Shown here: piece by piece, positions 1-64,000 of the stretch
Numbering within the stretch: the stretch's first letter is position 1
Layout of the letters: every line of letters begins with the position of its first letter
Assembly: GCA_025449975.1 (NCBI GenBank)
Contig: JANWIG010000001.1
Span: forward strand, 1 to 64,000
DNA from: Thermoactinomycetaceae bacterium
Lineage (GTDB): Bacteria; Bacillota; Bacilli; Thermoactinomycetales; Thermoactinomycetaceae
Reading direction: 5' to 3'
DNA length: 64,000 nt
Notes under the pieces: model-generated
Told to the model about the DNA's origin: nothing
Database searches by the model: none
Seen by the model: only the letters and a program-made list of their open reading frames with translations
Program-made: the position numbers and the translations under genes

Positions 1-158
1 ATTGGTGTTTAAAGTTAAAAAATACCTAAAATTGAACCCCTTCATCAAGCAGCATAATATACTTTATCAGTATTTTTTTTGGTGTTAAAATAAAAGTATG
101 ATTAAAAAATGTACTATTATAGCTATTGCTGTAGAAGTCAGGCTGGTGTATCTTATAA

Positions 159-195
159 ATGAATGCGTTTTCATTCGACTACGAGCGAGCGCTCG
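159..195 (+). promoter_or_regulatory. Operator region of the acyl-CoA degradation operon
   Basis: Two signals precede the first gene. Positions 159-174 read ATGAATGCGTTTTCAT, one mismatch from the CcpA cre consensus WTGNAANCGNWNNCAW. The overlapping 160-177 has the arms TGAATG and CATTCG, the shape of a B. subtilis FadR box. Positions 186-195 (CGAGCGCTCG) are a perfect 10-bp palindrome of the kind TetR regulators bind, and the operon encodes one (5625-6257). Which regulator uses which site is inferred. I could not place -35/-10 boxes with confidence. Confidence 0.5.
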
Positions 196-219
196 GTAGA
201 AGTTTTGAGGAGTGATGAG

Positions 220-1398
220 ATGAGAGAAACCGTGGTGATCGGTGGAGCTAGAACCCCTTTTGGAAGAATGGGTGGTGCTTTGAAGGACCTATCTGCTGTT
301 AAGTTAGGCGGTGTGGTTTTACGTGAAACGATTCGACGTGCAGGACTAGCGGATGATCAGATTGATGAAGTGATAATGGGAATGGTTTTACAAGGAGGAG
401 CGGGACAAATTCCTTCGCGTCAAGCCACGCGCCATGCAGGGCTTTCGTGGGACGTTGGTTCGGAAACGATAAATAAGGTTTGTGCTTCTGGACTTCGCAG
501 TGTGACCTTAGCGGATCAAATCATCCGCGCTGGGGATGCGGAAGTGATGCTAGCTGGCGGAATGGAAAGCATGAGCAATGCACCATACATTTTAAAATCA
601 GCTCGTTTTGGTCAACGGATGGGAGATGGAACACTGACGGATTTGATGATTCATGATGGGCTTTGGTGTGCTTTTCACGATGTCCATATGATTGTCCACG
701 GTAATCATATCGCAACGAAATATGGCATCTCTCGTGAAGAACAAGATGAGTTTGCTCTGCGTAGTCACCAGAGAGCAGCCAAAGCGACGGATGAGGGCTA
801 TTTAGCGGAAGAGATTGTTCCCTTAACTGTTAAAAAGAAACGTCAAGAAGTCGTGATTAATCAAGATGAATCGATCCGGCGAGATACCAATTTGGACAAG
901 TTAGCCAGTTTGCCGCCAGTCTTTTTAAAAGAGGGAAGCATTACAGCTGGAAACGCACCAGGGGTAAATGATGGAGCTGCAGCTCTGGCTCTCTGCTCAG
1001 CAGAAAAAGCAAAAGAGCTTGGACTAAAACCCATGGCTCAAATTTTAGGACATGCTACGGTTGCGATGGAAGCGGCTGATTTCCCCATTACTCCAGCGTT
1101 TGCCATTCAGAAGCTCCTCAAGAAATATCAGTTGAATGTAAATCAAATTGATCGGTATGAAATCAATGAAGCGTTTGCTGCTGTTACTTTAGTCAATCAT
1201 AAAATCCTCGGTATTGATCTGGATAAGTTAAATGTCAATGGTGGAGCGGTAGCATTGGGGCACCCCATTGGAGCAAGTGGAGCGCGAATCCTTTTGACGC
1301 TGATTCATGAGTTAAAGCGGATCGGTGGCGGACTGGGTGTAGCTGCAATCTGTAGTGGTGCCGCCCAAGGCGATGCGATTTTGATCAAAGTCGATTAG
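220..1398 (+). CDS. Acetyl-CoA acetyltransferase (thiolase)
   Basis: Thiolase of 392 residues, cleaving 3-ketoacyl-CoA (or condensing acetyl-CoA) in the cytoplasm. The nucleophile Cys88 lies in INKVCASG. The catalytic His348 lies in GHPIGASG, and Cys378 near the C terminus lies in [10 protein letters not shown]. The reading frame opens upstream at 163, but the start at 220 is preferred: it has GAGGAG seven bases upstream, gives the family-typical N terminus ([14 protein letters not shown]), and leaves the operator region non-coding. It is the first gene of an operon with hbd, two acyl-CoA dehydrogenases and icmF. The usual TAEN-like motif after the HDGLW segment is replaced by VHGNHIA. Substrate chain length cannot be read from the sequence. 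Confidence 0.93.
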
Positions 1399-1463
1399 AC
1401 GGTTAGACCAGACGGAATTGGATGAGTCCCCCAGATTCTTGGAGAGGAAAGGATGAAAAAAGA

Positions 1464-2321
1464 GTGGAGATCAAACGGATTGGTGTCATTGGTGCTGGAC
1501 AAATGGGGAGTGGCATTGCCCAAGTAGCAGCGACGGCCGGTTATCAAGTGAAACTGATGGATGCTTCTTGTTCCCAACTGGATAAAGGGCTCGCTTTTAT
1601 CGCCAAAACTTTACAGAGAAATGTGACCAAACAACGGATCACTGAAGAAGAAAAGTCGCAAATCTTGTCACGGATTGAAGGGATAACCGAGTTAAAAGCT
1701 GCAGCTGAAGATTCTGATCTCGTGATTGAAGCGGTCGTCGAAAATATGGAGGTCAAATCCCAGGTATTTAAGCAACTCGATGAATACTGTCCATCTCATA
1801 CGATTTTGGCCAGCAATACTTCATCTCTTCCGATTACCGAAATCGCTGCTGTCACCAATCGCCCAGAGAAAGTGATCGGAATGCATTTTATGAATCCAGT
1901 GCCAGTCATGAAACTGGTCGAAGTGATTCGTGGCTTAGCTACCTCGGATGAAGTATTTCAAACTGTAGAAGCCCTTGCGATTCAAATGGGGAAAACGCCC
2001 GTTGAAGTGAACGATTTTCCGGGATTTGTCTCTAATCGGATCTTAATGCCGATGATTAATGAAGCGATCTATGCCGTGTATGAGGGCGTGGCTACACCTG
2101 AAGCAGTAGATCAAGTGATGAAATTAGGAATGAATCATCCGATGGGACCACTTACCTTGGCTGACTTTATCGGCTTGGATACTTGCCTGTATATTATGGA
2201 GACTTTATATGAAGGATTTGGGGATAGCAAATACCGTCCCTGTCCGTTGTTACGCAAGTATGTGAAAGCGGGCTGGCTGGGACGGAAAAGCGGACGAGGT
2301 TTTTATCTCTATCATCAGTAA
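1464..2321 (+). CDS. 3-hydroxyacyl-CoA (3-hydroxybutyryl-CoA) dehydrogenase
   Basis: NAD-dependent 3-hydroxyacyl-CoA dehydrogenase of 285 residues, oxidising the L-3-hydroxyacyl-CoA that the thiolase then cleaves. The N-terminal Rossmann motif is GAGQMGSG (residues 10-17). The catalytic His141 lies in [15 protein letters not shown], and the C-terminal helical domain ends [13 protein letters not shown]. The frame is open from 1422, but the GTG at 1464 has AAAGGA ten bases upstream and matches the usual 282-286 residue length. It lies 65 bases after the thiolase, and the next gene follows within 30 bases, so co-transcription is likely. It is equivalent to mmgB/hbd of other Bacillales. Confidence 0.93.
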
Positions 2322-2348
2322 TTGCTTGGTGGCGCGAGGAGGGATTGG

Positions 2349-3488
2349 ATGGACCTCAGGTTAAGAGAAGAGCAAGAAATGATGCGAAAAATGGTTCGCG
2401 ATTTTGCAGAGACAGAGATTGCGCCATATCTTTCATCCATGGATGAAGAAGATCGTTTTCCCCGAGAAGTGATTGCCAAAATGGCTGAGTTGGGTTTGAT
2501 GGGCATACCGATCCCCGAGAGATGGGGTGGAGTCGGAGCAGATTATCTATCCTATATTTTGGCTTTGGAAGAAATTTCGCGGGTAAGTGCAACGGTTGGG
2601 GTCATTTTGGCTGTTCATACTTCCGTCGGGACGATTCCCATTCTCATGTATGGAAGTGATCAGCAAAAGGAAAAGTATGTGACGCGTCTTGCGAAAGGGG
2701 AATACCTAGGGGCTTTTGCTTTAACAGAACCACAAGCCGGATCCGATGCCAGTCAAATTCGGACACAAGCTCGTAAAGTAGGCAATCAGTATATTTTAAA
2801 CGGAAGTAAAATGTTCATTACCAATGCCGGAGAAGCGGATGTCTATGTGACCTTTGCCATAACCGATCCAAGCAAGGGAAGGAAAGGGATTTCCGCTTTT
2901 ATCGTCGATAAGGAAACACCTGGTTTTCGCGTCGGGAAAAAAGAAAAAAAGATGGGGCTAGGTGGTTCCAACACGTGTGAACTGATTTTTGAAGAGGCCG
3001 TGGTTCCGGAAGAGAATCTTTTAGGAAGTGAAGGACAAGGCTACGAAGTAGCGCTATCCAACTTGGCTGGTGGGCGAATCGGCATTGCTGCTCAAGCATT
3101 GGGGATTGCGGATGCTGCCTTCACCTTTGCTCGAAACTATGCCAAAGAACGAAAGCAATTTGGAAAACCACTCAGCAAACAGCAGGCTGTTCAATTTAAA
3201 CTGGCGGATATGGCTACCCAAATTGAAGCGGCTCGCTTGTTAACTTATCGTGCGGCAGTTCTGAGGCACAAAGGGTTTCATTGTCGACAAGAAGCAGCGA
3301 TGGCTAAGTGTTTTGCAGCCGATGTGGCGATGAGAGTGACGACAGAAGCGATTCAGATTTTTGGCGGATATGGCTATTCCCGAGAATATCCGGTCGAGCG
3401 TCTATTTCGCGATGCCAAGGTCACTCAGATTTATGAAGGGACCAATGAAATTCAAAGGATCGTCATCGCCAATGAATTGATGAGATAA
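2349..3488 (+). CDS. Acyl-CoA dehydrogenase, copy 1
   Basis: FAD-dependent acyl-CoA dehydrogenase, 379 residues, introducing the 2,3-double bond into acyl-CoA and passing electrons to ETF. The short-chain/branched-chain family pattern is visible: [11 protein letters not shown] (FAD/substrate loop), [30 protein letters not shown], and the catalytic base Glu363 in YEGTNEIQR. The frame opens with TTG right after the hbd stop, but ATG 2349 has AGGAGG six bases upstream. It is followed 19 bases later by a close paralog. Likely substrates are short or branched acyl-CoA given the icmF neighbour; this is inference. Confidence 0.93.
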
Positions 3489-3507
3489 TAAAATGGGGGA
3501 GACAAAA

Positions 3508-4650
3508 ATGCACTTTCGCCTAAGTGAAGAACAGGAAATGATGCGAAAAATGGTGAGAGACTTTGCACAGAAAGAGGTGGAACCTAGCGCCGCGGAGCGA
3601 GACGAGAAGGAAATCTTTGATCGAGCGATTTTTAATAAAATGGCTGAACTCGGCTTAACAGGGATTCCTTTTCCTGAAGAATTTGGTGGCGCAGAAGCCG
3701 ATTATTTAAGTTATGTGATTGCCGTTGAAGAGCTTTCCCGTGTATGTGCGTCGACAGGAGTAACGCTATCGGCACATATTTCCCTTGCTTGTTGGCCGAT
3801 CTTTCAGTTTGGCACACTAGAACAAAAACAGCGCTATCTTCGTCCCTTAGCACTTGGGGAAAAGTTAGGAGCATATGGCTTAACCGAACCGGGTGCGGGC
3901 TCGGATGTGGTCAATATGAAAACATCGGCTGTGAAAGATGGTGACCACTATGTGTTAAATGGTAGTAAAATTTTTATTACCAATGGCGGAGATGCAGAGA
4001 TTTATGTCGTCTTTGCTGTGACAGACCCTAGTAAACGGCATAAGGGAATTACTGCTTTTATCGTAGAGAAAGGAACACCTGGCTTTACATTCGGTAAAAA
4101 GGAGAAAAAGTTAGGCATCCGTTCTTCGTCTACGTTAGAAATCTTATTTGATAATTGTCGGATTCATGAAAGTCAACGCTTGGGTAAAGAAGGAGAAGGG
4201 TTTAAAATTGCTATGATGACTCTTGACGGCGGTCGAACTGGGATTGCGGCCCAAGCGGTTGGAATCGCCCAAGGAGCATTTGATCACGCTTTGACCTATG
4301 CCAAGGAACGTCAACAATTTGGTCGCCCCCTCATGAAACAGCAAGCGATTCAATTTAAATTAGCGGATATGGCTATGCAAATCGAAGCGGCTCGTCTGTT
4401 GACTTACCAAGCCGCTTGGTTGGAAAGCAGGGGTCTACCCTATGGAAAACAGTCTGCTATGGCGAAATGTTTTGCTGGAGATGTTGCAATGAAAGTGACC
4501 ACAGAAGCAGTTCAAATTTACGGTGGTTATGGTTATTCAAGGGAGTATCCCGTAGAAAGAATGATGCGTGATGCTAAAATCACTCAAATCTATGAAGGAA
4601 CCAATGAAATTCAACGGATTGTTATTGCAAATTATCTAATGAAAGAGTAG
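3508..4650 (+). CDS. Acyl-CoA dehydrogenase, copy 2
   Basis: Second acyl-CoA dehydrogenase, 380 residues, strongly similar along its length to the gene before it (shared [14 protein letters not shown] start, QFKLADMA and [13 protein letters not shown] segments, [13 protein letters not shown]). Catalytic Glu363 lies in [12 protein letters not shown] 3508 is chosen over ATG 3493 because the GGGGGAG ribosome-binding site sits between them. The pair looks like a tandem duplication with divergence, most visible in the N-terminal third and around the FAD loop ([11 protein letters not shown] here against [11 protein letters not shown]), suggesting different acyl preferences. Both keep every catalytic residue I can see. 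Confidence 0.92.
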
Positions 4651-4662
4651 AAAAGAGTAGAG

Positions 4663-5628
4663 ATGAAGATGAATAAATGGATTGAGAAACTAAGAGAAAA
4701 GGATAAAAGAACAATCGCTAGGATCATAACTAAGATTGAGAAACAAGATCCAGATAAAGATCAACTATTGGAATTATTGTTTCCGTTAACAGGAAATGCC
4801 TTTTTAGTCGGGATCACAGGTTCTCCTGGAGCAGGTAAGAGTTCCCTTCTCGATCGTCTGATCGAAACGATTCGTGCCGAGCAGTTATCTGTTGGAGTGA
4901 TCGCCGTGGACCCCACCAGTCCCTTTACTGGTGGGGCCATTCTGGGAGACCGAGTCCGCATGACCAAGCATGCCTTGGATGAACAGGTGTTTATTCGCAG
5001 TATGGGAAGTCGGGGTAGTTTGGGCGGACTAGCACGGGCAACTAAAGAGGCTGTTTGGGTGTTGGATGCAGCCGGATATGATGTGATTTTGATTGAGACG
5101 GTTGGCGTCGGTCAGGCCGAGTTAGATATTATGCATGTTGCTGATACGGTCGCCTTGGTGATGAATCCGGGGGCTGGGGATGTTGTACAAGTGTTTAAAG
5201 CAGGTATAATGGAAATCGCCGATATGTATATAGTGAATAAAGCGGACTTACCAGGAGCTGCTAGATTGGTAGCTGAAATTGAGGAGCTACTTGACTTGAT
5301 CCAACAGTCTACCAAGTGGCGCCGGCCAATTGTCCAGACGGTTACTCATGAAAATAGAGGAATTGAAGAATGTTGGCAACAATTGCAGAGACATCGCCAA
5401 TATTTGCAGGAATCAGGTGAATGGATCAAACGCAGACAAGATCATATGCAGCTTGAAGTTTGGGAAATCATAGAAGATGCTTTTCGCCAGTTTTTAAGAC
5501 GGGAAATGGGGAAGAAAGAGTACAAGTATGAATTGGAGCAAGTGGCTCAAAGAAAGAAAGTACCCCATCAGGTTGCGCGTCAATACCTGCAAAAAATTTT
5601 TCCAGCTTTAAGGGAGGACGAAAAGTGA
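4663..5628 (+). CDS. MeaB/ArgK-family GTPase (cobalamin mutase chaperone)
   Basis: G3E-family GTPase of 321 residues, the type that loads and protects adenosylcobalamin mutases. Walker A is GSPGAGKSS (residues 53-61), followed by the switch-like VDPTSPFTGGAILGDR and ETVGVGQAE segments and the base-recognition motif NKAD. It overlaps the TetR gene by four bases (GTGA), so translation is probably coupled. The downstream IcmF already contains a fused domain of the same type, which makes this stand-alone copy seemingly redundant; it may serve a separate methylmalonyl-CoA mutase elsewhere. The start could also be ATG 4669, since neither has a strong ribosome-binding site. Confidence 0.88.
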   Translation: MKMNKWIEKLREKDKRTIARIITKIEKQDPDKDQLLELLFPLTGNAFLVGITGSPGAGKSSLLDRLIETIRAEQLSVGVIAVDPTSPFTGGAILGDRVRMTKHALDEQVFIRSMGSRGSLGGLARATKEAVWVLDAAGYDVILIETVGVGQAELDIMHVADTVALVMNPGAGDVVQVFKAGIMEIADMYIVNKADLPGAARLVAEIEELLDLIQQSTKWRRPIVQTVTHENRGIEECWQQLQRHRQYLQESGEWIKRRQDHMQLEVWEIIEDAFRQFLRREMGKKEYKYELEQVAQRKKVPHQVARQYLQKIFPALREDEK

Positions 5629-6257
5629 AAAAAAACACACATGTTATTCCTTCGGTGGTGAAAGACCCTCGGCTGATTGAGCAAAGAAGACAACAAATTG
5701 TCGAGGGCGCTGTTCGCCTTTTTACTAAAAAAGGATTTCATAAAACAACAACTCGAGAGATTGCGAAAGAATGTGGATTATCTATTGGAACGATGTATGA
5801 ATATATCCAAACAAAAGAAGATGTTCTCTATTTAGTATGTGAGTATATTCATACGCAATTGGAGCAAAGATTACAACAATTGATTTCAGAAGAGGATACA
5901 GGGCGCGATTCTTTGGAAAAATCAGTAAAAAATCTTTTTTATAGTGTCGATGAAATGAGTCCATTGATTGTGTTGATTTATCAAGAAACCAAATCGTTAT
6001 CCAAAGAGTTAATGAAATATGTTTTACAAAAAGAGGAAGAAATAACAAATATATTTGAGAAAATTTTATTAAAAGGCTTAAAAGATGGAACCATCTCGAT
6101 CGATCCCGATTCTGTTAAATTAATGGCGCACGATATTATTGTGATCGGGCAAATGTGGGCATTTCGTCGTTGGGCTTTAAAACGTTTCTATACGATTGAT
6201 GAATATTGTCAAAGACAAATGTCCCTCATTTTCGAAAAATTACTCTCGAGGGGGTAA
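5625..6257 (+). CDS. TetR/AcrR-family regulator of the acyl-CoA operon
   Basis: Transcriptional regulator of 210 residues. The N-terminal helix-turn-helix spans about residues 25-75 (IVEGAVRLFTKKGFHKTTTR, then EIAKECGLSIGTMYEYI, then KEDVLYLV), followed by an all-helical ligand domain. The GTG start overlaps the meaB stop and has AGGGAGG upstream. Its place inside the operon, just before icmF, suggests autoregulation by an acyl-CoA or related ligand. Candidate sites are the palindromes at 160-177 and 186-195. The regulator is not obviously FadR itself, because its N terminus is longer and the ligand domain differs. Confidence 0.85.
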   Translation: MKKNTHVIPSVVKDPRLIEQRRQQIVEGAVRLFTKKGFHKTTTREIAKECGLSIGTMYEYIQTKEDVLYLVCEYIHTQLEQRLQQLISEEDTGRDSLEKSVKNLFYSVDEMSPLIVLIYQETKSLSKELMKYVLQKEEEITNIFEKILLKGLKDGTISIDPDSVKLMAHDIIVIGQMWAFRRWALKRFYTIDEYCQRQMSLIFEKLLSRG

Positions 6258-6263
6258 GGTCTT

Positions 6264-9200
6264 TTGGAGACCAAAGTGTTTTATCCACAAAATGCTGTTC
6301 GTTTTGTAACAGCAGCTAGTTTATTCGATGGCCATGATGCTTCGATCAATCTATTTCGCCGTTTGTTACAAGCTTCTGGTGTCGAAGTCGTCCATTTGGG
6401 GCATAATCGTTCCGCTGAAGAGGTCGTCCTTGCCGCAATCCAAGAAGATGTGCAAGGAATTGCCATTTCTTCTTATCAGGGCGGACATGTTGAGTTTTTT
6501 AAGTATATAGTCGATTTATTAAAAGAAAAAGATGCCTCGCATATTCGCGTGTTTGGCGGCGGAGGGGGTGTAATCGTTCCAAGTGAAATTAGAGAATTGG
6601 AAGCTTATGGTGTATCCAAAATTTTCTCACCACAGGATGGTCGAGAGATGGGACTCCAAGGGATGATTAACTATATGATTCGGAAAACCGATTTTCCTAC
6701 CGTCAAACAGCTCAATGGGGAATTGGATAAAGCACGAGAGGGGGATCACCATGCGATTGCTCGTTGTTTGACTTATGTCGAGCAATTGTCTGAAGATCCA
6801 CAGTTACAGCAGCAGGCACAAGCCTTGATAGAAGAGATTAGCAGTTCAATGGGACGGACGGTTCCGACGGTCGGCATTACGGGAACGGGAGGAGCGGGGA
6901 AAAGCTCTTTGACCGATGAATTGGTTCGCCGCTTTGTTCAGGATTTTACAGATAAAAAAGTTGCCGTTTTGTCGATCGACCCATCAAAACAAAGAACAGG
7001 TGGAGCCTTATTAGGTGATCGGATTCGGATGAATGCGATCCATCATCCAAGGGTATTTATGCGTAGTTTTGCCACTCGCCGGACTCGTTCAGAGTTAAGT
7101 GGTGGAATTCGTGAAGCGATTAACATCATGAAATATGCTGGGTATGATCTCGTGATTGTCGAGACGAGCGGCATTGGACAAGGGAATGCGGATATTGTTA
7201 CCGTCAGTGATCTATCCATCTATGTAATGACATCCGATTATGGGGCTGCTTCTCAACTTGAAAAAATCGAAATGCTGGATTATGCGGATTTGATCGCCAT
7301 CAATAAATTTGATCGCAAAGGTTCTGAAGATGCGCTGCGGGATGTGAAAAAACAGTATTGCCGGAACCATCAGTTATTCAATGTTTCTGATGAAGAAATC
7401 CCTGTTTATGGTACGATGGCTAATCGCTTTAATGATCCAGGTGTCCACCGCTTTTATCAAGCATTGATCAATCAACTAAATGAGAAATTTGATTTAGGAT
7501 GGAAGTCTTCTCTTGAGACGATGATCGAGACGACAAGCAGTAAACGCATTATTCCGCCGGAACGCACCCATTATTTACGGGAAATTGTGAATACCGTTCG
7601 CCAATATCATCGTCATTCGAAACAACAAGCTGAGCTGGCTAGTCAACTTTATCAATTGCATGGAACCAAGCAACTGCTTGCTCAGTCAGGGGATAATGCT
7701 TTACTTGAAAAACTAGATCAAAAGGAAAAAGAAGTTAAAGCAAAGTTGACAGAAGAAAATCAGAAAGCCCTGCAGCAATGGCCTGAGACGGTAAAACGGT
7801 ATCAGCAGGAACAATTGATCACCAAAGTGAGAAACCGTGAAATCGTCAACCCACTCTTTACGGAAACCCTTTCCGGGACCCGTATCCCCAGAGTCGCTTT
7901 GCCCAAGTATAGAGACTGGGGGCAATTGTTACGATGGCTGCATAAAGAAAATCTCCCGGGATCCTTTCCGTTTACTGCGGGTGTCTTCCCGCTAAAAAGA
8001 AGTGATGAAGATCCGAAGCGGCAATTTGCAGGAGAAGGTACACCGGAAAGAACCAATAAGAGGTTTCATTATTTATCTAAAAATGATACAGCGAAGCGGC
8101 TGTCGACTGCTTTTGATAGTGTTACCTTATATGGAGAAGACCCTGATGAACGACCGGATATTTACGGAAAAATTGGTGAGTCGGGAGTAAGCATTTGTAC
8201 ACTGGATAATATGAAGAAGCTATTTGAAGGTTTTGATCTTTGTGCGCCCAATACCAGTGTTTCGATGACCATTAACGGACCCGCTCCGATCTTATTGGCG
8301 ATGTTTTTTAATACGGCGATCGATCAGCAGATAGAAAATTTTATCCAAAAACAGAATCGACTCCCTACAGATGAAGAAAGAGAAGAGATTAAGAGGTATA
8401 CGTTGCAAACAGTCAGAGGAACCGTTCAAGCCGATATTTTAAAAGAAGATCAAGGACAAAATACCTGTATTTTTTCAACGGAATTCGCTTTAAAAATGAT
8501 GGGAGATATCCAAGAATACTTCATTGAAAACCAAGTTCGTAACTATTATTCTGTCAGTATTAGTGGTTATCATATTGCGGAAGCGGGAGCCAATCCGATC
8601 ACCCAACTCGCTTTTACGATGGCAAATGCGTTTACCTATATCGAATACTATCTGAGCCGCGGGATGAAAATCGATGACTTTGCCCATAACTTATCTTTCT
8701 TCTTTAGTAATGGGCTGGATGCGGAGTACTCCGTCATTGGGCGGGTAGCAAGGAGGATTTGGGCAGTCGTTCTACGTGAGCTTTACGGCGCAAACGGGCG
8801 AAGTCAAAAATTGAAATATCATATTCAAACCTCTGGTCGCTCATTGCACGCTCAAGAGATCGACTTCAATGATATCCGAACCACTCTCCAAGCATTGATG
8901 GCGATTTACGATCAATGTAACTCATTGCATACCAATGCTTATGATGAAGCGATCACGACGCCGACAGAAGAATCGGTTCGCAGAGCGATGGCCATTCAGC
9001 TAATTATCACCAAAGAATTAGGACTTGCCAAGAATGAAAATCCACTTCAAGGCTCCTTTATCATCGAAGAGCTAACCGATTTAGTGGAAGAGGCTGTTTT
9101 AAAAGAGTTTGAGCGGATTAGTGACCGTGGAGGAGTCTTGGGGGCGATGGAAACACAATATCAGCGTGGGAAAATCCAGGATGAATCTCTGCATTATGAG

Positions 9201-9512
9201 ATGAAAAAGCATTCGGGAGAGCTCCCGATTATCGGTGTAAATACGTTTGAGAATCCCAACCCAGCTGAAGAACAAATGATTCAACTGACACGGGCAACGG
9301 AAAAGGAAAAAAGAGAACAGGTTGAGCATGTGAAACAATTCCAAGCCAAACATGCCGAGCAATGCAAAGTGGCATTGGAGCGCTTGAAGAAAGTAGCTCG
9401 TCAGAATGGGAATATCTTTGCTGAATTGATGGAGACGGTCAGAGTGGCTAGCCTCGGTCAAATCACGTCCGCACTTTATGAAGTAGGTGGACAATATCGC
9501 CGTAATATGTAA
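6264..9512 (+). CDS. icmF: Fused isobutyryl-CoA mutase IcmF
   Basis: Adenosylcobalamin-dependent acyl-CoA mutase of 1082 residues, interconverting isobutyryl-CoA and n-butyryl-CoA. The domain order is that of IcmF. The N-terminal B12-binding domain carries the DxHxxS motif at residues 22-27 (His24 as lower cobalt ligand). A MeaB-like GTPase has Walker [10 protein letters not shown] near residue 210 and the NKFD motif. A linker follows, then the TIM-barrel substrate domain ([29 protein letters not shown]). TTG start; GGGGTAAGG is upstream, and the TetR stop is six bases before. The family's usual length is about 1080-1095. It links valine/isobutyrate breakdown to the acyl-CoA dehydrogenases, dehydrogenase and thiolase upstream. 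Confidence 0.93.
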
Positions 9513-9600
9513 TGAGCCTGAATAAATGACTAGCTACTGGGTTAAAAATGGGAGAGAGTTTAGCAATGCCGAATACAATCTGATTTCCCTAGCTCTTTGG

Positions 9601-9628
9601 TTGACTTCTCCCGTTATTTGGTTAAAAT
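9601..9628 (+). promoter_or_regulatory. Sigma-A promoter of rpoE
   Basis: TTGACT (9601-9606), a 16-base spacer and TAAAAT (9623-9628) lie 60 bases before the rpoE start. It falls inside the longer open frame that begins at 9597, which supports the internal start at 9690. Confidence 0.55.
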
Positions 9629-9689
9629 AATTGTACGAGAGATACAGGGATCTCAGATTGTAGAGATCAGATGGAAGGATGTGTCTGGG

Positions 9690-10133
9690 ATGGGCGATAA
9701 TTTAGTAGCGGAAAGAATCAGAGAAACATCAATGGTTGATCACGCTTACATTTTGTTAAAGCAAAAGGGTGACCCGATGCTATATACCGATTTGATGAAG
9801 CAAATAGCAGAAATCAAAGGGTTTACCCAAGAAGAGATCAATCGTTATATTTCTCAATTGTATACAGATATCAATATTGATGGTCGGTTTATTTGTGTTG
9901 GTCGAGGTTTATGGGGGCTAAAACAATGGTATCCTACTGAAATGTCGACTGACTCCGCAATCACTGCTCATCTCAAAGATTCAATAGAGGAAGACGAAGA
10001 AATTTTTGAAGATGTAGAAGGAATTGATCTAGACGAAGAGGAACTGGATCCTGATCTAGATGAGTTTGTGGATGAGAACTATGAGGAGGACTTTGTAGAG
10101 GGAATGGATTCGGTCGATGATGACGACCTTTAA
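9690..10133 (+). CDS. rpoE: DNA-directed RNA polymerase delta subunit
   Basis: Delta subunit of RNA polymerase, 147 residues, which in Bacillales displaces nucleic acid from the enzyme and helps rapid promoter switching. The N-terminal winged-helix domain (about 1-90) contains SQLYTDINIDGRFICVGRG and WGLKQWYP, the family hallmark. The rest is a disordered Asp/Glu tail ending DSVDDDDL. The start at 9690 is preferred over the open frame from 9597 because GGAAGGA lies ten bases upstream and a promoter lies inside the longer frame. rpoE-pyrG adjacency is conserved in Bacillales; here a strong terminator separates them. Confidence 0.93.
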   Translation: MGDNLVAERIRETSMVDHAYILLKQKGDPMLYTDLMKQIAEIKGFTQEEINRYISQLYTDINIDGRFICVGRGLWGLKQWYPTEMSTDSAITAHLKDSIEEDEEIFEDVEGIDLDEEELDPDLDEFVDENYEEDFVEGMDSVDDDDL

Positions 10134-10279
10134 GGAAAGCGAGCAGGAGCTCTCCTCTCTGCTTGAAAACGGAAGAAGAGATCAAGGGAATGGAAGACTA
10201 TTTCTTGACAAAGCCTTTTCCCTTCGTTAAACTTACTTTTGGGCTCTACAAGAGTGATAACCTTAGTTGATAAATATAG

Positions 10280-10313
10280 AGCGCCCCTTGTCAGGGGGCG
10301 CTTTTTCTATTTT
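10280..10313 (+). terminator. Rho-independent terminator of rpoE
   Basis: AGCGCCCC (10280-10287) pairs perfectly with GGGGCGCT (10295-10302) around a 7-base loop, followed by a T-rich tract. Confidence 0.9.
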
Positions 10314-10339
10314 TTACATTTTTGGGCACTATTTATATA

Positions 10340-12079
<1,740 letters not shown>

Positions 12080-12096
12080 TTATTTGCATAAAAAAA

Positions 12097-12128
12097 ACAG
12101 TTCTAGGTTTCCTAGACTGTTTTTTTTT
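12097..12128 (+). terminator. Rho-independent terminator of pyrG
   Basis: ACAGT-CTAGG pairs with CCTAGACTGT (12111-12120), with one bulged T and a TTT loop. It is followed by eight T and preceded by seven A, so it could work in both directions. Confidence 0.88.
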
Positions 12129-12173
12129 ATGTTATGTCTAACGTTTGGATCAAGCGACTACCATAAAAAAACG

Positions 12174-12202
12174 CTTACATAACGGAAAATTTGATATATA
12201 AT
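12174..12202 (+). promoter_or_regulatory. Sigma-A promoter of the oxidase subunit IV gene
   Basis: CTTACA (12174-12179), a 17-base spacer and a perfect TATAAT (12197-12202). The -35 overlaps AAAAAACGCTTACA (12166-12179), which keeps the right half of a cre site but lacks its leading TG, so CcpA control is only a weak possibility. Confidence 0.55.
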
Positions 12203-12262
12203 AGAAATACCAATCAGTTTAAATCATAGAAATATTTGTTTGAGATAGGAGGTGTGGGTCGT

Positions 12263-12574
12263 TTGAAACCAAATGTCAGTCGTTCAACGAAACAAATGGC
12301 CAATCAGGAGATGAGAAAAAATACGATCAAATATCTTACATCGTTTCTCATCATGATCCTCTTTACTGCAATCGCCTTTTATCTCATCATTTTTCCATTA
12401 TTTGATACAAACACCACATTTTGGGTTATCTTCCTACTAGCATGGGTTCAAGCTCTTTTGCAACTCTTTACCTTTATGCATCTCGATCAAAAAGGATACG
12501 GAATCGTCATCATATTATATGCAATCGGTATTGTAATTGCTGTGGTATCTGCCGTTGGGATCGTTCTGATGTAG
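12263..12574 (+). CDS. Cytochrome c oxidase subunit IV-like membrane protein (orphan)
   Basis: Small membrane protein of 103 residues with three predicted transmembrane segments, matching the prokaryotic COX4 / CtaF-QoxD type: a polar N terminus with MRKNTIKYLTSF, then helices, with the typical LQLFTFMHLD segment between helices two and three. It would be an accessory subunit of a haem-copper oxidase. TTG 12263 is chosen because AGGAGGTG (12247-12254) precedes it; the open frame begins at 12236. It has its own promoter and terminator and no other oxidase genes nearby, which is unusual because the subunit normally sits in cta or qox operons. Confidence 0.65.
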   Translation: MKPNVSRSTKQMANQEMRKNTIKYLTSFLIMILFTAIAFYLIIFPLFDTNTTFWVIFLLAWVQALLQLFTFMHLDQKGYGIVIILYAIGIVIAVVSAVGIVLM

Positions 12575-12586
12575 TAAGTAAACAGG

Positions 12587-12622
12587 GGCTAGCTCGCCGT
12601 TTAGGCAGAGCAGCCTTTTTTT
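12587..12622 (+). terminator. Terminator after the oxidase subunit IV gene
   Basis: Stem built from GGCT, GCTC and GCC with their complements GGC, GAGC and AGCC (one bulged A per side), loop GTTTA, then seven T. It also lies just beyond the 3' end of the convergent panE gene. Confidence 0.85.
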
Positions 12623-12649
12623 AGTTATATCTTCTGACGGATCTTCTAT

Positions 12650-13576
12650 TCACTTAGGCAAGGGAGCATGTGGAGAATTCGCTATTTTTAAGGCATGATA
12701 CACCATTTTTAGAATCGGCAAATCGGTATCTTTTGGGGCTAAATTTAGCAAATAACCGTGGAAATGATCGGTTTCAATGGGGTTTCCTTTTTCTAAATCT
12801 CGGAGCATCGAAGATTTAAATGTGGGGTCTGTTCTTTCAGCGATGCGCATTAACTGATCGACGAGATCCTCATCAATCGTCGGCTCTTGATTCCGAGCAA
12901 TCGATACTACCTCATGGAAGAGACGTTCCAAGATCTCTTTTCCATAGGGAGATTGAAAAATGGGTCCGAGACTACTGCGAGTAATCGTAGTGATTCCACT
13001 AACAGTTGCGATATAAATAAATTTATGCCACATGCGTTTTACAATTTGTTTGCTCGCGCGCGCAGTGAAATTGGCTCCGGCAAATAATTGGGAGATTTTC
13101 TCTACTCGTGGGCTATATGTACCGTCTAACTCTCCAAAGAGGAGATTATGCTCGGGACTGTACTGCTCGACGATTCCCTCATTGTTCAGTGTGGATTCAA
13201 TAAAACATAATCCTCCAAGCACCGCATCTTTACCAAATTCTCTTTGAAGTGTTTCAATTTGACCCATGCCGTTTAATAAGGGTAGAATACTCGTTCGTTG
13301 ATCTACATAAGGTTTGCATGAGCGGATCGCTTCTTCAAGGTGATATGCTTTTACAGAAAGAATCACTAAATCAAATGGTTCACTTGGTTCTCCAGGTGAT
13401 AAGGTTTGGGCTGGGAGTGTTACATCTCCATGTATACTGCGGATCACTAACCCATGCTTTATCAATTGCTGTTTACGGCGTTCCCTCACTAAAAAAGTGA
13501 TATTGGCTCCTTTTTCGAGCAAACGTCCGCCAAAATAGCCACCAACTCCACCGGCTCCAACAACCAGAACACGCAT
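12650..13576 (-). CDS. panE: 2-dehydropantoate 2-reductase (ketopantoate reductase)
   Basis: NADPH-dependent reductase of the ApbA/PanE family, 308 residues, making pantoate for coenzyme A synthesis. The N-terminal Rossmann motif is VVGAGGVGGYFGGRL. The central ILPLLNGMGQIE segment and the catalytic-type lysine region KRMWHKFIYIATVSG are in place, with a helical C-terminal domain. ATG at 13576 has GGGGAG six bases upstream; the open frame extends two codons to a TTG at 13582. Its neighbours are unrelated. Several Bacillales carry two PanE paralogs, so another 2-ketoacid could be the substrate. Confidence 0.85.
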   Translation of the reverse strand: MRVLVVGAGGVGGYFGGRLLEKGANITFLVRERRKQQLIKHGLVIRSIHGDVTLPAQTLSPGEPSEPFDLVILSVKAYHLEEAIRSCKPYVDQRTSILPLLNGMGQIETLQREFGKDAVLGGLCFIESTLNNEGIVEQYSPEHNLLFGELDGTYSPRVEKISQLFAGANFTARASKQIVKRMWHKFIYIATVSGITTITRSSLGPIFQSPYGKEILERLFHEVVSIARNQEPTIDEDLVDQLMRIAERTDPTFKSSMLRDLEKGNPIETDHFHGYLLNLAPKDTDLPILKMVYHALKIANSPHAPLPK

Positions 13577-13800
13577 AAACAACTCCCCTTTTTTTGAAAA
13601 TGATAATAGGATAATTCAAAAATACCATGGAATACAAAACAAGTCCCTATTTTTAGTGAAGGATCCAAGTTCGATTTTTATCATGTGACAATCGTGTGAA
13701 AATTACTCTTTTCGTTTTTTTACCTCTTGATTCGTTCATCTCTCGTTCATGTTAACATGTTATATTTCATAATAGATAAAAAGCCAAAGGGGAAGATGTT

Positions 13801-16800
13801 ATGCAACGGATCGTAAATTGGAGTCTTAAAAATGCGATTGCTATTGTCATTCTATGTATCCTTGTCCTAGGAAGCGGATATTATGCTAGCACAAAGATTA
13901 AGCAAAGTATTATTCCAGACGTTGACACTCCCGTATTGTTGCTGCAATTCACCGTACCTGGGCAATCTGCTGAAGCAAATGAAAAAATCATTGCAAAGCC
14001 AGTCGAAGATCAGATATTAAACAACGAAGAAGTGAACCATGTAACCACTCGAATTTCCGGACCGGTGGTTATGTTTATCGTTGAATATAAGTATGGCATA
14101 GATATAGAAAAAGAAAAGACGAAACTAGAATCGATTGCAGGCAGTATCCGATTACAAGAAACCCCTCAATGGAAAGTAGTTAGTTTCACGGATCATATCT
14201 CTATTATTCAACAGTTTGCGATTACGACGAAAGGAAACAAAGAACAACTTCAAGAGAAATTAAATGATCAATTAATTCCTGATTTAAAGAAAATCGAAGG
14301 GGTCGCTGATGTCGAATTATTAGGTGAAGCGAAAACAAAATGGTTAATTGAATTAGATATAGATAAAGCGATGGCGAGCGGAGTCAGTCTGGAGACTGTG
14401 CGGGCTGCAATCGAAGGAAAAAATGTAGTGCGTCCGGTTGGTAGTGTGGAAGCACAAGGAAATACCTTTCCGATTGAATTAAGACCGCAAGTGGATGAGA
14501 TCGAAGACATCAAATCGCTTACGTTTTCTACCCAAGGAATGCCAAGCACCTCTCCAGCTCAACAGATGTTGGCTACTCCGGGACAAGTAAAGCTGTCGGA
14601 TATCGCCACTTTTAAACAAGTTGATGAGCGGACAGAGATTGTTCGCTATAATGGAGAACCCTCACTTGTTCTCAATGTGTCGAAGGAACCCAATGCGGAT
14701 ACCTTAAAAGTGAGCGAATTAGCCAACCAAGTAATTGACAGATATGCAAAACAAGAGAAGTTTCAAGCAGTTGTTCTAATGGATCATGGAGAAGAGATTA
14801 ACACTTCGATTAGCAAACTATTAAAAGAAGGAATGTATGGGGCTCTATTTACCATTTTGGTAATTGCTGTCTTTTTACGTAGTTTTCGAGCTACCCTCAT
14901 CTCGATTTTTTCTTTACCGATTTCCATTTTGGCAACGATCTTTTTCCTAGATCAACTGGACTACTCGCTCAATATTTTGACATTGGGTGGTTTGGCCGTT
15001 GCGATTGGACGGATTGTGGATGATAGCATCGTTGTCATTGAAAATATTTACCGATGGCTGCAAGAAAAAGGTGAGCAATTAACGAAGAAAGAGATTGTAG
15101 TCGGTGCTACAAAAGAGGTAATGAAAGCGATCGCTTCCTCTACGCTGGTGACAATTATTGTCTTTTTACCACTTGCCTTTTTTCAAAACATGGCCGGTGA
15201 ATATTTTAAACCATTTGCTCTGGCTGTTTCCTTCTCTATCTTTGTCTCCTTATTGGTAGCGGTGATGTTGATCCCGATCTTAGCAAAGACATTCTTTAAA
15301 GCAAAACAGAAAGAAAAGAAAGAGAGCCGGTTGGTCAAAGGATATGATCGTCTTTTACGTGTTGCCTTGAAAAGACGCGGCTGGGTTATGGTGATCGCGG
15401 TACTGCTGTTGATCGGTTCTCTGTCGTTAATTCAATTAGTCGGTTTCTCCTTTATGCCTGCCGGCAAGAGTACACAGATTATGTTTACCTTTACTCTCCC
15501 TGATGACATAAAATTGGCGGAAACGGACAAAGTAGCGAAGAAAGTGGAAGAGAAGTTAAAGGAGAAAAAGGAAGTTAAAGATACTTGGGTCCAGTTGGGA
15601 CAAGGAATGAATATGACTTCCATGGGGCAAAAGAAAGAAAATGAGGGCTTGATCTATATTAAATTAAAATCAGGTCAAGATGCCGATCAATTGGCTACCA
15701 ATTGGGAGAAAGAATTGTCACAAATTGTCCGACAAGACTATCCCGAAGCGAAAATTATGGTGTTTGCTCAAGCGACAATGTCACAAGGAAATAGTGTCAA
15801 TGTGAGTCTCTTCGGAACGGATCCGGTAGCTCTAGAAAAAGCATCCAAACAAGTGGAAGAGTTGTTGTTAAAGAATAAACAAGTGCAAAACGTGAAAAAT
15901 GAAATGGAAGAACTGGTGACGAGATGGGAGATTTCCCTGAATTCGACGGGAACCGATCTAGGACTGAACACAGAGCAATTGATGGGGATGATATACGAGC
16001 GCTTACGTTCGGCGGAAATTACCGAGTATGAGGTAAAAGACAAAACGATTGATCTATCGATTCGCTATAATAAGCCGATTACCAATAAAAATCAGCTGTT
16101 GGATATAGCCATTGTCACACCAGCTGGTGTAAAACAGCTTAAAGAAGTAGCCAATTTACAAGAAGTGAAAACTTCTTCTGTGATCAACCGTAGAGATGGA
16201 AAAGTATATGCCAGTGTGACTGCTGAAGCGAAAGGGAACGATACAAGCTCTGTTTTTGTCAAGGTGCAAAATGATTTAGACAAGCTGGATTTACCAGACG
16301 GAGTAACGGCAAGCCTAGGTGGAGGAAATGAAGAGTTGAACGATATGCTAGAAAGCATGGGTGTAGCGATGATTATCGCTGTCGGCTTGGTCTTCTTAGT
16401 GCTTTGCATGACGTTCCACAGTTTGTTAACGCCGCTTGTCATTCTTACTTCGATCTTGTTTGTACCCGTTGGCGCCTTTGGAGGGTTGTACTTAACAGGT
16501 CAACCTTTATCAATCAGTTCTCTGATTGGACTGCTCATGCTGATTGGAATTGTCGTTACCAACGCTGTTGTGTTGTTGGATCGAGTGGAAGCCAATCGTC
16601 AAAAAGGCATGACAGTAGATAACGCTTTGATTGAAGCTGGAAAAGTTCGGTTACGTCCTATTTTGATGACTGCCTTTGCCACCATCTTTGCCTTGATTCC
16701 ATTAGCAGTTTCAAGCGATGTTGAATCGATCTCGGCAATCCTCATCTCCAAAGGTCTAGCCATTACCGTGATTGGTGGATTGTTTACCTCTACTATGTTA

Positions 16801-16938
16801 ACTTTGATCTTCGTTCCAGCCTTATATCGATTGGTAGAACGGATCCGTCTTAACAAAGACCGATTTGAACACGTAGTCATGGAGAAAGATGAAAAGGAAT
16901 CAGGTCTAAAGATTCGGGTTACGACTAATAAAATTTAA
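13801..16938 (+). CDS. RND-family efflux transporter (SwrC-like)
   Basis: Resistance-nodulation-division exporter of 1045 residues. The repeated RND architecture is clear: an N-terminal transmembrane helix, a first periplasmic-type (here extracytoplasmic) loop of about 300 residues, helices 2-6 with GGLAVAIGRIVDDSIVVIENI (proton-relay Asp pair in helix 4), a second large loop (about 555-840), and helices 8-12 (LIGLLMLIGIVVTNAVVLLDR). SwrC/YerP of B. subtilis, involved in surfactin resistance, has this size and plan. There is no membrane-fusion partner beside it, as usual in Firmicutes. AAAGGGGAAG precedes the start. A perfect palindrome CATGTTAACATG (13748-13759) lies upstream and might be an operator. 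Confidence 0.85.
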   Translation: MQRIVNWSLKNAIAIVILCILVLGSGYYASTKIKQSIIPDVDTPVLLLQFTVPGQSAEANEKIIAKPVEDQILNNEEVNHVTTRISGPVVMFIVEYKYGIDIEKEKTKLESIAGSIRLQETPQWKVVSFTDHISIIQQFAITTKGNKEQLQEKLNDQLIPDLKKIEGVADVELLGEAKTKWLIELDIDKAMASGVSLETVRAAIEGKNVVRPVGSVEAQGNTFPIELRPQVDEIEDIKSLTFSTQGMPSTSPAQQMLATPGQVKLSDIATFKQVDERTEIVRYNGEPSLVLNVSKEPNADTLKVSELANQVIDRYAKQEKFQAVVLMDHGEEINTSISKLLKEGMYGALFTILVIAVFLRSFRATLISIFSLPISILATIFFLDQLDYSLNILTLGGLAVAIGRIVDDSIVVIENIYRWLQEKGEQLTKKEIVVGATKEVMKAIASSTLVTIIVFLPLAFFQNMAGEYFKPFALAVSFSIFVSLLVAVMLIPILAKTFFKAKQKEKKESRLVKGYDRLLRVALKRRGWVMVIAVLLLIGSLSLIQLVGFSFMPAGKSTQIMFTFTLPDDIKLAETDKVAKKVEEKLKEKKEVKDTWVQLGQGMNMTSMGQKKENEGLIYIKLKSGQDADQLATNWEKELSQIVRQDYPEAKIMVFAQATMSQGNSVNVSLFGTDPVALEKASKQVEELLLKNKQVQNVKNEMEELVTRWEISLNSTGTDLGLNTEQLMGMIYERLRSAEITEYEVKDKTIDLSIRYNKPITNKNQLLDIAIVTPAGVKQLKEVANLQEVKTSSVINRRDGKVYASVTAEAKGNDTSSVFVKVQNDLDKLDLPDGVTASLGGGNEELNDMLESMGVAMIIAVGLVFLVLCMTFHSLLTPLVILTSILFVPVGAFGGLYLTGQPLSISSLIGLLMLIGIVVTNAVVLLDRVEANRQKGMTVDNALIEAGKVRLRPILMTAFATIFALIPLAVSSDVESISAILISKGLAITVIGGLFTSTMLTLIFVPALYRLVERIRLNKDRFEHVVMEKDEKESGLKIRVTTNKI

Positions 16939-16945
16939 CAAAAAA

Positions 16946-16982
16946 AGTCCCAAGTGATCATGAAATCACTGGGACTTTTTTT
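16946..16982 (+). terminator. Terminator after the RND transporter
   Basis: AGTCCC and AGTGAT pair with ATCACT and GGGACT (one bulged A), loop of six, then seven T; the A-rich left side allows two-way function. Confidence 0.9.
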
Positions 16983-17009
16983 GTAAGGGTAGTGTTATGT
17001 TGATGATAT

Positions 17010-17037
17010 GCAGGAAAAATGTTAATGGATACGGAAT
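17010..17037 (+). promoter_or_regulatory. Sigma-H promoter of spo0F
   Basis: GCAGGAAAA (17010-17018) fits the -35 RNAGGAWWW, and ACGGAAT (17031-17037) fits the -10 RNNGAAT, with the canonical 12-base spacing. spo0F is a known sigma-H gene in B. subtilis. A loose Spo0A-box-like TTGTCAGAA lies downstream at 17059-17067. Confidence 0.72.
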
Positions 17038-17103
17038 ATACTCAGAAGCTAAACATAATTGTCAGAAAAGAGTTCCTTTGACCGGAAGGGAGCAGAGGTG
17101 AGA

Positions 17104-17466
17104 ATGTATAAAAAGATATTGGTAGTAGATGATCAGTATGGAATTAGAGTATTATTAAAAGAAGTATTTGCTAAAGATGACTTGATTGTCTTTCAAGCTG
17201 CCAATGGAAAACAAGCTCTCGAAATCATCCGCATTGAACGGCCGGATTTGATTTTGTTGGATATGAAAATGCCTGGAATGGATGGTTTGGAGTTGCTTCG
17301 ACGACTGCGCCGGATGGATGTGAAACCGAAAGTGATTATGATGACGGCTTATGGAGAACTGGATATGGTCGATGAGGCGACCAAATTAGGCGCACTCGGT
17401 CATTTTACCAAGCCGTTTGATATTGAAGAGCTCCGGATGGCAGTAATTAAGCAATTGGTTTCATAG
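17104..17466 (+). CDS. spo0F: Sporulation phosphorelay response regulator Spo0F
   Basis: Single-domain response regulator of 120 residues that takes phosphate from sensor kinases and passes it to Spo0B. Acidic pocket residues Asp9 and Asp10 are in VVDDQYGIR, the phosphorylation site is Asp53 ([11 protein letters not shown]), followed by [10 protein letters not shown] and Lys in [10 protein letters not shown]. The near-identity of these blocks to B. subtilis Spo0F is diagnostic. There is no output domain. ATG 17104 has GAGGTG upstream; the open frame reaches back to 17059. The next gene, fbaA, follows spo0F in other Bacillales as well. Confidence 0.95.
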
Positions 17467-17631
17467 GTTTGCTGATTGCGAAATCTCCTCACTTATGTTT
17501 GGAATCGTCTCAGAGAGTAAGAAACCGGCAGGATCTGGGAATAAATTTTTACAGATATATGCGACTGTGAATGGATGAAAAGAGGCAGATCGAGGATCCT
17601 TTTTCCTTGCCTGTTATTGTGAACCTGTTAA

Positions 17632-17640
17632 TGATATAAT
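17632..17640 (+). promoter_or_regulatory. Extended -10 promoter of fbaA
   Basis: TGATATAAT is a perfect TATAAT with the TGN extension; no good -35 lies 17 bases upstream. Transcription would start near 17647 and give a leader of about 175 bases. Confidence 0.55.
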
Positions 17641-17673
17641 GTCAAATTGAAAACATATTTTTGTCAAATATAA

Positions 17674-17823
17674 AACAGTCCAAGGATCTTTTCAAAAGCT
17701 AAATAAAGGGGGGAAATCTGCTGCTTAAACATCCTAAGAGCTTCCCGAAGGTTTTGCTTGTGTTTGGACTGTTATTAAACAGGCTCTTAGAATGCTTATC
17801 ATTAAGTAGCAGAGCTACATAGT
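17674..17823 (+). promoter_or_regulatory. Structured fbaA leader with crossed stems
   Basis: Part of the 357-base gap between spo0F and fbaA. Three long complementarities are visible: AACAGTCCAA (17674-17683) with TTGGACTGTT (17764-17773); TCTGCTGCTTAA (17717-17728) with TTAAGTAGCAGA (17802-17813, one G-U); and CTAAGAGCTT (17734-17743) with AGGCTCTTAG (17781-17790, one G-U). The last two nest; the first crosses them, so a pseudoknot or alternative folds are possible. A GTG at 17760 with GAAGG upstream opens a 20-codon frame ending at 17822, one base before the fbaA ATG, which itself lacks a good ribosome-binding site. No known riboswitch class was recognised. Confidence 0.5.
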
Positions 17824-18678
17824 ATGCCATTAGTACCGATGACCGCTTTTTTATCCAAAGCAAAACAAGAAGGCTTTGCGGTTGGTCAATTCAATATGAA
17901 TAATCTCGAATTTACCCAAGCCATTATTGAAGCAGGAATCGAGGAGCGTTCTCCGCTCATTTTTGGAGCAAGTGAAGGGGCCATTCGCTATATGGGTCTG
18001 AACAATGTCGTCGCTTTAGCAAAAGTGGCTGCGAGGGAATCGGGTTTACCAGTCGCGTTGCATTTGGACCATGGTAGTAGCTTTGAAATGGTGATGAAAT
18101 GTATTCGCGCTGGCTTTTCTTCGGTTATGTTTGATGGTTCTCACTATCCACTTGAAGAGAATATTCGCCTGACGAAGAAAGTAGTGGAAGCTGCTCACGC
18201 TGTCGGTGTTTCTGTGGAAGGGGAATTGGGAACGATTGGCGGAGTCGAAGATGATCTCGACGTGGCGGATGAAGATGCGACCTTGGCAAATCCAGAAGAA
18301 GCGATTCGTTTTTGGGAAGAGACGCAAGTAGATGCATTGGCCATTGCTGTCGGCACGGCTCATGGGATGTATAAAGGAGTTCCCAAAATTCGCTTTGATA
18401 TCATTGAGAAAGTCAGTAAAAACATCGATGTCCCGATTGTGTTGCATGGTGGATCCGGTGTTCCTGATGAGTCCATTACCAAGTCGATCGCTTTAGGTGT
18501 TGGAAAAATTAATGTCAACACTGAGAACCAAGTCGCATGTACGAAGGTGATTCGTGATACACTGGGAGCCAATCCCGAAATGATCGATCCACGCAAATAT
18601 TTGGGTCCTGCTCGAACAGCGATTAAAGAAGTAGTCAAAGAGAAAATGAGACTCTTCGGTAGTTCAGGCAAAGCCTAA
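17824..18678 (+). CDS. fbaA: Class II fructose-bisphosphate aldolase
   Basis: Zinc-dependent aldolase of 284 residues, splitting fructose 1,6-bisphosphate into two triose phosphates in glycolysis and running backwards in gluconeogenesis. Family blocks: AVGQFNMNNLEFTQA, the catalytic Asp and zinc His in HLDHGSSF, the second metal site in GVSVEGELGTIGG, VGTAHGMYKG, and the phosphate-binding LHGGSGVPDESI. The length equals B. subtilis FbaA (285). No convincing Shine-Dalgarno sequence precedes the ATG; the GTAGC/GCTAC inverted repeat (17806-17818) occupies that place. The gene has its own promoter and terminator. Confidence 0.96.
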   Translation: MPLVPMTAFLSKAKQEGFAVGQFNMNNLEFTQAIIEAGIEERSPLIFGASEGAIRYMGLNNVVALAKVAARESGLPVALHLDHGSSFEMVMKCIRAGFSSVMFDGSHYPLEENIRLTKKVVEAAHAVGVSVEGELGTIGGVEDDLDVADEDATLANPEEAIRFWEETQVDALAIAVGTAHGMYKGVPKIRFDIIEKVSKNIDVPIVLHGGSGVPDESITKSIALGVGKINVNTENQVACTKVIRDTLGANPEMIDPRKYLGPARTAIKEVVKEKMRLFGSSGKA

Positions 18679-18746
18679 AATGGATTGGAACGGAAAAAGA
18701 GTAAAAATCTGTCTTATCGTTTCGATCGCAATGTAGGAAACAGTTG

Positions 18747-18770
18747 AAAGGAGGCTACGGGCCTCCTTTT
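18747..18770 (+). terminator. Terminator of fbaA
   Basis: AAGGAGGC (18748-18755) pairs with GCCTCCTT (18761-18768) around TACGG; the T tract is short (TTTT). Confidence 0.75.
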
Positions 18771-18961
18771 CATGAAAATAGCTTAAGAAGAGACTCTCCT
18801 GTTTAAAAAGGTAGAAGAATAGCGGTGTTGTTCGGTGATCTCTTTTGGATCGGATTGCTTTGAACAACCATTTTTTCTATCCTCGATCGAGAGCTTCAGC
18901 GTACATAGGTATTCCCTTTTTACATATTCAAGAATGCCGAAGACAAACATAAACGAAGCTG

Positions 18962-19203
18962 ATATTTTGCATTGGTTGTGTGATTCTCGGGTTGTGGTTT
19001 TACCCAGTAGAAGAGATTTGTTCGCCACTTGAACTCTATACTATGACGTACCTAGGAACGAACCTGCTATTAGCAGGATGAGAACCGCTCATATGTTCAA
19101 TGATCCAGAAAGTAGTTACTCTGAGCAATCCCATAAAGGGATTACCGAGCAACGCCGTCTTTCATCCCACGATTCAAACTATAGTTTTCAGATGGCATCC
19201 TGA
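18962..19203 (-). mobile_element. Solo IS200/IS605-like right end with omega-RNA-like sequence, copy 1
   Basis: Non-coding element filling most of the 580-base gap between fbaA and fsa. On the minus strand it begins at ATGCC near 19199 and carries a frame end (...GMKDGVAR then TAA) like the tail of a TnpB gene. AATCCC/GGGATT and GCCGTCT/AGATGGC inverted repeats follow. It closes with GGGTAAAACC and CAACCCGAGAATC, the wording I associate with IS605-type right ends; the terminal hairpin is degraded. 31 of 33 bases at 19138-19170 match 59123-59155. No transposase or intact tnpB is present. Family assignment is from memory of such ends, so it is tentative; a plus-strand leader RNA is the alternative. 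Confidence 0.5.
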
Positions 19204-19213
19204 TGGATCTGTG

Positions 19214-19242
19214 TTGATTTAATGCAAAGTAGAACCAATATT
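19214..19242 (+). promoter_or_regulatory. Possible promoter of fsa-murA2
   Basis: TTGATT (19214-19219), 17 bases, AATATT (19237-19242). Each box matches consensus at four of six positions. Confidence 0.3.
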
Positions 19243-19258
19243 CGTAGGGGGATCGGGA

Positions 19259-19903
19259 ATGAAGTTTTTTCTTGATACAGCGATTGTCGATGAAATTCGA
19301 GAAATACATCAGTTGGGCCTGTTGGCAGGTGTAACCACTAACCCCAGTTTAATTGCTAAATCGGGTAGGGTTTTTGAAGAAGTGTTAAGGGAAATCGTCG
19401 ATTTTGTTCAAGGACCTGTCAGTGCAGAGGTGCTGAGTCGCCATGCAGAGGGAATGATCGAGGAAGGGGAAAGGCTAGCGGAAATTGCCCCCAATATTAC
19501 GATTAAAGTCCCGATGACTTGGGAAGGTTTGAAAGCCGTAAATCATTTTGCTAATAAAGGGATAAAAACCAACGTCACCTTGATTTTTTCAGCCAATCAA
19601 GCTTTGATGGCTGCTCGGTCAGGAGCTACTTTTGTGAGTCCGTTTGTCGGTCGTCTCGATGATATCGGTCATAATGGTTTGGAGTTAATCTCACAGACTG
19701 CAGATATATTTCAGATTCATCAAATCCAAACAGAGATCATCGCTGCAAGCATTCGTCATCCGGTTCATGTCACCGAAGCTGCCTTGGCAGGGGCGCATAT
19801 TGCTACGGTTCCCTATAAAGTGCTTAAACAAATGGGATCTCACCCGTTAACAGAGCAAGGGATTGAAAAGTTTGAAGCTGATTGGAAGAAAATGAATCAG
19901 TAG
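19259..19903 (+). CDS. Transaldolase, fructose-6-phosphate aldolase-like
   Basis: Small transaldolase of 214 residues, the TalC/FSA subfamily known as tal (ywjH) in B. subtilis, of the non-oxidative pentose phosphate pathway. It begins [11 protein letters not shown] and has [11 protein letters not shown]. The Schiff-base lysine is Lys83 in NITIKVPMT, followed by [22 protein letters not shown] and a C-terminal [27 protein letters not shown] precedes the ATG. It lies 55 bases after the IS605-like element, and murA2 follows 81 bases later, the same neighbours as in B. subtilis (fba-tal-murAB-glpX-rho). True transaldolase versus F6P aldolase activity cannot be decided from sequence. Confidence 0.93.
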
Positions 19904-19984
19904 GGAGGCGACTTTGTTTTTGGCGGTGGGTTCTTGGCCTTCCGCCAAGTCATTTTGCTTGCCACCTGAAGGAAGAGGTTAGAA

Positions 19985-21220
19985 ATGGACAAACTGGTGA
20001 TTAAAGGTGGACAGACACTGCTCGGAAGTGTTAAAGTTAGTGGAGCCAAGAATAGTGCGATCGCCCTCATTCCCGCCACATTGCTTTCTGATACCTCAAG
20101 CGTGTTGGATAATGTACCGAGAATCCGAGATGTATTTATATACTTAGAAATCCTGAAAAATATGGGAGTCAAATATACTTTTAACCAAAATCAGCTCATC
20201 ATTGATCCAAATGGACTCCATTCCTTTCCATCCCCTCATTTGGCTAATCAGTTGCGAGCTTCTTATTACTTAATGGGCGTCATGTTAGCAAAGTTTCGTC
20301 ATGCGGTGGTCCGGTCACCTGGTGGATGTGAGATTGGACTGAGACCCATCGACCAACACTTAAAAGGATTCCGAGCGATGGGAGCTAAGGTACAATTTAA
20401 GGATAACTCCTATCATTTAACGGCAACACATCTACATGGAGCACATATTTATTTGGATGAAGTGAGTGTTGGTGCGACGATGAATATTATGCTTGCAGCT
20501 ACACTTGCAGAAGGGTTGACCATTATTGAAAATGCAGCCAAAGAGCCAGAAGTGATCGATTTAGCTGTTTTGCTTAACACGATGGGAGCTTTGATCAAAG
20601 GAGCTGGTACAGATACCATTCGTATCAAAGGTGTAAAAAAACTACATGGTTGCCATCATACAGTGATTCCTGATCGGCTTGAAGCAGGGACTTTTATGAT
20701 TGCAGCTGCAGCAACGAAGGGAAAAGTAACGATTGGACAGATTATTCCCAAACATCTGGAGCCCCTTTCTGCCAAATTGAGGGAAATGGGGGTAACGATC
20801 CAGGAAAAAGATGAAAGTATCATCGTCACTGGCCATCCGAAATACACTCCTGTGGATGTGAAGACACTTCCTTATCCCGGCTTTCCTACTGATTTACAGC
20901 CACTTTTTACGATCCTCTTAACACAAGCGGAAGGAACTAGCCTTGTTTCTGAACATGTTCACTTATCTCGTTTTTCTCATATCCCCCCTTTAATGAAGAT
21001 GGGAGCCAATATTCGCTTAGAAGGTCGAACCGCAATCATTCATGGACCTACTACGTTGATTGGTACAGATCTATATACAGAAGATTTGCGTACTGCCGCC
21101 GCTTTGGTGATTGCCGCATTGATTGCCAAAGAAGAAACGACAATTACAGGTTGGAGGCAGATTGAGAGAGGTTATGAGCAATTTCTATTAAAATTGCAAT
21201 CTTTAGGTGTAGAAATATAG
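19985..21220 (+). CDS. murAB: UDP-N-acetylglucosamine 1-carboxyvinyltransferase (second MurA)
   Basis: First committed enzyme of peptidoglycan precursor synthesis, transferring enolpyruvyl from PEP to UDP-GlcNAc; 411 residues. The catalytic loop Cys115 is in SPGGCEIGLRPIDQHL, so fosfomycin sensitivity is expected. Other blocks are SGAKNSAIALIPA, VPRIRDV and the [11 protein letters not shown] segment. A second murA is at 60293, as in most low-GC Gram-positives; this one occupies the murAB/murZ locus between tal and glpX. Between fsa and this gene, alternative pairings TTGGCGG/CCGCCAA and CTTGGC/GCCAAG (19920-19949) are possible. Confidence 0.93.
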   Translation: MDKLVIKGGQTLLGSVKVSGAKNSAIALIPATLLSDTSSVLDNVPRIRDVFIYLEILKNMGVKYTFNQNQLIIDPNGLHSFPSPHLANQLRASYYLMGVMLAKFRHAVVRSPGGCEIGLRPIDQHLKGFRAMGAKVQFKDNSYHLTATHLHGAHIYLDEVSVGATMNIMLAATLAEGLTIIENAAKEPEVIDLAVLLNTMGALIKGAGTDTIRIKGVKKLHGCHHTVIPDRLEAGTFMIAAAATKGKVTIGQIIPKHLEPLSAKLREMGVTIQEKDESIIVTGHPKYTPVDVKTLPYPGFPTDLQPLFTILLTQAEGTSLVSEHVHLSRFSHIPPLMKMGANIRLEGRTAIIHGPTTLIGTDLYTEDLRTAAALVIAALIAKEETTITGWRQIERGYEQFLLKLQSLGVEI

Positions 21221-21229
21221 AAAGTATTA

Positions 21230-21269
21230 AGTGTAACATAGTTAATGTATGTGCTACACTAATTATAAA
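21230..21269 (+). promoter_or_regulatory. glpX promoter region with inverted repeat
   Basis: AGTGTA-ACATA (21230-21240) is complementary to TATGT (21248-21252) plus TACACT (21255-21260). TATAAA (21264-21269) directly downstream is a plausible -10, with a weak TTAATG 16 bases before it. The repeat would overlap the -35, as an operator could. Confidence 0.4.
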
Positions 21270-21310
21270 CTATATGACATACGGGTTGGAAAAAAAGGGG
21301 ATGAACATGT

Positions 21311-22276
21311 ATGGAAAGAAGTTTAACGATCGAACTTGTCCGTGTGACGGAAGCAGCAGCGATTGCCGCAGGTCGCTGGATGGGACTGGGGAAAAAAAAT
21401 GAGGCAGATGAGGCGGCTACTTCAGCCATGCGTCGAGTTTTTGATACCATTCCCATTCAAGGAACGGTGGTGATTGGTGAAGGGGAGATGGACGAAGCTC
21501 CTATGTTGTATATCGGTGAAAAGTTGGGACAAGGCTGTGCGAATCCTGTGGACGTAGCAGTTGATCCTTTGGAAGGAACCAATATCGTGGCGAAAGGACT
21601 TTGGAACTCTTTATCTGTCGTTGCGATTTCCGACCAAGGTGGACTGCTTCATGCCCCGGATATGTATATGGAAAAGATCGCAGTGGGTCCCAATGCCGTT
21701 GGGAAGGTTGATCTAGATGCACCTGTAGCGGACAACCTAAAAGCAGTAGCTGAGGCGAATGGGAAAGATGTGAATGATGTAGTGGCCATCGTGTTAGATC
21801 GTGAACGACATCGTCAATTGATCGAGGAGATTCGGCAGGCAGGCGCTCGGATTAAGCTCATTTCGGACGGAGATGTCGCTGCAGCGATCAATACTTGCTT
21901 TCCGGATACAGGCGTAGATATCCTCTTTGGAATCGGTGGGGCTCCAGAAGGAGTCTTAGCGGCTGTTGCTCTAAAATGTTTGGGTGGTGAGATTCAAGGA
22001 CGCCTCGTTCCTGAGGATCAAGAGCAATATGATCGATGTATTCGAATGGGCTTAAAAGATCCGAGACAAGTGTTACGTATGGAGGATCTGGTCAAAGGAG
22101 AGGATGCGATCTTTGCCGCAACCGGAGTGACCGATGGGGAACTACTAAAAGGGGTTCGCTATCGTGGAAATGTGGCTACGACGCACTCCATGGTAATGAG
22201 AGCATTGACGGGAACCGTTCGTTTTATCGAAGGGACACACCGATTAGAGAAAAAACCTAACTTGGTATTGAAATAA
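21311..22276 (+). CDS. glpX: Fructose-1,6-bisphosphatase class II
   Basis: GlpX-type fructose 1,6-bisphosphatase of 321 residues, the gluconeogenic counterpart of the phosphofructokinase step. Metal and phosphate motifs are visible: [23 protein letters not shown] (the Mg-binding DPLEGT signature), [17 protein letters not shown] and [12 protein letters not shown]. The length fits the family (about 320-335). The start at 21311 has AAGGGG about ten bases upstream. rho follows after 13 bases, so both are probably transcribed together. Confidence 0.95.
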
Positions 22277-22289
22277 ATTTAGAGATTGG

Positions 22290-23579
22290 TTGGTGACAGT
22301 GATCGTGGGACAGTTATCACTGAGCGATTTAGAAAGTCGTCGTCTGACTGAGCTATATAAGTATGCAAAGGAATACCAAATTCCTTATTATAGCCATATG
22401 AAAAAGAAAGAACTGATTTTTGCGATATTAAAAGCAAAAGCGGAACGAGATGGCTTGATGTTTATGGAAGGGGTATTGGATGTCTTACCTGAGGGATATG
22501 GTTTCTTAAGACCGATTAATTTTTTACCTTCGTCAGAAGATATCTATATTTCAGCTTCGCAAATTCGGCGTTTTGATTTGCGTTCCGGTGATCTTGTCTC
22601 CGGAAAAGTTCGCTCCCCTAAAGAAAATGAGCGTTTCTTTGGGTTATTGCATGTCGAAGCAGTCAATGGTGAAGATCCTGAGGTGGCTGCAGAACGTTTA
22701 CACTTTCCCGCTTTAACTCCATTATATCCCCAAAAGCGTCTTCGTTTGGAATCGAGTCCTGAAAAGCTTTCAACTCGTGTGATGGATTTGATTTCCCCAG
22801 TTGGTTTTGGACAGAGAGGGTTGATTGTTGCCCAACCCAAGGCAGGCAAAACGATGCTTTTAAAAGAAATTGCGAATAGTATCGCTAAAAATCATCCAGA
22901 AGTTGAGCTCTTTGTTCTGTTGATCGATGAACGCCCTGAAGAAGTGACCGATATGCAACGTTCGGTGAAAGCCGAAGTGGTTAGTTCCACCTTTGATGAG
23001 TTGCCAGAGAATCATATTAAAGTAGCGGAGTTGGTCCTCGAAAGAGCACAACGCTTAGTTGAACATAAACGAGATGTTGTCATTTTGCTTGATAGTATTA
23101 CTCGTTTGGCTCGGGCATATAACTTGGTGATTCCTCCAAGTGGTCGTACTTTATCAGGTGGGATCGATCCCGCTGCCTTTCATCGTCCCAAGCGTTTCTT
23201 TGGTGCAGCGCGCAATGTGGAAGAAGGAGGCAGTTTAACGATCTTGGCTACTGCCTTAGTTGATACGGGATCGCGGATGGATGATGTGATTTATGAAGAA
23301 TTTAAAGGAACGGGAAATATGGAGCTACATTTGGATCGCCGGCTGGCTGAACGGCGGATCTTCCCAGCCATCGATATGTTAAGATCGGGTACGCGTCGTG
23401 AAGATCTATTATTGAGTAAAGAGGAATTAGAAAAAACGTGGCTTCTTAGAAAATCACTGACAGAAAATAATGAATGTGTGGAGGATTTCTTGAAGAAACT
23501 AAAAAATACGGAGACCAATAAAGATTTTTTGGCAATGATCGCACTGCCTCGAACGATTAAATCAACGACTGCATCTTAA
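22290..23579 (+). CDS. rho: Transcription termination factor Rho
   Basis: Hexameric RNA-dependent ATPase that ends transcription; 429 residues. The N-terminal domain contains [20 protein letters not shown] and the RNA-binding cold-shock-like fold ([16 protein letters not shown]). The RecA-like domain has Walker [11 protein letters not shown], Walker [16 protein letters not shown] and the [13 protein letters not shown]-loop region. The exact start is uncertain: TTG 22290 and several GTG codons just after it are possible and none has a good ribosome-binding site. The extra N-terminal residues VTVIVGQL before the conserved SLSDLE suggest the real start may be slightly further in. Confidence 0.95.
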
Positions 23580-23665
23580 AAGATGCCAAATGGTATATTC
23601 GCTGTTCTACCCTCGTATAGATGAATTGGGGTCGACCCAAACTATCATGGATATGAGGTGTTGGA

Positions 23666-24682
23666 ATGTCCCGTAAAAATTTGATTGCTTCTTCGTTAAC
23701 GATTTGTTCAGCTGCTGTTCCTTGGTCCATTGGTATGACAAGTTCCCATCCGGTATATGCGGAAGTAACACAGCAGGAACTGAATGCAGAAAGCCAAGGG
23801 GAAGAACAAGCTGCTCAGCAAGCTTTGGTACAGTATCTGAATCCAATTGTGACGATGACGGAGGGAAACTTAGCTACCAAGGTGGAAACCGAACCTTTTG
23901 TACATGAAGTAGTGGAGGGAGATACATTATTTGAACTTGGTCAGTACTATGGATTTACTTATCATCAACTAGCTCGGTTCAATAACCTTGATCATCCGTA
24001 TTTACTTCAAATTGGACAAAAGCTAAATATTCCCATTGTACGCAAATGGATTCGAGTAAAAATGGGGGAAACACTCGGATCGATTGCAGAAAAGTATGAG
24101 ACAACGGTAGACTTGATTAAGCACCTCAATCCAGAAATCAAAGATGAGCATTGGATTTATGTTGGACAATTGATCGCAGTACCTCAACGGTTGAAGACTT
24201 CTTATCGATCGACTGTACCGATTCGCAGACCGAAGCAAGTGAAAATTTTGCCGATCGATCAGGAAAAAAAGGTAAAACCGATTAAAAAGCCAGTAAGTAG
24301 CGGGAATACGTATCAGTTTCATTGGCCGGTAGTGGGTCAGATTACGAGCAATTTTGGCTGGCGTCAGGGAAGACAACACAAAGGAATTGATATCTGGAAT
24401 CCTGCTCGTTCCAAAACGCCGATCCGTGCTGCGTTAAGCGGCAAAGTGATTCGAGCAGGTTATGCCGGAAGCTATGGAAACCTAGTCGTTATTGATCATG
24501 GGGATGGCTGGGTAACCTACTATGCACATTTAAGCCGGATTTATGTGAGTAAAGGTCAGTGGGTGAATACAGGTGAAGTGATTGGTAAGATGGGATCAAC
24601 AGGTGATTCAACGGGGGATCATCTACACTTTGAGGTGCGCAAAAATGGTCAAGCAATTAATCCATTAAGTGTTCTAAATTAA
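23666..24682 (+). CDS. Secreted LysM/M23 cell-wall peptidase
   Basis: Predicted secreted peptidoglycan hydrolase of 338 residues. A signal peptide ends near residue 32 (HPVYA-E). Two LysM domains follow (about 79-123 with HEVVEGDTLFELGQYYGFTY, and 128-173 with VKMGETLGSIAEKY). A basic linker (175-212) leads to a C-terminal M23 endopeptidase domain (about 218-338). Zinc ligands His238 and Asp242 (HKGID) and His321 (HLHFEV) are present, as is the catalytic His288 (YYAHLS), so it should be active. GAGGTG precedes the ATG. It may be expressed separately from rho, 86 bases upstream. Confidence 0.88.
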   Translation: MSRKNLIASSLTICSAAVPWSIGMTSSHPVYAEVTQQELNAESQGEEQAAQQALVQYLNPIVTMTEGNLATKVETEPFVHEVVEGDTLFELGQYYGFTYHQLARFNNLDHPYLLQIGQKLNIPIVRKWIRVKMGETLGSIAEKYETTVDLIKHLNPEIKDEHWIYVGQLIAVPQRLKTSYRSTVPIRRPKQVKILPIDQEKKVKPIKKPVSSGNTYQFHWPVVGQITSNFGWRQGRQHKGIDIWNPARSKTPIRAALSGKVIRAGYAGSYGNLVVIDHGDGWVTYYAHLSRIYVSKGQWVNTGEVIGKMGSTGDSTGDHLHFEVRKNGQAINPLSVLN

Positions 24683-24759
24683 TATATATTATTGATGGTC
24701 GATCTCTTGCTCCTACTTTGAAATGAATGCGAAGTGTTTATAGATAGAAACTCACCTTC

Positions 24760-24789
24760 TTGCCGAATAATTTATGTCTGTGATATAAT
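24760..24789 (+). promoter_or_regulatory. Promoter of rpmE
   Basis: TTGCCG (24760-24765), 18 bases, then TATAAT (24784-24789) preceded by TGA, an extended -10 like that of fbaA. Confidence 0.6.
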
Positions 24790-24843
24790 TGTCAGCAGTG
24801 GTTTTTTTGAACGATAGCGAGCGAGTGAAAGAGGTGAGTATAG

Positions 24844-25044
24844 ATGAAAGCAGCTATTCATCCAAAATATAAACTAACTACGATAACCTGTGCGTGTGGA
24901 AATTCGTTTGAAACAGGATCCACCGCTGAGAATTTACGTGTGGATGTTTGCTCTGCCTGCCATCCTTTCTTTACTGGTAAACAGAAAATGGTAAACGTGG
25001 GTGGTCGTGTTGACCGTTTTAAAAAGAAATATAATCTCAAGTAA
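24844..25044 (+). CDS. rpmE: Ribosomal protein bL31, zinc-binding form
   Basis: Large-subunit ribosomal protein L31 of 66 residues. The four-cysteine zinc site is complete: Cys16 and Cys18 (TCACGN) and Cys36 and Cys39 (VCSACH), marking the C+ form that in B. subtilis is replaced by a zinc-free paralog under zinc starvation. It starts [10 protein letters not shown], as in the family, with GAGGTG upstream. It has its own promoter and a strong terminator. Confidence 0.97.
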
Positions 25045-25048
25045 TGAT

Positions 25049-25080
25049 AGCAAGCACGTTGTGCTTGCTCATTTTTTTTT
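25049..25080 (+). terminator. Terminator of rpmE
   Basis: AGCAAGCAC (25049-25057) pairs perfectly with GTGCTTGCT (25061-25069), then a run of T. Confidence 0.92.
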
Positions 25081-25090
25081 GTAAAAATGG

Positions 25091-25122
25091 GGAACCCCCA
25101 CTAGCATACTAGTGGGGGTTCC
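25091..25122 (-). terminator. Terminator of the CPBP protease gene
   Basis: A perfect 14-base stem (25091-25104 with 25109-25122) around CATA. It touches the stop codon of the minus-strand gene, and in that direction it is followed by CCATTTTTAC. Confidence 0.8.
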
Positions 25123-25123
25123 T

Positions 25124-26125
25124 TTAAATAAAGAGCATCGGTAATATAACGAGAGAAATATTATATGTAGCATGGACAATCATACAAAGGGTTGTATTAA
25201 AATATTTTCTAAGTAAACCGAGACAGATCGCTAACAAAAAAACGATGAGAGTAGAAATGCTTAAACCATAGTTGGCATGGGTTAATGTAAAGAGGATGCT
25301 AGTAAAAAGAATGCCAAAGCGGGGTTGTAACGCTCCACGAAAAATGCTTTCTTCACCAAGAGCAGCAGCAAGTCCTAATGTAAGTACTCCGAAGGTGGAT
25401 GTAAACAAAGGTCCCAATAATTTTTCTGTCAATTCCTCTACATCTGATCCACTCGTAAATCCATGTTGGCTTAGGAAGGATTCCAACAGTGTTGCTAAAT
25501 AAGCGAAGGTTACGCCGATCAAAAGTCCAAGTAGTACCCACTTCATAGGAAGCTTTTTTATTCCCAAACGTTGGAAAGTTTCTTTCCAGTTGCGTCGGGT
25601 GAGCCAACCTACCCCAATCATCGAAAGAAGGAATAAAAGTAAGTCCTGAGACCAAATCGAAGCAAGTGTGTAGGAAAGGGAGGGCTCTTCGGTCATTTGA
25701 TTCAAGACATCTAAACCAATCGAGATCGTGACAAATAGTTGAATAAAAATAAGCATGCTCACGGATAAAGCTAGTGTATGTACTTGACGCTTGGGATCGA
25801 TCGGGATCAGAAAAGAGAGCCATCTTCTTATTTTAGGAACTAAAAAAAGGATTCCTAACAATGAAGGAATAAATGTACCGAGAAAGTAGAGTTGTGGATG
25901 TTTGATGTTTAAAAGTTGAGAAAAAAAGTAGCTAAGAATGGATAATAATATAATAATTAGATAGATGATTATACAACAAACATATAATGAGATTGCGATC
26001 CCTTTTCCTTTTTCGGGCTCAAGAGTCGTTTGTTGCCTTTCCGACAAATTCATTAAGACAAAAAAAACAAGGATTGTACCAAACATAAGTAAATTTTGCA
26101 GAATAGGATCTAGTATCTCATTCAT
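25124..26125 (-). CDS. CPBP-family intramembrane metalloprotease
   Basis: Polytopic membrane protein of 333 residues of the CAAX-protease/bacteriocin-processing (Abi, CPBP) family. About eight hydrophobic segments are visible. The family motif EExxxR occurs as GEESIFRGALQPR in the C-terminal third, followed by FTLTHANYG (second motif FxxxH) and a third His in MIVHATYN. Substrates are unknown; relatives act in bacteriocin immunity or prenyl-protein processing. It is on the opposite strand to its neighbours, with a leader of about 95 bases that contains a mini-ORF with a strong ribosome-binding site, while the gene's own start lacks one. Confidence 0.85.
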   Translation of the reverse strand: MNEILDPILQNLLMFGTILVFFVLMNLSERQQTTLEPEKGKGIAISLYVCCIIIYLIIILLSILSYFFSQLLNIKHPQLYFLGTFIPSLLGILFLVPKIRRWLSFLIPIDPKRQVHTLALSVSMLIFIQLFVTISIGLDVLNQMTEEPSLSYTLASIWSQDLLLFLLSMIGVGWLTRRNWKETFQRLGIKKLPMKWVLLGLLIGVTFAYLATLLESFLSQHGFTSGSDVEELTEKLLGPLFTSTFGVLTLGLAAALGEESIFRGALQPRFGILFTSILFTLTHANYGLSISTLIVFLLAICLGLLRKYFNTTLCMIVHATYNISLVILPMLFI

Positions 26126-26219
26126 GTTGTCTTGGTACTAATCTATAGACAAGGCAGAACTAGTCGTCTGGATCAAGTAAATCCCAAATCACCATCACGG
26201 CTAGTTAGTGGATGATTGT

Positions 26220-26250
26220 CTAAGCGTTAGTAACCATATGACACCTCCTT
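26220..26250 (-). promoter_or_regulatory. Five-codon leader ORF upstream of the CPBP gene
   Basis: In the 382-base gap between the CPBP gene and prfA. On the minus strand AAGGAGGTG (26250-26242) precedes ATG at 26237 by six bases, and the frame reads M-V-T-N-A then TAG (26222-26220). The signal is as good as any ribosome-binding site in the window, but the product is only five residues, so a regulatory or vestigial role is more likely than a functional peptide. Confidence 0.35.
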
Positions 26251-26367
26251 TGCAATGGGTTCATAGAAGGCTTCATTTTTTGCGGAAATATGGATCATAG
26301 CCTTTTATAGATAGACATTATATCATATTATATTACAGTGCTTGTTTTTCATTCTGGTGGATGGATA

Positions 26368-26478
26368 TGATACAATCATATTACCTATTTTATGTAATTT
26401 GGATTCGTTATAAAATAATTTTTTATTTCGCTGATCGGTCTGTTGTCTAATCAAATGGACTTCCATTTGACTAGGCAA
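26368..26478 (+). promoter_or_regulatory. prfA promoter and leader hairpin
   Basis: TGATACAAT (26368-26376) is an extended -10. Downstream, TTGTCTA (26443-26449) and TCAAATGG (26451-26458) pair with CCATTTGA (26463-26470) and TAGGCAA (26472-26478) around ACTT, giving a 15-bp hairpin with one mismatch. No T run follows, so it is not a terminator. Confidence 0.45.
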
Positions 26479-26507
26479 TCTCAAGAGATGTATTGGGGTG
26501 AGGAAAG

Positions 26508-27575
26508 ATGTTAGAACGTTTGGAAGCGATTCATCGGCGTTATGAAGAGTTAAGTCAATTACTCTGTGATCCGGAAGTGATCAATGATACCAAAAAATTA
26601 ATGGCTTATTCAAAAGAACAAGCGAGCATTGAAGAGCAAAATCAAGCTTATTTGGAATATAAACGGGTAGTAGAGCAGCTTCAAGAGGCTAAGATGATGC
26701 TGGAAGATAAATTGGATGATGAGATGCGTGAATTGGTGAAAAGTGAGATTGATGAATTAGTTCCGCTAAAAAAGGAATTGGAGGAAAAGATTCGGATTCT
26801 TCTTTTGCCCAAGGACCCCAATGATGATAAAAACGTAATTGTCGAGATTCGTGGAGCGGCTGGTGGAGAGGAAGCCGCTTTATTCGCTGGAAACCTCTTT
26901 CGGATGTACACCCGTTTTGCAGAACGACAAGGATGGAAAGTAGAAGTATTAGAGGCCAATGTGACGGGATTAGGAGGCTTTAAAGAGGTCATTTTTTCTA
27001 TTCAAGGAAAAGGAGCTTATAGTCAATTAAAATACGAAAGTGGGGCTCATCGGGTTCAACGTGTTCCCGCTACGGAATCGGGAGGACGGATTCATACCTC
27101 AACGGCGACGGTTGCTGTTTTGCCCGAGGCAGAGGATGTCGAAGTGGAAATTCATGATAAAGATTTGCGCATCGACACGTTTTGTTCCAGTGGCCCCGGG
27201 GGACAAAGTGTCAACACCACCAAATCGGCTGTGCGGGTGACTCACTTGCCGACAGGGATCGTTGTTTCCTGTCAGGATGAGAAATCGCAAAACAGTAATA
27301 AAGATAAAGCACTCCGTGTCTTGCGAGCGCGTTTATACGATCTGAAGATGCAAGAAGAGATGAGTAAATTGGCTGATCAGAGGAAAAGCCAAGTGGGTAC
27401 AGGTGACCGGAGTGAGCGGATTCGTACTTACAACTTCCCACAAAGTCGGGTAACGGATCATCGGATTGGCTTAACCTTGCATAAGTTAGACTTGATTTTG
27501 GATGGGGAGCTTTCTGAAATTATTAATGCGTTGATCATGGATGAACAAGCGAAGTTACTCGCTAAAGCAGAATAA
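26508..27575 (+). CDS. prfA: Peptide chain release factor 1
   Basis: RF1, 355 residues, which reads UAA and UAG and triggers peptide release. The codon-reading PxT tripeptide is seen as P-A-T in [14 protein letters not shown]. The peptidyl-transfer GGQ motif is in [12 protein letters not shown], and its Gln is the target of PrmC, encoded directly downstream. The N-terminal coiled domain (about 1-100) and C-terminal [18 protein letters not shown] are normal. GGGGTGAGGAAAG precedes the ATG. It starts the prfA-prmC-spoIIR-ywlB block conserved in Bacillales. Confidence 0.97.
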
Positions 27576-27594
27576 GTGGTGAAGGAGAACGAGG

Positions 27595-28464
27595 ATGAAA
27601 GAACAGCTCATACGGGCGGCCTATCAAACGGCCGTCTCTTTTTTACGAAATCATGGAGTTGCTTCTCCAGAATTTGAAGCAGAATGGCTCCTTCGTCGTC
27701 TGTTGCATGTAGATCGAACGCGTTTTTTTATGATGTGGGAGGAGAAACTAACCGCAGATCAATCAGCTCAATTGGAGCAATGGTTAAAACGGAGGGGCGA
27801 AGGAGAACCTTTACAATATTTGTTTGGAAGCCAGGAATTTTATGGACGAGAATTTATCGTTACTCCCGATGTATTGATTCCGCGACCTGAAACGGAGCTT
27901 CTCGTTGAAGAAGTTTGCCACCAAATCGGCATTATTTTTGGAGAAAAACCGATTCATCTCGTCGATGTTGGAACGGGTAGCGGTGCGATTGCCATTACGC
28001 TCGCCCTTGAATGTCCACAGCTACGAGTGACAGCGATCGATCTTTCCATCCCAGCTCTTCAAATAGCGAAGGAGAATGCGAAAAGGCTAGGGGTGAGCAA
28101 GCAGATTCAATTTGTTCAAGGAGATTATTTGACCCCATTGCTGCAGAATGAAAACAAATTGGATGTGCTCGTTTCCAATCCACCTTATATTCCGACAGAG
28201 ACCATTCCCAAGTTGGAAAAACAAGTCCGTCACTATGAGCCTAGGCTGGCTCTCGATGGTGGGAGCGACGGATTAACTCCTTATCGTGTTTTGACGAAGC
28301 AGCTCAAAGAACTATCCGCTCCGCCGAAGCTAGTAGCTTTTGAAATTGGCTATGATCAAGGAGAAGAAGTGAAGAAGTTGGTGCAGAAAATCGCGAAACC
28401 AATGACCGTTTGGGTGAAACAGGATTGGCAAGGGCATGATCGGATGGTGTTCGGTCGACTCTAG
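27595..28464 (+). CDS. prmC: Release factor glutamine N5-methyltransferase
   Basis: SAM-dependent methyltransferase of 289 residues that modifies the GGQ glutamine of release factors. It has a small N-terminal helical domain, then the Rossmann fold with motif I VDVGTGSGAIAI and the catalytic NPPY motif (VSNPPYIP). RPETELLVEE is also family-typical. AAGGAGAACGAGG precedes the ATG, 20 bases after prfA, so the two are co-transcribed. Confidence 0.95.
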   Translation: MKEQLIRAAYQTAVSFLRNHGVASPEFEAEWLLRRLLHVDRTRFFMMWEEKLTADQSAQLEQWLKRRGEGEPLQYLFGSQEFYGREFIVTPDVLIPRPETELLVEEVCHQIGIIFGEKPIHLVDVGTGSGAIAITLALECPQLRVTAIDLSIPALQIAKENAKRLGVSKQIQFVQGDYLTPLLQNENKLDVLVSNPPYIPTETIPKLEKQVRHYEPRLALDGGSDGLTPYRVLTKQLKELSAPPKLVAFEIGYDQGEEVKKLVQKIAKPMTVWVKQDWQGHDRMVFGRL

Positions 28465-28483
28465 ATATTTTTCCAAAAAATAT

Positions 28484-28513
28484 GATTAATTCCCCCCTTC
28501 TCTTGTCCATACT
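28484..28513 (+). promoter_or_regulatory. Candidate sigma-F promoter of spoIIR
   Basis: GATTA (28484-28488), 16 bases, GTCCATACT (28505-28513): four of five and seven of nine matches to GYWTA and GGNRANAHT. spoIIR is a known sigma-F gene in B. subtilis. Confidence 0.42.
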
Positions 28514-28543
28514 GTGAGTAAGGAGAGTAGAGGGGGGTAAAAC

Positions 28544-29215
28544 ATGAAAAAACATTTCTGGGTCATTTTAGCAGTAATTATTGGCTTATTTGGATATTGG
28601 AGCGGGTTTCAAGGTCATCAACTTGGTTTCGTGGTGTGGGCAACGTCCGATGAACAGCAGATGATTCCAGAGGAAGCTGTTCGTTTGCGAATTCTTGCCC
28701 ATAGCGACTCGCTGGAAGATCAGAGAATCAAAAGGCTAGTTCGCGATCAAGTGGTGAAAGAGATTCAATCCTGGCAAAAACAACCAACGCATATCGATGA
28801 AGCGAGACAAATGATTATGGAAAAGTTACCACGGTTTTCTCAAATCGTTAATCAGGTGTTGCAGCAGTATCAAGTTCCTTACTCCGCTCACGTCGATTAT
28901 GGAGCGGTTCCCTTCCCGACCAAGTTATATGGTGAAAAAGTATATCCTGCTGGTGAATATGAAGCACTGCGAATTACTTTAGGAAGTGGTCAAGGGGATA
29001 ACTGGTGGTGTGTACTCTTCCCTCCACTCTGTTTTATCGATATGGAAAGTGGTCAAGCCTTTTCAAGAGAAGAAGTTTCTCTTGCCGCAGGTTCACAAGT
29101 CCTAGCTGCGGCCGAAGATGAGCTAAATCTACCCATAAAAGAGACAAAGGCTGAAGTCAAAGTCGGTTTTTTCCTCGTGGATCAATTGCTGAACTGGTGG
29201 AAGAAAACCTTTTAA
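28544..29215 (+). CDS. spoIIR: Stage II sporulation protein R
   Basis: Signalling protein of 223 residues made in the forespore and exported to the intermembrane space, where it triggers SpoIIGA to process pro-sigma-E. An N-terminal hydrophobic segment (about 5-25) acts as export signal. The conserved blocks VRLRILAHSDSLEDQRIK, LYGEKVYPAGEYEALRITLG and the NWWCVLFPPLCF signature are all present. Its position after prmC is conserved. GGGGGGTAAAAC precedes the ATG. Confidence 0.95.
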   Translation: MKKHFWVILAVIIGLFGYWSGFQGHQLGFVVWATSDEQQMIPEEAVRLRILAHSDSLEDQRIKRLVRDQVVKEIQSWQKQPTHIDEARQMIMEKLPRFSQIVNQVLQQYQVPYSAHVDYGAVPFPTKLYGEKVYPAGEYEALRITLGSGQGDNWWCVLFPPLCFIDMESGQAFSREEVSLAAGSQVLAAAEDELNLPIKETKAEVKVGFFLVDQLLNWWKKTF

Positions 29216-29285
29216 GGATCGGTTGGTTCTAAGGGAATCCCTTTGACCATATGATAAAGCAGGACAAGTCTCAGGGAGGGAGTCC

Positions 29286-29738
29286 ATGTTTATCATCCGA
29301 CGATCGCAAAAAGGGGATCTAGATGGGGTGAAAGCCCTGATTCATCAGGCAGATCTAGATGAATCCACAGTAGAGTTGCATTTTGAGCATTTTTTTATCG
29401 TAGAGCTTTATGAGAAAGAACACCAAACGAAGCATTTGGTTGGCGTGGCCGGAATGGAAGTATATCACTCATATGGATTATTTCGCTTATTTATATTAAA
29501 AAAAGGGGATTGGAATGGAAAAATTGGTGTTCAATTAATTAAAATTTTACTATCTTATGCCAAGTCTCTACGGTTATTGGAAGTGTATTTATTATCAAAT
29601 AATTGTGTATACCTGTTTAAACAATTGGGATTTGAAGTGATTACCTATGATGATTTACCACAAGAGTTGGATCATATAAAATGGGGAATGAAAAAACAAG
29701 CTGTGCCGATGATTTACAAATGTTATAAACGGGAATAG
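29286..29738 (+). CDS. GNAT-family N-acetyltransferase (YwlB-like)
   Basis: Acetyltransferase-like protein of 150 residues at the position of B. subtilis ywlB. It has the GNAT fold order: IIRRSQKGDLDGVKALI (strand 1/helix 1), the VGVAGMEVYHSYGLFRLFIL strand pair, an acetyl-CoA-loop-like WNGKIGVQLIK, and YLLSNNCVYLFKQLGFEV near the end. The classical Q/RxxGxG/A loop is only partly kept (GKIGVQL), so activity may be changed. GGGAGGG precedes the ATG. Substrate unknown. Confidence 0.75.
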   Translation: MFIIRRSQKGDLDGVKALIHQADLDESTVELHFEHFFIVELYEKEHQTKHLVGVAGMEVYHSYGLFRLFILKKGDWNGKIGVQLIKILLSYAKSLRLLEVYLLSNNCVYLFKQLGFEVITYDDLPQELDHIKWGMKKQAVPMIYKCYKRE

Positions 29739-29856
29739 TCACTTTTTAGGTGGGTGAATCCCCAATGCATACGATCGACTTGCTGTCTACATGAAGGATG
29801 GATCCCGTTGGTTATCAATCATTCAGCAGTGGAAATTACAAAAAGGGGAATGACTC

Positions 29857-30924
29857 GTGCAACTGAAGACAACACATTGGTGGAAAGTTCCAACAGACCA
29901 AAAAATAGAAGATTTATTATCATTGGATATATTGCAGAGCGCGGCACAGTTATTGCGTGAGGGGGGATTGGTCGCTTTCCCGACGGAGACGGTATATGGT
30001 TTGGGGGCGGATGCAAGGAAAGAAGAAGCCATTCAAGCCGTTTTTCGAGCAAAAGGAAGACCGAACGACAATCCATTGATTGTACATTTGGGACATGTGG
30101 AGCAACTGCCCCAGATTGTACCAGAAGTGTCTACCATAGCCAAGCGACTGATTCGGCATTTCTGGCCTGGTCCACTTACATTGGTAATGAAGCATCGTGG
30201 TAACCTTGCCAAGGGGGTTACCGCTGGGTTAGATACGGTGGCTGTTCGGATTCCTGATCATCCGATTGCCCTTGCATTGTTACGGTTGGCAGATATACCG
30301 ATTGCTGCACCAAGTGCTAACTTGTCCGGGCGTCCTAGCCCAACGACAGCGGATCATGTATGGAACGATTTATCTGGAAAGATAGAGATTCTTTTGGATG
30401 GCGGACCGACAAATGTCGGAATCGAATCAACCGTTGTCGATGTGACAGGAAAGACCCCCATCGTTTTGCGACCAGGTGGAGTGACGGTAGAACAGTTGAA
30501 AAAGGTAGTGAAAAAGGTGACAGTGGACCCAGCGCTGACTCACTCTAAAAAGAAGCCACGTTCGCCTGGAATGAAGTATCGCCATTATGCTCCAAGAGGG
30601 GAACTATGGTTGGTTCACGGGGATGAAAAAAAGATGGTTCGTACCATCAAACAGTTGGCTGCTCAATCGCTCGCTCAAGGCAAAAAAGTAGGTATTTTAA
30701 CGACAAAAGAACATGCGAAGCAATTTCAAGCTACGTTGATTCAGATTTGTGGAAGTAAAAATAAACCCGAACAGGTTGCTCACCAATTATATCACTGTCT
30801 CCGTCGTTTCGATGAAGAACAGATTGATGTGATTTATGCTGAATCATTTCCAGATAATGGATTGTTTCAATCGGTGATGAATCGTTTAAATAAGGCGGCA
30901 AATGGTCGCATATTAAAAGCATAG
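29857..30924 (+). CDS. ywlC: Threonylcarbamoyl-AMP synthase (Sua5/YwlC)
   Basis: Sua5-type enzyme of 355 residues making threonylcarbamoyl-AMP for the t6A37 modification of tRNAs. The N-terminal YrdC domain (about 25-215) contains GGLVAFPTETVYGLGADA, FRAKGRPNDNPLIVH, IAAPSANLSGRPSPT and STVVDVTG. The C-terminal Sua5 domain begins near SPGMKYRHYAPRGELW. The GTG start has AAAAGGGG upstream. It belongs to the ywlB-ywlC-ywlD-ywlE block of Bacillales. Confidence 0.94.
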   Translation: MQLKTTHWWKVPTDQKIEDLLSLDILQSAAQLLREGGLVAFPTETVYGLGADARKEEAIQAVFRAKGRPNDNPLIVHLGHVEQLPQIVPEVSTIAKRLIRHFWPGPLTLVMKHRGNLAKGVTAGLDTVAVRIPDHPIALALLRLADIPIAAPSANLSGRPSPTTADHVWNDLSGKIEILLDGGPTNVGIESTVVDVTGKTPIVLRPGGVTVEQLKKVVKKVTVDPALTHSKKKPRSPGMKYRHYAPRGELWLVHGDEKKMVRTIKQLAAQSLAQGKKVGILTTKEHAKQFQATLIQICGSKNKPEQVAHQLYHCLRRFDEEQIDVIYAESFPDNGLFQSVMNRLNKAANGRILKA

Positions 30925-30999
30925 TTACAATTTTTGATGAGCATGGCTAGTTGAGTGGACAGGCCAAGGCTCTTTTTGTTTAAAAAGCGGATGGATCAT

Positions 31000-31053
31000 G
31001 CCCTAAAAGAATGGATTTCTACTGCTGAAATCTGTTCGATCAGGGCTTTTTCT
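31000..31053 (+). terminator. Terminator of ywlC
   Basis: GCCCT (31000-31004) pairs with AGGGC (31042-31046), enclosing GATTTC/GAAATC (31014-31019 with 31027-31032), then TTTTTCTGTTT. Confidence 0.65.
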
Positions 31054-31163
31054 GTTTCGAAATCGTGGTTCATCTAAACTTCAATGATTGTTAAGGAAGT
31101 GTTAAGCTAGCGCTGATATGATATAGCTAAGGTTGAATTACAATGACGAGGAGTTAGGTTCTT

Positions 31164-31307
31164 ATGGATATTTTTAAAAGAATAGATCAAGTGGAGCAAT
31201 CATCAACCAAACAAAGTCAAGAGATGGTCAAATATCTCGTCTTTCCTCATCTCGAGAGAACAAAAAAAGGTAAAAAAGTGAGCGGCAATATTAAAATTAT
31301 TTCTTAA
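31164..31307 (+). CDS. Small hypothetical protein, 47 residues
   Basis: Unrecognised small reading frame: starts MDIFKRIDQVEQ, ends VSGNIKIIS, mostly polar with a basic TKKGKK patch. AGGAG lies ten bases before the ATG, and an extended -10-like TGATATGAT (31114-31122) lies 42 bases upstream, after the ywlC terminator. Those three signals together suggest it is expressed. No transmembrane segment and no motif. It sits just before the lipoprotein gene, with which it could form a transcript. Confidence 0.45.
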   Translation: MDIFKRIDQVEQSSTKQSQEMVKYLVFPHLERTKKGKKVSGNIKIIS

Positions 31308-31363
31308 AAGTCTATTTTTGTTGTAAATAAAATTGGTCATCTAAGGGGAAAGGAGTGAGTGAA

Positions 31364-31780
31364 ATGAAGAAGCTATTCGTTAGCGGCTTACTTATTGCTT
31401 TGTTTCTTATCGTTGGATGTAGCGAATTGCAAGAGAATATCGATTACAGGGATCAAGTGAAAAGCTTTATTGCTGAAATAGAAGACTATACCAAAGAAGT
31501 GACTACCATGATTGCGAAAGAAGACCCAGCCTTAGAAAAAGAGTTGCAAAATAAACTAGCGGAGATGAAACAAACCATCGATGAATTCCAGAATATGGAA
31601 CCATCAGAGGCTTGGGAGACCATCCATCAAAAATTAGAGGAAAAAAGCAATGCCTTGGAAAAAGTGGTTGACAACGCTTTAGCGCAAGTCGATCAAGGGA
31701 AATTGGATGCCAATGAATGGAATAAACTGCATATTACGGATTTTATCTATGATTTAGAAGAGCTGTTGAAAAATCGCTAA
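31364..31780 (+). CDS. Putative lipoprotein
   Basis: Lipoprotein of 138 residues. The signal peptide MKKLFVSGLLIALFLIVGC has the lipobox LIVGC, giving Cys19 as lipidated residue. The mature part is highly charged and helical (heptad-like stretches in residues 35-100), consistent with an extracytoplasmic helical bundle. ATG 31364 is preferred to GTG 31355 because AAGGAG lies nine bases upstream. Function unknown; similar small Bacillales lipoproteins of the DUF6376 kind exist, but I cannot confirm membership. Confidence 0.75.
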   Translation: MKKLFVSGLLIALFLIVGCSELQENIDYRDQVKSFIAEIEDYTKEVTTMIAKEDPALEKELQNKLAEMKQTIDEFQNMEPSEAWETIHQKLEEKSNALEKVVDNALAQVDQGKLDANEWNKLHITDFIYDLEELLKNR

Positions 31781-31811
31781 GGCAATCTGTTTTCTTCGGA
31801 ACAGCAGGTAC

Positions 31812-31842
31812 AACTGACTACTTTGTTGGTAGTCAGTTTTTT
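31812..31842 (+). terminator. Terminator of the lipoprotein gene
   Basis: AACTGACTAC (31812-31821) pairs perfectly with GTAGTCAGTT (31829-31838), then six T. Confidence 0.9.
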
Positions 31843-31924
31843 ATTTGCGATCATAGCTAGGGTCTTTTTTAGAAAAGACAGGCATATCATGTACAAGCAA
31901 AGTTTGGGACAAGGAGGGCAGAGG

Positions 31925-32491
31925 ATGGCTATTTCTGAGACAGAGTTGGGACAACTGATCACCCTAGTTATGATCGCCTTGGCGTTAGGGATGGATGCCT
32001 TTTCCTTAGGAATTAGTTTGGGTTTAAGAGGATTGTCACAACGCAATATGTGGATATTGAGTTTGCTCGTTGGATTTTTCCATGTTTTGTTACCGCTGAT
32101 GGGGATGGGGATCGGCTATTTTTTAGGAAAATATATACGTGAGATCGCTGTGCTGGTAGGTGGGGGAATGCTTTGTTATCTAGGAATCCATATGCTTTGG
32201 AATAGTTTAAAAACGTCTCAAGAACAATTACAAATTATGGTATATTCCTTTTCGAATATATTTTTATTTGCGCTTAGTGTTAGTGTTGATTCGCTGTCTG
32301 CTGGAATTAGTTGGGGATTGTTTGATCAAAATCAGTGGATCGCCTTACTTTTTTTTGGGCTATCTGGAATCGTCATGTCAGCCTTTGGACTTAGTTTAGG
32401 AAAATATTTGGGAGCTTGGTTGGATGGTTATGGTGAAGTGGTTGGTGGCGTCATTTTATTGGTGCTCGGAATAAAATTTATATTGATATAG
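31925..32491 (+). CDS. mntP: Manganese efflux pump MntP
   Basis: Six-helix membrane exporter of 188 residues (B. subtilis ywlD) protecting against manganese excess. The two repeated halves each carry the signature Asp: ALGMDAFSLGISLG in helix 1 and VSVDSLSAGISWG in helix 4. The frame is open from 31823, but ATG 31925 has AAGGAGG seven bases upstream and gives the usual length. The earlier part overlaps a terminator. No yybP-type riboswitch was recognised upstream. Confidence 0.93.
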   Translation: MAISETELGQLITLVMIALALGMDAFSLGISLGLRGLSQRNMWILSLLVGFFHVLLPLMGMGIGYFLGKYIREIAVLVGGGMLCYLGIHMLWNSLKTSQEQLQIMVYSFSNIFLFALSVSVDSLSAGISWGLFDQNQWIALLFFGLSGIVMSAFGLSLGKYLGAWLDGYGEVVGGVILLVLGIKFILI

Positions 32492-32888
32492 ATAAAATAA
32501 AAAGGGGAAATTTGGGAATCTCGTTGACGCAACCGTTGCGTTTGTATAAAGTAATTTAAACATAAGTACCTAGCTCGTTTACGAATACGCCTTTCTCTAA
32601 CTGGTAGGGGTCACTCTGTCATCGAGGTTCTATCCATCCTATTTTGCGTGACTTCAGTTTTGAAATCCTCTTGACATTTGATGGATGATCCACCATCATT
32701 TTTTTGTCAACTGTATAATGTTCCTTATTGAACGGGTATTGATTTGATAGAGATTCAATTCGATTGCATGATTCGGGTTGGGAAAGATCATCAACAGAAT
32801 GAGTTGATTTTTGGATATGCAGTTGTTCGCTTATGTATATCATCCATTCATTTTTATGATACTGGATGGATAGAAGGAGGATGAATCA
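32492..32888 (+). other. Gap with possible promoter and attenuator before ywlE
   Basis: TTGACG (32524-32529) and TATAAA (32545-32550) are 15 bases apart and flank the inverted repeat ACGCAA-CCG-TTGCGT (32527-32541). Further on, TGATGG/CCATCA (32679-32684 with 32693-32698) plus seven T forms a small terminator whose left arm can alternatively pair with ATCCATC (32632-32638). TTGACA (32671-32676) and TATAAT (32714-32719) are additional promoter-like boxes but not properly spaced to each other. No coding sequence is evident. Confidence 0.35.
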
Positions 32889-33536
32889 GTGAAGCGCGTG
32901 CTATTTGTTTGTACAGGCAATACTTGTCGAAGTCCGATGGCAGAAGCGATGATGCGGAAGATCGCCGAAGATGAAAAAATCCCAGTGGAAGTTCGGTCAG
33001 CTGGAGTGGCCGCCATGGTTGGAAGCTCAGCATCTCCTCAAGCCATATCGGTTTTAAAAGAAAAAGGGATTGATCATCAACATCGCTCACAAAGCACGAC
33101 AGAAGAGTTACTACAGTGGGCTGAATGGATTTTTACAATGACGACCTCCCATAAGCAAATGCTTATCCAACAATATCCCCAATTTGCTGAGAAAATGTAT
33201 ACCTTAAAAGAGTATGCTTCTCCTCATTTTTCTGAGCTGCAAAAGCTTCATCAGCAATTGGATTCGCTGTATCTTGAAATGGAGAGTAGACGAGTAGAGT
33301 TGGTTTCGCAACACCAAGAGAAAAGCGAAGAAGAATTGGACAAAATTTTATATACAGAATTAGATCCTTTGTTAAAACAAGAGAAAGAATTATTAAATCA
33401 CATCATGGGTTTAACGCAATCCTTGGATATCCAAGATCCATTTGGAGGGACAGAAGAGATCTATCGCTCTTGCTTAGAAGAAATTGAAAAAGAAATTAGA
33501 CAGATTATCAAAAAATGGAGTGAGAGTAAGGAGTAG
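32889..33536 (+). CDS. ywlE: Low-molecular-weight phosphatase, YwlE-type, with insertion
   Basis: Phosphatase at the ywlE locus, where the B. subtilis protein removes phosphate from protein arginine. The P-loop CTGNTCRSP has nucleophile Cys8 and Thr12, the residue that distinguishes arginine from tyrosine phosphatases. The general-acid Asp183 is in QDPFGG. At 215 residues it is about 65 longer than usual; the excess is a charged, helical, probably coiled-coil insertion at about residues 111-178, between TLKEY and DIQDPFGG. GTG start with AGGAGG upstream. All catalytic residues are kept, so the insertion is more likely an added module than decay. Confidence 0.9.
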   Translation: MKRVLFVCTGNTCRSPMAEAMMRKIAEDEKIPVEVRSAGVAAMVGSSASPQAISVLKEKGIDHQHRSQSTTEELLQWAEWIFTMTTSHKQMLIQQYPQFAEKMYTLKEYASPHFSELQKLHQQLDSLYLEMESRRVELVSQHQEKSEEELDKILYTELDPLLKQEKELLNHIMGLTQSLDIQDPFGGTEEIYRSCLEEIEKEIRQIIKKWSESKE

Positions 33537-33601
33537 GTTATACTAGAATGGAACAATCTTCATCGGATTGTTAATAACGGCTTGAGTGGGAGAGAAAGAA
33601 G

Positions 33602-34048
33602 ATGCGAGTAATTATTGGATCGGATCATGGTGGGCTGCGCTTAAAAGCAGTAATAAAAGAATTACTTAATGAAATGAAAATAGATTTTGTGGATGTGGGT
33701 TGTGACTGTGAACAGTCTGTCGATTATCCTGATTATGCTCTGCCCGTTGCCGAAAAAGTTGCAGCTGGGCAATTTGATTTTGGAATTTTAATTTGTGGGA
33801 CAGGCATCGGAATGTCGATTGCCGCCAATAAGGTAAAAGGCATTCGTTGTGCGGTTGTCAGTGATGAGTTTTCTGCCGAAATGAGTCGCGAACACAATGA
33901 TGCAAATGTCCTAGCGATTGGTGAGCGAGTAGTTGGTCCAGGATTGGCAAGAAAAATTGTCAAAACCTGGTTAACAACGGAGTTTGCGGGAGAGCGGCAC
34001 TTGCGACGCGTGAAAAAAATTCATGCGTTGGAAGGGGGAAAGGAATGA
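33602..34048 (+). CDS. rpiB: Ribose-5-phosphate isomerase B
   Basis: RpiB/LacAB-family isomerase of 148 residues, interconverting ribose 5-phosphate and ribulose 5-phosphate. It starts MRVIIGSDHGG (active-site Asp and His); the catalytic Cys is in LICGTGIGMSIAANK, and EHNDANVLAIGERV binds substrate. Phosphoglycosyl-type RpiB variants cannot be excluded. Its ATGA overlap with the next gene indicates translational coupling. Confidence 0.95.
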   Translation: MRVIIGSDHGGLRLKAVIKELLNEMKIDFVDVGCDCEQSVDYPDYALPVAEKVAAGQFDFGILICGTGIGMSIAANKVKGIRCAVVSDEFSAEMSREHNDANVLAIGERVVGPGLARKIVKTWLTTEFAGERHLRRVKKIHALEGGKE

Positions 34049-34596
34049 ATCTAGAGAAGATTGTAGATGAAATAAAAATAGTTATTTCGGATTTATTAAA
34101 GGAAAGCTCGCTTGATCAACGTCATATCCTTGTTTTTGGTGTAAGCACAAGTGAAGTGGCTGGAAAACGGATTGGTACACAAGGAAGCGAGCAGATTGCT
34201 GCTGCCCTTTTTGAAGGAATAAAGCAGATGCAAAAACTCGCTGGATTCCAACTCGCTTTTCAGTGTTGTGAGCATTTGAATCGTGCTCTAGTGGTGGAAA
34301 GGAAAACGGCTGAAGAGAAAAACTTAACGGTAGTGGCTGCCATCCCAGTGAATGTAGCAGGTGGGGCGATGGCAGCTTATGCTTTTCGTCAGCTAGAAGA
34401 TCCCGTGTTGGTAGAAACGATTCAAGCGGATGCAGGAATCGACCTAGGAGATACGTTGATTGGCATGCATCTCAAACCAGTTGCCGTTCCCGTTCGGTCG
34501 AGTATCCAACGAGTTGGCTCCGCCCATGTGACCATGGCGAAAACAAGACCCAAGTTGATCGGTGGGATTCGTGCTGTTTATTCGCTTGAACCGTAA
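34045..34596 (+). CDS. ywlG: UPF0340 protein YwlG
   Basis: Conserved protein of unknown function (UPF0340/TIGR01440 family), 183 residues, the B. subtilis ywlG position between rpiB and glyA. Recognisable blocks are GVSTSEVAGKRIGTQGS, FQCCEHLNRALVVER, GGAMAAYAFRQL and DAGIDLGDTLIGMHLKPVAVP. No catalytic motif is known. It overlaps rpiB by four bases. Confidence 0.9.
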   Translation: MNLEKIVDEIKIVISDLLKESSLDQRHILVFGVSTSEVAGKRIGTQGSEQIAAALFEGIKQMQKLAGFQLAFQCCEHLNRALVVERKTAEEKNLTVVAAIPVNVAGGAMAAYAFRQLEDPVLVETIQADAGIDLGDTLIGMHLKPVAVPVRSSIQRVGSAHVTMAKTRPKLIGGIRAVYSLEP

Positions 34597-34622
34597 ATCG
34601 GTTTTTCCTGGAAACAGGGTGG

Positions 34623-34717
34623 ATTATTTTATTCTGGAAAATAATGATTTGTGTTAGAATAAAGCCGAGTTACTACATAGAGCAGCTCTAAAGGCGAACC
34701 GGTGATAACTGGCTTTG
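34623..34717 (+). promoter_or_regulatory. glyA promoter, inverted repeat and leader stem
   Basis: ATTATTTT (34623-34630) and AAAATAAT (34638-34645) form a perfect 8-base inverted repeat just upstream of an extended -10 TGTTAGAAT (34652-34660). The leader then has AAAGCC-AGTTA (from 34661) pairing with TAACTGGCTTT (about 34707-34717, one bulged G), enclosing TAGAG/CTCTA and CCGGT/ACTGG hairpins. No PurR boxes or tetrahydrofolate riboswitch pattern were recognised. Confidence 0.42.
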
Positions 34718-34755
34718 GTCAATATCCATATACAATGAAAAGGAGGTTTCGGAGG

Positions 34756-36009
34756 TTGGCACTAGAAAACCTAAGAAAACAAGATCCACAAATATTAGAA
34801 GCTATTCAATCCGAACTACGTCGTCAACAGAATAAAATTGAACTGATCGCTTCCGAAAACTTTGTTAGTCAGGCAGTGATGGAAGCGATGGGCACAGTTC
34901 TTACCAATAAATATGCAGAAGGCTATCCACGTCGACGTTATTACGGTGGCTGCGAATATGTTGATGTGGCAGAAAATCTGGCACGTGATCGCGCCAAAGA
35001 ACTATTTGGAGCGGAACATGTCAATGTGCAACCGCACTCAGGTGCGCAGGCCAATATGGCTGTTTACTTTGCCATTTTAGAGCCGGGTGATACCGTTCTC
35101 GGAATGAACTTAGCTCATGGTGGTCATTTGACTCATGGAAGTCCAGTCAATTTCTCAGGGAAATTATATAACTTTGTAGCCTATGGTGTGGATCCGGATA
35201 CGCATTTAATTAATTATGATGAAGTGCGTCGGTTGGCTTTAGAGCATAAACCGAAGCTGCTTGTTGCTGGAGCAAGTGCTTATCCTCGTAAATTTGATTT
35301 TGCTCGTTTGAAGGAGATTTGTGATGAGGTTGGTTGCTACTTCATGGTAGATATGGCTCATATTGCTGGTTTGGTAGCAACAGGGCATCATCCCAATCCA
35401 GTGCCATACGCTGATTTTGTAACGACGACCACACATAAAACGTTACGAGGTCCGCGCGGTGGCATGATTTTATGTAAAGAGAAGTATGCGAAGCAAATTG
35501 ATAAAGCTGTTTTCCCGGGAATCCAAGGTGGTCCATTGATGCACGTGATTGCTGCCAAAGCGGTTGCTCTCGGAGAGGCTTTGTCCGACTCTTTCCATTC
35601 CTATTCACAAAGTATCATTGACAATGCTGCTGCGTTAGCCGAGGAGTTAAAGGCAGAAGGTCTCCAGCTGATCTCCGGTGGAACCGATAATCATCTGATC
35701 TTGATCGATGTCCGCAATCTCAATTTAACGGGAAAAGTGGCTGAAAAATTATTGGACGATATTGGGATTACCACGAATAAAAACGCTATTCCGTTTGATC
35801 CAGAAAGTCCGTTTGTCACCAGTGGGATCCGCATTGGGACGGCGGCCGTGAGCAGCCGAGGAATGGATCCGGCGGCAATGAGAGAAATCGCTCAGATTAT
35901 TGCGCTCACGTTGAAAAATCCTGAGGATCAACAAGCCCAGGAACAAGCTCGTCAGCGAGTGAATCAACTAACGGAAAAATATCCGCTCTATCCTGAACTA
36001 AAAATTTAA
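34756..36009 (+). CDS. glyA: Serine hydroxymethyltransferase
   Basis: PLP enzyme of 417 residues converting serine and tetrahydrofolate to glycine and methylene-THF, the main one-carbon source. Blocks: [40 protein letters not shown], the PLP lysine in [14 protein letters not shown] and [10 protein letters not shown]. The frame opens at 34702, but TTG 34756 has AAAGGAGG nine bases upstream and gives the family N terminus ([15 protein letters not shown]), so the longer N-terminal peptide is probably not made. Confidence 0.95.
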
Positions 36010-36054
36010 AAAATAGATGGCTGGTTTTTTATGCATTGAAAAGAGGATGACTCC

Positions 36055-36075
36055 AAGAGGGTTACCTCTTTTTTA
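36055..36075 (+). terminator. Terminator of glyA
   Basis: AAGAGG-GTTA-CCTCTT followed by TTTTTTA. Confidence 0.88.
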
Positions 36076-36149
36076 TTTTTTATGTCGAAAAAAAGAAAAA
36101 GAGGCCCTGTTTTTCTTAATCAAGAGACCTTTTTTACAACAGATGTGGA

Positions 36150-36578
36150 CTAGCATTTATCCCGATATAAGATCACGCGTGCGATTCCGATAAAGTATTC
36201 GGATTCTCTAATAATATGATCGATGATTGTCTTGGCAATCGGAGAATTCTTCACTGCGGTACTATACTTCATGATTTGACGCAATAACTCAATAAACTTC
36301 ATGCTTTCTTCTAAGCAGAAAGTCACAAGTTGTAAGACCTGCTTTCGCAGCTGTTCGTAGATATATTTGCTACGAATGACGGATTCGATAAAGCTCACGA
36401 CCGTTTGATGAGTCTTCGCTAAAGCATGCTCCCACTCTTCCAATGCGTCCACATATTTTTTCTCTAGGTTGCTGATGGCATGGCGAATGACAACGGTGTG
36501 TTCTTTTTCCTGCAATTTCCAGAACTCTGCTTCATCCAAAACCCGCAAGGGCATTTGTTTACCATAGTAAAATTGCAT
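36150..36578 (-). CDS. DUF2935-like helical protein
   Basis: Protein of 142 residues, all-helical by composition, with blocks LRVLDEAEFWKLQEKEHTVV and SEYFIGIARVILYRDKC that recall the DUF2935 family of spore formers. That family usually has two such halves, so this would be a single-domain member. Function is unknown. AAAGGAGG lies about twelve bases before the ATG on the minus strand. Beyond its stop, a small stem (36102-36106 with 36126-36130, minus-strand AGGTC/GGCCT) and a minus-strand T-rich run form a weak terminator. Confidence 0.65.
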   Translation of the reverse strand: MQFYYGKQMPLRVLDEAEFWKLQEKEHTVVIRHAISNLEKKYVDALEEWEHALAKTHQTVVSFIESVIRSKYIYEQLRKQVLQLVTFCLEESMKFIELLRQIMKYSTAVKNSPIAKTIIDHIIRESEYFIGIARVILYRDKC

Positions 36579-36719
36579 ACAGACGGGTTTCCTCCTTTCG
36601 CTTCACTTTCATTGAAAAAGCGTTTTTATAGATTACCACCCCCGTTCGGAATATTTCCATATTTAAGTATATGAAGAAACGGTCGAGATATGAATGGAGT
36701 CAGACTGATCATTGCAAAA

Positions 36720-36747
36720 TTAACCTACTATTAACCCATGATTAACC
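36720..36747 (+). promoter_or_regulatory. Three TTAACC direct repeats, 11-bp period
   Basis: TTAACC starts at 36720, 36731 and 36742, exactly one helical turn apart. This is the architecture of binding sites for OmpR-type response regulators; the B. subtilis PhoP consensus TT(A/T/C)ACA is close. A -10-like TAATAT lies at 36779-36784 with no good -35 at 17 bases, as expected for an activator-dependent promoter of the ABC exporter genes. Confidence 0.5.
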
Positions 36748-36829
36748 TCCTGTTCAGTCCGAAAAGCCGATCCTTGGTTAATATAGAAAGAGAAGTTGAA
36801 GAGAATGAGAATAAAGGGGGATCATCTAG

Positions 36830-37777
36830 ATGGGTTTGCTTATGAAACTCATTCATAATGAGAATGTAAAGACATTTAGTCGAATAGGTACGTGGATAAT
36901 GGTGGCATTTTTGTTTGGAACCGTTCTAATGCATGCTATTTTTGGTTATGACTCGTACAAGCAATCACCCAATTGGAAAGCAGAACTAGTGAAGCAGAAT
37001 CAAGAAGATCTGAAGGCTTTGCAAGATCCAAAGGTTCCAGAAGAAGAAAAAGCGAATAAATCGGAACGCTTAATGATTAATCAGTATCGCGTGGAAAAGG
37101 ATATCGCTCCGACGGGAGTACAGTTCTTTGCCCTCGATTACAAAATGGGTGGGGAATCGCTGACAGTTATTTTTATCCTAATTGTGGCTGCGATGAGTGT
37201 CTCAAGTGAATTTTCAATGGGCACGATTAAACTGCTGATGATTCGTCCCGTCAATCGGATGAAAATTTTATTGGCTAAATATCTGTCCGTGATTGTTACA
37301 GCGATCTTTTTTGTTTTATTGTCCATTGGTTTGTATCTATTGATGGGTGGGATCGCTTTTGGATTTGAAGGATTCACCACACCGTATTTGACCATTCTGA
37401 AAGGAAAAGTGGTTGAGGTCAACTTTATTTCCCATCTCTTTCAAAATGTCGGATTAAGCTGTGTACAAATGGTGATGCTTGTTACGTTTGCTTTTATGAT
37501 CTCAACAGTATTCCGCAACAGTTCATTGGCAATCGGTTTGTCTCTGCTCGGCTACTTTATGGGTTCCATCATCTCTTTTCAAATCTATGCTGCGGGGTAT
37601 GAATGGATGAAATATAGTTTATTCATTAATACAGATTTATCCATTTATCTGGATGATCGGGTGTCGATGATCGAAGGACTGACTTTAGGCACGTCGTTAA
37701 CTGTTCTCGTTATCCATTTTTTGGTTTTTATGATCGCTTCATTTGTGACTTTCCAAAAAAGAGATATTGCCATTTAA
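36830..37777 (+). CDS. ABC-2 type transporter permease
   Basis: Membrane subunit of an ABC exporter, 315 residues, with about six transmembrane helices. It has a first helix at about 20-40, a large external loop (about 42-105), and then a cluster of helices. SSEFSMGTIKLLMIRPVNR after the second helix is the typical ABC-2 coupling segment. AAAGGGGG precedes the ATG. The ATPase gene follows after 12 bases, so they form one unit. The BcrB/NatB-like family exports peptides, sodium or other compounds; the substrate is not predictable. Confidence 0.88.
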   Translation: MGLLMKLIHNENVKTFSRIGTWIMVAFLFGTVLMHAIFGYDSYKQSPNWKAELVKQNQEDLKALQDPKVPEEEKANKSERLMINQYRVEKDIAPTGVQFFALDYKMGGESLTVIFILIVAAMSVSSEFSMGTIKLLMIRPVNRMKILLAKYLSVIVTAIFFVLLSIGLYLLMGGIAFGFEGFTTPYLTILKGKVVEVNFISHLFQNVGLSCVQMVMLVTFAFMISTVFRNSSLAIGLSLLGYFMGSIISFQIYAAGYEWMKYSLFINTDLSIYLDDRVSMIEGLTLGTSLTVLVIHFLVFMIASFVTFQKRDIAI

Positions 37778-37789
37778 GGGGGGAATTTT

Positions 37790-38704
37790 ATGGAAAAGCC
37801 ACTTATACAAATTAAAAATTTAAAAAAGAAGATAAAGGGTAAATGGATTATTAAAGGAATTAGTTTTGATCTTTATCCAGGAGAAGTATTTGGATTTTTA
37901 GGACCGAATGGTGCGGGAAAAACGACAACGATTCGGATGATGGTGGGATTGACATCGATTACGGAAGGAGAGGTGTTGATTGAAGGATATAGTATCGCTA
38001 AAAATTATGAAAAGGCGATCGCCAAGGTTGGAGGAATCGTTGAGAACCCAGATATGTACAAGTTTCTAACAGGTTATAAGAATTTAGAGCTATATGCGCG
38101 AATGAGTCCGGGAGTATCCAAGAAGAGAATCGATGAAGTAGTCAAAATCGTTGAGTTAGAGCATGCCATTCACCAAAAGGTGAGTACCTATTCCCTTGGA
38201 ATGAGGCAACGGCTTGGTTTAGCGCAAGCCCTTCTGCATCAACCATCCGTTTTGATTTTGGATGAGCCGACAAATGGTTTGGATCCCGCTGGAATTCATG
38301 ACCTTCGTAATTATCTACGTCGTTTAGCGAAAGAAGAACAGATGGCGATTCTCGTTTCCAGTCACTTACTTAGTGAGATGGAGATGATGTGTGATCGCAT
38401 TGGTATTATTCAAAATGGAGAATTGATTCGAGTTGAAACGGTCCGTGATTTGATAGAAAAAGACGAGCAAGCAAAACAAGTACTCTTTGAAGTAGAACCG
38501 ATTCATGTTGCCCAACAAGTAATCGAACAGCATTTTCCGCAAAAAAGAGTAGAAAGAGTAGAGAAGGGAGTCATCATATCGTTAAGTCGCTCGGAGATTC
38601 CCGCAGTCAGCGCCTTATTGGTTTCGAATCAGGTTCAGTTATTTGGCATTCAAAGAAAGAGTAAGTCCTTAGAAGAGAAATTCTTAGAAATCACGCATCA
38701 ATGA
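37790..38704 (+). CDS. ABC transporter ATP-binding protein
   Basis: ATPase partner of the preceding permease, 304 residues. Walker A is GPNGAGKTTT, the Q-loop region GGIVENPDMYKFLTGY, the signature YSLGMRQRLGLAQALL, Walker B VLILDEPTNGLDP, and the switch His in SSHLLSEME. The C-terminal extension (about 215-304) is like BcrA/NatA. A permease-then-ATPase order without a sensor kinase or regulator nearby sets it apart from BceAB-type modules. Confidence 0.92.
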   Translation: MEKPLIQIKNLKKKIKGKWIIKGISFDLYPGEVFGFLGPNGAGKTTTIRMMVGLTSITEGEVLIEGYSIAKNYEKAIAKVGGIVENPDMYKFLTGYKNLELYARMSPGVSKKRIDEVVKIVELEHAIHQKVSTYSLGMRQRLGLAQALLHQPSVLILDEPTNGLDPAGIHDLRNYLRRLAKEEQMAILVSSHLLSEMEMMCDRIGIIQNGELIRVETVRDLIEKDEQAKQVLFEVEPIHVAQQVIEQHFPQKRVERVEKGVIISLSRSEIPAVSALLVSNQVQLFGIQRKSKSLEEKFLEITHQ

Positions 38705-38711
38705 TTGCAAA

Positions 38712-38760
38712 AAAAACTCTAAAATCTTTCCTAAATTTTATGGAGAGTTTTTAGGGTTTT
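38712..38760 (+). terminator. Terminator of the ABC operon; rest of gap AT-rich
   Basis: AAAAACTCT (38712-38720) pairs with AGAGTTTTT (38744-38752), with inner AAAAT/ATTTT. The remaining gap up to 39068 is very AT-rich and shows no reading frame; TTGTAG (39006-39011) and TTATAT (39029-39034) could be a weak upp promoter. Confidence 0.7.
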
Positions 38761-39068
38761 ATTTTTTATGAATTGTATATATCCTCATCTCTATTTGCTA
38801 AAAGATGCTATTTTATAGATTTCTTCCTCTTTTAAAAGCATTTTTTAGAAGAAAAAGAAGGAGCGAGAATCATCGTTTAAAAGAAGTCAACCATGCAAGA
38901 ATAAGAAATAAAAGTGAGAAAAAAATATAAAAAACCATAAACGTTAAGTAGCGAAGAAGAAGTTTGAATCGATGTAAATTGTTAATAATAAGCAATAAGG
39001 AGTACTTGTAGTAATGTTAAATATATGATTATATATCCATTGGATGGTTTTTTAGAGCGAGGGGAGCG

Positions 39069-39704
39069 ATGAGATTGGGGAAGGTCTTTGTCTTGGATCA
39101 TCCGCTTATTCAACACAAATTAACTTTTATCCGAGATAAACAGACAGGTACGAAGGAATTTCGTGAGCTAGTAAATGAAGTGGCCACCTTGATGGCTTTT
39201 GAGATAACAAGGGATATGCCATTGCGCGAGGTCGAAGTGGAAACACCGATTACAACCGCGAAGTGCCGTGTGTTAGCTGGTAAAAAATTGGGCTTGATTC
39301 CGATTTTAAGAGCTGGACTAGGGATGGTTGAAGGAATTATTAAATTGATTCCTACAGCCAAAGTAGGACATATTGGCTTGTATCGGGATCCAGAGACACT
39401 CCAGCCTGTACATTACTATGCCAAATTACCTAGTGATATCGCGGAAAGAGAGCTAATTGTGATCGATCCGATGCTGGCTACGGGAGGGTCCGCTTCAGCA
39501 GCTGTACAGCTACTAAAGGATCGCGGTGCGCGAAATCTGAAACTGATGTGTTTAATTGCGGCGCCAGAAGGAGTTAAGAGGATTCAAGAGGATCATCCGG
39601 AACTAAGTATATATGTCGCGGCGGTGGATGAGCGATTGAATGAACATAGTTATATTGTTCCGGGATTAGGGGATGCAGGAGATCGATTATTTGGTACCAA
39701 ATAA
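39069..39704 (+). CDS. upp: Uracil phosphoribosyltransferase
   Basis: Pyrimidine salvage enzyme of 211 residues forming UMP from uracil and PRPP. It begins [20 protein letters not shown]; the PRPP-binding loop is [12 protein letters not shown], and the uracil-specific C-terminal segment is [26 protein letters not shown] precedes the ATG. Its place just before the ATP synthase operon is conserved in Bacillales. Confidence 0.97.
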
Positions 39705-39859
39705 AAGTCATAAATTCTTTTAAAATGACTTTTGTAATTACCAATAAATTTTGTAGAATAGAAGAGGACAAGCTACATCTAGACTACTTCCCCTCAGTTA
39801 AATAGCTGCTTAAACGTATAAATGTGTTGAATCGTTCATAATTCTATACAAAGAAAAGA

Positions 39860-39889
39860 TTGACACAAAGATATAGCATCAGATACCAT
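39860..39889 (+). promoter_or_regulatory. Promoter of the ATP synthase operon
   Basis: Perfect TTGACA (39860-39865), 18 bases, TACCAT (39884-39889), 100 bases before the first gene. Confidence 0.5.
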
Positions 39890-39988
39890 AAGCAGGGGAA
39901 AACCTCTTATCTGGAATACCCATTATCCAATCTTACGAAACCTTCGTTTTAATCCCCGTGGTTTACCCTTTCTCTATTTTTTATCTCT

Positions 39989-40219
39989 ATGGGTGATATT
40001 GTGAAGAATTCACAAGGTAACTTTTGGCGATCTGCCGCAGTGGTTGGAGCAGTGGGTATGGAAGTAATTATCCTCACAGTAGGTGGAGCATGGCTGGGGA
40101 AATACTTGGATCAAATGTGGAATACTAGACCCACTATGGTTGTAATAGGGACATTTGTAGGCTTAGTATTTGGTTTTCTTTGTGCTGCCTATACTTTCAA
40201 AGCACTACTAAAGGAATGA
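39989..40219 (+). CDS. atpZ: AtpZ/AtpI-family protein (ATP synthase gene 1)
   Basis: Two-helix membrane protein of 76 residues with the family motif GGAWLGKYLD and GTFVGLVFGFLCAAY. In alkaliphilic bacilli AtpZ and AtpI together are linked to magnesium supply and assembly of the ATP synthase. ATG 39989 has no ribosome-binding site; GTG 40001, preceded by GGGTGAT, may be the real start. It is first in the operon, four bases before atpI. Confidence 0.75.
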   Translation: MGDIVKNSQGNFWRSAAVVGAVGMEVIILTVGGAWLGKYLDQMWNTRPTMVVIGTFVGLVFGFLCAAYTFKALLKE

Positions 40220-40223
40220 GTTT

Positions 40224-40601
40224 ATGAGCTTGATACACACTATTCGCCGTCAAGTGCTACACCTCGCCGTTGGACTCCTCATATTGCTATTGATCATTTG
40301 GTATCTAACCCCATCCAATCAGACTTTCCTTGCAGGGATGATCTTAGGTTTGTTGACCGGCTTATACAATATACTGCATTTAGCACGAAGAGTGCGGATC
40401 GTCGGTGAACAATTGGTCGCTTCCAAGGGTAAGAAAGTAAAAAGTGGGTTAGGCATGATCAATCGCTTTCTTCTGGTGGCCCTCGCTGTGATGATTGTTG
40501 TGATGTATCCACAGCATTTCGATTACAAAGGTTTGATCGCCGGGCTGCCTATCTGTTATATACTACCGTTAGCCGCTGCTTTTACTCAAACCAGAAAATG
40601 A
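40224..40601 (+). CDS. atpI: ATP synthase protein I
   Basis: Four-helix membrane protein of 125 residues of the AtpI family (ATP_synt_I), an assembly factor for the c-ring. It shows LILLLIIWYLTPSNQTFLAGMILGLLTGLYN, then a basic loop VASKGKKVKSGLG and two more helices. Sequence conservation in the family is low, so the assignment rests on helix pattern and position before atpB. Confidence 0.85.
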   Translation: MSLIHTIRRQVLHLAVGLLILLLIIWYLTPSNQTFLAGMILGLLTGLYNILHLARRVRIVGEQLVASKGKKVKSGLGMINRFLLVALAVMIVVMYPQHFDYKGLIAGLPICYILPLAAAFTQTRK

Positions 40602-40631
40602 CATTTCCTACAAAGGGGGTGAAGGAAGCGG

Positions 40632-41623
<992 letters not shown>

Positions 41624-41643
41624 GGTCAATTCTGTTACAAAAG

Positions 41644-41668
41644 GGGGGGAGGTCGGTATCCTCCCCCC
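41644..41668 (+). other. GC-rich hairpin between atpE and atpF
   Basis: GGGGGGAGG (41644-41652) pairs perfectly with CCTCCCCCC (41660-41668), loop TCGGTAT; only a weak T-rich stretch follows. It may shield the 3' end of atpE mRNA or cause partial termination. Confidence 0.75.
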
Positions 41669-41702
41669 ACTATTATTTTCAATCTGAAAGGAGTGACCGA
41701 AG

Positions 41703-42191
41703 GTGATTACATTTACTTGGGGTACAATGTTAGCTCAATTGGTGATCATTGCCGTATTGATCTATATTGTTTCCAGATATGCAGTGAAACCAGTTACAGG
41801 GATGATCAAGAAAAGAGAAGAGTACATTACTGAGCAAATCACTTCAGCTGAAAATAGCCGTAAAGAAGCAGAACAAATGCTCGCTCAGCAAAAAGCTGAA
41901 TTAGATAAAGCGCGTCAAGAGGCGAAAGATCTGATAGAGCGCGCGAAGATCCAGAAGGATAAAGAAGCGGAAAAAATTATTATGGAAGCGAAAGAGCAAT
42001 CCGAACGGATGATTCAAGAAGCCAAATTGGAAATTCAACGGGAACGCGAAAAAGCAGTTGCCGCCCTTCGCAATGAAGTGGGAGCCTTGACGGTACAACT
42101 CGCTTCGAAGCTTCTCGAAGAAAAGCTCGATGAAAAAGGTCAATCCAAACTTGTTGACCGATACTTTGAACAGGTAGGACGATTACAATGA
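41703..42191 (+). CDS. atpF: ATP synthase subunit b
   Basis: Peripheral stalk subunit b, 162 residues: one N-terminal helix (FTWGTMLAQLVIIAVLIYIV) and a long charged coiled coil (about 30-150, e.g. NSRKEAEQMLAQQKAELDKA). GTG start with AAAGGAG upstream. It overlaps atpH by four bases. Confidence 0.96.
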   Translation: MITFTWGTMLAQLVIIAVLIYIVSRYAVKPVTGMIKKREEYITEQITSAENSRKEAEQMLAQQKAELDKARQEAKDLIERAKIQKDKEAEKIIMEAKEQSERMIQEAKLEIQREREKAVAALRNEVGALTVQLASKLLEEKLDEKGQSKLVDRYFEQVGRLQ

Positions 42192-42730
42192 GTGTAGCAG
42201 TAGCAAAGCGTTACGCCAAAGCGCTGTTTGAGATTGCTCAGGAAAGAGATGTATTGGATCAAGTTGAAAACGAGCTCAAATTGGTTGCAGAAACCATCGC
42301 TTCTTTACCGACATTAAAAGAGTGGTTAAATCATCCGTTGACGGAAGTAAGTAAGAAGAAAGAGCTATTTTCAACCGTATTTTCTCAGCTATCAGAGCTG
42401 ACACTAGACTTTTTATTCTTATTGACGGATCAACGTCGTGAAGCGATTATCGAGCCGATTTTAAGCGAGTATAAACGATTTGCCAATGAAGCCAAAGGCG
42501 TGGCTGAAGCAGAAGTGACTTCTGCCTATCCTCTATCGGAAAAAGATAAAGAAATCTTAGTAGCTACCTTCCAAAAATTGATTGGTAAAACGATTCAGAT
42601 CAATAGCAAAGTAGATTCTGATCTACTCGGTGGTGTCATTGTACGGATTGGTGATCGCTTATATGACGGTAGCTTAAGATCAAAACTTCTTCGTTTCCAA
42701 GAACGCTTAAAACAATCAAGAATCGGATAG
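42188..42730 (+). CDS. atpH: ATP synthase subunit delta
   Basis: Stalk subunit delta, 180 residues, joining subunit b to the F1 head. It begins VAVAKRYAKALFEIAQE (OSCP family) and has the C-terminal SDLLGGVIVRIGDRLYDGSL signature. Its ATGA overlap with atpF suggests coupled translation. Confidence 0.96.
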   Translation: MSVAVAKRYAKALFEIAQERDVLDQVENELKLVAETIASLPTLKEWLNHPLTEVSKKKELFSTVFSQLSELTLDFLFLLTDQRREAIIEPILSEYKRFANEAKGVAEAEVTSAYPLSEKDKEILVATFQKLIGKTIQINSKVDSDLLGGVIVRIGDRLYDGSLRSKLLRFQERLKQSRIG

Positions 42731-42736
42731 ATTTGA

Positions 42737-44278
<1,542 letters not shown>

Positions 44279-44285
44279 AACATTT

Positions 44286-44318
44286 TACCGTTCGCTTCAA
44301 CGAATGGAGCGAACGGTA
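44286..44318 (+). other. Hairpin between atpA and atpG
   Basis: TACCGTTCGCT (44286-44296) pairs perfectly with AGCGAACGGTA (44308-44318) around an 11-base loop; no T run follows, so it is not a terminator. Confidence 0.8.
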
Positions 44319-44340
44319 ATTGAAAGGCGGGTGACAAAAG

Positions 44341-45207
44341 ATGTCGACGATGCGGGAAATTAAACGGCGGATTCGTTCTGTAGAAAATACCAAAAAGATT
44401 ACCAGTGCGCAAAAAATGGTAGCTGCGGCAAAACTCCGTCGTGCGCAAGAAGCAGCGGAATCAGCTCGTCCTTATGCAGAAAAGATGCGTGAAGTGATCA
44501 ACAGTCTCGCGCAAGGAACGAAAAGCAACCATCCGATGCTTGTATCACGCCCCATTCAGAAAACGGGCTATTTGATCATCACTTCGGACAGAGGTTTGTG
44601 TGGTGGATACAATGCCAACTTATTACGGATGTTGGAGAAAGTGCTAAAAGAGCGTCACCAAAGCAAGGACGATTATGTTCTTTTTGTGATCGGTAGAAAA
44701 GGACTCACTTACTTGTCGAAGAAGGGCTATCCCGTTCTGAGCAGTGTGACCGGTCTATCCGATTCTCCTAGCTTTGGGGATATCAAAGAGATCGCCAGTC
44801 AGGCAGTTAGCTACTTTGAACAAGAGAAGTATGATGAACTGTATCTTGTCTATAACCAATTTATCAATCCAGTTGTTCAACGTCCGGTCGATAAACGCAT
44901 ACTGCCATTAGATAGTAAAGAGCTGGAAAAAGAGAAAAAAGGTCCTTCTGCTGCCTATGAGTTTGAGCCGTCTCAAGAAGAGGTATTAGCAGAAATCTTG
45001 CCACGTTATGCGGAATCATTGGTTTATAGTGCGTTAATGGATGCGAAGGCAAGTGAATTTGCTGCGAAGATGACAGCGATGACCAGTGCAACAGATAATG
45101 CCACCGAGCTGATCGAACAATTGACACTTGAATATAACAAAGCGCGTCAGGCAGCGATTACCCAGGAGATCTCGGAAATTGTTGCTGGAGCAAATGCTTT
45201 ACAATAA
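44341..45207 (+). CDS. atpG: ATP synthase subunit gamma
   Basis: Central rotor shaft, 288 residues. N-terminal REIKRRIRSVENTKKITSAQ and C-terminal MTSATDNATELIEQLTLEYN plus KARQAAITQEISEIVAGA are the two coiled-coil ends; TSDRGLCGGYN is the Rossmann-like core. AAAGGCGGG precedes the ATG. Confidence 0.97.
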   Translation: MSTMREIKRRIRSVENTKKITSAQKMVAAAKLRRAQEAAESARPYAEKMREVINSLAQGTKSNHPMLVSRPIQKTGYLIITSDRGLCGGYNANLLRMLEKVLKERHQSKDDYVLFVIGRKGLTYLSKKGYPVLSSVTGLSDSPSFGDIKEIASQAVSYFEQEKYDELYLVYNQFINPVVQRPVDKRILPLDSKELEKEKKGPSAAYEFEPSQEEVLAEILPRYAESLVYSALMDAKASEFAAKMTAMTSATDNATELIEQLTLEYNKARQAAITQEISEIVAGANALQ

Positions 45208-45264
45208 ATCTGTCTTTCTTGTGAATCGAATGAACGGATCAAGTAATCAAATTTGGTTACTTAG

Positions 45265-46692
<1,428 letters not shown>

Positions 46693-46709
46693 GTAATCAT
46701 GGGTTTTAC

Positions 46710-46735
46710 CCCCGTCGAAGCGTTTTTCGACGGGG
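46710..46735 (+). other. Hairpin between atpD and atpC
   Basis: CCCCGTCGAA (46710-46719) pairs perfectly with TTCGACGGGG (46726-46735), six-base loop, no following T run. Confidence 0.8.
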
Positions 46736-46771
46736 AGCGTCGTTCATATGAACCTGGGGAGGGATGTCCGA

Positions 46772-47173
46772 ATGAGTCGCATGCAACTGGACATCGTAAC
46801 ACCTGAAAAAATCGTCTACTCCAAAGAAGTAGAGATGATTATAACAAGAGCAGCCAATGGAGATATTGGGATCTTACCTCAACATGCTCCGCTTGTTAGT
46901 CCACTTAAAATTACTGCTGTTCGAGTAAAAAAGGACGGAGAAGAAGAGCAAATTGCGGTCAGTGGAGGTTTTCTGGAAGTCCGTCCAGATAAAGTGACCA
47001 TCTTGGCGCAAGCGGCAGAGTTACCTGGTGAAATCGATGTCGAACGTGCGGAAAGAGCGAAAGCAAGAGCGGAAGAGCGTTTAGCCAATAAAGAAGGCGA
47101 CCAAATTCGCGCCGAAATGGCTTTAAGACGGGCGCTAAACCGCCTTGAGGTTGCAAAAACATTGAAAAAATAG
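46772..47173 (+). CDS. atpC: ATP synthase subunit epsilon
   Basis: Rotor subunit epsilon, 133 residues, regulating ATP hydrolysis. The N-terminal beta-sandwich is QLDIVTPEKIVYSKEVEMII, with the ILPQHAPLVSPL loop; the C-terminal helical pair is rich in Arg/Glu/Ala. ATG 46772 has GGGGAGGG eight bases upstream; the frame is open from 46748. It ends the operon before a strong terminator. Confidence 0.96.
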   Translation: MSRMQLDIVTPEKIVYSKEVEMIITRAANGDIGILPQHAPLVSPLKITAVRVKKDGEEEQIAVSGGFLEVRPDKVTILAQAAELPGEIDVERAERAKARAEERLANKEGDQIRAEMALRRALNRLEVAKTLKK

Positions 47174-47212
47174 GAGAAATAGCAGATCGGGTTAATGAGC
47201 AGATTCACCTTC

Positions 47213-47255
47213 AGCTTGTCGACAAACTCTGGATCAGAGGTCGGCAAGCTTTTTT
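47213..47255 (+). terminator. Terminator of the atp operon
   Basis: AGCTTGTCGAC (47213-47223) pairs with GTCGGCAAGCT (47240-47250, one G-U), enclosing a second hairpin CTCTG/CAGAG, followed by TTTTTT. Confidence 0.92.
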
Positions 47256-47371
47256 ATGTATATGAATGAAATGTAAAATAGTTATGTGAGAACAACTCAA
47301 GTCGCTATAGGAGGATGTTCCACGAAATAGGATTCCAAGGAGCTGAATGGAAATGACGATGGGTACAAATA

Positions 47372-47458
47372 ATGGTTGTGGTCGTTGGTGTAGTAACATT
47401 ACTCTTATTGGGATTGATATTTACTTATTTAATCAAAAAAATTAGAAGGATGAAATAA
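47372..47458 (+). CDS. Possible 28-residue membrane peptide
   Basis: ATG 47372 opens a frame with a strongly hydrophobic stretch (VVVVGVVTLLLLGLIFTYLI) and a basic end KKIRRMK, the pattern of a single-helix membrane peptide. No good ribosome-binding site lies at the right distance; AAGGAG at 47337-47342 would better serve a different frame starting at 47347 or 47353. Kept only because the helix is so clean. Confidence 0.25.
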   Translation: MVVVVGVVTLLLLGLIFTYLIKKIRRMK

Positions 47459-47627
47459 GAGGATTTGGAGTTACAAATGTTGAGCGGATTCTAGATGATG
47501 GTTATTGCTGAAAAAAGGGAAGCGGGAGGGATTATCGCAAGATCATCGAGGATCGTCATCCAATAGTCGCTAAAATATATTTTCAAAATCTTCCAGTAAT
47601 CACAAAGTTTCTTATTTGGGATGGCTG

Positions 47628-48167
47628 TCACATAAATTTATCGAATCGAGCGCTACAGACGGGAGTAGTACAAAACGGATTGGAATGAACCGTGGTCCTT
47701 CTATGGGTCGGAGTAGACAAAACCGCTGTCAATTTTACTTGGATTAGGCAATTAGAGGATACTTGTTGTGGGAAGGAGTTTCTAACCATGGAAAGAGGAA
47801 GAGAGAAGTTTGTGAAACTATGATCATGAATAGGATCGACCTTGTAAGTGCTTTGTAGAAGTTTTTTATAAGAGGGAGAAGTTATCGTTTGGTGTTGAGA
47901 AAATAAATCATTGATTTTGCGATCCGTATGGAGAGCAAATAAGAAGTAACGGTCGAAGCGGAATAACGTCGAATGGTCAAAAAAGTTTTTCCGGAGTAAT
48001 GTGCTATCAATATCCAGTGCTTGTGGTGCCCAATGGGTCAAATGGACTGAGTTTCCACCATGTGGTTGTGGATGAAGAAAGAGGCTATTTTTCTTGGACC
48101 AATCAAGTAGAAAAAAGAACGCAAGCAAGAGGAAACAACAAAAGGAGATGAAAAGAAACAGATCCAC
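47628..48167 (-). CDS. Hypothetical membrane-anchored protein, orphan
   Basis: Unrecognised frame of 179 residues on the minus strand inside the atp-nuo gap. It starts with GTG at 48167, with AGGGAGGGG (minus strand) five bases upstream. The first 22 residues (DLFLFISFCCFLLLAFFFLL) are a clear membrane anchor followed by DWSKK. The rest is rich in His, Ser, Thr and Phe without a recognisable domain, and contains segments such as FRFDRYFLFALHTDRKINDLF. A good start and anchor favour a real gene; unusual composition and an empty neighbourhood leave chance or decay possible. Confidence 0.4.
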   Translation of the reverse strand: MDLFLFISFCCFLLLAFFFLLDWSKKNSLFLHPQPHGGNSVHLTHWAPQALDIDSTLLRKNFFDHSTLFRFDRYFLFALHTDRKINDLFSQHQTITSPSYKKLLQSTYKVDPIHDHSFTNFSLPLSMVRNSFPQQVSSNCLIQVKLTAVLSTPTHRRTTVHSNPFCTTPVCSARFDKFM

Positions 48168-48888
48168 TGAAACCCCTCCCTTTCTACTGAGTAAATAAAA
48201 AATCAGTCTTTTGTTGCCATTTGTTCCAAATGTGAAAAAAATGTGTCTGTATTGAGAGGACGATAAAGTTTGTCAACCTAATTATAATCCCAACTGAAGA
48301 ATAATCAATAGGATAATATGAAATATTTTAATCTTAGTAAGCAATTATTAATGTATAACCAAATAAGTAAAAATTTATTAGGTTATATACTATGATTTTA
48401 TAGAAAAGTATTATAAATGGAATGGAAATGGGTTGATAAAAACTATATTTAGATCAAAATGATTGAAGTAAGAGCTCTGAGGAAGATGAAGGTCTCTGGT
48501 AGAATTGGTTTAATTAGGAAATTAGGTAAAGTTTCATAGAGAGAAACCGCTTCATTCTATTGGGGAATCGTGAATAACTATTATTTTTTAAAACTTGGAG
48601 AAAAATGAAAGGACTGTTTGATTACATAATTTGGAAATAAGAAACGGGTATAAAAAATTTGGTTTAGGATCGATTCAATGTACATTTAAACCAATTGTTA
48701 TAATTAACATTTCAAGTGGATAGCTTATGAGTTTCTCTTAGAAATAATAGAAATAAAACGAAAATTTTTTATTCATTTCTTGGATATAATTATAAATAAA
48801 TTCGTTGAAAAATAAGAAAAAGCTACCTTCTATTTCATTAATCAAGGTAATCACCACGAATTATAGTTTTTCTAATGTCTGTGCTGAT
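48168..48888 (+). other. AT-rich region without recognisable genes
   Basis: About 720 bases of very AT-rich sequence with stops in all frames. The base composition differs visibly from the flanking operons. I see no long repeats, no tRNA and no transposon end. It may be decayed sequence or hold an unrecognised small RNA. Confidence 0.6.
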
Positions 48889-48917
48889 TAGACACTTACA
48901 AAGTCATTTGTTATAAT
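48889..48917 (+). promoter_or_regulatory. Promoter of the nuo operon
   Basis: TAGACA (48889-48894), 17 bases, perfect TATAAT (48912-48917). Downstream, CTTTCA (48970-48975) can pair with TGAAAG (48983-48988), close to the nuoA ribosome-binding site. Confidence 0.68.
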
Positions 48918-49002
48918 CATGGCATTCTGGTGAAGATATCTTAGAGTTACTGTGTCCGCTTTGTTAACGCTTTCATTTTTTGTGAAAGGATGGTTGAGGT
49001 AG

Positions 49003-49371
49003 GTGGGTAACGAATATCTGGTTGTTGTTGTCTTTATTCTGTTGGGGATTGCGTTACCAGCAGCCGCTTTGACGGTAGGGCGTTTTCTGCGTCCGCATCG
49101 TCCATTGAAAGAAAAAGCGATTACGTATGAAAGCGGAGTTGATCCAACAGGTGAAAGCTGGGTCCAATTTAATGTACGCTATTATTTATTTGCTCTAATG
49201 TTTGTGATTTTTGATGTTGAAACTGCCTTTTTATATCCTTGGGCTGTCTCTTATGATCTGCTGCGTTCAGATATGGGGCTATTGATTTTAGTTGAGATGG
49301 CGATCTTTGTTTTCTTCTTACTGCTAGGCCTGATGTATGCTTGGAAAAAGAAGGTGCTAGAATGGAAGTAA
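49003..49371 (+). CDS. nuoA: NADH-quinone oxidoreductase subunit A
   Basis: Membrane subunit of complex I, 122 residues, three helices. The conserved loop [20 protein letters not shown] and the acidic helix [14 protein letters not shown] are diagnostic. GTG start; AAAGGATGG and GAGGT lie upstream. It begins the eleven-gene operon nuoABCDHIJKLMN and overlaps nuoB by ten bases. Confidence 0.95.
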
Positions 49372-49883
49372 ATTTTGAACAATTCACGTCGTTCGAAGAG
49401 GAAGAGATCAAACGGAATGTCCTGGTTACCACTTTGGAACAGATCAAAGCTTGGGCACGTACCGGCTCGATGTGGCCGTTAACGTTTGGTCTCGCTTGTT
49501 GTGGAATTGAAATGATGGCATCTGGGGGTTCCCATTTTGATCTAGACCGCTTTGGGGTTATTTTCCGTGCATCGCCAAGACAATCGGATGTGATGATTGT
49601 CTCGGGTACGGTGACGAAAAAAATGGCTCCGCTTTTGAGAAGATTATATGACCAAATGCCTGAACCGAAGTGGGTTATTGCGATGGGTTCTTGTGCGACA
49701 GCTGGTGGTCCGTATGTGCGGTCTTACTCTGTAGTAAAAGGTGTGGACCAGATTGTACCCGTCGATGTATATATTCCAGGCTGTCCGCCTAATCCTGCTG
49801 CATTGATCTATGGTCTTCATAAATTACAGGAGAAGATTCGTTATGAGGCAAGGACTGGGAAGAAGGTGACAGATCATGAGTGA
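49362..49883 (+). CDS. nuoB: NADH-quinone oxidoreductase subunit B
   Basis: Subunit of the Q-module, 173 residues, carrying the last iron-sulfur cluster N2. The ligands are the twin cysteines in LACCGIEMM plus Cys in GSCATAGG and [10 protein letters not shown] 49362 with AAGGTG upstream is preferred to the open frame from 49341. Confidence 0.96.
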
Positions 49884-50493
49884 AGAAAAAGAAGCAAAAA
49901 AGCCTGCTGCTCCTAAAACTCCCCGAGCGGCACAAGCAGCGGGAAGAGCTCGACCGGTTCCTCCTAGAGGGCGTGCGGCAGGAAAGCCAAAAGAGGAAAA
50001 GCCGCTTCCACCTTCGCCGAAACAACCCGTGGTTGATGGGTATGCGAAGTTGATTCGCGAAAAGATCAGTCCCGAAGCAGTTGAATCCGCTTTTATTAAC
50101 CAGCCAAACGATCATTTACCGACATTGGTAATAAAAAAGGAGTTTTGGATTCAGGTAGCTGAACTATTTAAAAATCAATCTGATTTAGCCTTTGACTATA
50201 TGCAGAATTATTCGGGTGTCGATTATGAAACCCATCTCGAAGTAGTCGTTCAACTTTACTCGATGGCACGGGGAGAGCGGGTTTGTTTTAAAATAAAAAC
50301 AGACCGTGAGGTAGCTAAGCTGCCAACACTCTCGAATCTGTGGAGCGCTGCTGACTGGAATGAACGGGAGATTTATGATTTGCTGGGAATCGATTTTGAA
50401 GGTCATCCTGACATGAGACGCATGTTTTTACCGGAAGATTGGGTGGGACATCCTTTACGGAAAGATTATGTTCCGCTTGATGAGGGGGTGTAG
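49876..50493 (+). CDS. nuoC: NADH-quinone oxidoreductase subunit C
   Basis: Peripheral arm subunit, 205 residues. The conserved part starts near residue 55 and includes [30 protein letters not shown] and HPLRKDYVP. The first 50 residues are a Lys/Ala/Pro/Arg-rich low-complexity extension ([20 protein letters not shown]), likely disordered. Bacillales NuoC proteins are known to have variable charged extensions. It overlaps nuoB by eight bases and is not fused to NuoD. Confidence 0.94.
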
Positions 50494-50496
50494 GCG

Positions 50497-51597
50497 ATGC
50501 TACGTACGGAAGAAATGGTTCTCAACTTGGGACCGCAACATCCGAGTATGCACGGAGTTTTGCGGCTCGTCGTTAAGATTGACGGGGAAATCATCCGTGA
50601 GATTGAGCCGGTGGTAGGTTATTTACATCGTGGCACAGAGAAACTGGCCGAGGATCTGAACTATACACAAATTATCCCTTATACGGATCGGTTGGATTAT
50701 CTCTCATCCATGACCAATAACTATGTGGTCTGCCATGCGACGGAAACATTGATGGGGTTGGAGATTCCTGAAAAGGCAGAGTACTTGCGCGTGATCGTTA
50801 TGGAGATGAACCGTGTGGCTAGTCACCTTCTCTGGCTAGGTACTTTTTTGCTGGATGTCGGAGCTCTTACACCATTCCTCTACTGTTTCCGTGACCGTGA
50901 GCAGATTTTAAGCATGTTTAATGAATTATGTGGTGCACGGCTCACCTATAACTATATGCGAGTAGGGGGAGTAAAATGGGATGCTCCTGCTGGCTGGCTG
51001 GATAAGGTGAAAAACTTTGCTGACTACATGATCAATGAGATCCAGAACTATCACGAACTTATTTCTGGGAATGAAATTTTCCTCCAACGTACCAAAGGGA
51101 TTGGCGTCATAACGAAAGAAATGGCCTTATCCTATAGTCTGTCTGGAGCAAATATACGCTGTACCGGGATCGATTGGGATTTACGCAAAAAACAGCCTTA
51201 TTCGGTCTATGATCGATTCGACTTTAAAGTCCCGCTAGGTAAGACCGGAGATCTTTTGGATAAATATCACTGTCGGATGGACGAGATGGTCGAAGCGATG
51301 AAGATTGTGAAACAAGCCGTCGAAGGTTTTCCAGAAGGAGGAGCCACGATGGGCAAAGTGCCACGTGTCTTGCGGGTGCCTGAAGGAGAAGTTTATGTGG
51401 GTGTAGAATCTCCCCGAGGTGAGCTGGGCTGTCATATCGTCAGTAAAGGAAAAGATAAACCTTGGCGAATTAAGTTCCGCCGACCTTCCTTTTACAACTT
51501 ACAGGTTGCAAAAGAATTATTAGTCGGACAAAACATTGCTAACTTGGTTGCTATTTTGGGTTCGATTGATATTGTTCTTGGGGAGGTCGATGGCTGA
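50497..51597 (+). CDS. nuoD: NADH-quinone oxidoreductase subunit D
   Basis: Quinone-site subunit, 366 residues, related to the large subunit of NiFe hydrogenases. It starts EEMVLNLGPQHPSMHGVLRL (the His pair at the quinone site), has VGYLHRGTEKLAE and ends IVLGEVDG, as in all family members. Slightly shorter than the proteobacterial form. It overlaps nuoH by one base. Confidence 0.97.
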   Translation: MLRTEEMVLNLGPQHPSMHGVLRLVVKIDGEIIREIEPVVGYLHRGTEKLAEDLNYTQIIPYTDRLDYLSSMTNNYVVCHATETLMGLEIPEKAEYLRVIVMEMNRVASHLLWLGTFLLDVGALTPFLYCFRDREQILSMFNELCGARLTYNYMRVGGVKWDAPAGWLDKVKNFADYMINEIQNYHELISGNEIFLQRTKGIGVITKEMALSYSLSGANIRCTGIDWDLRKKQPYSVYDRFDFKVPLGKTGDLLDKYHCRMDEMVEAMKIVKQAVEGFPEGGATMGKVPRVLRVPEGEVYVGVESPRGELGCHIVSKGKDKPWRIKFRRPSFYNLQVAKELLVGQNIANLVAILGSIDIVLGEVDG

Positions 51598-52580
51598 TGG
51601 ATTGGTATATCTTTGTCTATCCTGTGATCTTGCTCGCCATTGTGTTGGTCTTTGTGATGTATGCCATTTACTTTGAGCGCAAAGTAATCGGCTGGATTCA
51701 ACTTCGTAAAGGTCCGACAGAGACAGGACCAAAAGGATTGTTTCAATCCGCAGCGGATGTGTTTAAACTGCTGATAAAAGAGGACATTATTCCAAGTAAG
51801 GCGGATCGTCCTTTATTTAAGCTTGCTCCTATACTCGCTTATGTTCCAGCTTTCTCTGTTTTAGCGGTTATTCCTTTTACGGATGCACCTTATCTGAAGT
51901 TTAGCAATGTAGCAGTAGGACTTATGTATTATCTGGCGCTATCCAGTATTACGGTAATGGGTGTATTGCTAGGAGGTTGGGCTTCCAATAATAAATACTC
52001 CCTATTGGGTGGAATGCGCGCAGGAGCTCAAATGATCAGTTATGAAATACCACTGGTTTTATCGGTGGTAGGTGTTGTGATGAGCGCAGGATCACTCAAT
52101 CTAACTGAGATCGTCGAAACACAAATTGCTGGAGCATGGAACGTATTTCCGCAATTTCTCGGGTTTGTCGTTTTCATCATTGCCGCGATTGCTGAATTAA
52201 ACCGAACACCGTTTGACTTACCAGAGGCTGAGTCCGAGTTGGTTGCGGGTTATCATACCGAATATACTGGTTTCCGCTTCGCGTTCTTTATGCTAGCGGA
52301 ATATACGTATGTGTTTGCCATGGCTTCTCTGATTACCATTCTATTCTTTGGCGGCTGGGACGCTCCATTTGGTTTAACCTTTATCCCTCCGTTGGTGTGG
52401 TTTATCCTTAAATTTTGCTGTTTTGTTTTCCTGCTGTTTTGGTTACGTGCAACATTCCCACGACTCCGTGGAGATCAGTTGATGGAATTTGCTTGGAAAG
52501 GGCTTCTGCCACTTGCGATTATCAATATTTTCGTTAGTGCATTATTGAAGGAAGTACCTTTTCTCAGTCAATATTTTTAG
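51597..52580 (+). CDS. nuoH: NADH-quinone oxidoreductase subunit H
   Basis: Membrane subunit, 327 residues, about eight helices, joining quinone site and proton pumps. ERKVIGWIQLRKGPTETGPKG and AELNRTPFDLPEAESELVAGYHTEYTG blocks are conserved, as is RATFPRLRGDQLM near the end. Confidence 0.96.
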   Translation: MDWYIFVYPVILLAIVLVFVMYAIYFERKVIGWIQLRKGPTETGPKGLFQSAADVFKLLIKEDIIPSKADRPLFKLAPILAYVPAFSVLAVIPFTDAPYLKFSNVAVGLMYYLALSSITVMGVLLGGWASNNKYSLLGGMRAGAQMISYEIPLVLSVVGVVMSAGSLNLTEIVETQIAGAWNVFPQFLGFVVFIIAAIAELNRTPFDLPEAESELVAGYHTEYTGFRFAFFMLAEYTYVFAMASLITILFFGGWDAPFGLTFIPPLVWFILKFCCFVFLLFWLRATFPRLRGDQLMEFAWKGLLPLAIINIFVSALLKEVPFLSQYF

Positions 52581-52601
52581 AACCATGAAGGGGGCTACAA
52601 C

Positions 52602-53045
52602 GTGCTTGGCCTATTTAAAGGGATGGGGATCACTTTAAAAAACATGACGAAACCCAAGGTCACTCTCGGTTACCCACATGAGCCAATCAAAATGCCAGAT
52701 CGCTTTCGTGGAATTCAACATTTTGACCCTGAAAAATGTATTGTTTGTAACCAATGTGCGCGGATTTGTCCGACCAACTGTATATCGCTGACTGGAAAAA
52801 AGCACCCTGATCCAAATAAAAGAGGAAAAATTATCAACACCTATGATATTAACTTTGAGATCTGTATCTTATGCGATTTGTGTACGGAAGTTTGTCCGAC
52901 GGAAGCGATTATCATGACCAACCGATATGAATTGGCGACATATAGCCGTGAAGCTTTGTTGAAGGATATGAAATGGTTGCATGCCAATGATCAAATGATC
53001 CGTCAGGATAATATCTCAAGTAAGCCAAAACGCGGGGGGAAATAG
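52602..53045 (+). CDS. nuoI: NADH-quinone oxidoreductase subunit I
   Basis: Ferredoxin-like subunit, 147 residues, holding two 4Fe-4S clusters in CIVCNQCARICPTNC and CILCDLCTEVCPTEA. GTG start after GGGGGCTACAAC. Because NuoEFG are missing, this subunit or NuoB/D must receive electrons from an unidentified donor, ferredoxin being one proposal. Confidence 0.96.
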   Translation: MLGLFKGMGITLKNMTKPKVTLGYPHEPIKMPDRFRGIQHFDPEKCIVCNQCARICPTNCISLTGKKHPDPNKRGKIINTYDINFEICILCDLCTEVCPTEAIIMTNRYELATYSREALLKDMKWLHANDQMIRQDNISSKPKRGGK

Positions 53046-53047
53046 GC

Positions 53048-53560
53048 ATGAACATCGATGGAGAGTTAATTGCGTTTTTTGTCTTTTCGTTGCTCGCGAT
53101 CGGTGGAGCTGTCTTTATGATTAATCTCACGCGAGTCATGCATATGGCTTTAGCCTTAGCTTTTGCCCTTCTCAGTCTTGCGGGGATCTATATTTTGTTA
53201 GAAGCTCCCTTTCTCGCAGTAATGCACATTATGATCTACACAGGTGCTGTTTCGGTCATTATGATTTTTGGAATTATGTTGACCAAACATAAAGTGGATG
53301 CCCACGAACTGGAACCGCCTCGATTTGGTTTTAATCTGCTCAGTTTGCTCGGGACAGGTCTTTTGTTTGCGATCATTATGTGGGTGATCTATCAATTTCC
53401 ATTTGTCACTACAGGAGTGGAATCACCTGCGTTTAAAGTACAAGACCTGGGAGCAGAGTTGTTTAAACAGTATATGATTCCTTTTGAGATTGCCTCCATT
53501 TTATTATTGGCTGCGCTAATCGGAGCGATTGTCCTAGCCAGAAGAGAGGAGAACGAGTAA
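53048..53560 (+). CDS. nuoJ: NADH-quinone oxidoreductase subunit J
   Basis: Membrane subunit, 170 residues, five helices. The conserved third-helix segment is [22 protein letters not shown], with the pi-bulge-type glycines. It overlaps nuoK by one base. Confidence 0.95.
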
Positions 53561-53865
53561 TGAATCTAGCTTCTTTCCTCGCTCTTGCAGCAATATTGTT
53601 CTGTATTGGTTTGTATGGTGTGATGACGAAACGAAATGCAGTGATCGTTCTTTTTTCGGTCGAATTGATGTTAAATGCGACCAACATTAACTTGGTAGCA
53701 TTCTCAAAATATGGTGTGATTCCAAGTATCACGGGTCAAGTGTTCACTTTGTTTAGTTTGGTCATTGCTGCTGCAGAAGCCGCAGTGGGGTTAGCAATTT
53801 TGATGGCTTTATATCGGAAAAAAGGAACTGTGGAAGCAGATAAATATAATTCTTTGAAGGGCTAA
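53560..53865 (+). CDS. nuoK: NADH-quinone oxidoreductase subunit K
   Basis: Membrane subunit, 101 residues, three helices (MrpC-like). The two buried glutamates are in [16 protein letters not shown] and [15 protein letters not shown], both needed for proton movement. Confidence 0.96.
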
Positions 53866-53889
53866 TATGAAATAAAGGATGGATGAACC

Positions 53890-55740
53890 ATGAATGAGCA
53901 CTGGTTTGTTCTATTTGTTCTGCTTCCTCCTGTACTCGCATTTCTTATTTCGTTAGCGGGTCGGAGAATGGCAAAGCAAATCATTTCGGCTGTAGGTATT
54001 TCAGCAACAGGAACTTCTCTGGTTTTTTCGTTACTTCTTCTAAATGAAAGTCTCAATTCTCCTTTATCGTTGGATAGCTGGCAATTTACTTGGCTTGAAC
54101 TAGGTTCAAAGCCGGTCAACTTTGGTTATACGTTAGAGCCGTTAAATGTTTTGATGTTAGTGATTGTGAGCACAGTTAGTTTTTTGGTTCATGTTTATTC
54201 GCAAGGTTATATGAAGGAAGATAACCGTTTCCATGTATTTTATAGCTATCTAGCTCTGTTTACTTTCTCCATGCTCGGTTTGGTCATGTCACCAAACTTA
54301 CTGCAAATCTATGTATTTTGGGAATTAGTAGGTGTTTGTTCATTCTTACTCGTCGGCTTTTGGTACTTTAAGCCGGAAGCCAAAAAAGCAGCAAAGAAAG
54401 CTTTTATGGTAACACGGATCGGAGATATTGGGCTATTTATTGCGATTCTCCTGATCTTTAAAGAAACAGGTAGTTTTGATCTAGCTGTTTTGGCAGAAAG
54501 AGTAGAAGCAAATGCGATCGCACCAGGAATGATTACCTTAATTGCGATCTTGGTTTTTGTTGGAGCGGTGGGTAAATCGGGTCAATTCCCATTGCATACC
54601 TGGTTGCCTGATGCGATGGAAGGTCCAACTCCTGTCAGTGCATTGATCCACGCTGCCACCATGGTAGCAGCAGGTGTCTATTTGGTTGCCAATATGTTTT
54701 TCTTATTTGAAGCTTCCCCAGTAGCGCTCGATGTGGTTGCTTATGTAGGTGGGTTTACAGCGATTTTCGCCGCATCGATCGGGCTTGTCCAAAATGATAT
54801 TAAGCGAGTTCTCGCCTACTCAACAGTGAGTCAGCTTGGATTTATGATGTTAGCACTCGGTTCCGTTGGTTATGTGGCTGGGGTATTTCATCTCATGACT
54901 CATGCCTTCTTTAAAGCGTTGCTGTTTTTAGGGGCAGGAGCTGTGATCGTCAGTCTACACCATGAACAAGATATTCGGAAGATGGGTGGTCTGTGGCGTA
55001 AAAACAAAGCGGTCGGTATTCTCTTCCTGATCGGATGCTTAGCGATTGCTGGAATTCCTCCGTTCTCTGGGTTTTTCTCCAAGGATGAAATCTTATTAAC
55101 GGTCTATGCAGATGGACGGATTGGTCTGTTTGTGGTGGCTGTGATCGCTGCTTTCTTTACGGCTTTCTATATGTTCCGTCTCTTTTTCAAGGTGTTTTCA
55201 GGTGATCTCCCTGAAAATCAACAGGTTGAACAGGTGCCAACTTCGATGACTTGGCCCATGATCGTTCTTGCTGTGTTAGCAACCATTGCTGGGTTCTTCC
55301 ACCTCGATCATTGGCTAACTGCTACGAACCAATATGGTGTAGCCATACATGAAGGCGGTTGGATACCATATGTTGCGATTGCTGTCTCGTTGCTCGGAAT
55401 TGTGTTGGCGTATGCCATCTATGGAACAAGGAGATATTCGTCTCAAGAGCTGAGAAAAACCATTCCGGGACTTTACCCATTGTTACTCAATAAATATTTT
55501 ATCGATGAGTTGTATGCAAAAGTGTTTGTCAGACCTCTAAAAGGTTTGGGTTGCTTGCTCGGTTTCTGGGACAAATATGTTATTCAAGGTTTAGTGGCCC
55601 TTAGCGGTCGGATTTTTACCTGTATCGGTCGAGTCGGCTCGAAACTGCAAAATGGTCAAGCTCAAACCTATGCTCTAATCAGTGTCTTTGGTTTTGTCAT
55701 TCTTATCGTTAGCTTGTTGGCGGGGAGGTTATTTCAATGA
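53890..55740 (+). CDS. nuoL: NADH-quinone oxidoreductase subunit L
   Basis: Distal antiporter-like proton pump, 616 residues, about 16 helices including the C-terminal lateral helix. VYVFWELVGVCSFLLVGFW-type glutamate helix (IYVFWELVGVCSFLLVGF), GKSGQFPLHTWLPDAMEGPT with key Lys and His, and KRVLAYSTVSQLGFMMLALG are conserved. AAAGGATGG precedes the ATG. Confidence 0.97.
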   Translation: MNEHWFVLFVLLPPVLAFLISLAGRRMAKQIISAVGISATGTSLVFSLLLLNESLNSPLSLDSWQFTWLELGSKPVNFGYTLEPLNVLMLVIVSTVSFLVHVYSQGYMKEDNRFHVFYSYLALFTFSMLGLVMSPNLLQIYVFWELVGVCSFLLVGFWYFKPEAKKAAKKAFMVTRIGDIGLFIAILLIFKETGSFDLAVLAERVEANAIAPGMITLIAILVFVGAVGKSGQFPLHTWLPDAMEGPTPVSALIHAATMVAAGVYLVANMFFLFEASPVALDVVAYVGGFTAIFAASIGLVQNDIKRVLAYSTVSQLGFMMLALGSVGYVAGVFHLMTHAFFKALLFLGAGAVIVSLHHEQDIRKMGGLWRKNKAVGILFLIGCLAIAGIPPFSGFFSKDEILLTVYADGRIGLFVVAVIAAFFTAFYMFRLFFKVFSGDLPENQQVEQVPTSMTWPMIVLAVLATIAGFFHLDHWLTATNQYGVAIHEGGWIPYVAIAVSLLGIVLAYAIYGTRRYSSQELRKTIPGLYPLLLNKYFIDELYAKVFVRPLKGLGCLLGFWDKYVIQGLVALSGRIFTCIGRVGSKLQNGQAQTYALISVFGFVILIVSLLAGRLFQ

Positions 55741-57227
55741 TGTGGAGCCAGTGGTTGCCGACATGGATCACTCTTTCTCCTCTGCTTGGTGTGGCATTAT
55801 TGCTGATGGTGCCACGGGAAAGTAAGAAGGCGCATCGGATCATCGGAATATTGACGACCTTTATTCCATTGATCTTGGCCTTTCAAATGTATTTCCTATT
55901 TGATAAAAAGATGACTGATATGCAAATGACGATCAGCATTCCTTGGATTGAAGTTCCGATTGGGACTATATCCTATGCGATGGGTGTAGATGGTCTTTCC
56001 ATGCCGCTAGTCTTTTTAACCTGTTTGATCAGTACTCTAGCGGCCTTTGCCTCGCTCTATATTCGTGAGCGGACCAAGCTATACTATATCTTGTTTTTGC
56101 TCCTAGAAGTGGGAATGCTCGGCGTATTTTTAGCCAATGATTTGTTCCTCTTTTTCCTCTTTTTTGAAGTTACTCTTGTCGCAGCTTTTTTCTTGGTTGG
56201 TATTTGGGGTTATACCGAGAAAGAAAAGGCGGCTACTCAATTCCTGATCTATAATGGTCTGGGCTCTGCTGTGATGTTACTGGGGATTGTTCTCCTATTT
56301 GTCTTGACCAAAACCCTTGACTATAGCGCTTTACCCACAGCGATTTCCTTGCTCGGAGCAGTGGAGAGTTATGATACGGTATTGTGGGTTGCTTTTGTCG
56401 CTTTTTTGGTGGCCTTTGCAATCAAGTTGCCTATTTTCCCGTTTCATTCTTGGATGTTACGGATGCACGTGGAGGCACCTACGCCAATCGTGATGATTCA
56501 CTCAGGCATTTTGCTGAAAATGGGTGCTTATGGGTTGTTACGCTTTGGAGTTGGCATGTTCGGAGACTATATGAAAGAATTAGCTTGGCTGCTTATGATT
56601 CTGGGGTTAGTCAATATCTTATATGGTGCAATTTTGGCTTTTGCCCAAAAAGAGTTTAAGCGAGTTTTAGCCTTCTCCAGTATTAGTCACATGGGTATTC
56701 TCTTGCTTGGGATCGCTGCTCTCAACCAAATTGGCTTGCAAGGCGCTCTGTTTCAAGCCATTTCACATGGTCTGATTTCGGCACTTATGTTTTTCCTTGT
56801 AGGAAGCATGTATGAACGGACGAAGACGACAATGCTGAGTGAGCTAGGCGGTTTGGCTAAGAGTGTCCCTGTCCTTTCCGGTTTGATGTTGGTTGCAGGT
56901 TTTGCCCTGTTAGGATTGCCAGGTTTATCTGGGTTTATCAGTGAATTTTTAGCGTTCGTCGGTATCTTCCAAGTGAATCCATGGTTGGCAGCCGTGGGGA
57001 CGATCGGTTTAATCTTAGCAGCTGCTTATACGTTGCGAGTTGTTCTAAAGACGACGTTTGGTCCAATGAAGGATCATTATGTCGGTCTAGCAGATCTGCG
57101 GGTAAAAGAAGTTCTCCCGATGTTTGTTTTGGTCGGTTTCATCGTGTTGATTGGGGTATATCCCAAGTTATTAGAGGAATCAATCCAAGTTACACTTCAC
57201 CAGATGCTGTTAAAGATTGGAGGGTAG
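55737..57227 (+). CDS. nuoM: NADH-quinone oxidoreductase subunit M
   Basis: Antiporter-like proton pump, 496 residues, about 14 helices. LFFLFFEVTLVAAFFLVGIW carries the buried Glu; IKLPIFPFHSWMLRMHVEAP and EFKRVLAFSSISHMG are conserved. It overlaps nuoL by four bases and ends just before the nuoN start. Confidence 0.97.
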   Translation: MMWSQWLPTWITLSPLLGVALLLMVPRESKKAHRIIGILTTFIPLILAFQMYFLFDKKMTDMQMTISIPWIEVPIGTISYAMGVDGLSMPLVFLTCLISTLAAFASLYIRERTKLYYILFLLLEVGMLGVFLANDLFLFFLFFEVTLVAAFFLVGIWGYTEKEKAATQFLIYNGLGSAVMLLGIVLLFVLTKTLDYSALPTAISLLGAVESYDTVLWVAFVAFLVAFAIKLPIFPFHSWMLRMHVEAPTPIVMIHSGILLKMGAYGLLRFGVGMFGDYMKELAWLLMILGLVNILYGAILAFAQKEFKRVLAFSSISHMGILLLGIAALNQIGLQGALFQAISHGLISALMFFLVGSMYERTKTTMLSELGGLAKSVPVLSGLMLVAGFALLGLPGLSGFISEFLAFVGIFQVNPWLAAVGTIGLILAAAYTLRVVLKTTFGPMKDHYVGLADLRVKEVLPMFVLVGFIVLIGVYPKLLEESIQVTLHQMLLKIGG

Positions 57228-57231
57228 GGGA

Positions 57232-58698
57232 ATGCAATCAATAAATTGGGGGATCATGGCCCCAGAGATCACCGTCGCCATTGCCATCGCGGTTGCGATT
57301 TTACTCGATCTCTTTTTGAAACGTTCTGTTTCAAGAAATTGGATTGGCTGGGTGAGTCTCATTGGAGTTGCCGTGGCTGGTAGTTTTGTTATTTATCAAT
57401 TTAACCTCCCTACCAGTGGTTTGTTTGATGGCATATATGTACTTGCCATTCCAAATTTAATGTGGAAGCTACTGCTTTTAATTGGAATGGCCCTCATTAT
57501 CTTGGTTTCTATGGGACAAAAACAAGATGAGCTGGGTTCATATCGCGGAGAGTATTATTATCTGTTGTTGTTGGCTCTTCTCGGAGGTATGTTTGTCGTT
57601 TCAACATGGGATCTACTTACGATTTATGTTGGTTTGGAGCTACTGAGTATTGCCTCCTATATCTTAGTAGGGATTCGCAAAAAACGAGCGGTCTCCGGTG
57701 AAGCGGCTTGGAAATATCTCGTTTTGGGTGGTGTTTCCTCGGCGTTTATCTTATACGGAATGTCGTTTGTGATCGGATTGACTGGAACCACCAACATCAT
57801 TGATATCATTCATTTAGGAGGGGTTCCAGAGATCAATGAAATCTATGTTTATCTTTCCCTCTTCCTATTGATGGTCGGAATTGGGTTTAAGGTGGCGTCC
57901 GCTCCGTTTCATGCATGGGTACCCGATGTGTATCAGGGAGCTCCGACCGCTGTCACCTCCTTCTTGGCTGTTGTTTCCAAAATCGCTGTGCTAGCGCTAT
58001 TTACTCCTCTCTTGCTGACATATGCTGCTTTAAGCATGAAAGCATGGAATGAAGTGATCGTGATCCTCATTATGGTTTTGGCGGCACTTTCGATGCTGGT
58101 GGGAAATGCCGTAGCGTTGAGACAAACCAATGTGAAACGGATGATGGCTTACTCCAGTATTGCCAATGCGGGGTATGCGTTGGTTCCTTTTACACGGACG
58201 GATGGAATTTTCATTGAGGGATCGATGTTTTATTCCAGTTTATTCTTCTACCTACTTGCCTATCTCTTTACGACGATTGGTGTTTTTGCGGTCATTCAAT
58301 TGGTCGAACAGAAAGAAAAAAGCCAAGATCTCAAGGCTTTTGCGGGGCTGTATCGCCGCTCTCCAGGGCTTGCTGTCGCGATGACTCTTTTCATTATTTC
58401 TTCGGCTGGAATTCCGATTACTGCTGGGTTCTTTGGTAAATTTTATATTATATCCGGAATCCTTTCTTCTTGGGATAATCTCTGGCTTGTGGTAGTTATG
58501 CTGCTTACTACTGTCGTCTCTTATTACTACTACTTCTCTGTCATTCGACAGATGTTTTTCCGACCGGCTCCTTCGATGATTGAGGTAACGACACCAAAGT
58601 CTGTCGGATTTGTAATTAGTATCAGTTGTGTGGTAGTGATTTTAATGGGACTTCTATCACCTTTCTTAATGGATACTTTTCAACGTCTATTTACTTAA
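57232..58698 (+). CDS. nuoN: NADH-quinone oxidoreductase subunit N
   Basis: Antiporter-like proton pump, 488 residues, about 14 helices. LLTIYVGLELLSIASYILVG has the key Glu, then KVASAPFHAWVPDVYQGAPT and NVKRMMAYSSIANAGYALVP. ATG 57232 has GGAGGG seven bases upstream; the frame is open from 57217. It ends the operon. Confidence 0.97.
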   Translation: MQSINWGIMAPEITVAIAIAVAILLDLFLKRSVSRNWIGWVSLIGVAVAGSFVIYQFNLPTSGLFDGIYVLAIPNLMWKLLLLIGMALIILVSMGQKQDELGSYRGEYYYLLLLALLGGMFVVSTWDLLTIYVGLELLSIASYILVGIRKKRAVSGEAAWKYLVLGGVSSAFILYGMSFVIGLTGTTNIIDIIHLGGVPEINEIYVYLSLFLLMVGIGFKVASAPFHAWVPDVYQGAPTAVTSFLAVVSKIAVLALFTPLLLTYAALSMKAWNEVIVILIMVLAALSMLVGNAVALRQTNVKRMMAYSSIANAGYALVPFTRTDGIFIEGSMFYSSLFFYLLAYLFTTIGVFAVIQLVEQKEKSQDLKAFAGLYRRSPGLAVAMTLFIISSAGIPITAGFFGKFYIISGILSSWDNLWLVVVMLLTTVVSYYYYFSVIRQMFFRPAPSMIEVTTPKSVGFVISISCVVVILMGLLSPFLMDTFQRLFT

Positions 58699-58710
58699 TT
58701 GAATACGATC

Positions 58711-58757
58711 AAGGCGCTCCCTTGGATCCAACGTAAGAGGGAGCGCCTTTCTTTTTT
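58711..58757 (+). terminator. Terminator of the nuo operon
   Basis: AAGGCGCTCCC (58711-58721) pairs perfectly with GGGAGCGCCTT (58739-58749), then TTTCTTTTTT. Confidence 0.93.
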
Positions 58758-58874
58758 ATGAATCCTCTTTTTTATAATAAAAGTAAAATTTTACTATCAT
58801 CATTGTCGTGAGAAATGTATAAATTGGAATGAAAATTTTTGCGTCAAAGGATATTTTGTTGTAACATGATTGTG

Positions 58875-59186
58875 TTGACACTCCACACGGCAAAAGTCAT
58901 GAGATTTTCGGACCGTTAGTGTCCGCAGTCCGTTTCCGTTTTAGTGGGTACCCCAGCTCAGGACTGTGTCATCAGCCCGTCCCATGCAGTTAGAATGTAC
59001 CTACATGGGTAGAACGCCTACCAGCGTTCTAGCTCCTTTTACTTACTCTCATCGTTTCCCAATGAGGGAGAGTTGTTCGTCAGTCGATCCAATCCCATGA
59101 CACCGCTCATGCGTCGATTGAAGGGATTACGGAGCCACGCCGTCTTTCATCCCACTCAAACCATAGGCTTTTAGACGGCATTTTCT
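58875..59186 (-). mobile_element. Solo IS200/IS605-like right end with omega-RNA-like sequence, copy 2
   Basis: Non-coding element in the 520-base gap between nuoN and ywzB. Minus-strand reading: it starts at ATGCCGTCT near 59181, in the same place as copy 1. It then runs through stems GCCGTCT/AGACGGC (59139-59145 with 59173-59179), AATCCC/GGGATT (59091-59096 with 59123-59128), ACTCTC/GAGAGT, TAGAACGC/GCGTTCTA (59010-59017 with 59024-59031) and CCCATG/CATGGG. It ends with GGTCCGAAAATC, a short hairpin and GGAGTGTCAA at 58875, which parallels the CCGAGAATC...GGATGTCAA wording of IS605-type right ends. No transposase, tnpB or left end is seen. Assignment is tentative; a plus-strand structured leader of ywzB is the alternative. 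Confidence 0.5.
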
Positions 59187-59218
59187 GTAAGGAACTTGAA
59201 AATAAGGGAGTGCATAAT

Positions 59219-59461
59219 ATGGATGGAAGCACCCATCTCGGTGTAGTCGCACTCATTAATATTATTGTATCATTGTGCAGCATTGTGTTTTGTTGGTCGA
59301 TTATTTCAAATTTGCGTTTGGAGCAATGGATAAAAACATTAAAAGCTTCTCAGGTACGCGTTCTCACTTTGATTCTATCGATTGTACTAGGTCATCAACT
59401 CGCTACCTTCTTTATCGACTATTTAAGTTGGAGTCGATTGATCGGTAATTTGTTTAGTTAG
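59219..59461 (+). CDS. ywzB: DUF1146 membrane protein (YwzB-like)
   Basis: Small membrane protein of 80 residues with two helices (ALINIIVSLCSIVFCWSIIS and VLTLILSIVLGHQLATFFID). Function unknown. ATG 59219 has AAGGGAG eight bases upstream; GTG 59210 is less likely. As in B. subtilis, it precedes ywmB and murAA, but here it comes directly after the IS605-like element. Confidence 0.8.
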   Translation: MDGSTHLGVVALINIIVSLCSIVFCWSIISNLRLEQWIKTLKASQVRVLTLILSIVLGHQLATFFIDYLSWSRLIGNLFS

Positions 59462-59543
59462 GTGATTGTTCCCTTTCCCTAGTATATTTTCCCCCTTAAA
59501 GAGAAAATATGGAAATAAACTGAATCTTTGGGGAGAGAGGACA

Positions 59544-60275
59544 ATGATTGGGTGGGATCGGTGTAAAATAGGGATATGGTTTGTTTTGTGTTTCATTTTA
59601 GTGGGTTCCCAAGGAATGGATCCAGTTGAAAAACGATTATTTCAATTATTTGAAGAGCTAGGGATTGAGACAACGCGATATGTCATACAACATACGGGAC
59701 GGTTAACGATAGATCTAAGACAATCTGAAGTTGAACCGTTTGTAAAGAAGCTAGGGAAATCGCTCAATTCGACACAGATAAAGAGAGAAACATTCTCTGA
59801 GGGTATAAGGTATCATGCTTCAGGAAAATTTCAGCATGATTTGGAAGTTCATTTTCATTTGTTGAATGATGAACCGGGGAAAACAAGAGTGCGGCCGTAT
59901 TTTACTATACAATTGATGGGTGATGAAAATACGTATGCGAGTGCTTCACAAGCCAAGGCTGATTTACAGAAAATCTTGATGAAATACGGAATCGATCCCG
60001 CATTTTTTTACTCCATTCAAGGCAATAAAAAATCCGTTTCTTCTTCCGATCCACAGGGTTTACTGTTGAAAGCATTGACCAAGTTAAAAGCTGATGAAAT
60101 AGAGGCAATGAAAACAAAACAAACCACCAGCGTATCCGCATTTTCACCGCTATTCCCTGATCGACTCAAAACAAAGGGTGGCTGGATGAATATCCAAGTG
60201 GCGACACGTATGGATTTACAAAATAATAAAATAATCGTTACCTTGGGAACACCAATCATTATGATAGAATACTAA
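59544..60275 (+). CDS. ywmB: YwmB-family secreted protein
   Basis: Protein of 243 residues with an N-terminal signal or anchor ([18 protein letters not shown]). Its fold family (YwmB, TATA-box-binding-like) is known structurally but not functionally. ATG 59544 has GGAGAGAGGAC upstream; the open frame starts at 59466. It sits two bases before the murAA frame, so it is probably transcribed and possibly coupled with it. Assignment rests on position, size and signal peptide more than on motifs. Confidence 0.75.
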
Positions 60276-60292
60276 GTATGGAGGGAAGAAAC

Positions 60293-61594
60293 TTGGAGAA
60301 GATCATTATACGAGGTGGGAAACGGTTAAAAGGGAGAGTAAAAGTTCATGGAGCGAAGAATGCAGTTCTTCCACTTATTTCGGCCTCCATTTTAGCCTCC
60401 CGCGGCTCAATTGTGATTCATGATACTCCGCAATTGGAGGATGTCAAGACGATTACTCAATTGCTAGACACATTGGGAATTGAAACAGATTTAAAAGAAA
60501 ATCTAGTGAAGATCAACGCTGAAAAGATCTGTTCGACCGAAGCCCCCTATGACCTTGTTCGTAGAATGAGAGCTTCCATCCTCGTGATGGGACCCCTGCT
60601 TGCCCGGAAAAAACATGCACGGATTCCACTTCCGGGTGGCTGCGCCATTGGAACCCGCCCCATTGATCAGCATTTAAAAGGGCTTGAGGCGCTTGGTGTC
60701 AAATTTGATATTCAACAGGGTTATGTAGAAGGATATGTTCCAGATAAGTTGAGAGGAACTCGGATTTACCTTGACTTTCCTAGTGTAGGAGCAACGCAAA
60801 ACATATTGATGGCAGCTACCTTAGCTGAAGGAAGAACGATTATTGAAAATGCAGCCTGCGAACCGGAGATCACCGACCTAGCCAATTTCCTCAATAGCAT
60901 GGGAGCCAAAGTGCGTGGTGCTGGAACAGATGAGATCCGCATCGATGGGGTCGACTTCCTGCGAGGGACCGAATATACTGTGATTCCTGATCGAATCGAA
61001 GCGGGTACCTATATGATTGCTGCTGCGATTACACGCGGTGAGGTATTTGTAGAAGGGGCCATTAGTGACCATCTCAATCCGCTTATTGCGAAATTACGAG
61101 AAATGGGTGTACATGTGTTGGATGGAGAAAATGGGATCTATGTTCGTGCTGAAGGGGAGCTCAAACCAGCAGATGTCAAGACTCTCCCTTATCCTGGATT
61201 CCCTACCGACATCCAATCGCAGATGATGGCTCTACAATTGACAGCCAATGGTACGAGTCTATTAACAGAAACGGTATTTGAAAATCGATTTATGCATGTA
61301 GAAGAAATGAAGCGGATGAGTGCCCGAATTAAAATTGATGGACGAGTTGCCGTGATCGAAGGTGGACATCCTCTATCTGGTGCAGAAGTCCGAGCAACGG
61401 ATTTACGAGCTGGAGCTGCTCTGATTTTGGTAGGGCTCGTAGCGGAAGGAGTCACAGAAGTGACGGATTTACACCATATTGATCGCGGTTATGTCGATAT
61501 TGTAGGAAAACTGAAATCCCTGGGGGCAGATATTGAACGGGTCACTGTCGAAGAAGGCAATACAGAGGTCTTAGATAAACGCTCATACGCTTAA
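60293..61594 (+). CDS. murAA: UDP-N-acetylglucosamine 1-carboxyvinyltransferase (main MurA)
   Basis: Essential MurA, 433 residues, the first step of peptidoglycan precursor synthesis. [18 protein letters not shown], the catalytic Cys in [18 protein letters not shown], and [16 protein letters not shown] are conserved. The TTG at 60293 with GGAGGG upstream gives the standard N terminus EKIIIRGG; the frame also opens at ATG 60278, whose first codons are themselves the ribosome-binding site. It is the paralog of the gene at 19985. Confidence 0.95.
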
Positions 61595-61605
61595 TCAACA
61601 TATGG

Positions 61606-61638
61606 AAAGTTCCTGATCAATCGATTAGGGACTTTTTT
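61606..61638 (+). terminator. Terminator of murAA
   Basis: AAAGTTCCT (61606-61614) pairs with AGGGACTTT (61627-61635, one G-U), followed by T. Confidence 0.8.
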
Positions 61639-61704
61639 AATTTGGTTTTATCTCTTCTGTTGGCTGCTCATCTCTTGTACTCGATCTATAAACGAAAATG
61701 CTTG

Positions 61705-61734
61705 TGAATATTCAAAGGATCGATCGTCTTACAG
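61705..61734 (+). promoter_or_regulatory. Weak candidate sigma-E promoter of spoIID
   Basis: GAATATT (61705-61711), 15 bases, CTTACAGA (61727-61734): six of eight matches to CATACANT and one base longer spacing than ideal. spoIID is sigma-E dependent in B. subtilis. Confidence 0.32.
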
Positions 61735-61805
61735 AGAGGAAGTTCTAACTCTGAATCTGTTTCATAGATTAGATAGAAAGTGATAGAAACGAAAGGAAGG
61801 AAAGA

Positions 61806-62825
61806 ATGCAAAAAAAGATGATTATTTATTTGCTTTGCCTGATTCTAGCTATGTTGGTCATTCCAAGTCTATTGGTTTTTGCTAGATCGGAGTCCGAAAC
61901 GGAATTAGAAAAAGAAAATCCCAAGACCACTTCTGATTTAACTATTTCTGTTTATCTTACCAAGGAAAAGCAAGTGGTTAAAATTCCATTAGAAGAATAT
62001 ATCGAAGGGGTGGTTGCTGCCGAAATGCCTGCCTCTTTTCACCTTGAAGCGCTAAAAGCCCAAGCACTTGTTGCCCGTACATATATTATTAATCGGCTTC
62101 GCTCTGGACAGTTGGAAGATATGAAAGAGTGGGGGACCCTCGGTGAAAGCGCCCATGTGACCGATACTGTCCTCCATCAAACCTTTCTGACACAATCGGC
62201 ACTTAAAAAAATGTGGGGAGGTCAATTTGAAAAATATCTATCACGGATCAAACAAGCAGTAAGAGAAACAGCAGGAAAAGTGATTACCTATCAGGGTGAA
62301 CCCATCTATGCCGCCTTCTTCTCAACCAGTAATGGCAAGACTGAAAATGCGGAGGAGTACTTTGGCAGAGCATTTCCCTACTTAAAAAGCGTGCCTTCCG
62401 ATTGGGATCAAGCATCTCCAAAATATCAGCAGCAGAAAATCGTCTTGTGGAAAGATTTCTTAAAACAACTATCACAGATTCGTCCCCTCCCGTCCTCTGT
62501 ACAACCCGATGAGCGGTCGATCCGAATCCTAGGCTATACGAGTGGAGGGAGGATTTCTAAGGTCCTAATAGGAGATCAAACCTATACTGGACGAGAAGTC
62601 CGCGAAGCACTGGGACTGGCATCCAATGACTTTCGCTACCAAATCAGTGGAAATAAAATCATTTTTACTACTTTTGGTTATGGTCATGGAGTGGGATTAA
62701 GTCAATGGGGGGCCAATTTATTAGCCCAACGCGGTAAAAAAGTAACAGAAATCATTCAACACTATTACCAAGGTGTGGTCATTTCCGATCAAGATGACGA
62801 AATAGCAAAAATAACATTAAAATAG
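61806..62825 (+). CDS. spoIID: Stage II sporulation protein D
   Basis: Membrane-anchored lytic transglycosylase of 339 residues acting with SpoIIP and SpoIIM in engulfment. One N-terminal helix (IIYLLCLILAMLVIPSLLVF) is followed by the SpoIID domain: VKIPLEEYIEGVVAAEMPAS (containing the catalytic Glu region), EALKAQALVARTYIINRL, FFSTSNGKTENAEEYFG and GYGHGVGLSQWGANLLA. AAAGGAAGG precedes the ATG. It is followed by spoIIQ and spoIIID, the order seen in B. subtilis. Confidence 0.95.
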   Translation: MQKKMIIYLLCLILAMLVIPSLLVFARSESETELEKENPKTTSDLTISVYLTKEKQVVKIPLEEYIEGVVAAEMPASFHLEALKAQALVARTYIINRLRSGQLEDMKEWGTLGESAHVTDTVLHQTFLTQSALKKMWGGQFEKYLSRIKQAVRETAGKVITYQGEPIYAAFFSTSNGKTENAEEYFGRAFPYLKSVPSDWDQASPKYQQQKIVLWKDFLKQLSQIRPLPSSVQPDERSIRILGYTSGGRISKVLIGDQTYTGREVREALGLASNDFRYQISGNKIIFTTFGYGHGVGLSQWGANLLAQRGKKVTEIIQHYYQGVVISDQDDEIAKITLK

Positions 62826-62902
62826 ATCCATTATTTTAAAAAAGAAAAAGAACACCACTAAAATTCGAATAGTAGGATGAATGACTATAGATTGCAAGTT
62901 AG

Positions 62903-62931
62903 GTATAAAAAGAGTTTTCAATGTCGAGACT
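62903..62931 (+). promoter_or_regulatory. Sigma-F promoter of spoIIQ
   Basis: GTATA (62903-62907), 15 bases, GTCGAGACT (62923-62931): full match to GYWTA and eight of nine to GGNRANAHT. spoIIQ is a sigma-F gene in B. subtilis. Confidence 0.62.
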
Positions 62932-62952
62932 GGTTTCTGAGGTGATTAGAAC

Positions 62953-63642
62953 ATGAGTACTGAGAAACCAAGGAAAGTCTCGTTTCTGGGTAAAAACGCA
63001 CAAAACAAAAAATGGAAAAAATATCTAAACAAAAGATGGTTTTTACCGGTTTTGTATATGGTAGCAGCTGCATTAATTATCTCTACTGCATGGTGGTATC
63101 AACAATCAAAAGTAAAAGACGTAGCGAAACCACTTCCCAAAGGACAAGACACTGTCTTTCAAAATGAAACACCAATCGAACAAACCCAAAGTCAAAATAT
63201 GATTGATCCGGTTAGTCCGCAATCGGAAGCAGTGAAAACCCTTTCCTTTTACGATGAATCAAGTTCTTCTGAACAAAGGGAAGCAGCTATGGTAAAGTAT
63301 CAAAATAGCTATCGTCCCCATGCTGGAGTTGACTTTGCACGAAAAGACGGAAAAACTTTTGACGTCGTCGCTGTACTCGATGGAGAAATCATTCGAGTAG
63401 AAAAAAATCCGATGGTTGGGATGCAAATTGAAATTCAACATGATGATGGTCTGATTACTGTTTATCAAAGCGTCGAAGATGTGCAAGTTAAAAAAGGTCA
63501 GAAAGTAAAGCAAGGGGAAGTCATTGCCAGGGCGGGACAGAATCAGTATGAAAAAGAGGCAGGAAAACATTTGCACTTTGAAGTGCGTAAGGGAGAACAA
63601 GTCGTAAATCCTGAAACTTATCTAAACAAACAGATGAGCTAA
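62953..63642 (+). CDS. spoIIQ: Stage II sporulation protein Q (M23-type)
   Basis: Forespore membrane protein of 229 residues that pairs with SpoIIIAH across the septum. One transmembrane helix (about 30-48) is followed by a linker and a LytM/M23 domain (about 115-225). Zinc-ligand positions are His123 and Asp127 (HAGVD) and His208 (HLHFEV), with His206. The other catalytic His is replaced: YQSVEDV has Ser173 where active M23 enzymes have YxHL. B. subtilis SpoIIQ lacks a zinc ligand, so this protein is less degenerate. GAGGTG precedes the ATG. Confidence 0.93.
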   Translation: MSTEKPRKVSFLGKNAQNKKWKKYLNKRWFLPVLYMVAAALIISTAWWYQQSKVKDVAKPLPKGQDTVFQNETPIEQTQSQNMIDPVSPQSEAVKTLSFYDESSSSEQREAAMVKYQNSYRPHAGVDFARKDGKTFDVVAVLDGEIIRVEKNPMVGMQIEIQHDDGLITVYQSVEDVQVKKGQKVKQGEVIARAGQNQYEKEAGKHLHFEVRKGEQVVNPETYLNKQMS

Positions 63643-63672
63643 TGAAAAAAGGTTCAAACAGTTGATGAGAAG

Positions 63673-63706
63673 CCTAATATCCCTAAAAGGGATGTTAGGT
63701 TTTTTT
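63673..63706 (+). terminator. Terminator of spoIIQ
   Basis: CCTAATATCCC (63673-63683) pairs with GGGATGTTAGG (63689-63699, one G-U), then seven T. Confidence 0.92.
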
Positions 63707-63803
63707 GTGTTCACCACGTTGCTTCGGATCGACTTTTTTTACTTTTTAACAGGAAAGTATCAAAAAGAGCGAGTGTGGCTTGTCTCTATAAAAGATAAAA
63801 AGA

Positions 63804-63830
63804 ATAACCCGAATATACTGCCCATATAAT
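63804..63830 (+). promoter_or_regulatory. Sigma-E promoter of spoIIID
   Basis: ATA (63804-63806), exactly 16 bases, then CATATAAT (63823-63830), which fits the sigma-E -10 C-A-T-A-N-A-N-T; spoIIID is sigma-E dependent in B. subtilis. Confidence 0.68.
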
Positions 63831-63872
63831 GTAGCAAGCATGTAGAGAAATGGAGGAAAGGAGGGAATGAGG

Positions 63873-64000
63873 ATGCATGATTATATTAAGGAACGAACGA
63901 TAAAAATTGGACATTATTTTGTAGAAACGAGAAATACAGTGAGGACGATTGCAAAAAAATTTGGTGTTTCCAAAAGTACAGTTCATAAAGATTTGACTGA
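63873..64000 (+). CDS. spoIIID: Stage III sporulation regulator SpoIIID (5' part)
   Basis: First 42 codons of the mother-cell transcription factor SpoIIID, cut off by the window end. It reads MHDYIKERTIKIGHYFVETR, then NTVRTIAKKFGVSKSTVHKD, with the helix-turn-helix in the second half, nearly the same as B. subtilis. AAAGGAGGGAATGAGG precedes the ATG. Confidence 0.95.
   Translation, partial: MHDYIKERTIKIGHYFVETRNTVRTIAKKFGVSKSTVHKDLT

Follow-up and report, generated by a model that had tools for sequence, protein, structure and literature searches.

A 312-bp block on the minus strand of the window (the whole 64,000-nt stretch of DNA that was analysed) constitutes a whole IS605-type element, which lies directly 3' of TTAC and carries TCAA at its end (58875-59186). 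It belongs to a repeat family composed of a left end (LE), a middle domain (MID) of about 140-145 nt and a right end (RE). The reading that we favour, with a probability of roughly 70%, is that the block represents a non-autonomous, IS608-like element in decay; its intact relatives would be stand-alone genes for omega-RNA, each driven by a promoter and supplying TnpB in trans.

Extent and insertion of the element

An earlier note on this DNA, made from the letters alone, had described the block as a stand-alone IS605-like right end with a possible omega-RNA and guide, but with no tnpB, tnpA or left end. Its description of the minus strand holds, with the stems, a hairpin at the terminus, GGAGTGTCAA up to 58875 and CACAATCATGTTACAACAAA next to it all present; neither tnpA nor tnpB lies within the block, and the end points that it gave are exact to the base, as judged from empty sites and from the ends shared with other copies. 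The right end is 74-90% identical to tnpB-linked right ends and is of the IS605 type with an omega-RNA region on the minus strand, as had been proposed, and the guide adjoining it was correctly placed by position. The left end, which had been thought missing, exists as a hairpin next to TTAC (Table 1).

The two other genomes of the genus, Thermoflavimicrobium daqui FBKL4.011 (G001) and T. dichotomicum DSM 44778 (G002), have a short stretch before ywzB without the block, that is, an empty site. On the minus strand of these sites CTTAC is followed at once by host sequence with no target duplication, and the junction maps to 59186/59187. The nuoN gene precedes the ywzB site in T. dichotomicum, as in the window, and a remnant of another TnpB is found further upstream of the site in T. 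daqui. Because of the empty sites in both sister species the block is an insertion without target duplication, and because of the left-end hairpin and the empty site at 59186/59187 it is a whole element and not a lone right end. Elements in these two species have the same ends as those in the genome from which the window comes (G000; the own genome, hereafter).

The minus-strand fold of the block beats those of shuffled sequences (z -4.3, 0/100 as good), while the plus-strand fold is weaker against shuffles (z -2.1, 3/100 as good). The comparison with Rfam that the earlier note had suggested yielded 0 matches above the gathering score in the whole window, and relaxed scans of the block and five loci gave only microRNA- or sRNA-like chance matches, all below the gathering scores.

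As to the surroundings, the insertion lies between a promoter-like stretch kept in the three species (TTTTGCGTCAAA..TGTAACATG) and the ywzB start (window 58839-59218), so that the 5' leader of ywzB would be about 310 nt longer in the own genome.

Table 1. Features of the element and of a second copy of the family in the window
Feature	Position	Strand	Basis
Whole non-autonomous IS605/IS608-like element, decayed copy	58875..59186	-	shared ends, empty sites
TTAC, target and left cleavage site retained in the flank; presumed TAM	59187..59190	-	sequence
Left-end hairpin	59139..59179	-	sequence
AAAG 5' of the inner left-end hairpin, as the IS608 left guide	59168-59171	-	sequence; PMC5934647
MID remnant; promoter stretch and first helices deleted	59030..59128	-	model R1, 19.8 bits, E 0.005
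Right end / omega-RNA scaffold; starts at the TAG that serves as tnpB stop in tnpB-bearing relatives	58875..59031	-	
Right guide tetranucleotide, AAAT in this copy; GAAT in relatives and IS608	58904..58907	-	PMC5934647 (part of text)
TCAA right cleavage site	58875..58878	-	30/33 rows of alignment A1 end TCAA; IS608 CR = TCAA (PMC5934647)
Would-be guide = flanking host DNA	58855..58874	-	position only; analogy with ISDra2 reRNA
Second, truncated copy: good preservation of LE and MID, RE missing, TTAC absent	18972..19205	-	R1, BLAST, sequence

Copies of the family and their distribution

The 2.5-Mb own draft genome contains 41 BLAST matches to the block at E<=10, of which more than 15 are strong (70-85% identity) and lie at unrelated loci. 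Since the strong matches share the 3' boundary and have TTAC at the 5' boundary, the block is not a chance sequence. In nearly all own-genome copies listed, LE begins after TTAC or TTTAC and RE ends GTCAA. When 72 copies were inspected, 15 of which gave no left end, TTAC was located at most 24 nt upstream of 47 of the 57 left-end hairpins, against a background of 7.5% per 24-mer. The right guide GAAT is found in nearly all rows of alignment A1 (see below); the exceptions to the TCAA ending in A1 are L035, which ends TCTA, and rows L190 and L191, which stop short of the element ends.

A DNA search with MID and RE matched 17 of the 23 genomes of the family Thermoactinomycetaceae at E<=0.001, some of them via RE only. 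The covariance model R1, which was built from MID alone (29 rows, 126 positions), matches MID in 20 of 42 genomes of the order, which represent 13 of 27 genera and three families, with 26 matches in G039, 19 in G017, 18 in G038 and 10 in the own genome, partial copies being included in all these counts. Across the class, where eight candidates were scored per genome, 20 of 398 genomes match and one of them (G140) is outside the order. MID was also considered as a coding region and rejected by eye: the start codon is not conserved, the frame ends vary and there is no ribosome-binding site.

Right ends are of two types, GTCAA and CTCAA (A1 rows G011, G014, G015, G016, G017 and G020), and the types have linked changes within the omega-RNA, AACGGAAACGG versus AGCAGAAATGG. 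Besides, a palindromic micro-insert of about 24 nt (CGACCAACGGAAGTGCCCGTGGTA or its reverse complement) is found in the hairpin tips of several copies, namely L265, L268, L270-L273, L275 and L279-L281 (G037, G039, G032 and G027) and L200 (G020). It is situated in LE, in helix 7 and in the RE terminal hairpin, and in helix 9 in L281; L274 has it in LE only, and the near-twin L275 has it in LE, helix 7 and RE. Its core pattern matches seven times in G037, 16 in G039, twice in G032, six times in G011 and once in G000, with 0 matches for the reversed control.

Fold, covariation and promoter

Alignment A1 consists of 33 copies from nine genomes and six genera, chosen among the copies that span MID and RE; four of its rows (L141, L028, L029 and L226) were removed for A2 and R1. 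RNAalifold on A1 gave 72 pairs in 13 helices; the paired percentage is favoured by the choice of rows, because truncated and many near-identical copies were left out. Two-sided changes are seen in 33 of the 72 pairs, against only 7-13 after a shift of the partners by 1-3 columns; a covariation score of 0.343, which none of 500 shuffles reaches, drops to 0.049-0.068 after the shift. One of the five covariation measures, further pair types, is no better than shuffles (156/500 as high). Two well-populated Watson-Crick types differing on both sides are found in 11 of the 28 pairs of MID and in 18 of the 44 pairs of RE. GU cells exceed AC cells in both parts (84:22 in MID and 101:24 in RE), which points to the minus strand as the folded one. 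MID and RE are a covarying structured RNA or single-stranded DNA on the minus strand.

Of 53 copies, 42 have a TATAAT-like -10 box (at least 5/6 positions) ahead of MID, usually at a distance of 9 nt from helix 2, which is the first strong hairpin. As points against a promoter, a good -10 box is missing in the other 11, and the -35 box is weak (at least 4/6 positions in 22 of 53).

Relation to tnpB-bearing elements and exchange of right ends

T. dichotomicum carries both a small element and a 1.8-kb element made up of LE, a broken tnpA, tnpB and RE. The two are 83% identical over 90 nt in LE and 91% over 187 nt in RE, the latter from the TAG stop of tnpB onward, and the stretch of about 145 nt between LE and RE of the small element, MID, is absent from the 1.8-kb one. 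RE is the omega-RNA region of the tnpB-bearing relatives, starting at the tnpB stop codon. With two MID queries, MID was found in one of 29 tnpB loci (26 distinct places), and there, in G026, it is part of a whole, separate LE-MID-RE unit upstream of tnpB. Several tnpB loci match only positions 143-317 of the 317-nt MID and RE query, whereas stand-alone copies match from about 4 to 317.

The right-end tree has 74 rows, 51 stand-alone and 23 tnpB-linked; L217 (not beside tnpB), L269, L277 and L281 are omitted and L289 is represented by its tnpB-proximal right end. The class changes seven times between stand-alone and tnpB-linked on this tree, at least six of these changes being forced by well-supported branches, and stand-alone right ends cluster with resident tnpB right ends, for example, in G002, G039 and G000. 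The p-values of the clade tests are optimistic because the clades were picked after inspection of the trees. The tests reject the grouping of every stand-alone right end into a single clade (p-AU 7e-5). G016 and G017 have MIDs that make up one clade (100/100) but right ends that fail to do so (p 0.02), and the MID data reject the 20-row clade of right ends (p 3e-70). In the own genome, the division of right ends between two clades does not reach significance (p-AU 0.35). RE, unlike MID, mixes with tnpB-linked copies on the tree, and the exchange is ongoing.

Partner TnpB and Y1 transposase

Full-length open reading frames of the cognate TnpB, 350-361 residues long and with the D, E and D motifs, are found in nine genomes, one in each. 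Their Pfam domains are the Cas12f1-like TNB and OrfB_IS605, and among solved structures they come closest to chains of the Cas12f/TnpB-like type (E as low as 4e-33). Over 42 genomes, both MID and cognate TnpB are present in 15, MID only in five, TnpB only in two and neither in 20, where G003 (39% match) and G004 (decayed, 50% match) were scored as being without cognate TnpB; the co-occurrence has a Fisher p of 2e-5, uncorrected for kinship. The five genomes with MID but without cognate TnpB count against the trans reading, and G020 has a good copy of the element. G027 has an intact 356-aa tnpB, of which the own RE is cut after 33 nt, and also a full stand-alone copy. G037, one contig of 3.2 Mb, has an intact tnpB and seven MID matches, and its sole Y1 match is a 40-residue fragment before the intact tnpB. 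The five aligned stand-alone right ends of G037 end CTCAA and its tnpB right end ends GTCAA, which counts against the trans reading.

The own draft genome showed no intact cognate tnpB and 0 matches to PF01797 (Y1 transposase). Its contigs C34, C35 and C36 each begin inside tnpB, and a multi-copy tnpB element may therefore hide in assembly gaps. Because there is no Y1 TnpA in the element itself, it is filed as a non-autonomous derivative only; LE and RE are both present with no transposase gene, as expected from the option of a non-autonomous element in the earlier note.

A tnpB element occupies the same site in G037 (C1:1089500-1092500, L285) and G039 (C10:41000-43500, L284), and the site adjoins a gene resembling cytochrome c oxidase subunit IV. 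The tnpB locus has 12 differences in 1053 nt between the two genomes with a dN/dS of about 0.2-0.3, and the flanks have 1/500 differences on the 5' side and 27/380 on the 3' side, with a sharp break at the right end of the element. Domestication of tnpB in G037 and G039 was considered, but it is not counted as evidence, for the uneven flanks point to recombination that blurs the picture.

Proposed mechanism

Expression of the intact copies, binding of their RNA by TnpB and action in trans are what we infer in the model below. Each intact copy would be a short gene driven from a promoter at the junction of LE and MID, and the predicted product is a stand-alone omega-RNA of about 300 nt with a 3' end running into the host flank as the guide. 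MID would replace tnpB in forming the 5' portion of the transcript, and it would probably determine how the transcript is made and how its 5' region folds. TnpB from a separate, usually single, intact gene would take up these RNAs in trans, and TnpB with the RNA would cut empty donor sites (TTAC and guide), so restoring the element after its excision by TnpA, which would likewise act in trans. Such a model of TnpA and TnpB in trans agrees with the -10 box, with the fold and with the tracking of resident tnpB right ends by the stand-alone ones.

A wider version of the model is possible but tentative, and we hold it to be improbable on balance: the LE-MID-RE copies may be dedicated stand-alone guide-RNA genes, that is, a dispersed multi-guide repertoire for one chromosomal TnpB in trans, with MID as a new 5' RNA domain, and in lineages such as that of G037 the set may have outlived transposition and be kept by TnpB alone or be heading to host use.

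Alternative readings and decay of the window copy

The main rival, which we regard as unlikely, is a plain miniature element (PATE/MITE), where MID and RE would be kept as single-stranded DNA for TnpA and the RNA would be a by-product without any role for TnpB. In its favour, hairpins of single-stranded DNA are what TnpA works on, conservation extends to LE, RE, TTAC and TCAA, the evidence for the fold is equally valid for a transposed DNA strand, and PATE-like ends-only elements are reported in PMC7290912. However, mobility by the ends needs neither 11 helices between them nor a -10 box at a fixed distance, nor does it need a full omega-RNA scaffold with two-sided changes, and the rival is a poor fit to the co-occurrence with TnpB and to G037, in which the Y1 genes were lost and the copies kept.

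The window copy is most likely silent and immobile, because it has lost the -10 box, 17 of the 28 MID pairs and the RE guide tetranucleotide. TATAAT or even TATA is absent from the element sequence in the window; of the MID pairs 11 are kept, four are broken and 13 are deleted, and 38 of the 44 RE pairs are kept with the right terminal hairpin partly mispaired. On the right-end tree this copy has a long branch (0.15) and groups with stand-alone copies from the own genome. The second window copy scores 97.7 bits with R1 (E 2e-22) at 18972-19098 and has its left end at 19136-19198. Accordingly, a retained RNA working with a TnpB encoded elsewhere, an option in the earlier note, is a plausible idea for the family, but it suits the window copy badly, given the missing -10 box and the extensive damage to the fold. 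That the window copy itself is such a working guide RNA is very improbable: the RE pairs are largely kept and outside read-through transcription could stand in for the lost promoter, but the deletions in MID, the mispaired terminal hairpin, the change of GAAT to AAAT and the lack of an intact cognate tnpB in the own draft genome as seen all speak against it.

A simple deletion remnant of a tnpA-tnpB element, another option in the earlier note, is an insufficient explanation and one with hardly any chance. LE and RE do match the tnpA/tnpB element of T. dichotomicum, and in the own genome a deletion on C36 fuses LE to the middle of tnpB, but the MID remnant between LE and RE is no part of the tnpA/tnpB element, and the copies share MID, which is common to elements in three families and is not found between LE and RE in tnpB-bearing copies. 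The deletion remnant is refuted if the homology of MID is accepted (R1 E 0.005 for the window copy and 2e-22 for the second one). Finally, a plus-strand cis leader RNA of ywzB, the alternative named in the earlier note, can practically be dismissed. Its location speaks for it, with a conserved promoter-like stretch on one side of the block and the ribosome-binding site of ywzB on the other, but the empty sites refute it, as ywzB is present without the block in both sister species; the copies are at unrelated loci and the GU:AC bias favours the minus strand.

Significance and comparison with known systems

TnpB represents the kind of nuclease from which Cas12 descends, and its omega-RNA is commonly regarded as a by-product of the tnpB mRNA. 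If the favoured reading is true, a widespread omega-RNA-only element with its own 5' domain and promoter would separate the guide from the nuclease, like CRISPR arrays; the use of many guides in trans by one TnpB would become testable, and so would the question of whether TnpB and RNA maintain gene-less elements after loss of the transposase.

Altae-Tran 2021 and Meers 2023 reportedly described omega-RNAs of IscB that stand alone and act in trans, and PATEs located close to TnpB in Geobacillus. The family resembles these reported cases in the idea of an omega-RNA apart from the nuclease gene, and it would differ in having TnpB (Cas12f-like) in place of IscB and its own 5' domain. A literature search over titles and abstract openings found no tnpB-free omega-RNA element with a separate conserved 5' domain, and the LE-MID-RE family is provisionally taken as undescribed.

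IS608 (IS200/IS605, Y1 transposase) has the cleavage sites TTAC and TCAA, the left guide AAAG and the right guide GAAT, according to PMC5934647, and TTAC is also given in PMC8612924. The family shares with IS608 TTAC/TCAA, AAAG, GAAT (in the relatives), subterminal hairpins and insertion 3' of TTAC without duplication, but the block has no tnpA or tnpB and has a structured MID instead, and the window copy has AAAT for GAAT.

The reRNA of ISDra2 derives, according to PMC8612924, from RE together with the 3' terminal part of tnpB and has the flank as its last ~16 nt, and in the model given there TnpB with RE RNA cuts the empty donor site and the sister copy restores the element. Like this reRNA, by the same text, the RE RNA region of the family ends at the element border with the host flank as the would-be guide, and the TAM is the insertion motif; unlike ISDra2, there is no adjacent or overlapping tnpB, and what stands before RE is a conserved MID with its -10 box.

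The PATE or IS605 MITE, of which one 271-nt ends-only copy of IS605 is described in PMC7290912, is, on that account, likewise short and gene-less, has both ends of an autonomous partner and is presumably moved in trans. Unlike such elements, the family has a MID that covaries and is not derived from the tnpA-tnpB partner, its RE retains the whole omega-RNA scaffold, and it is present in many copies in three families.
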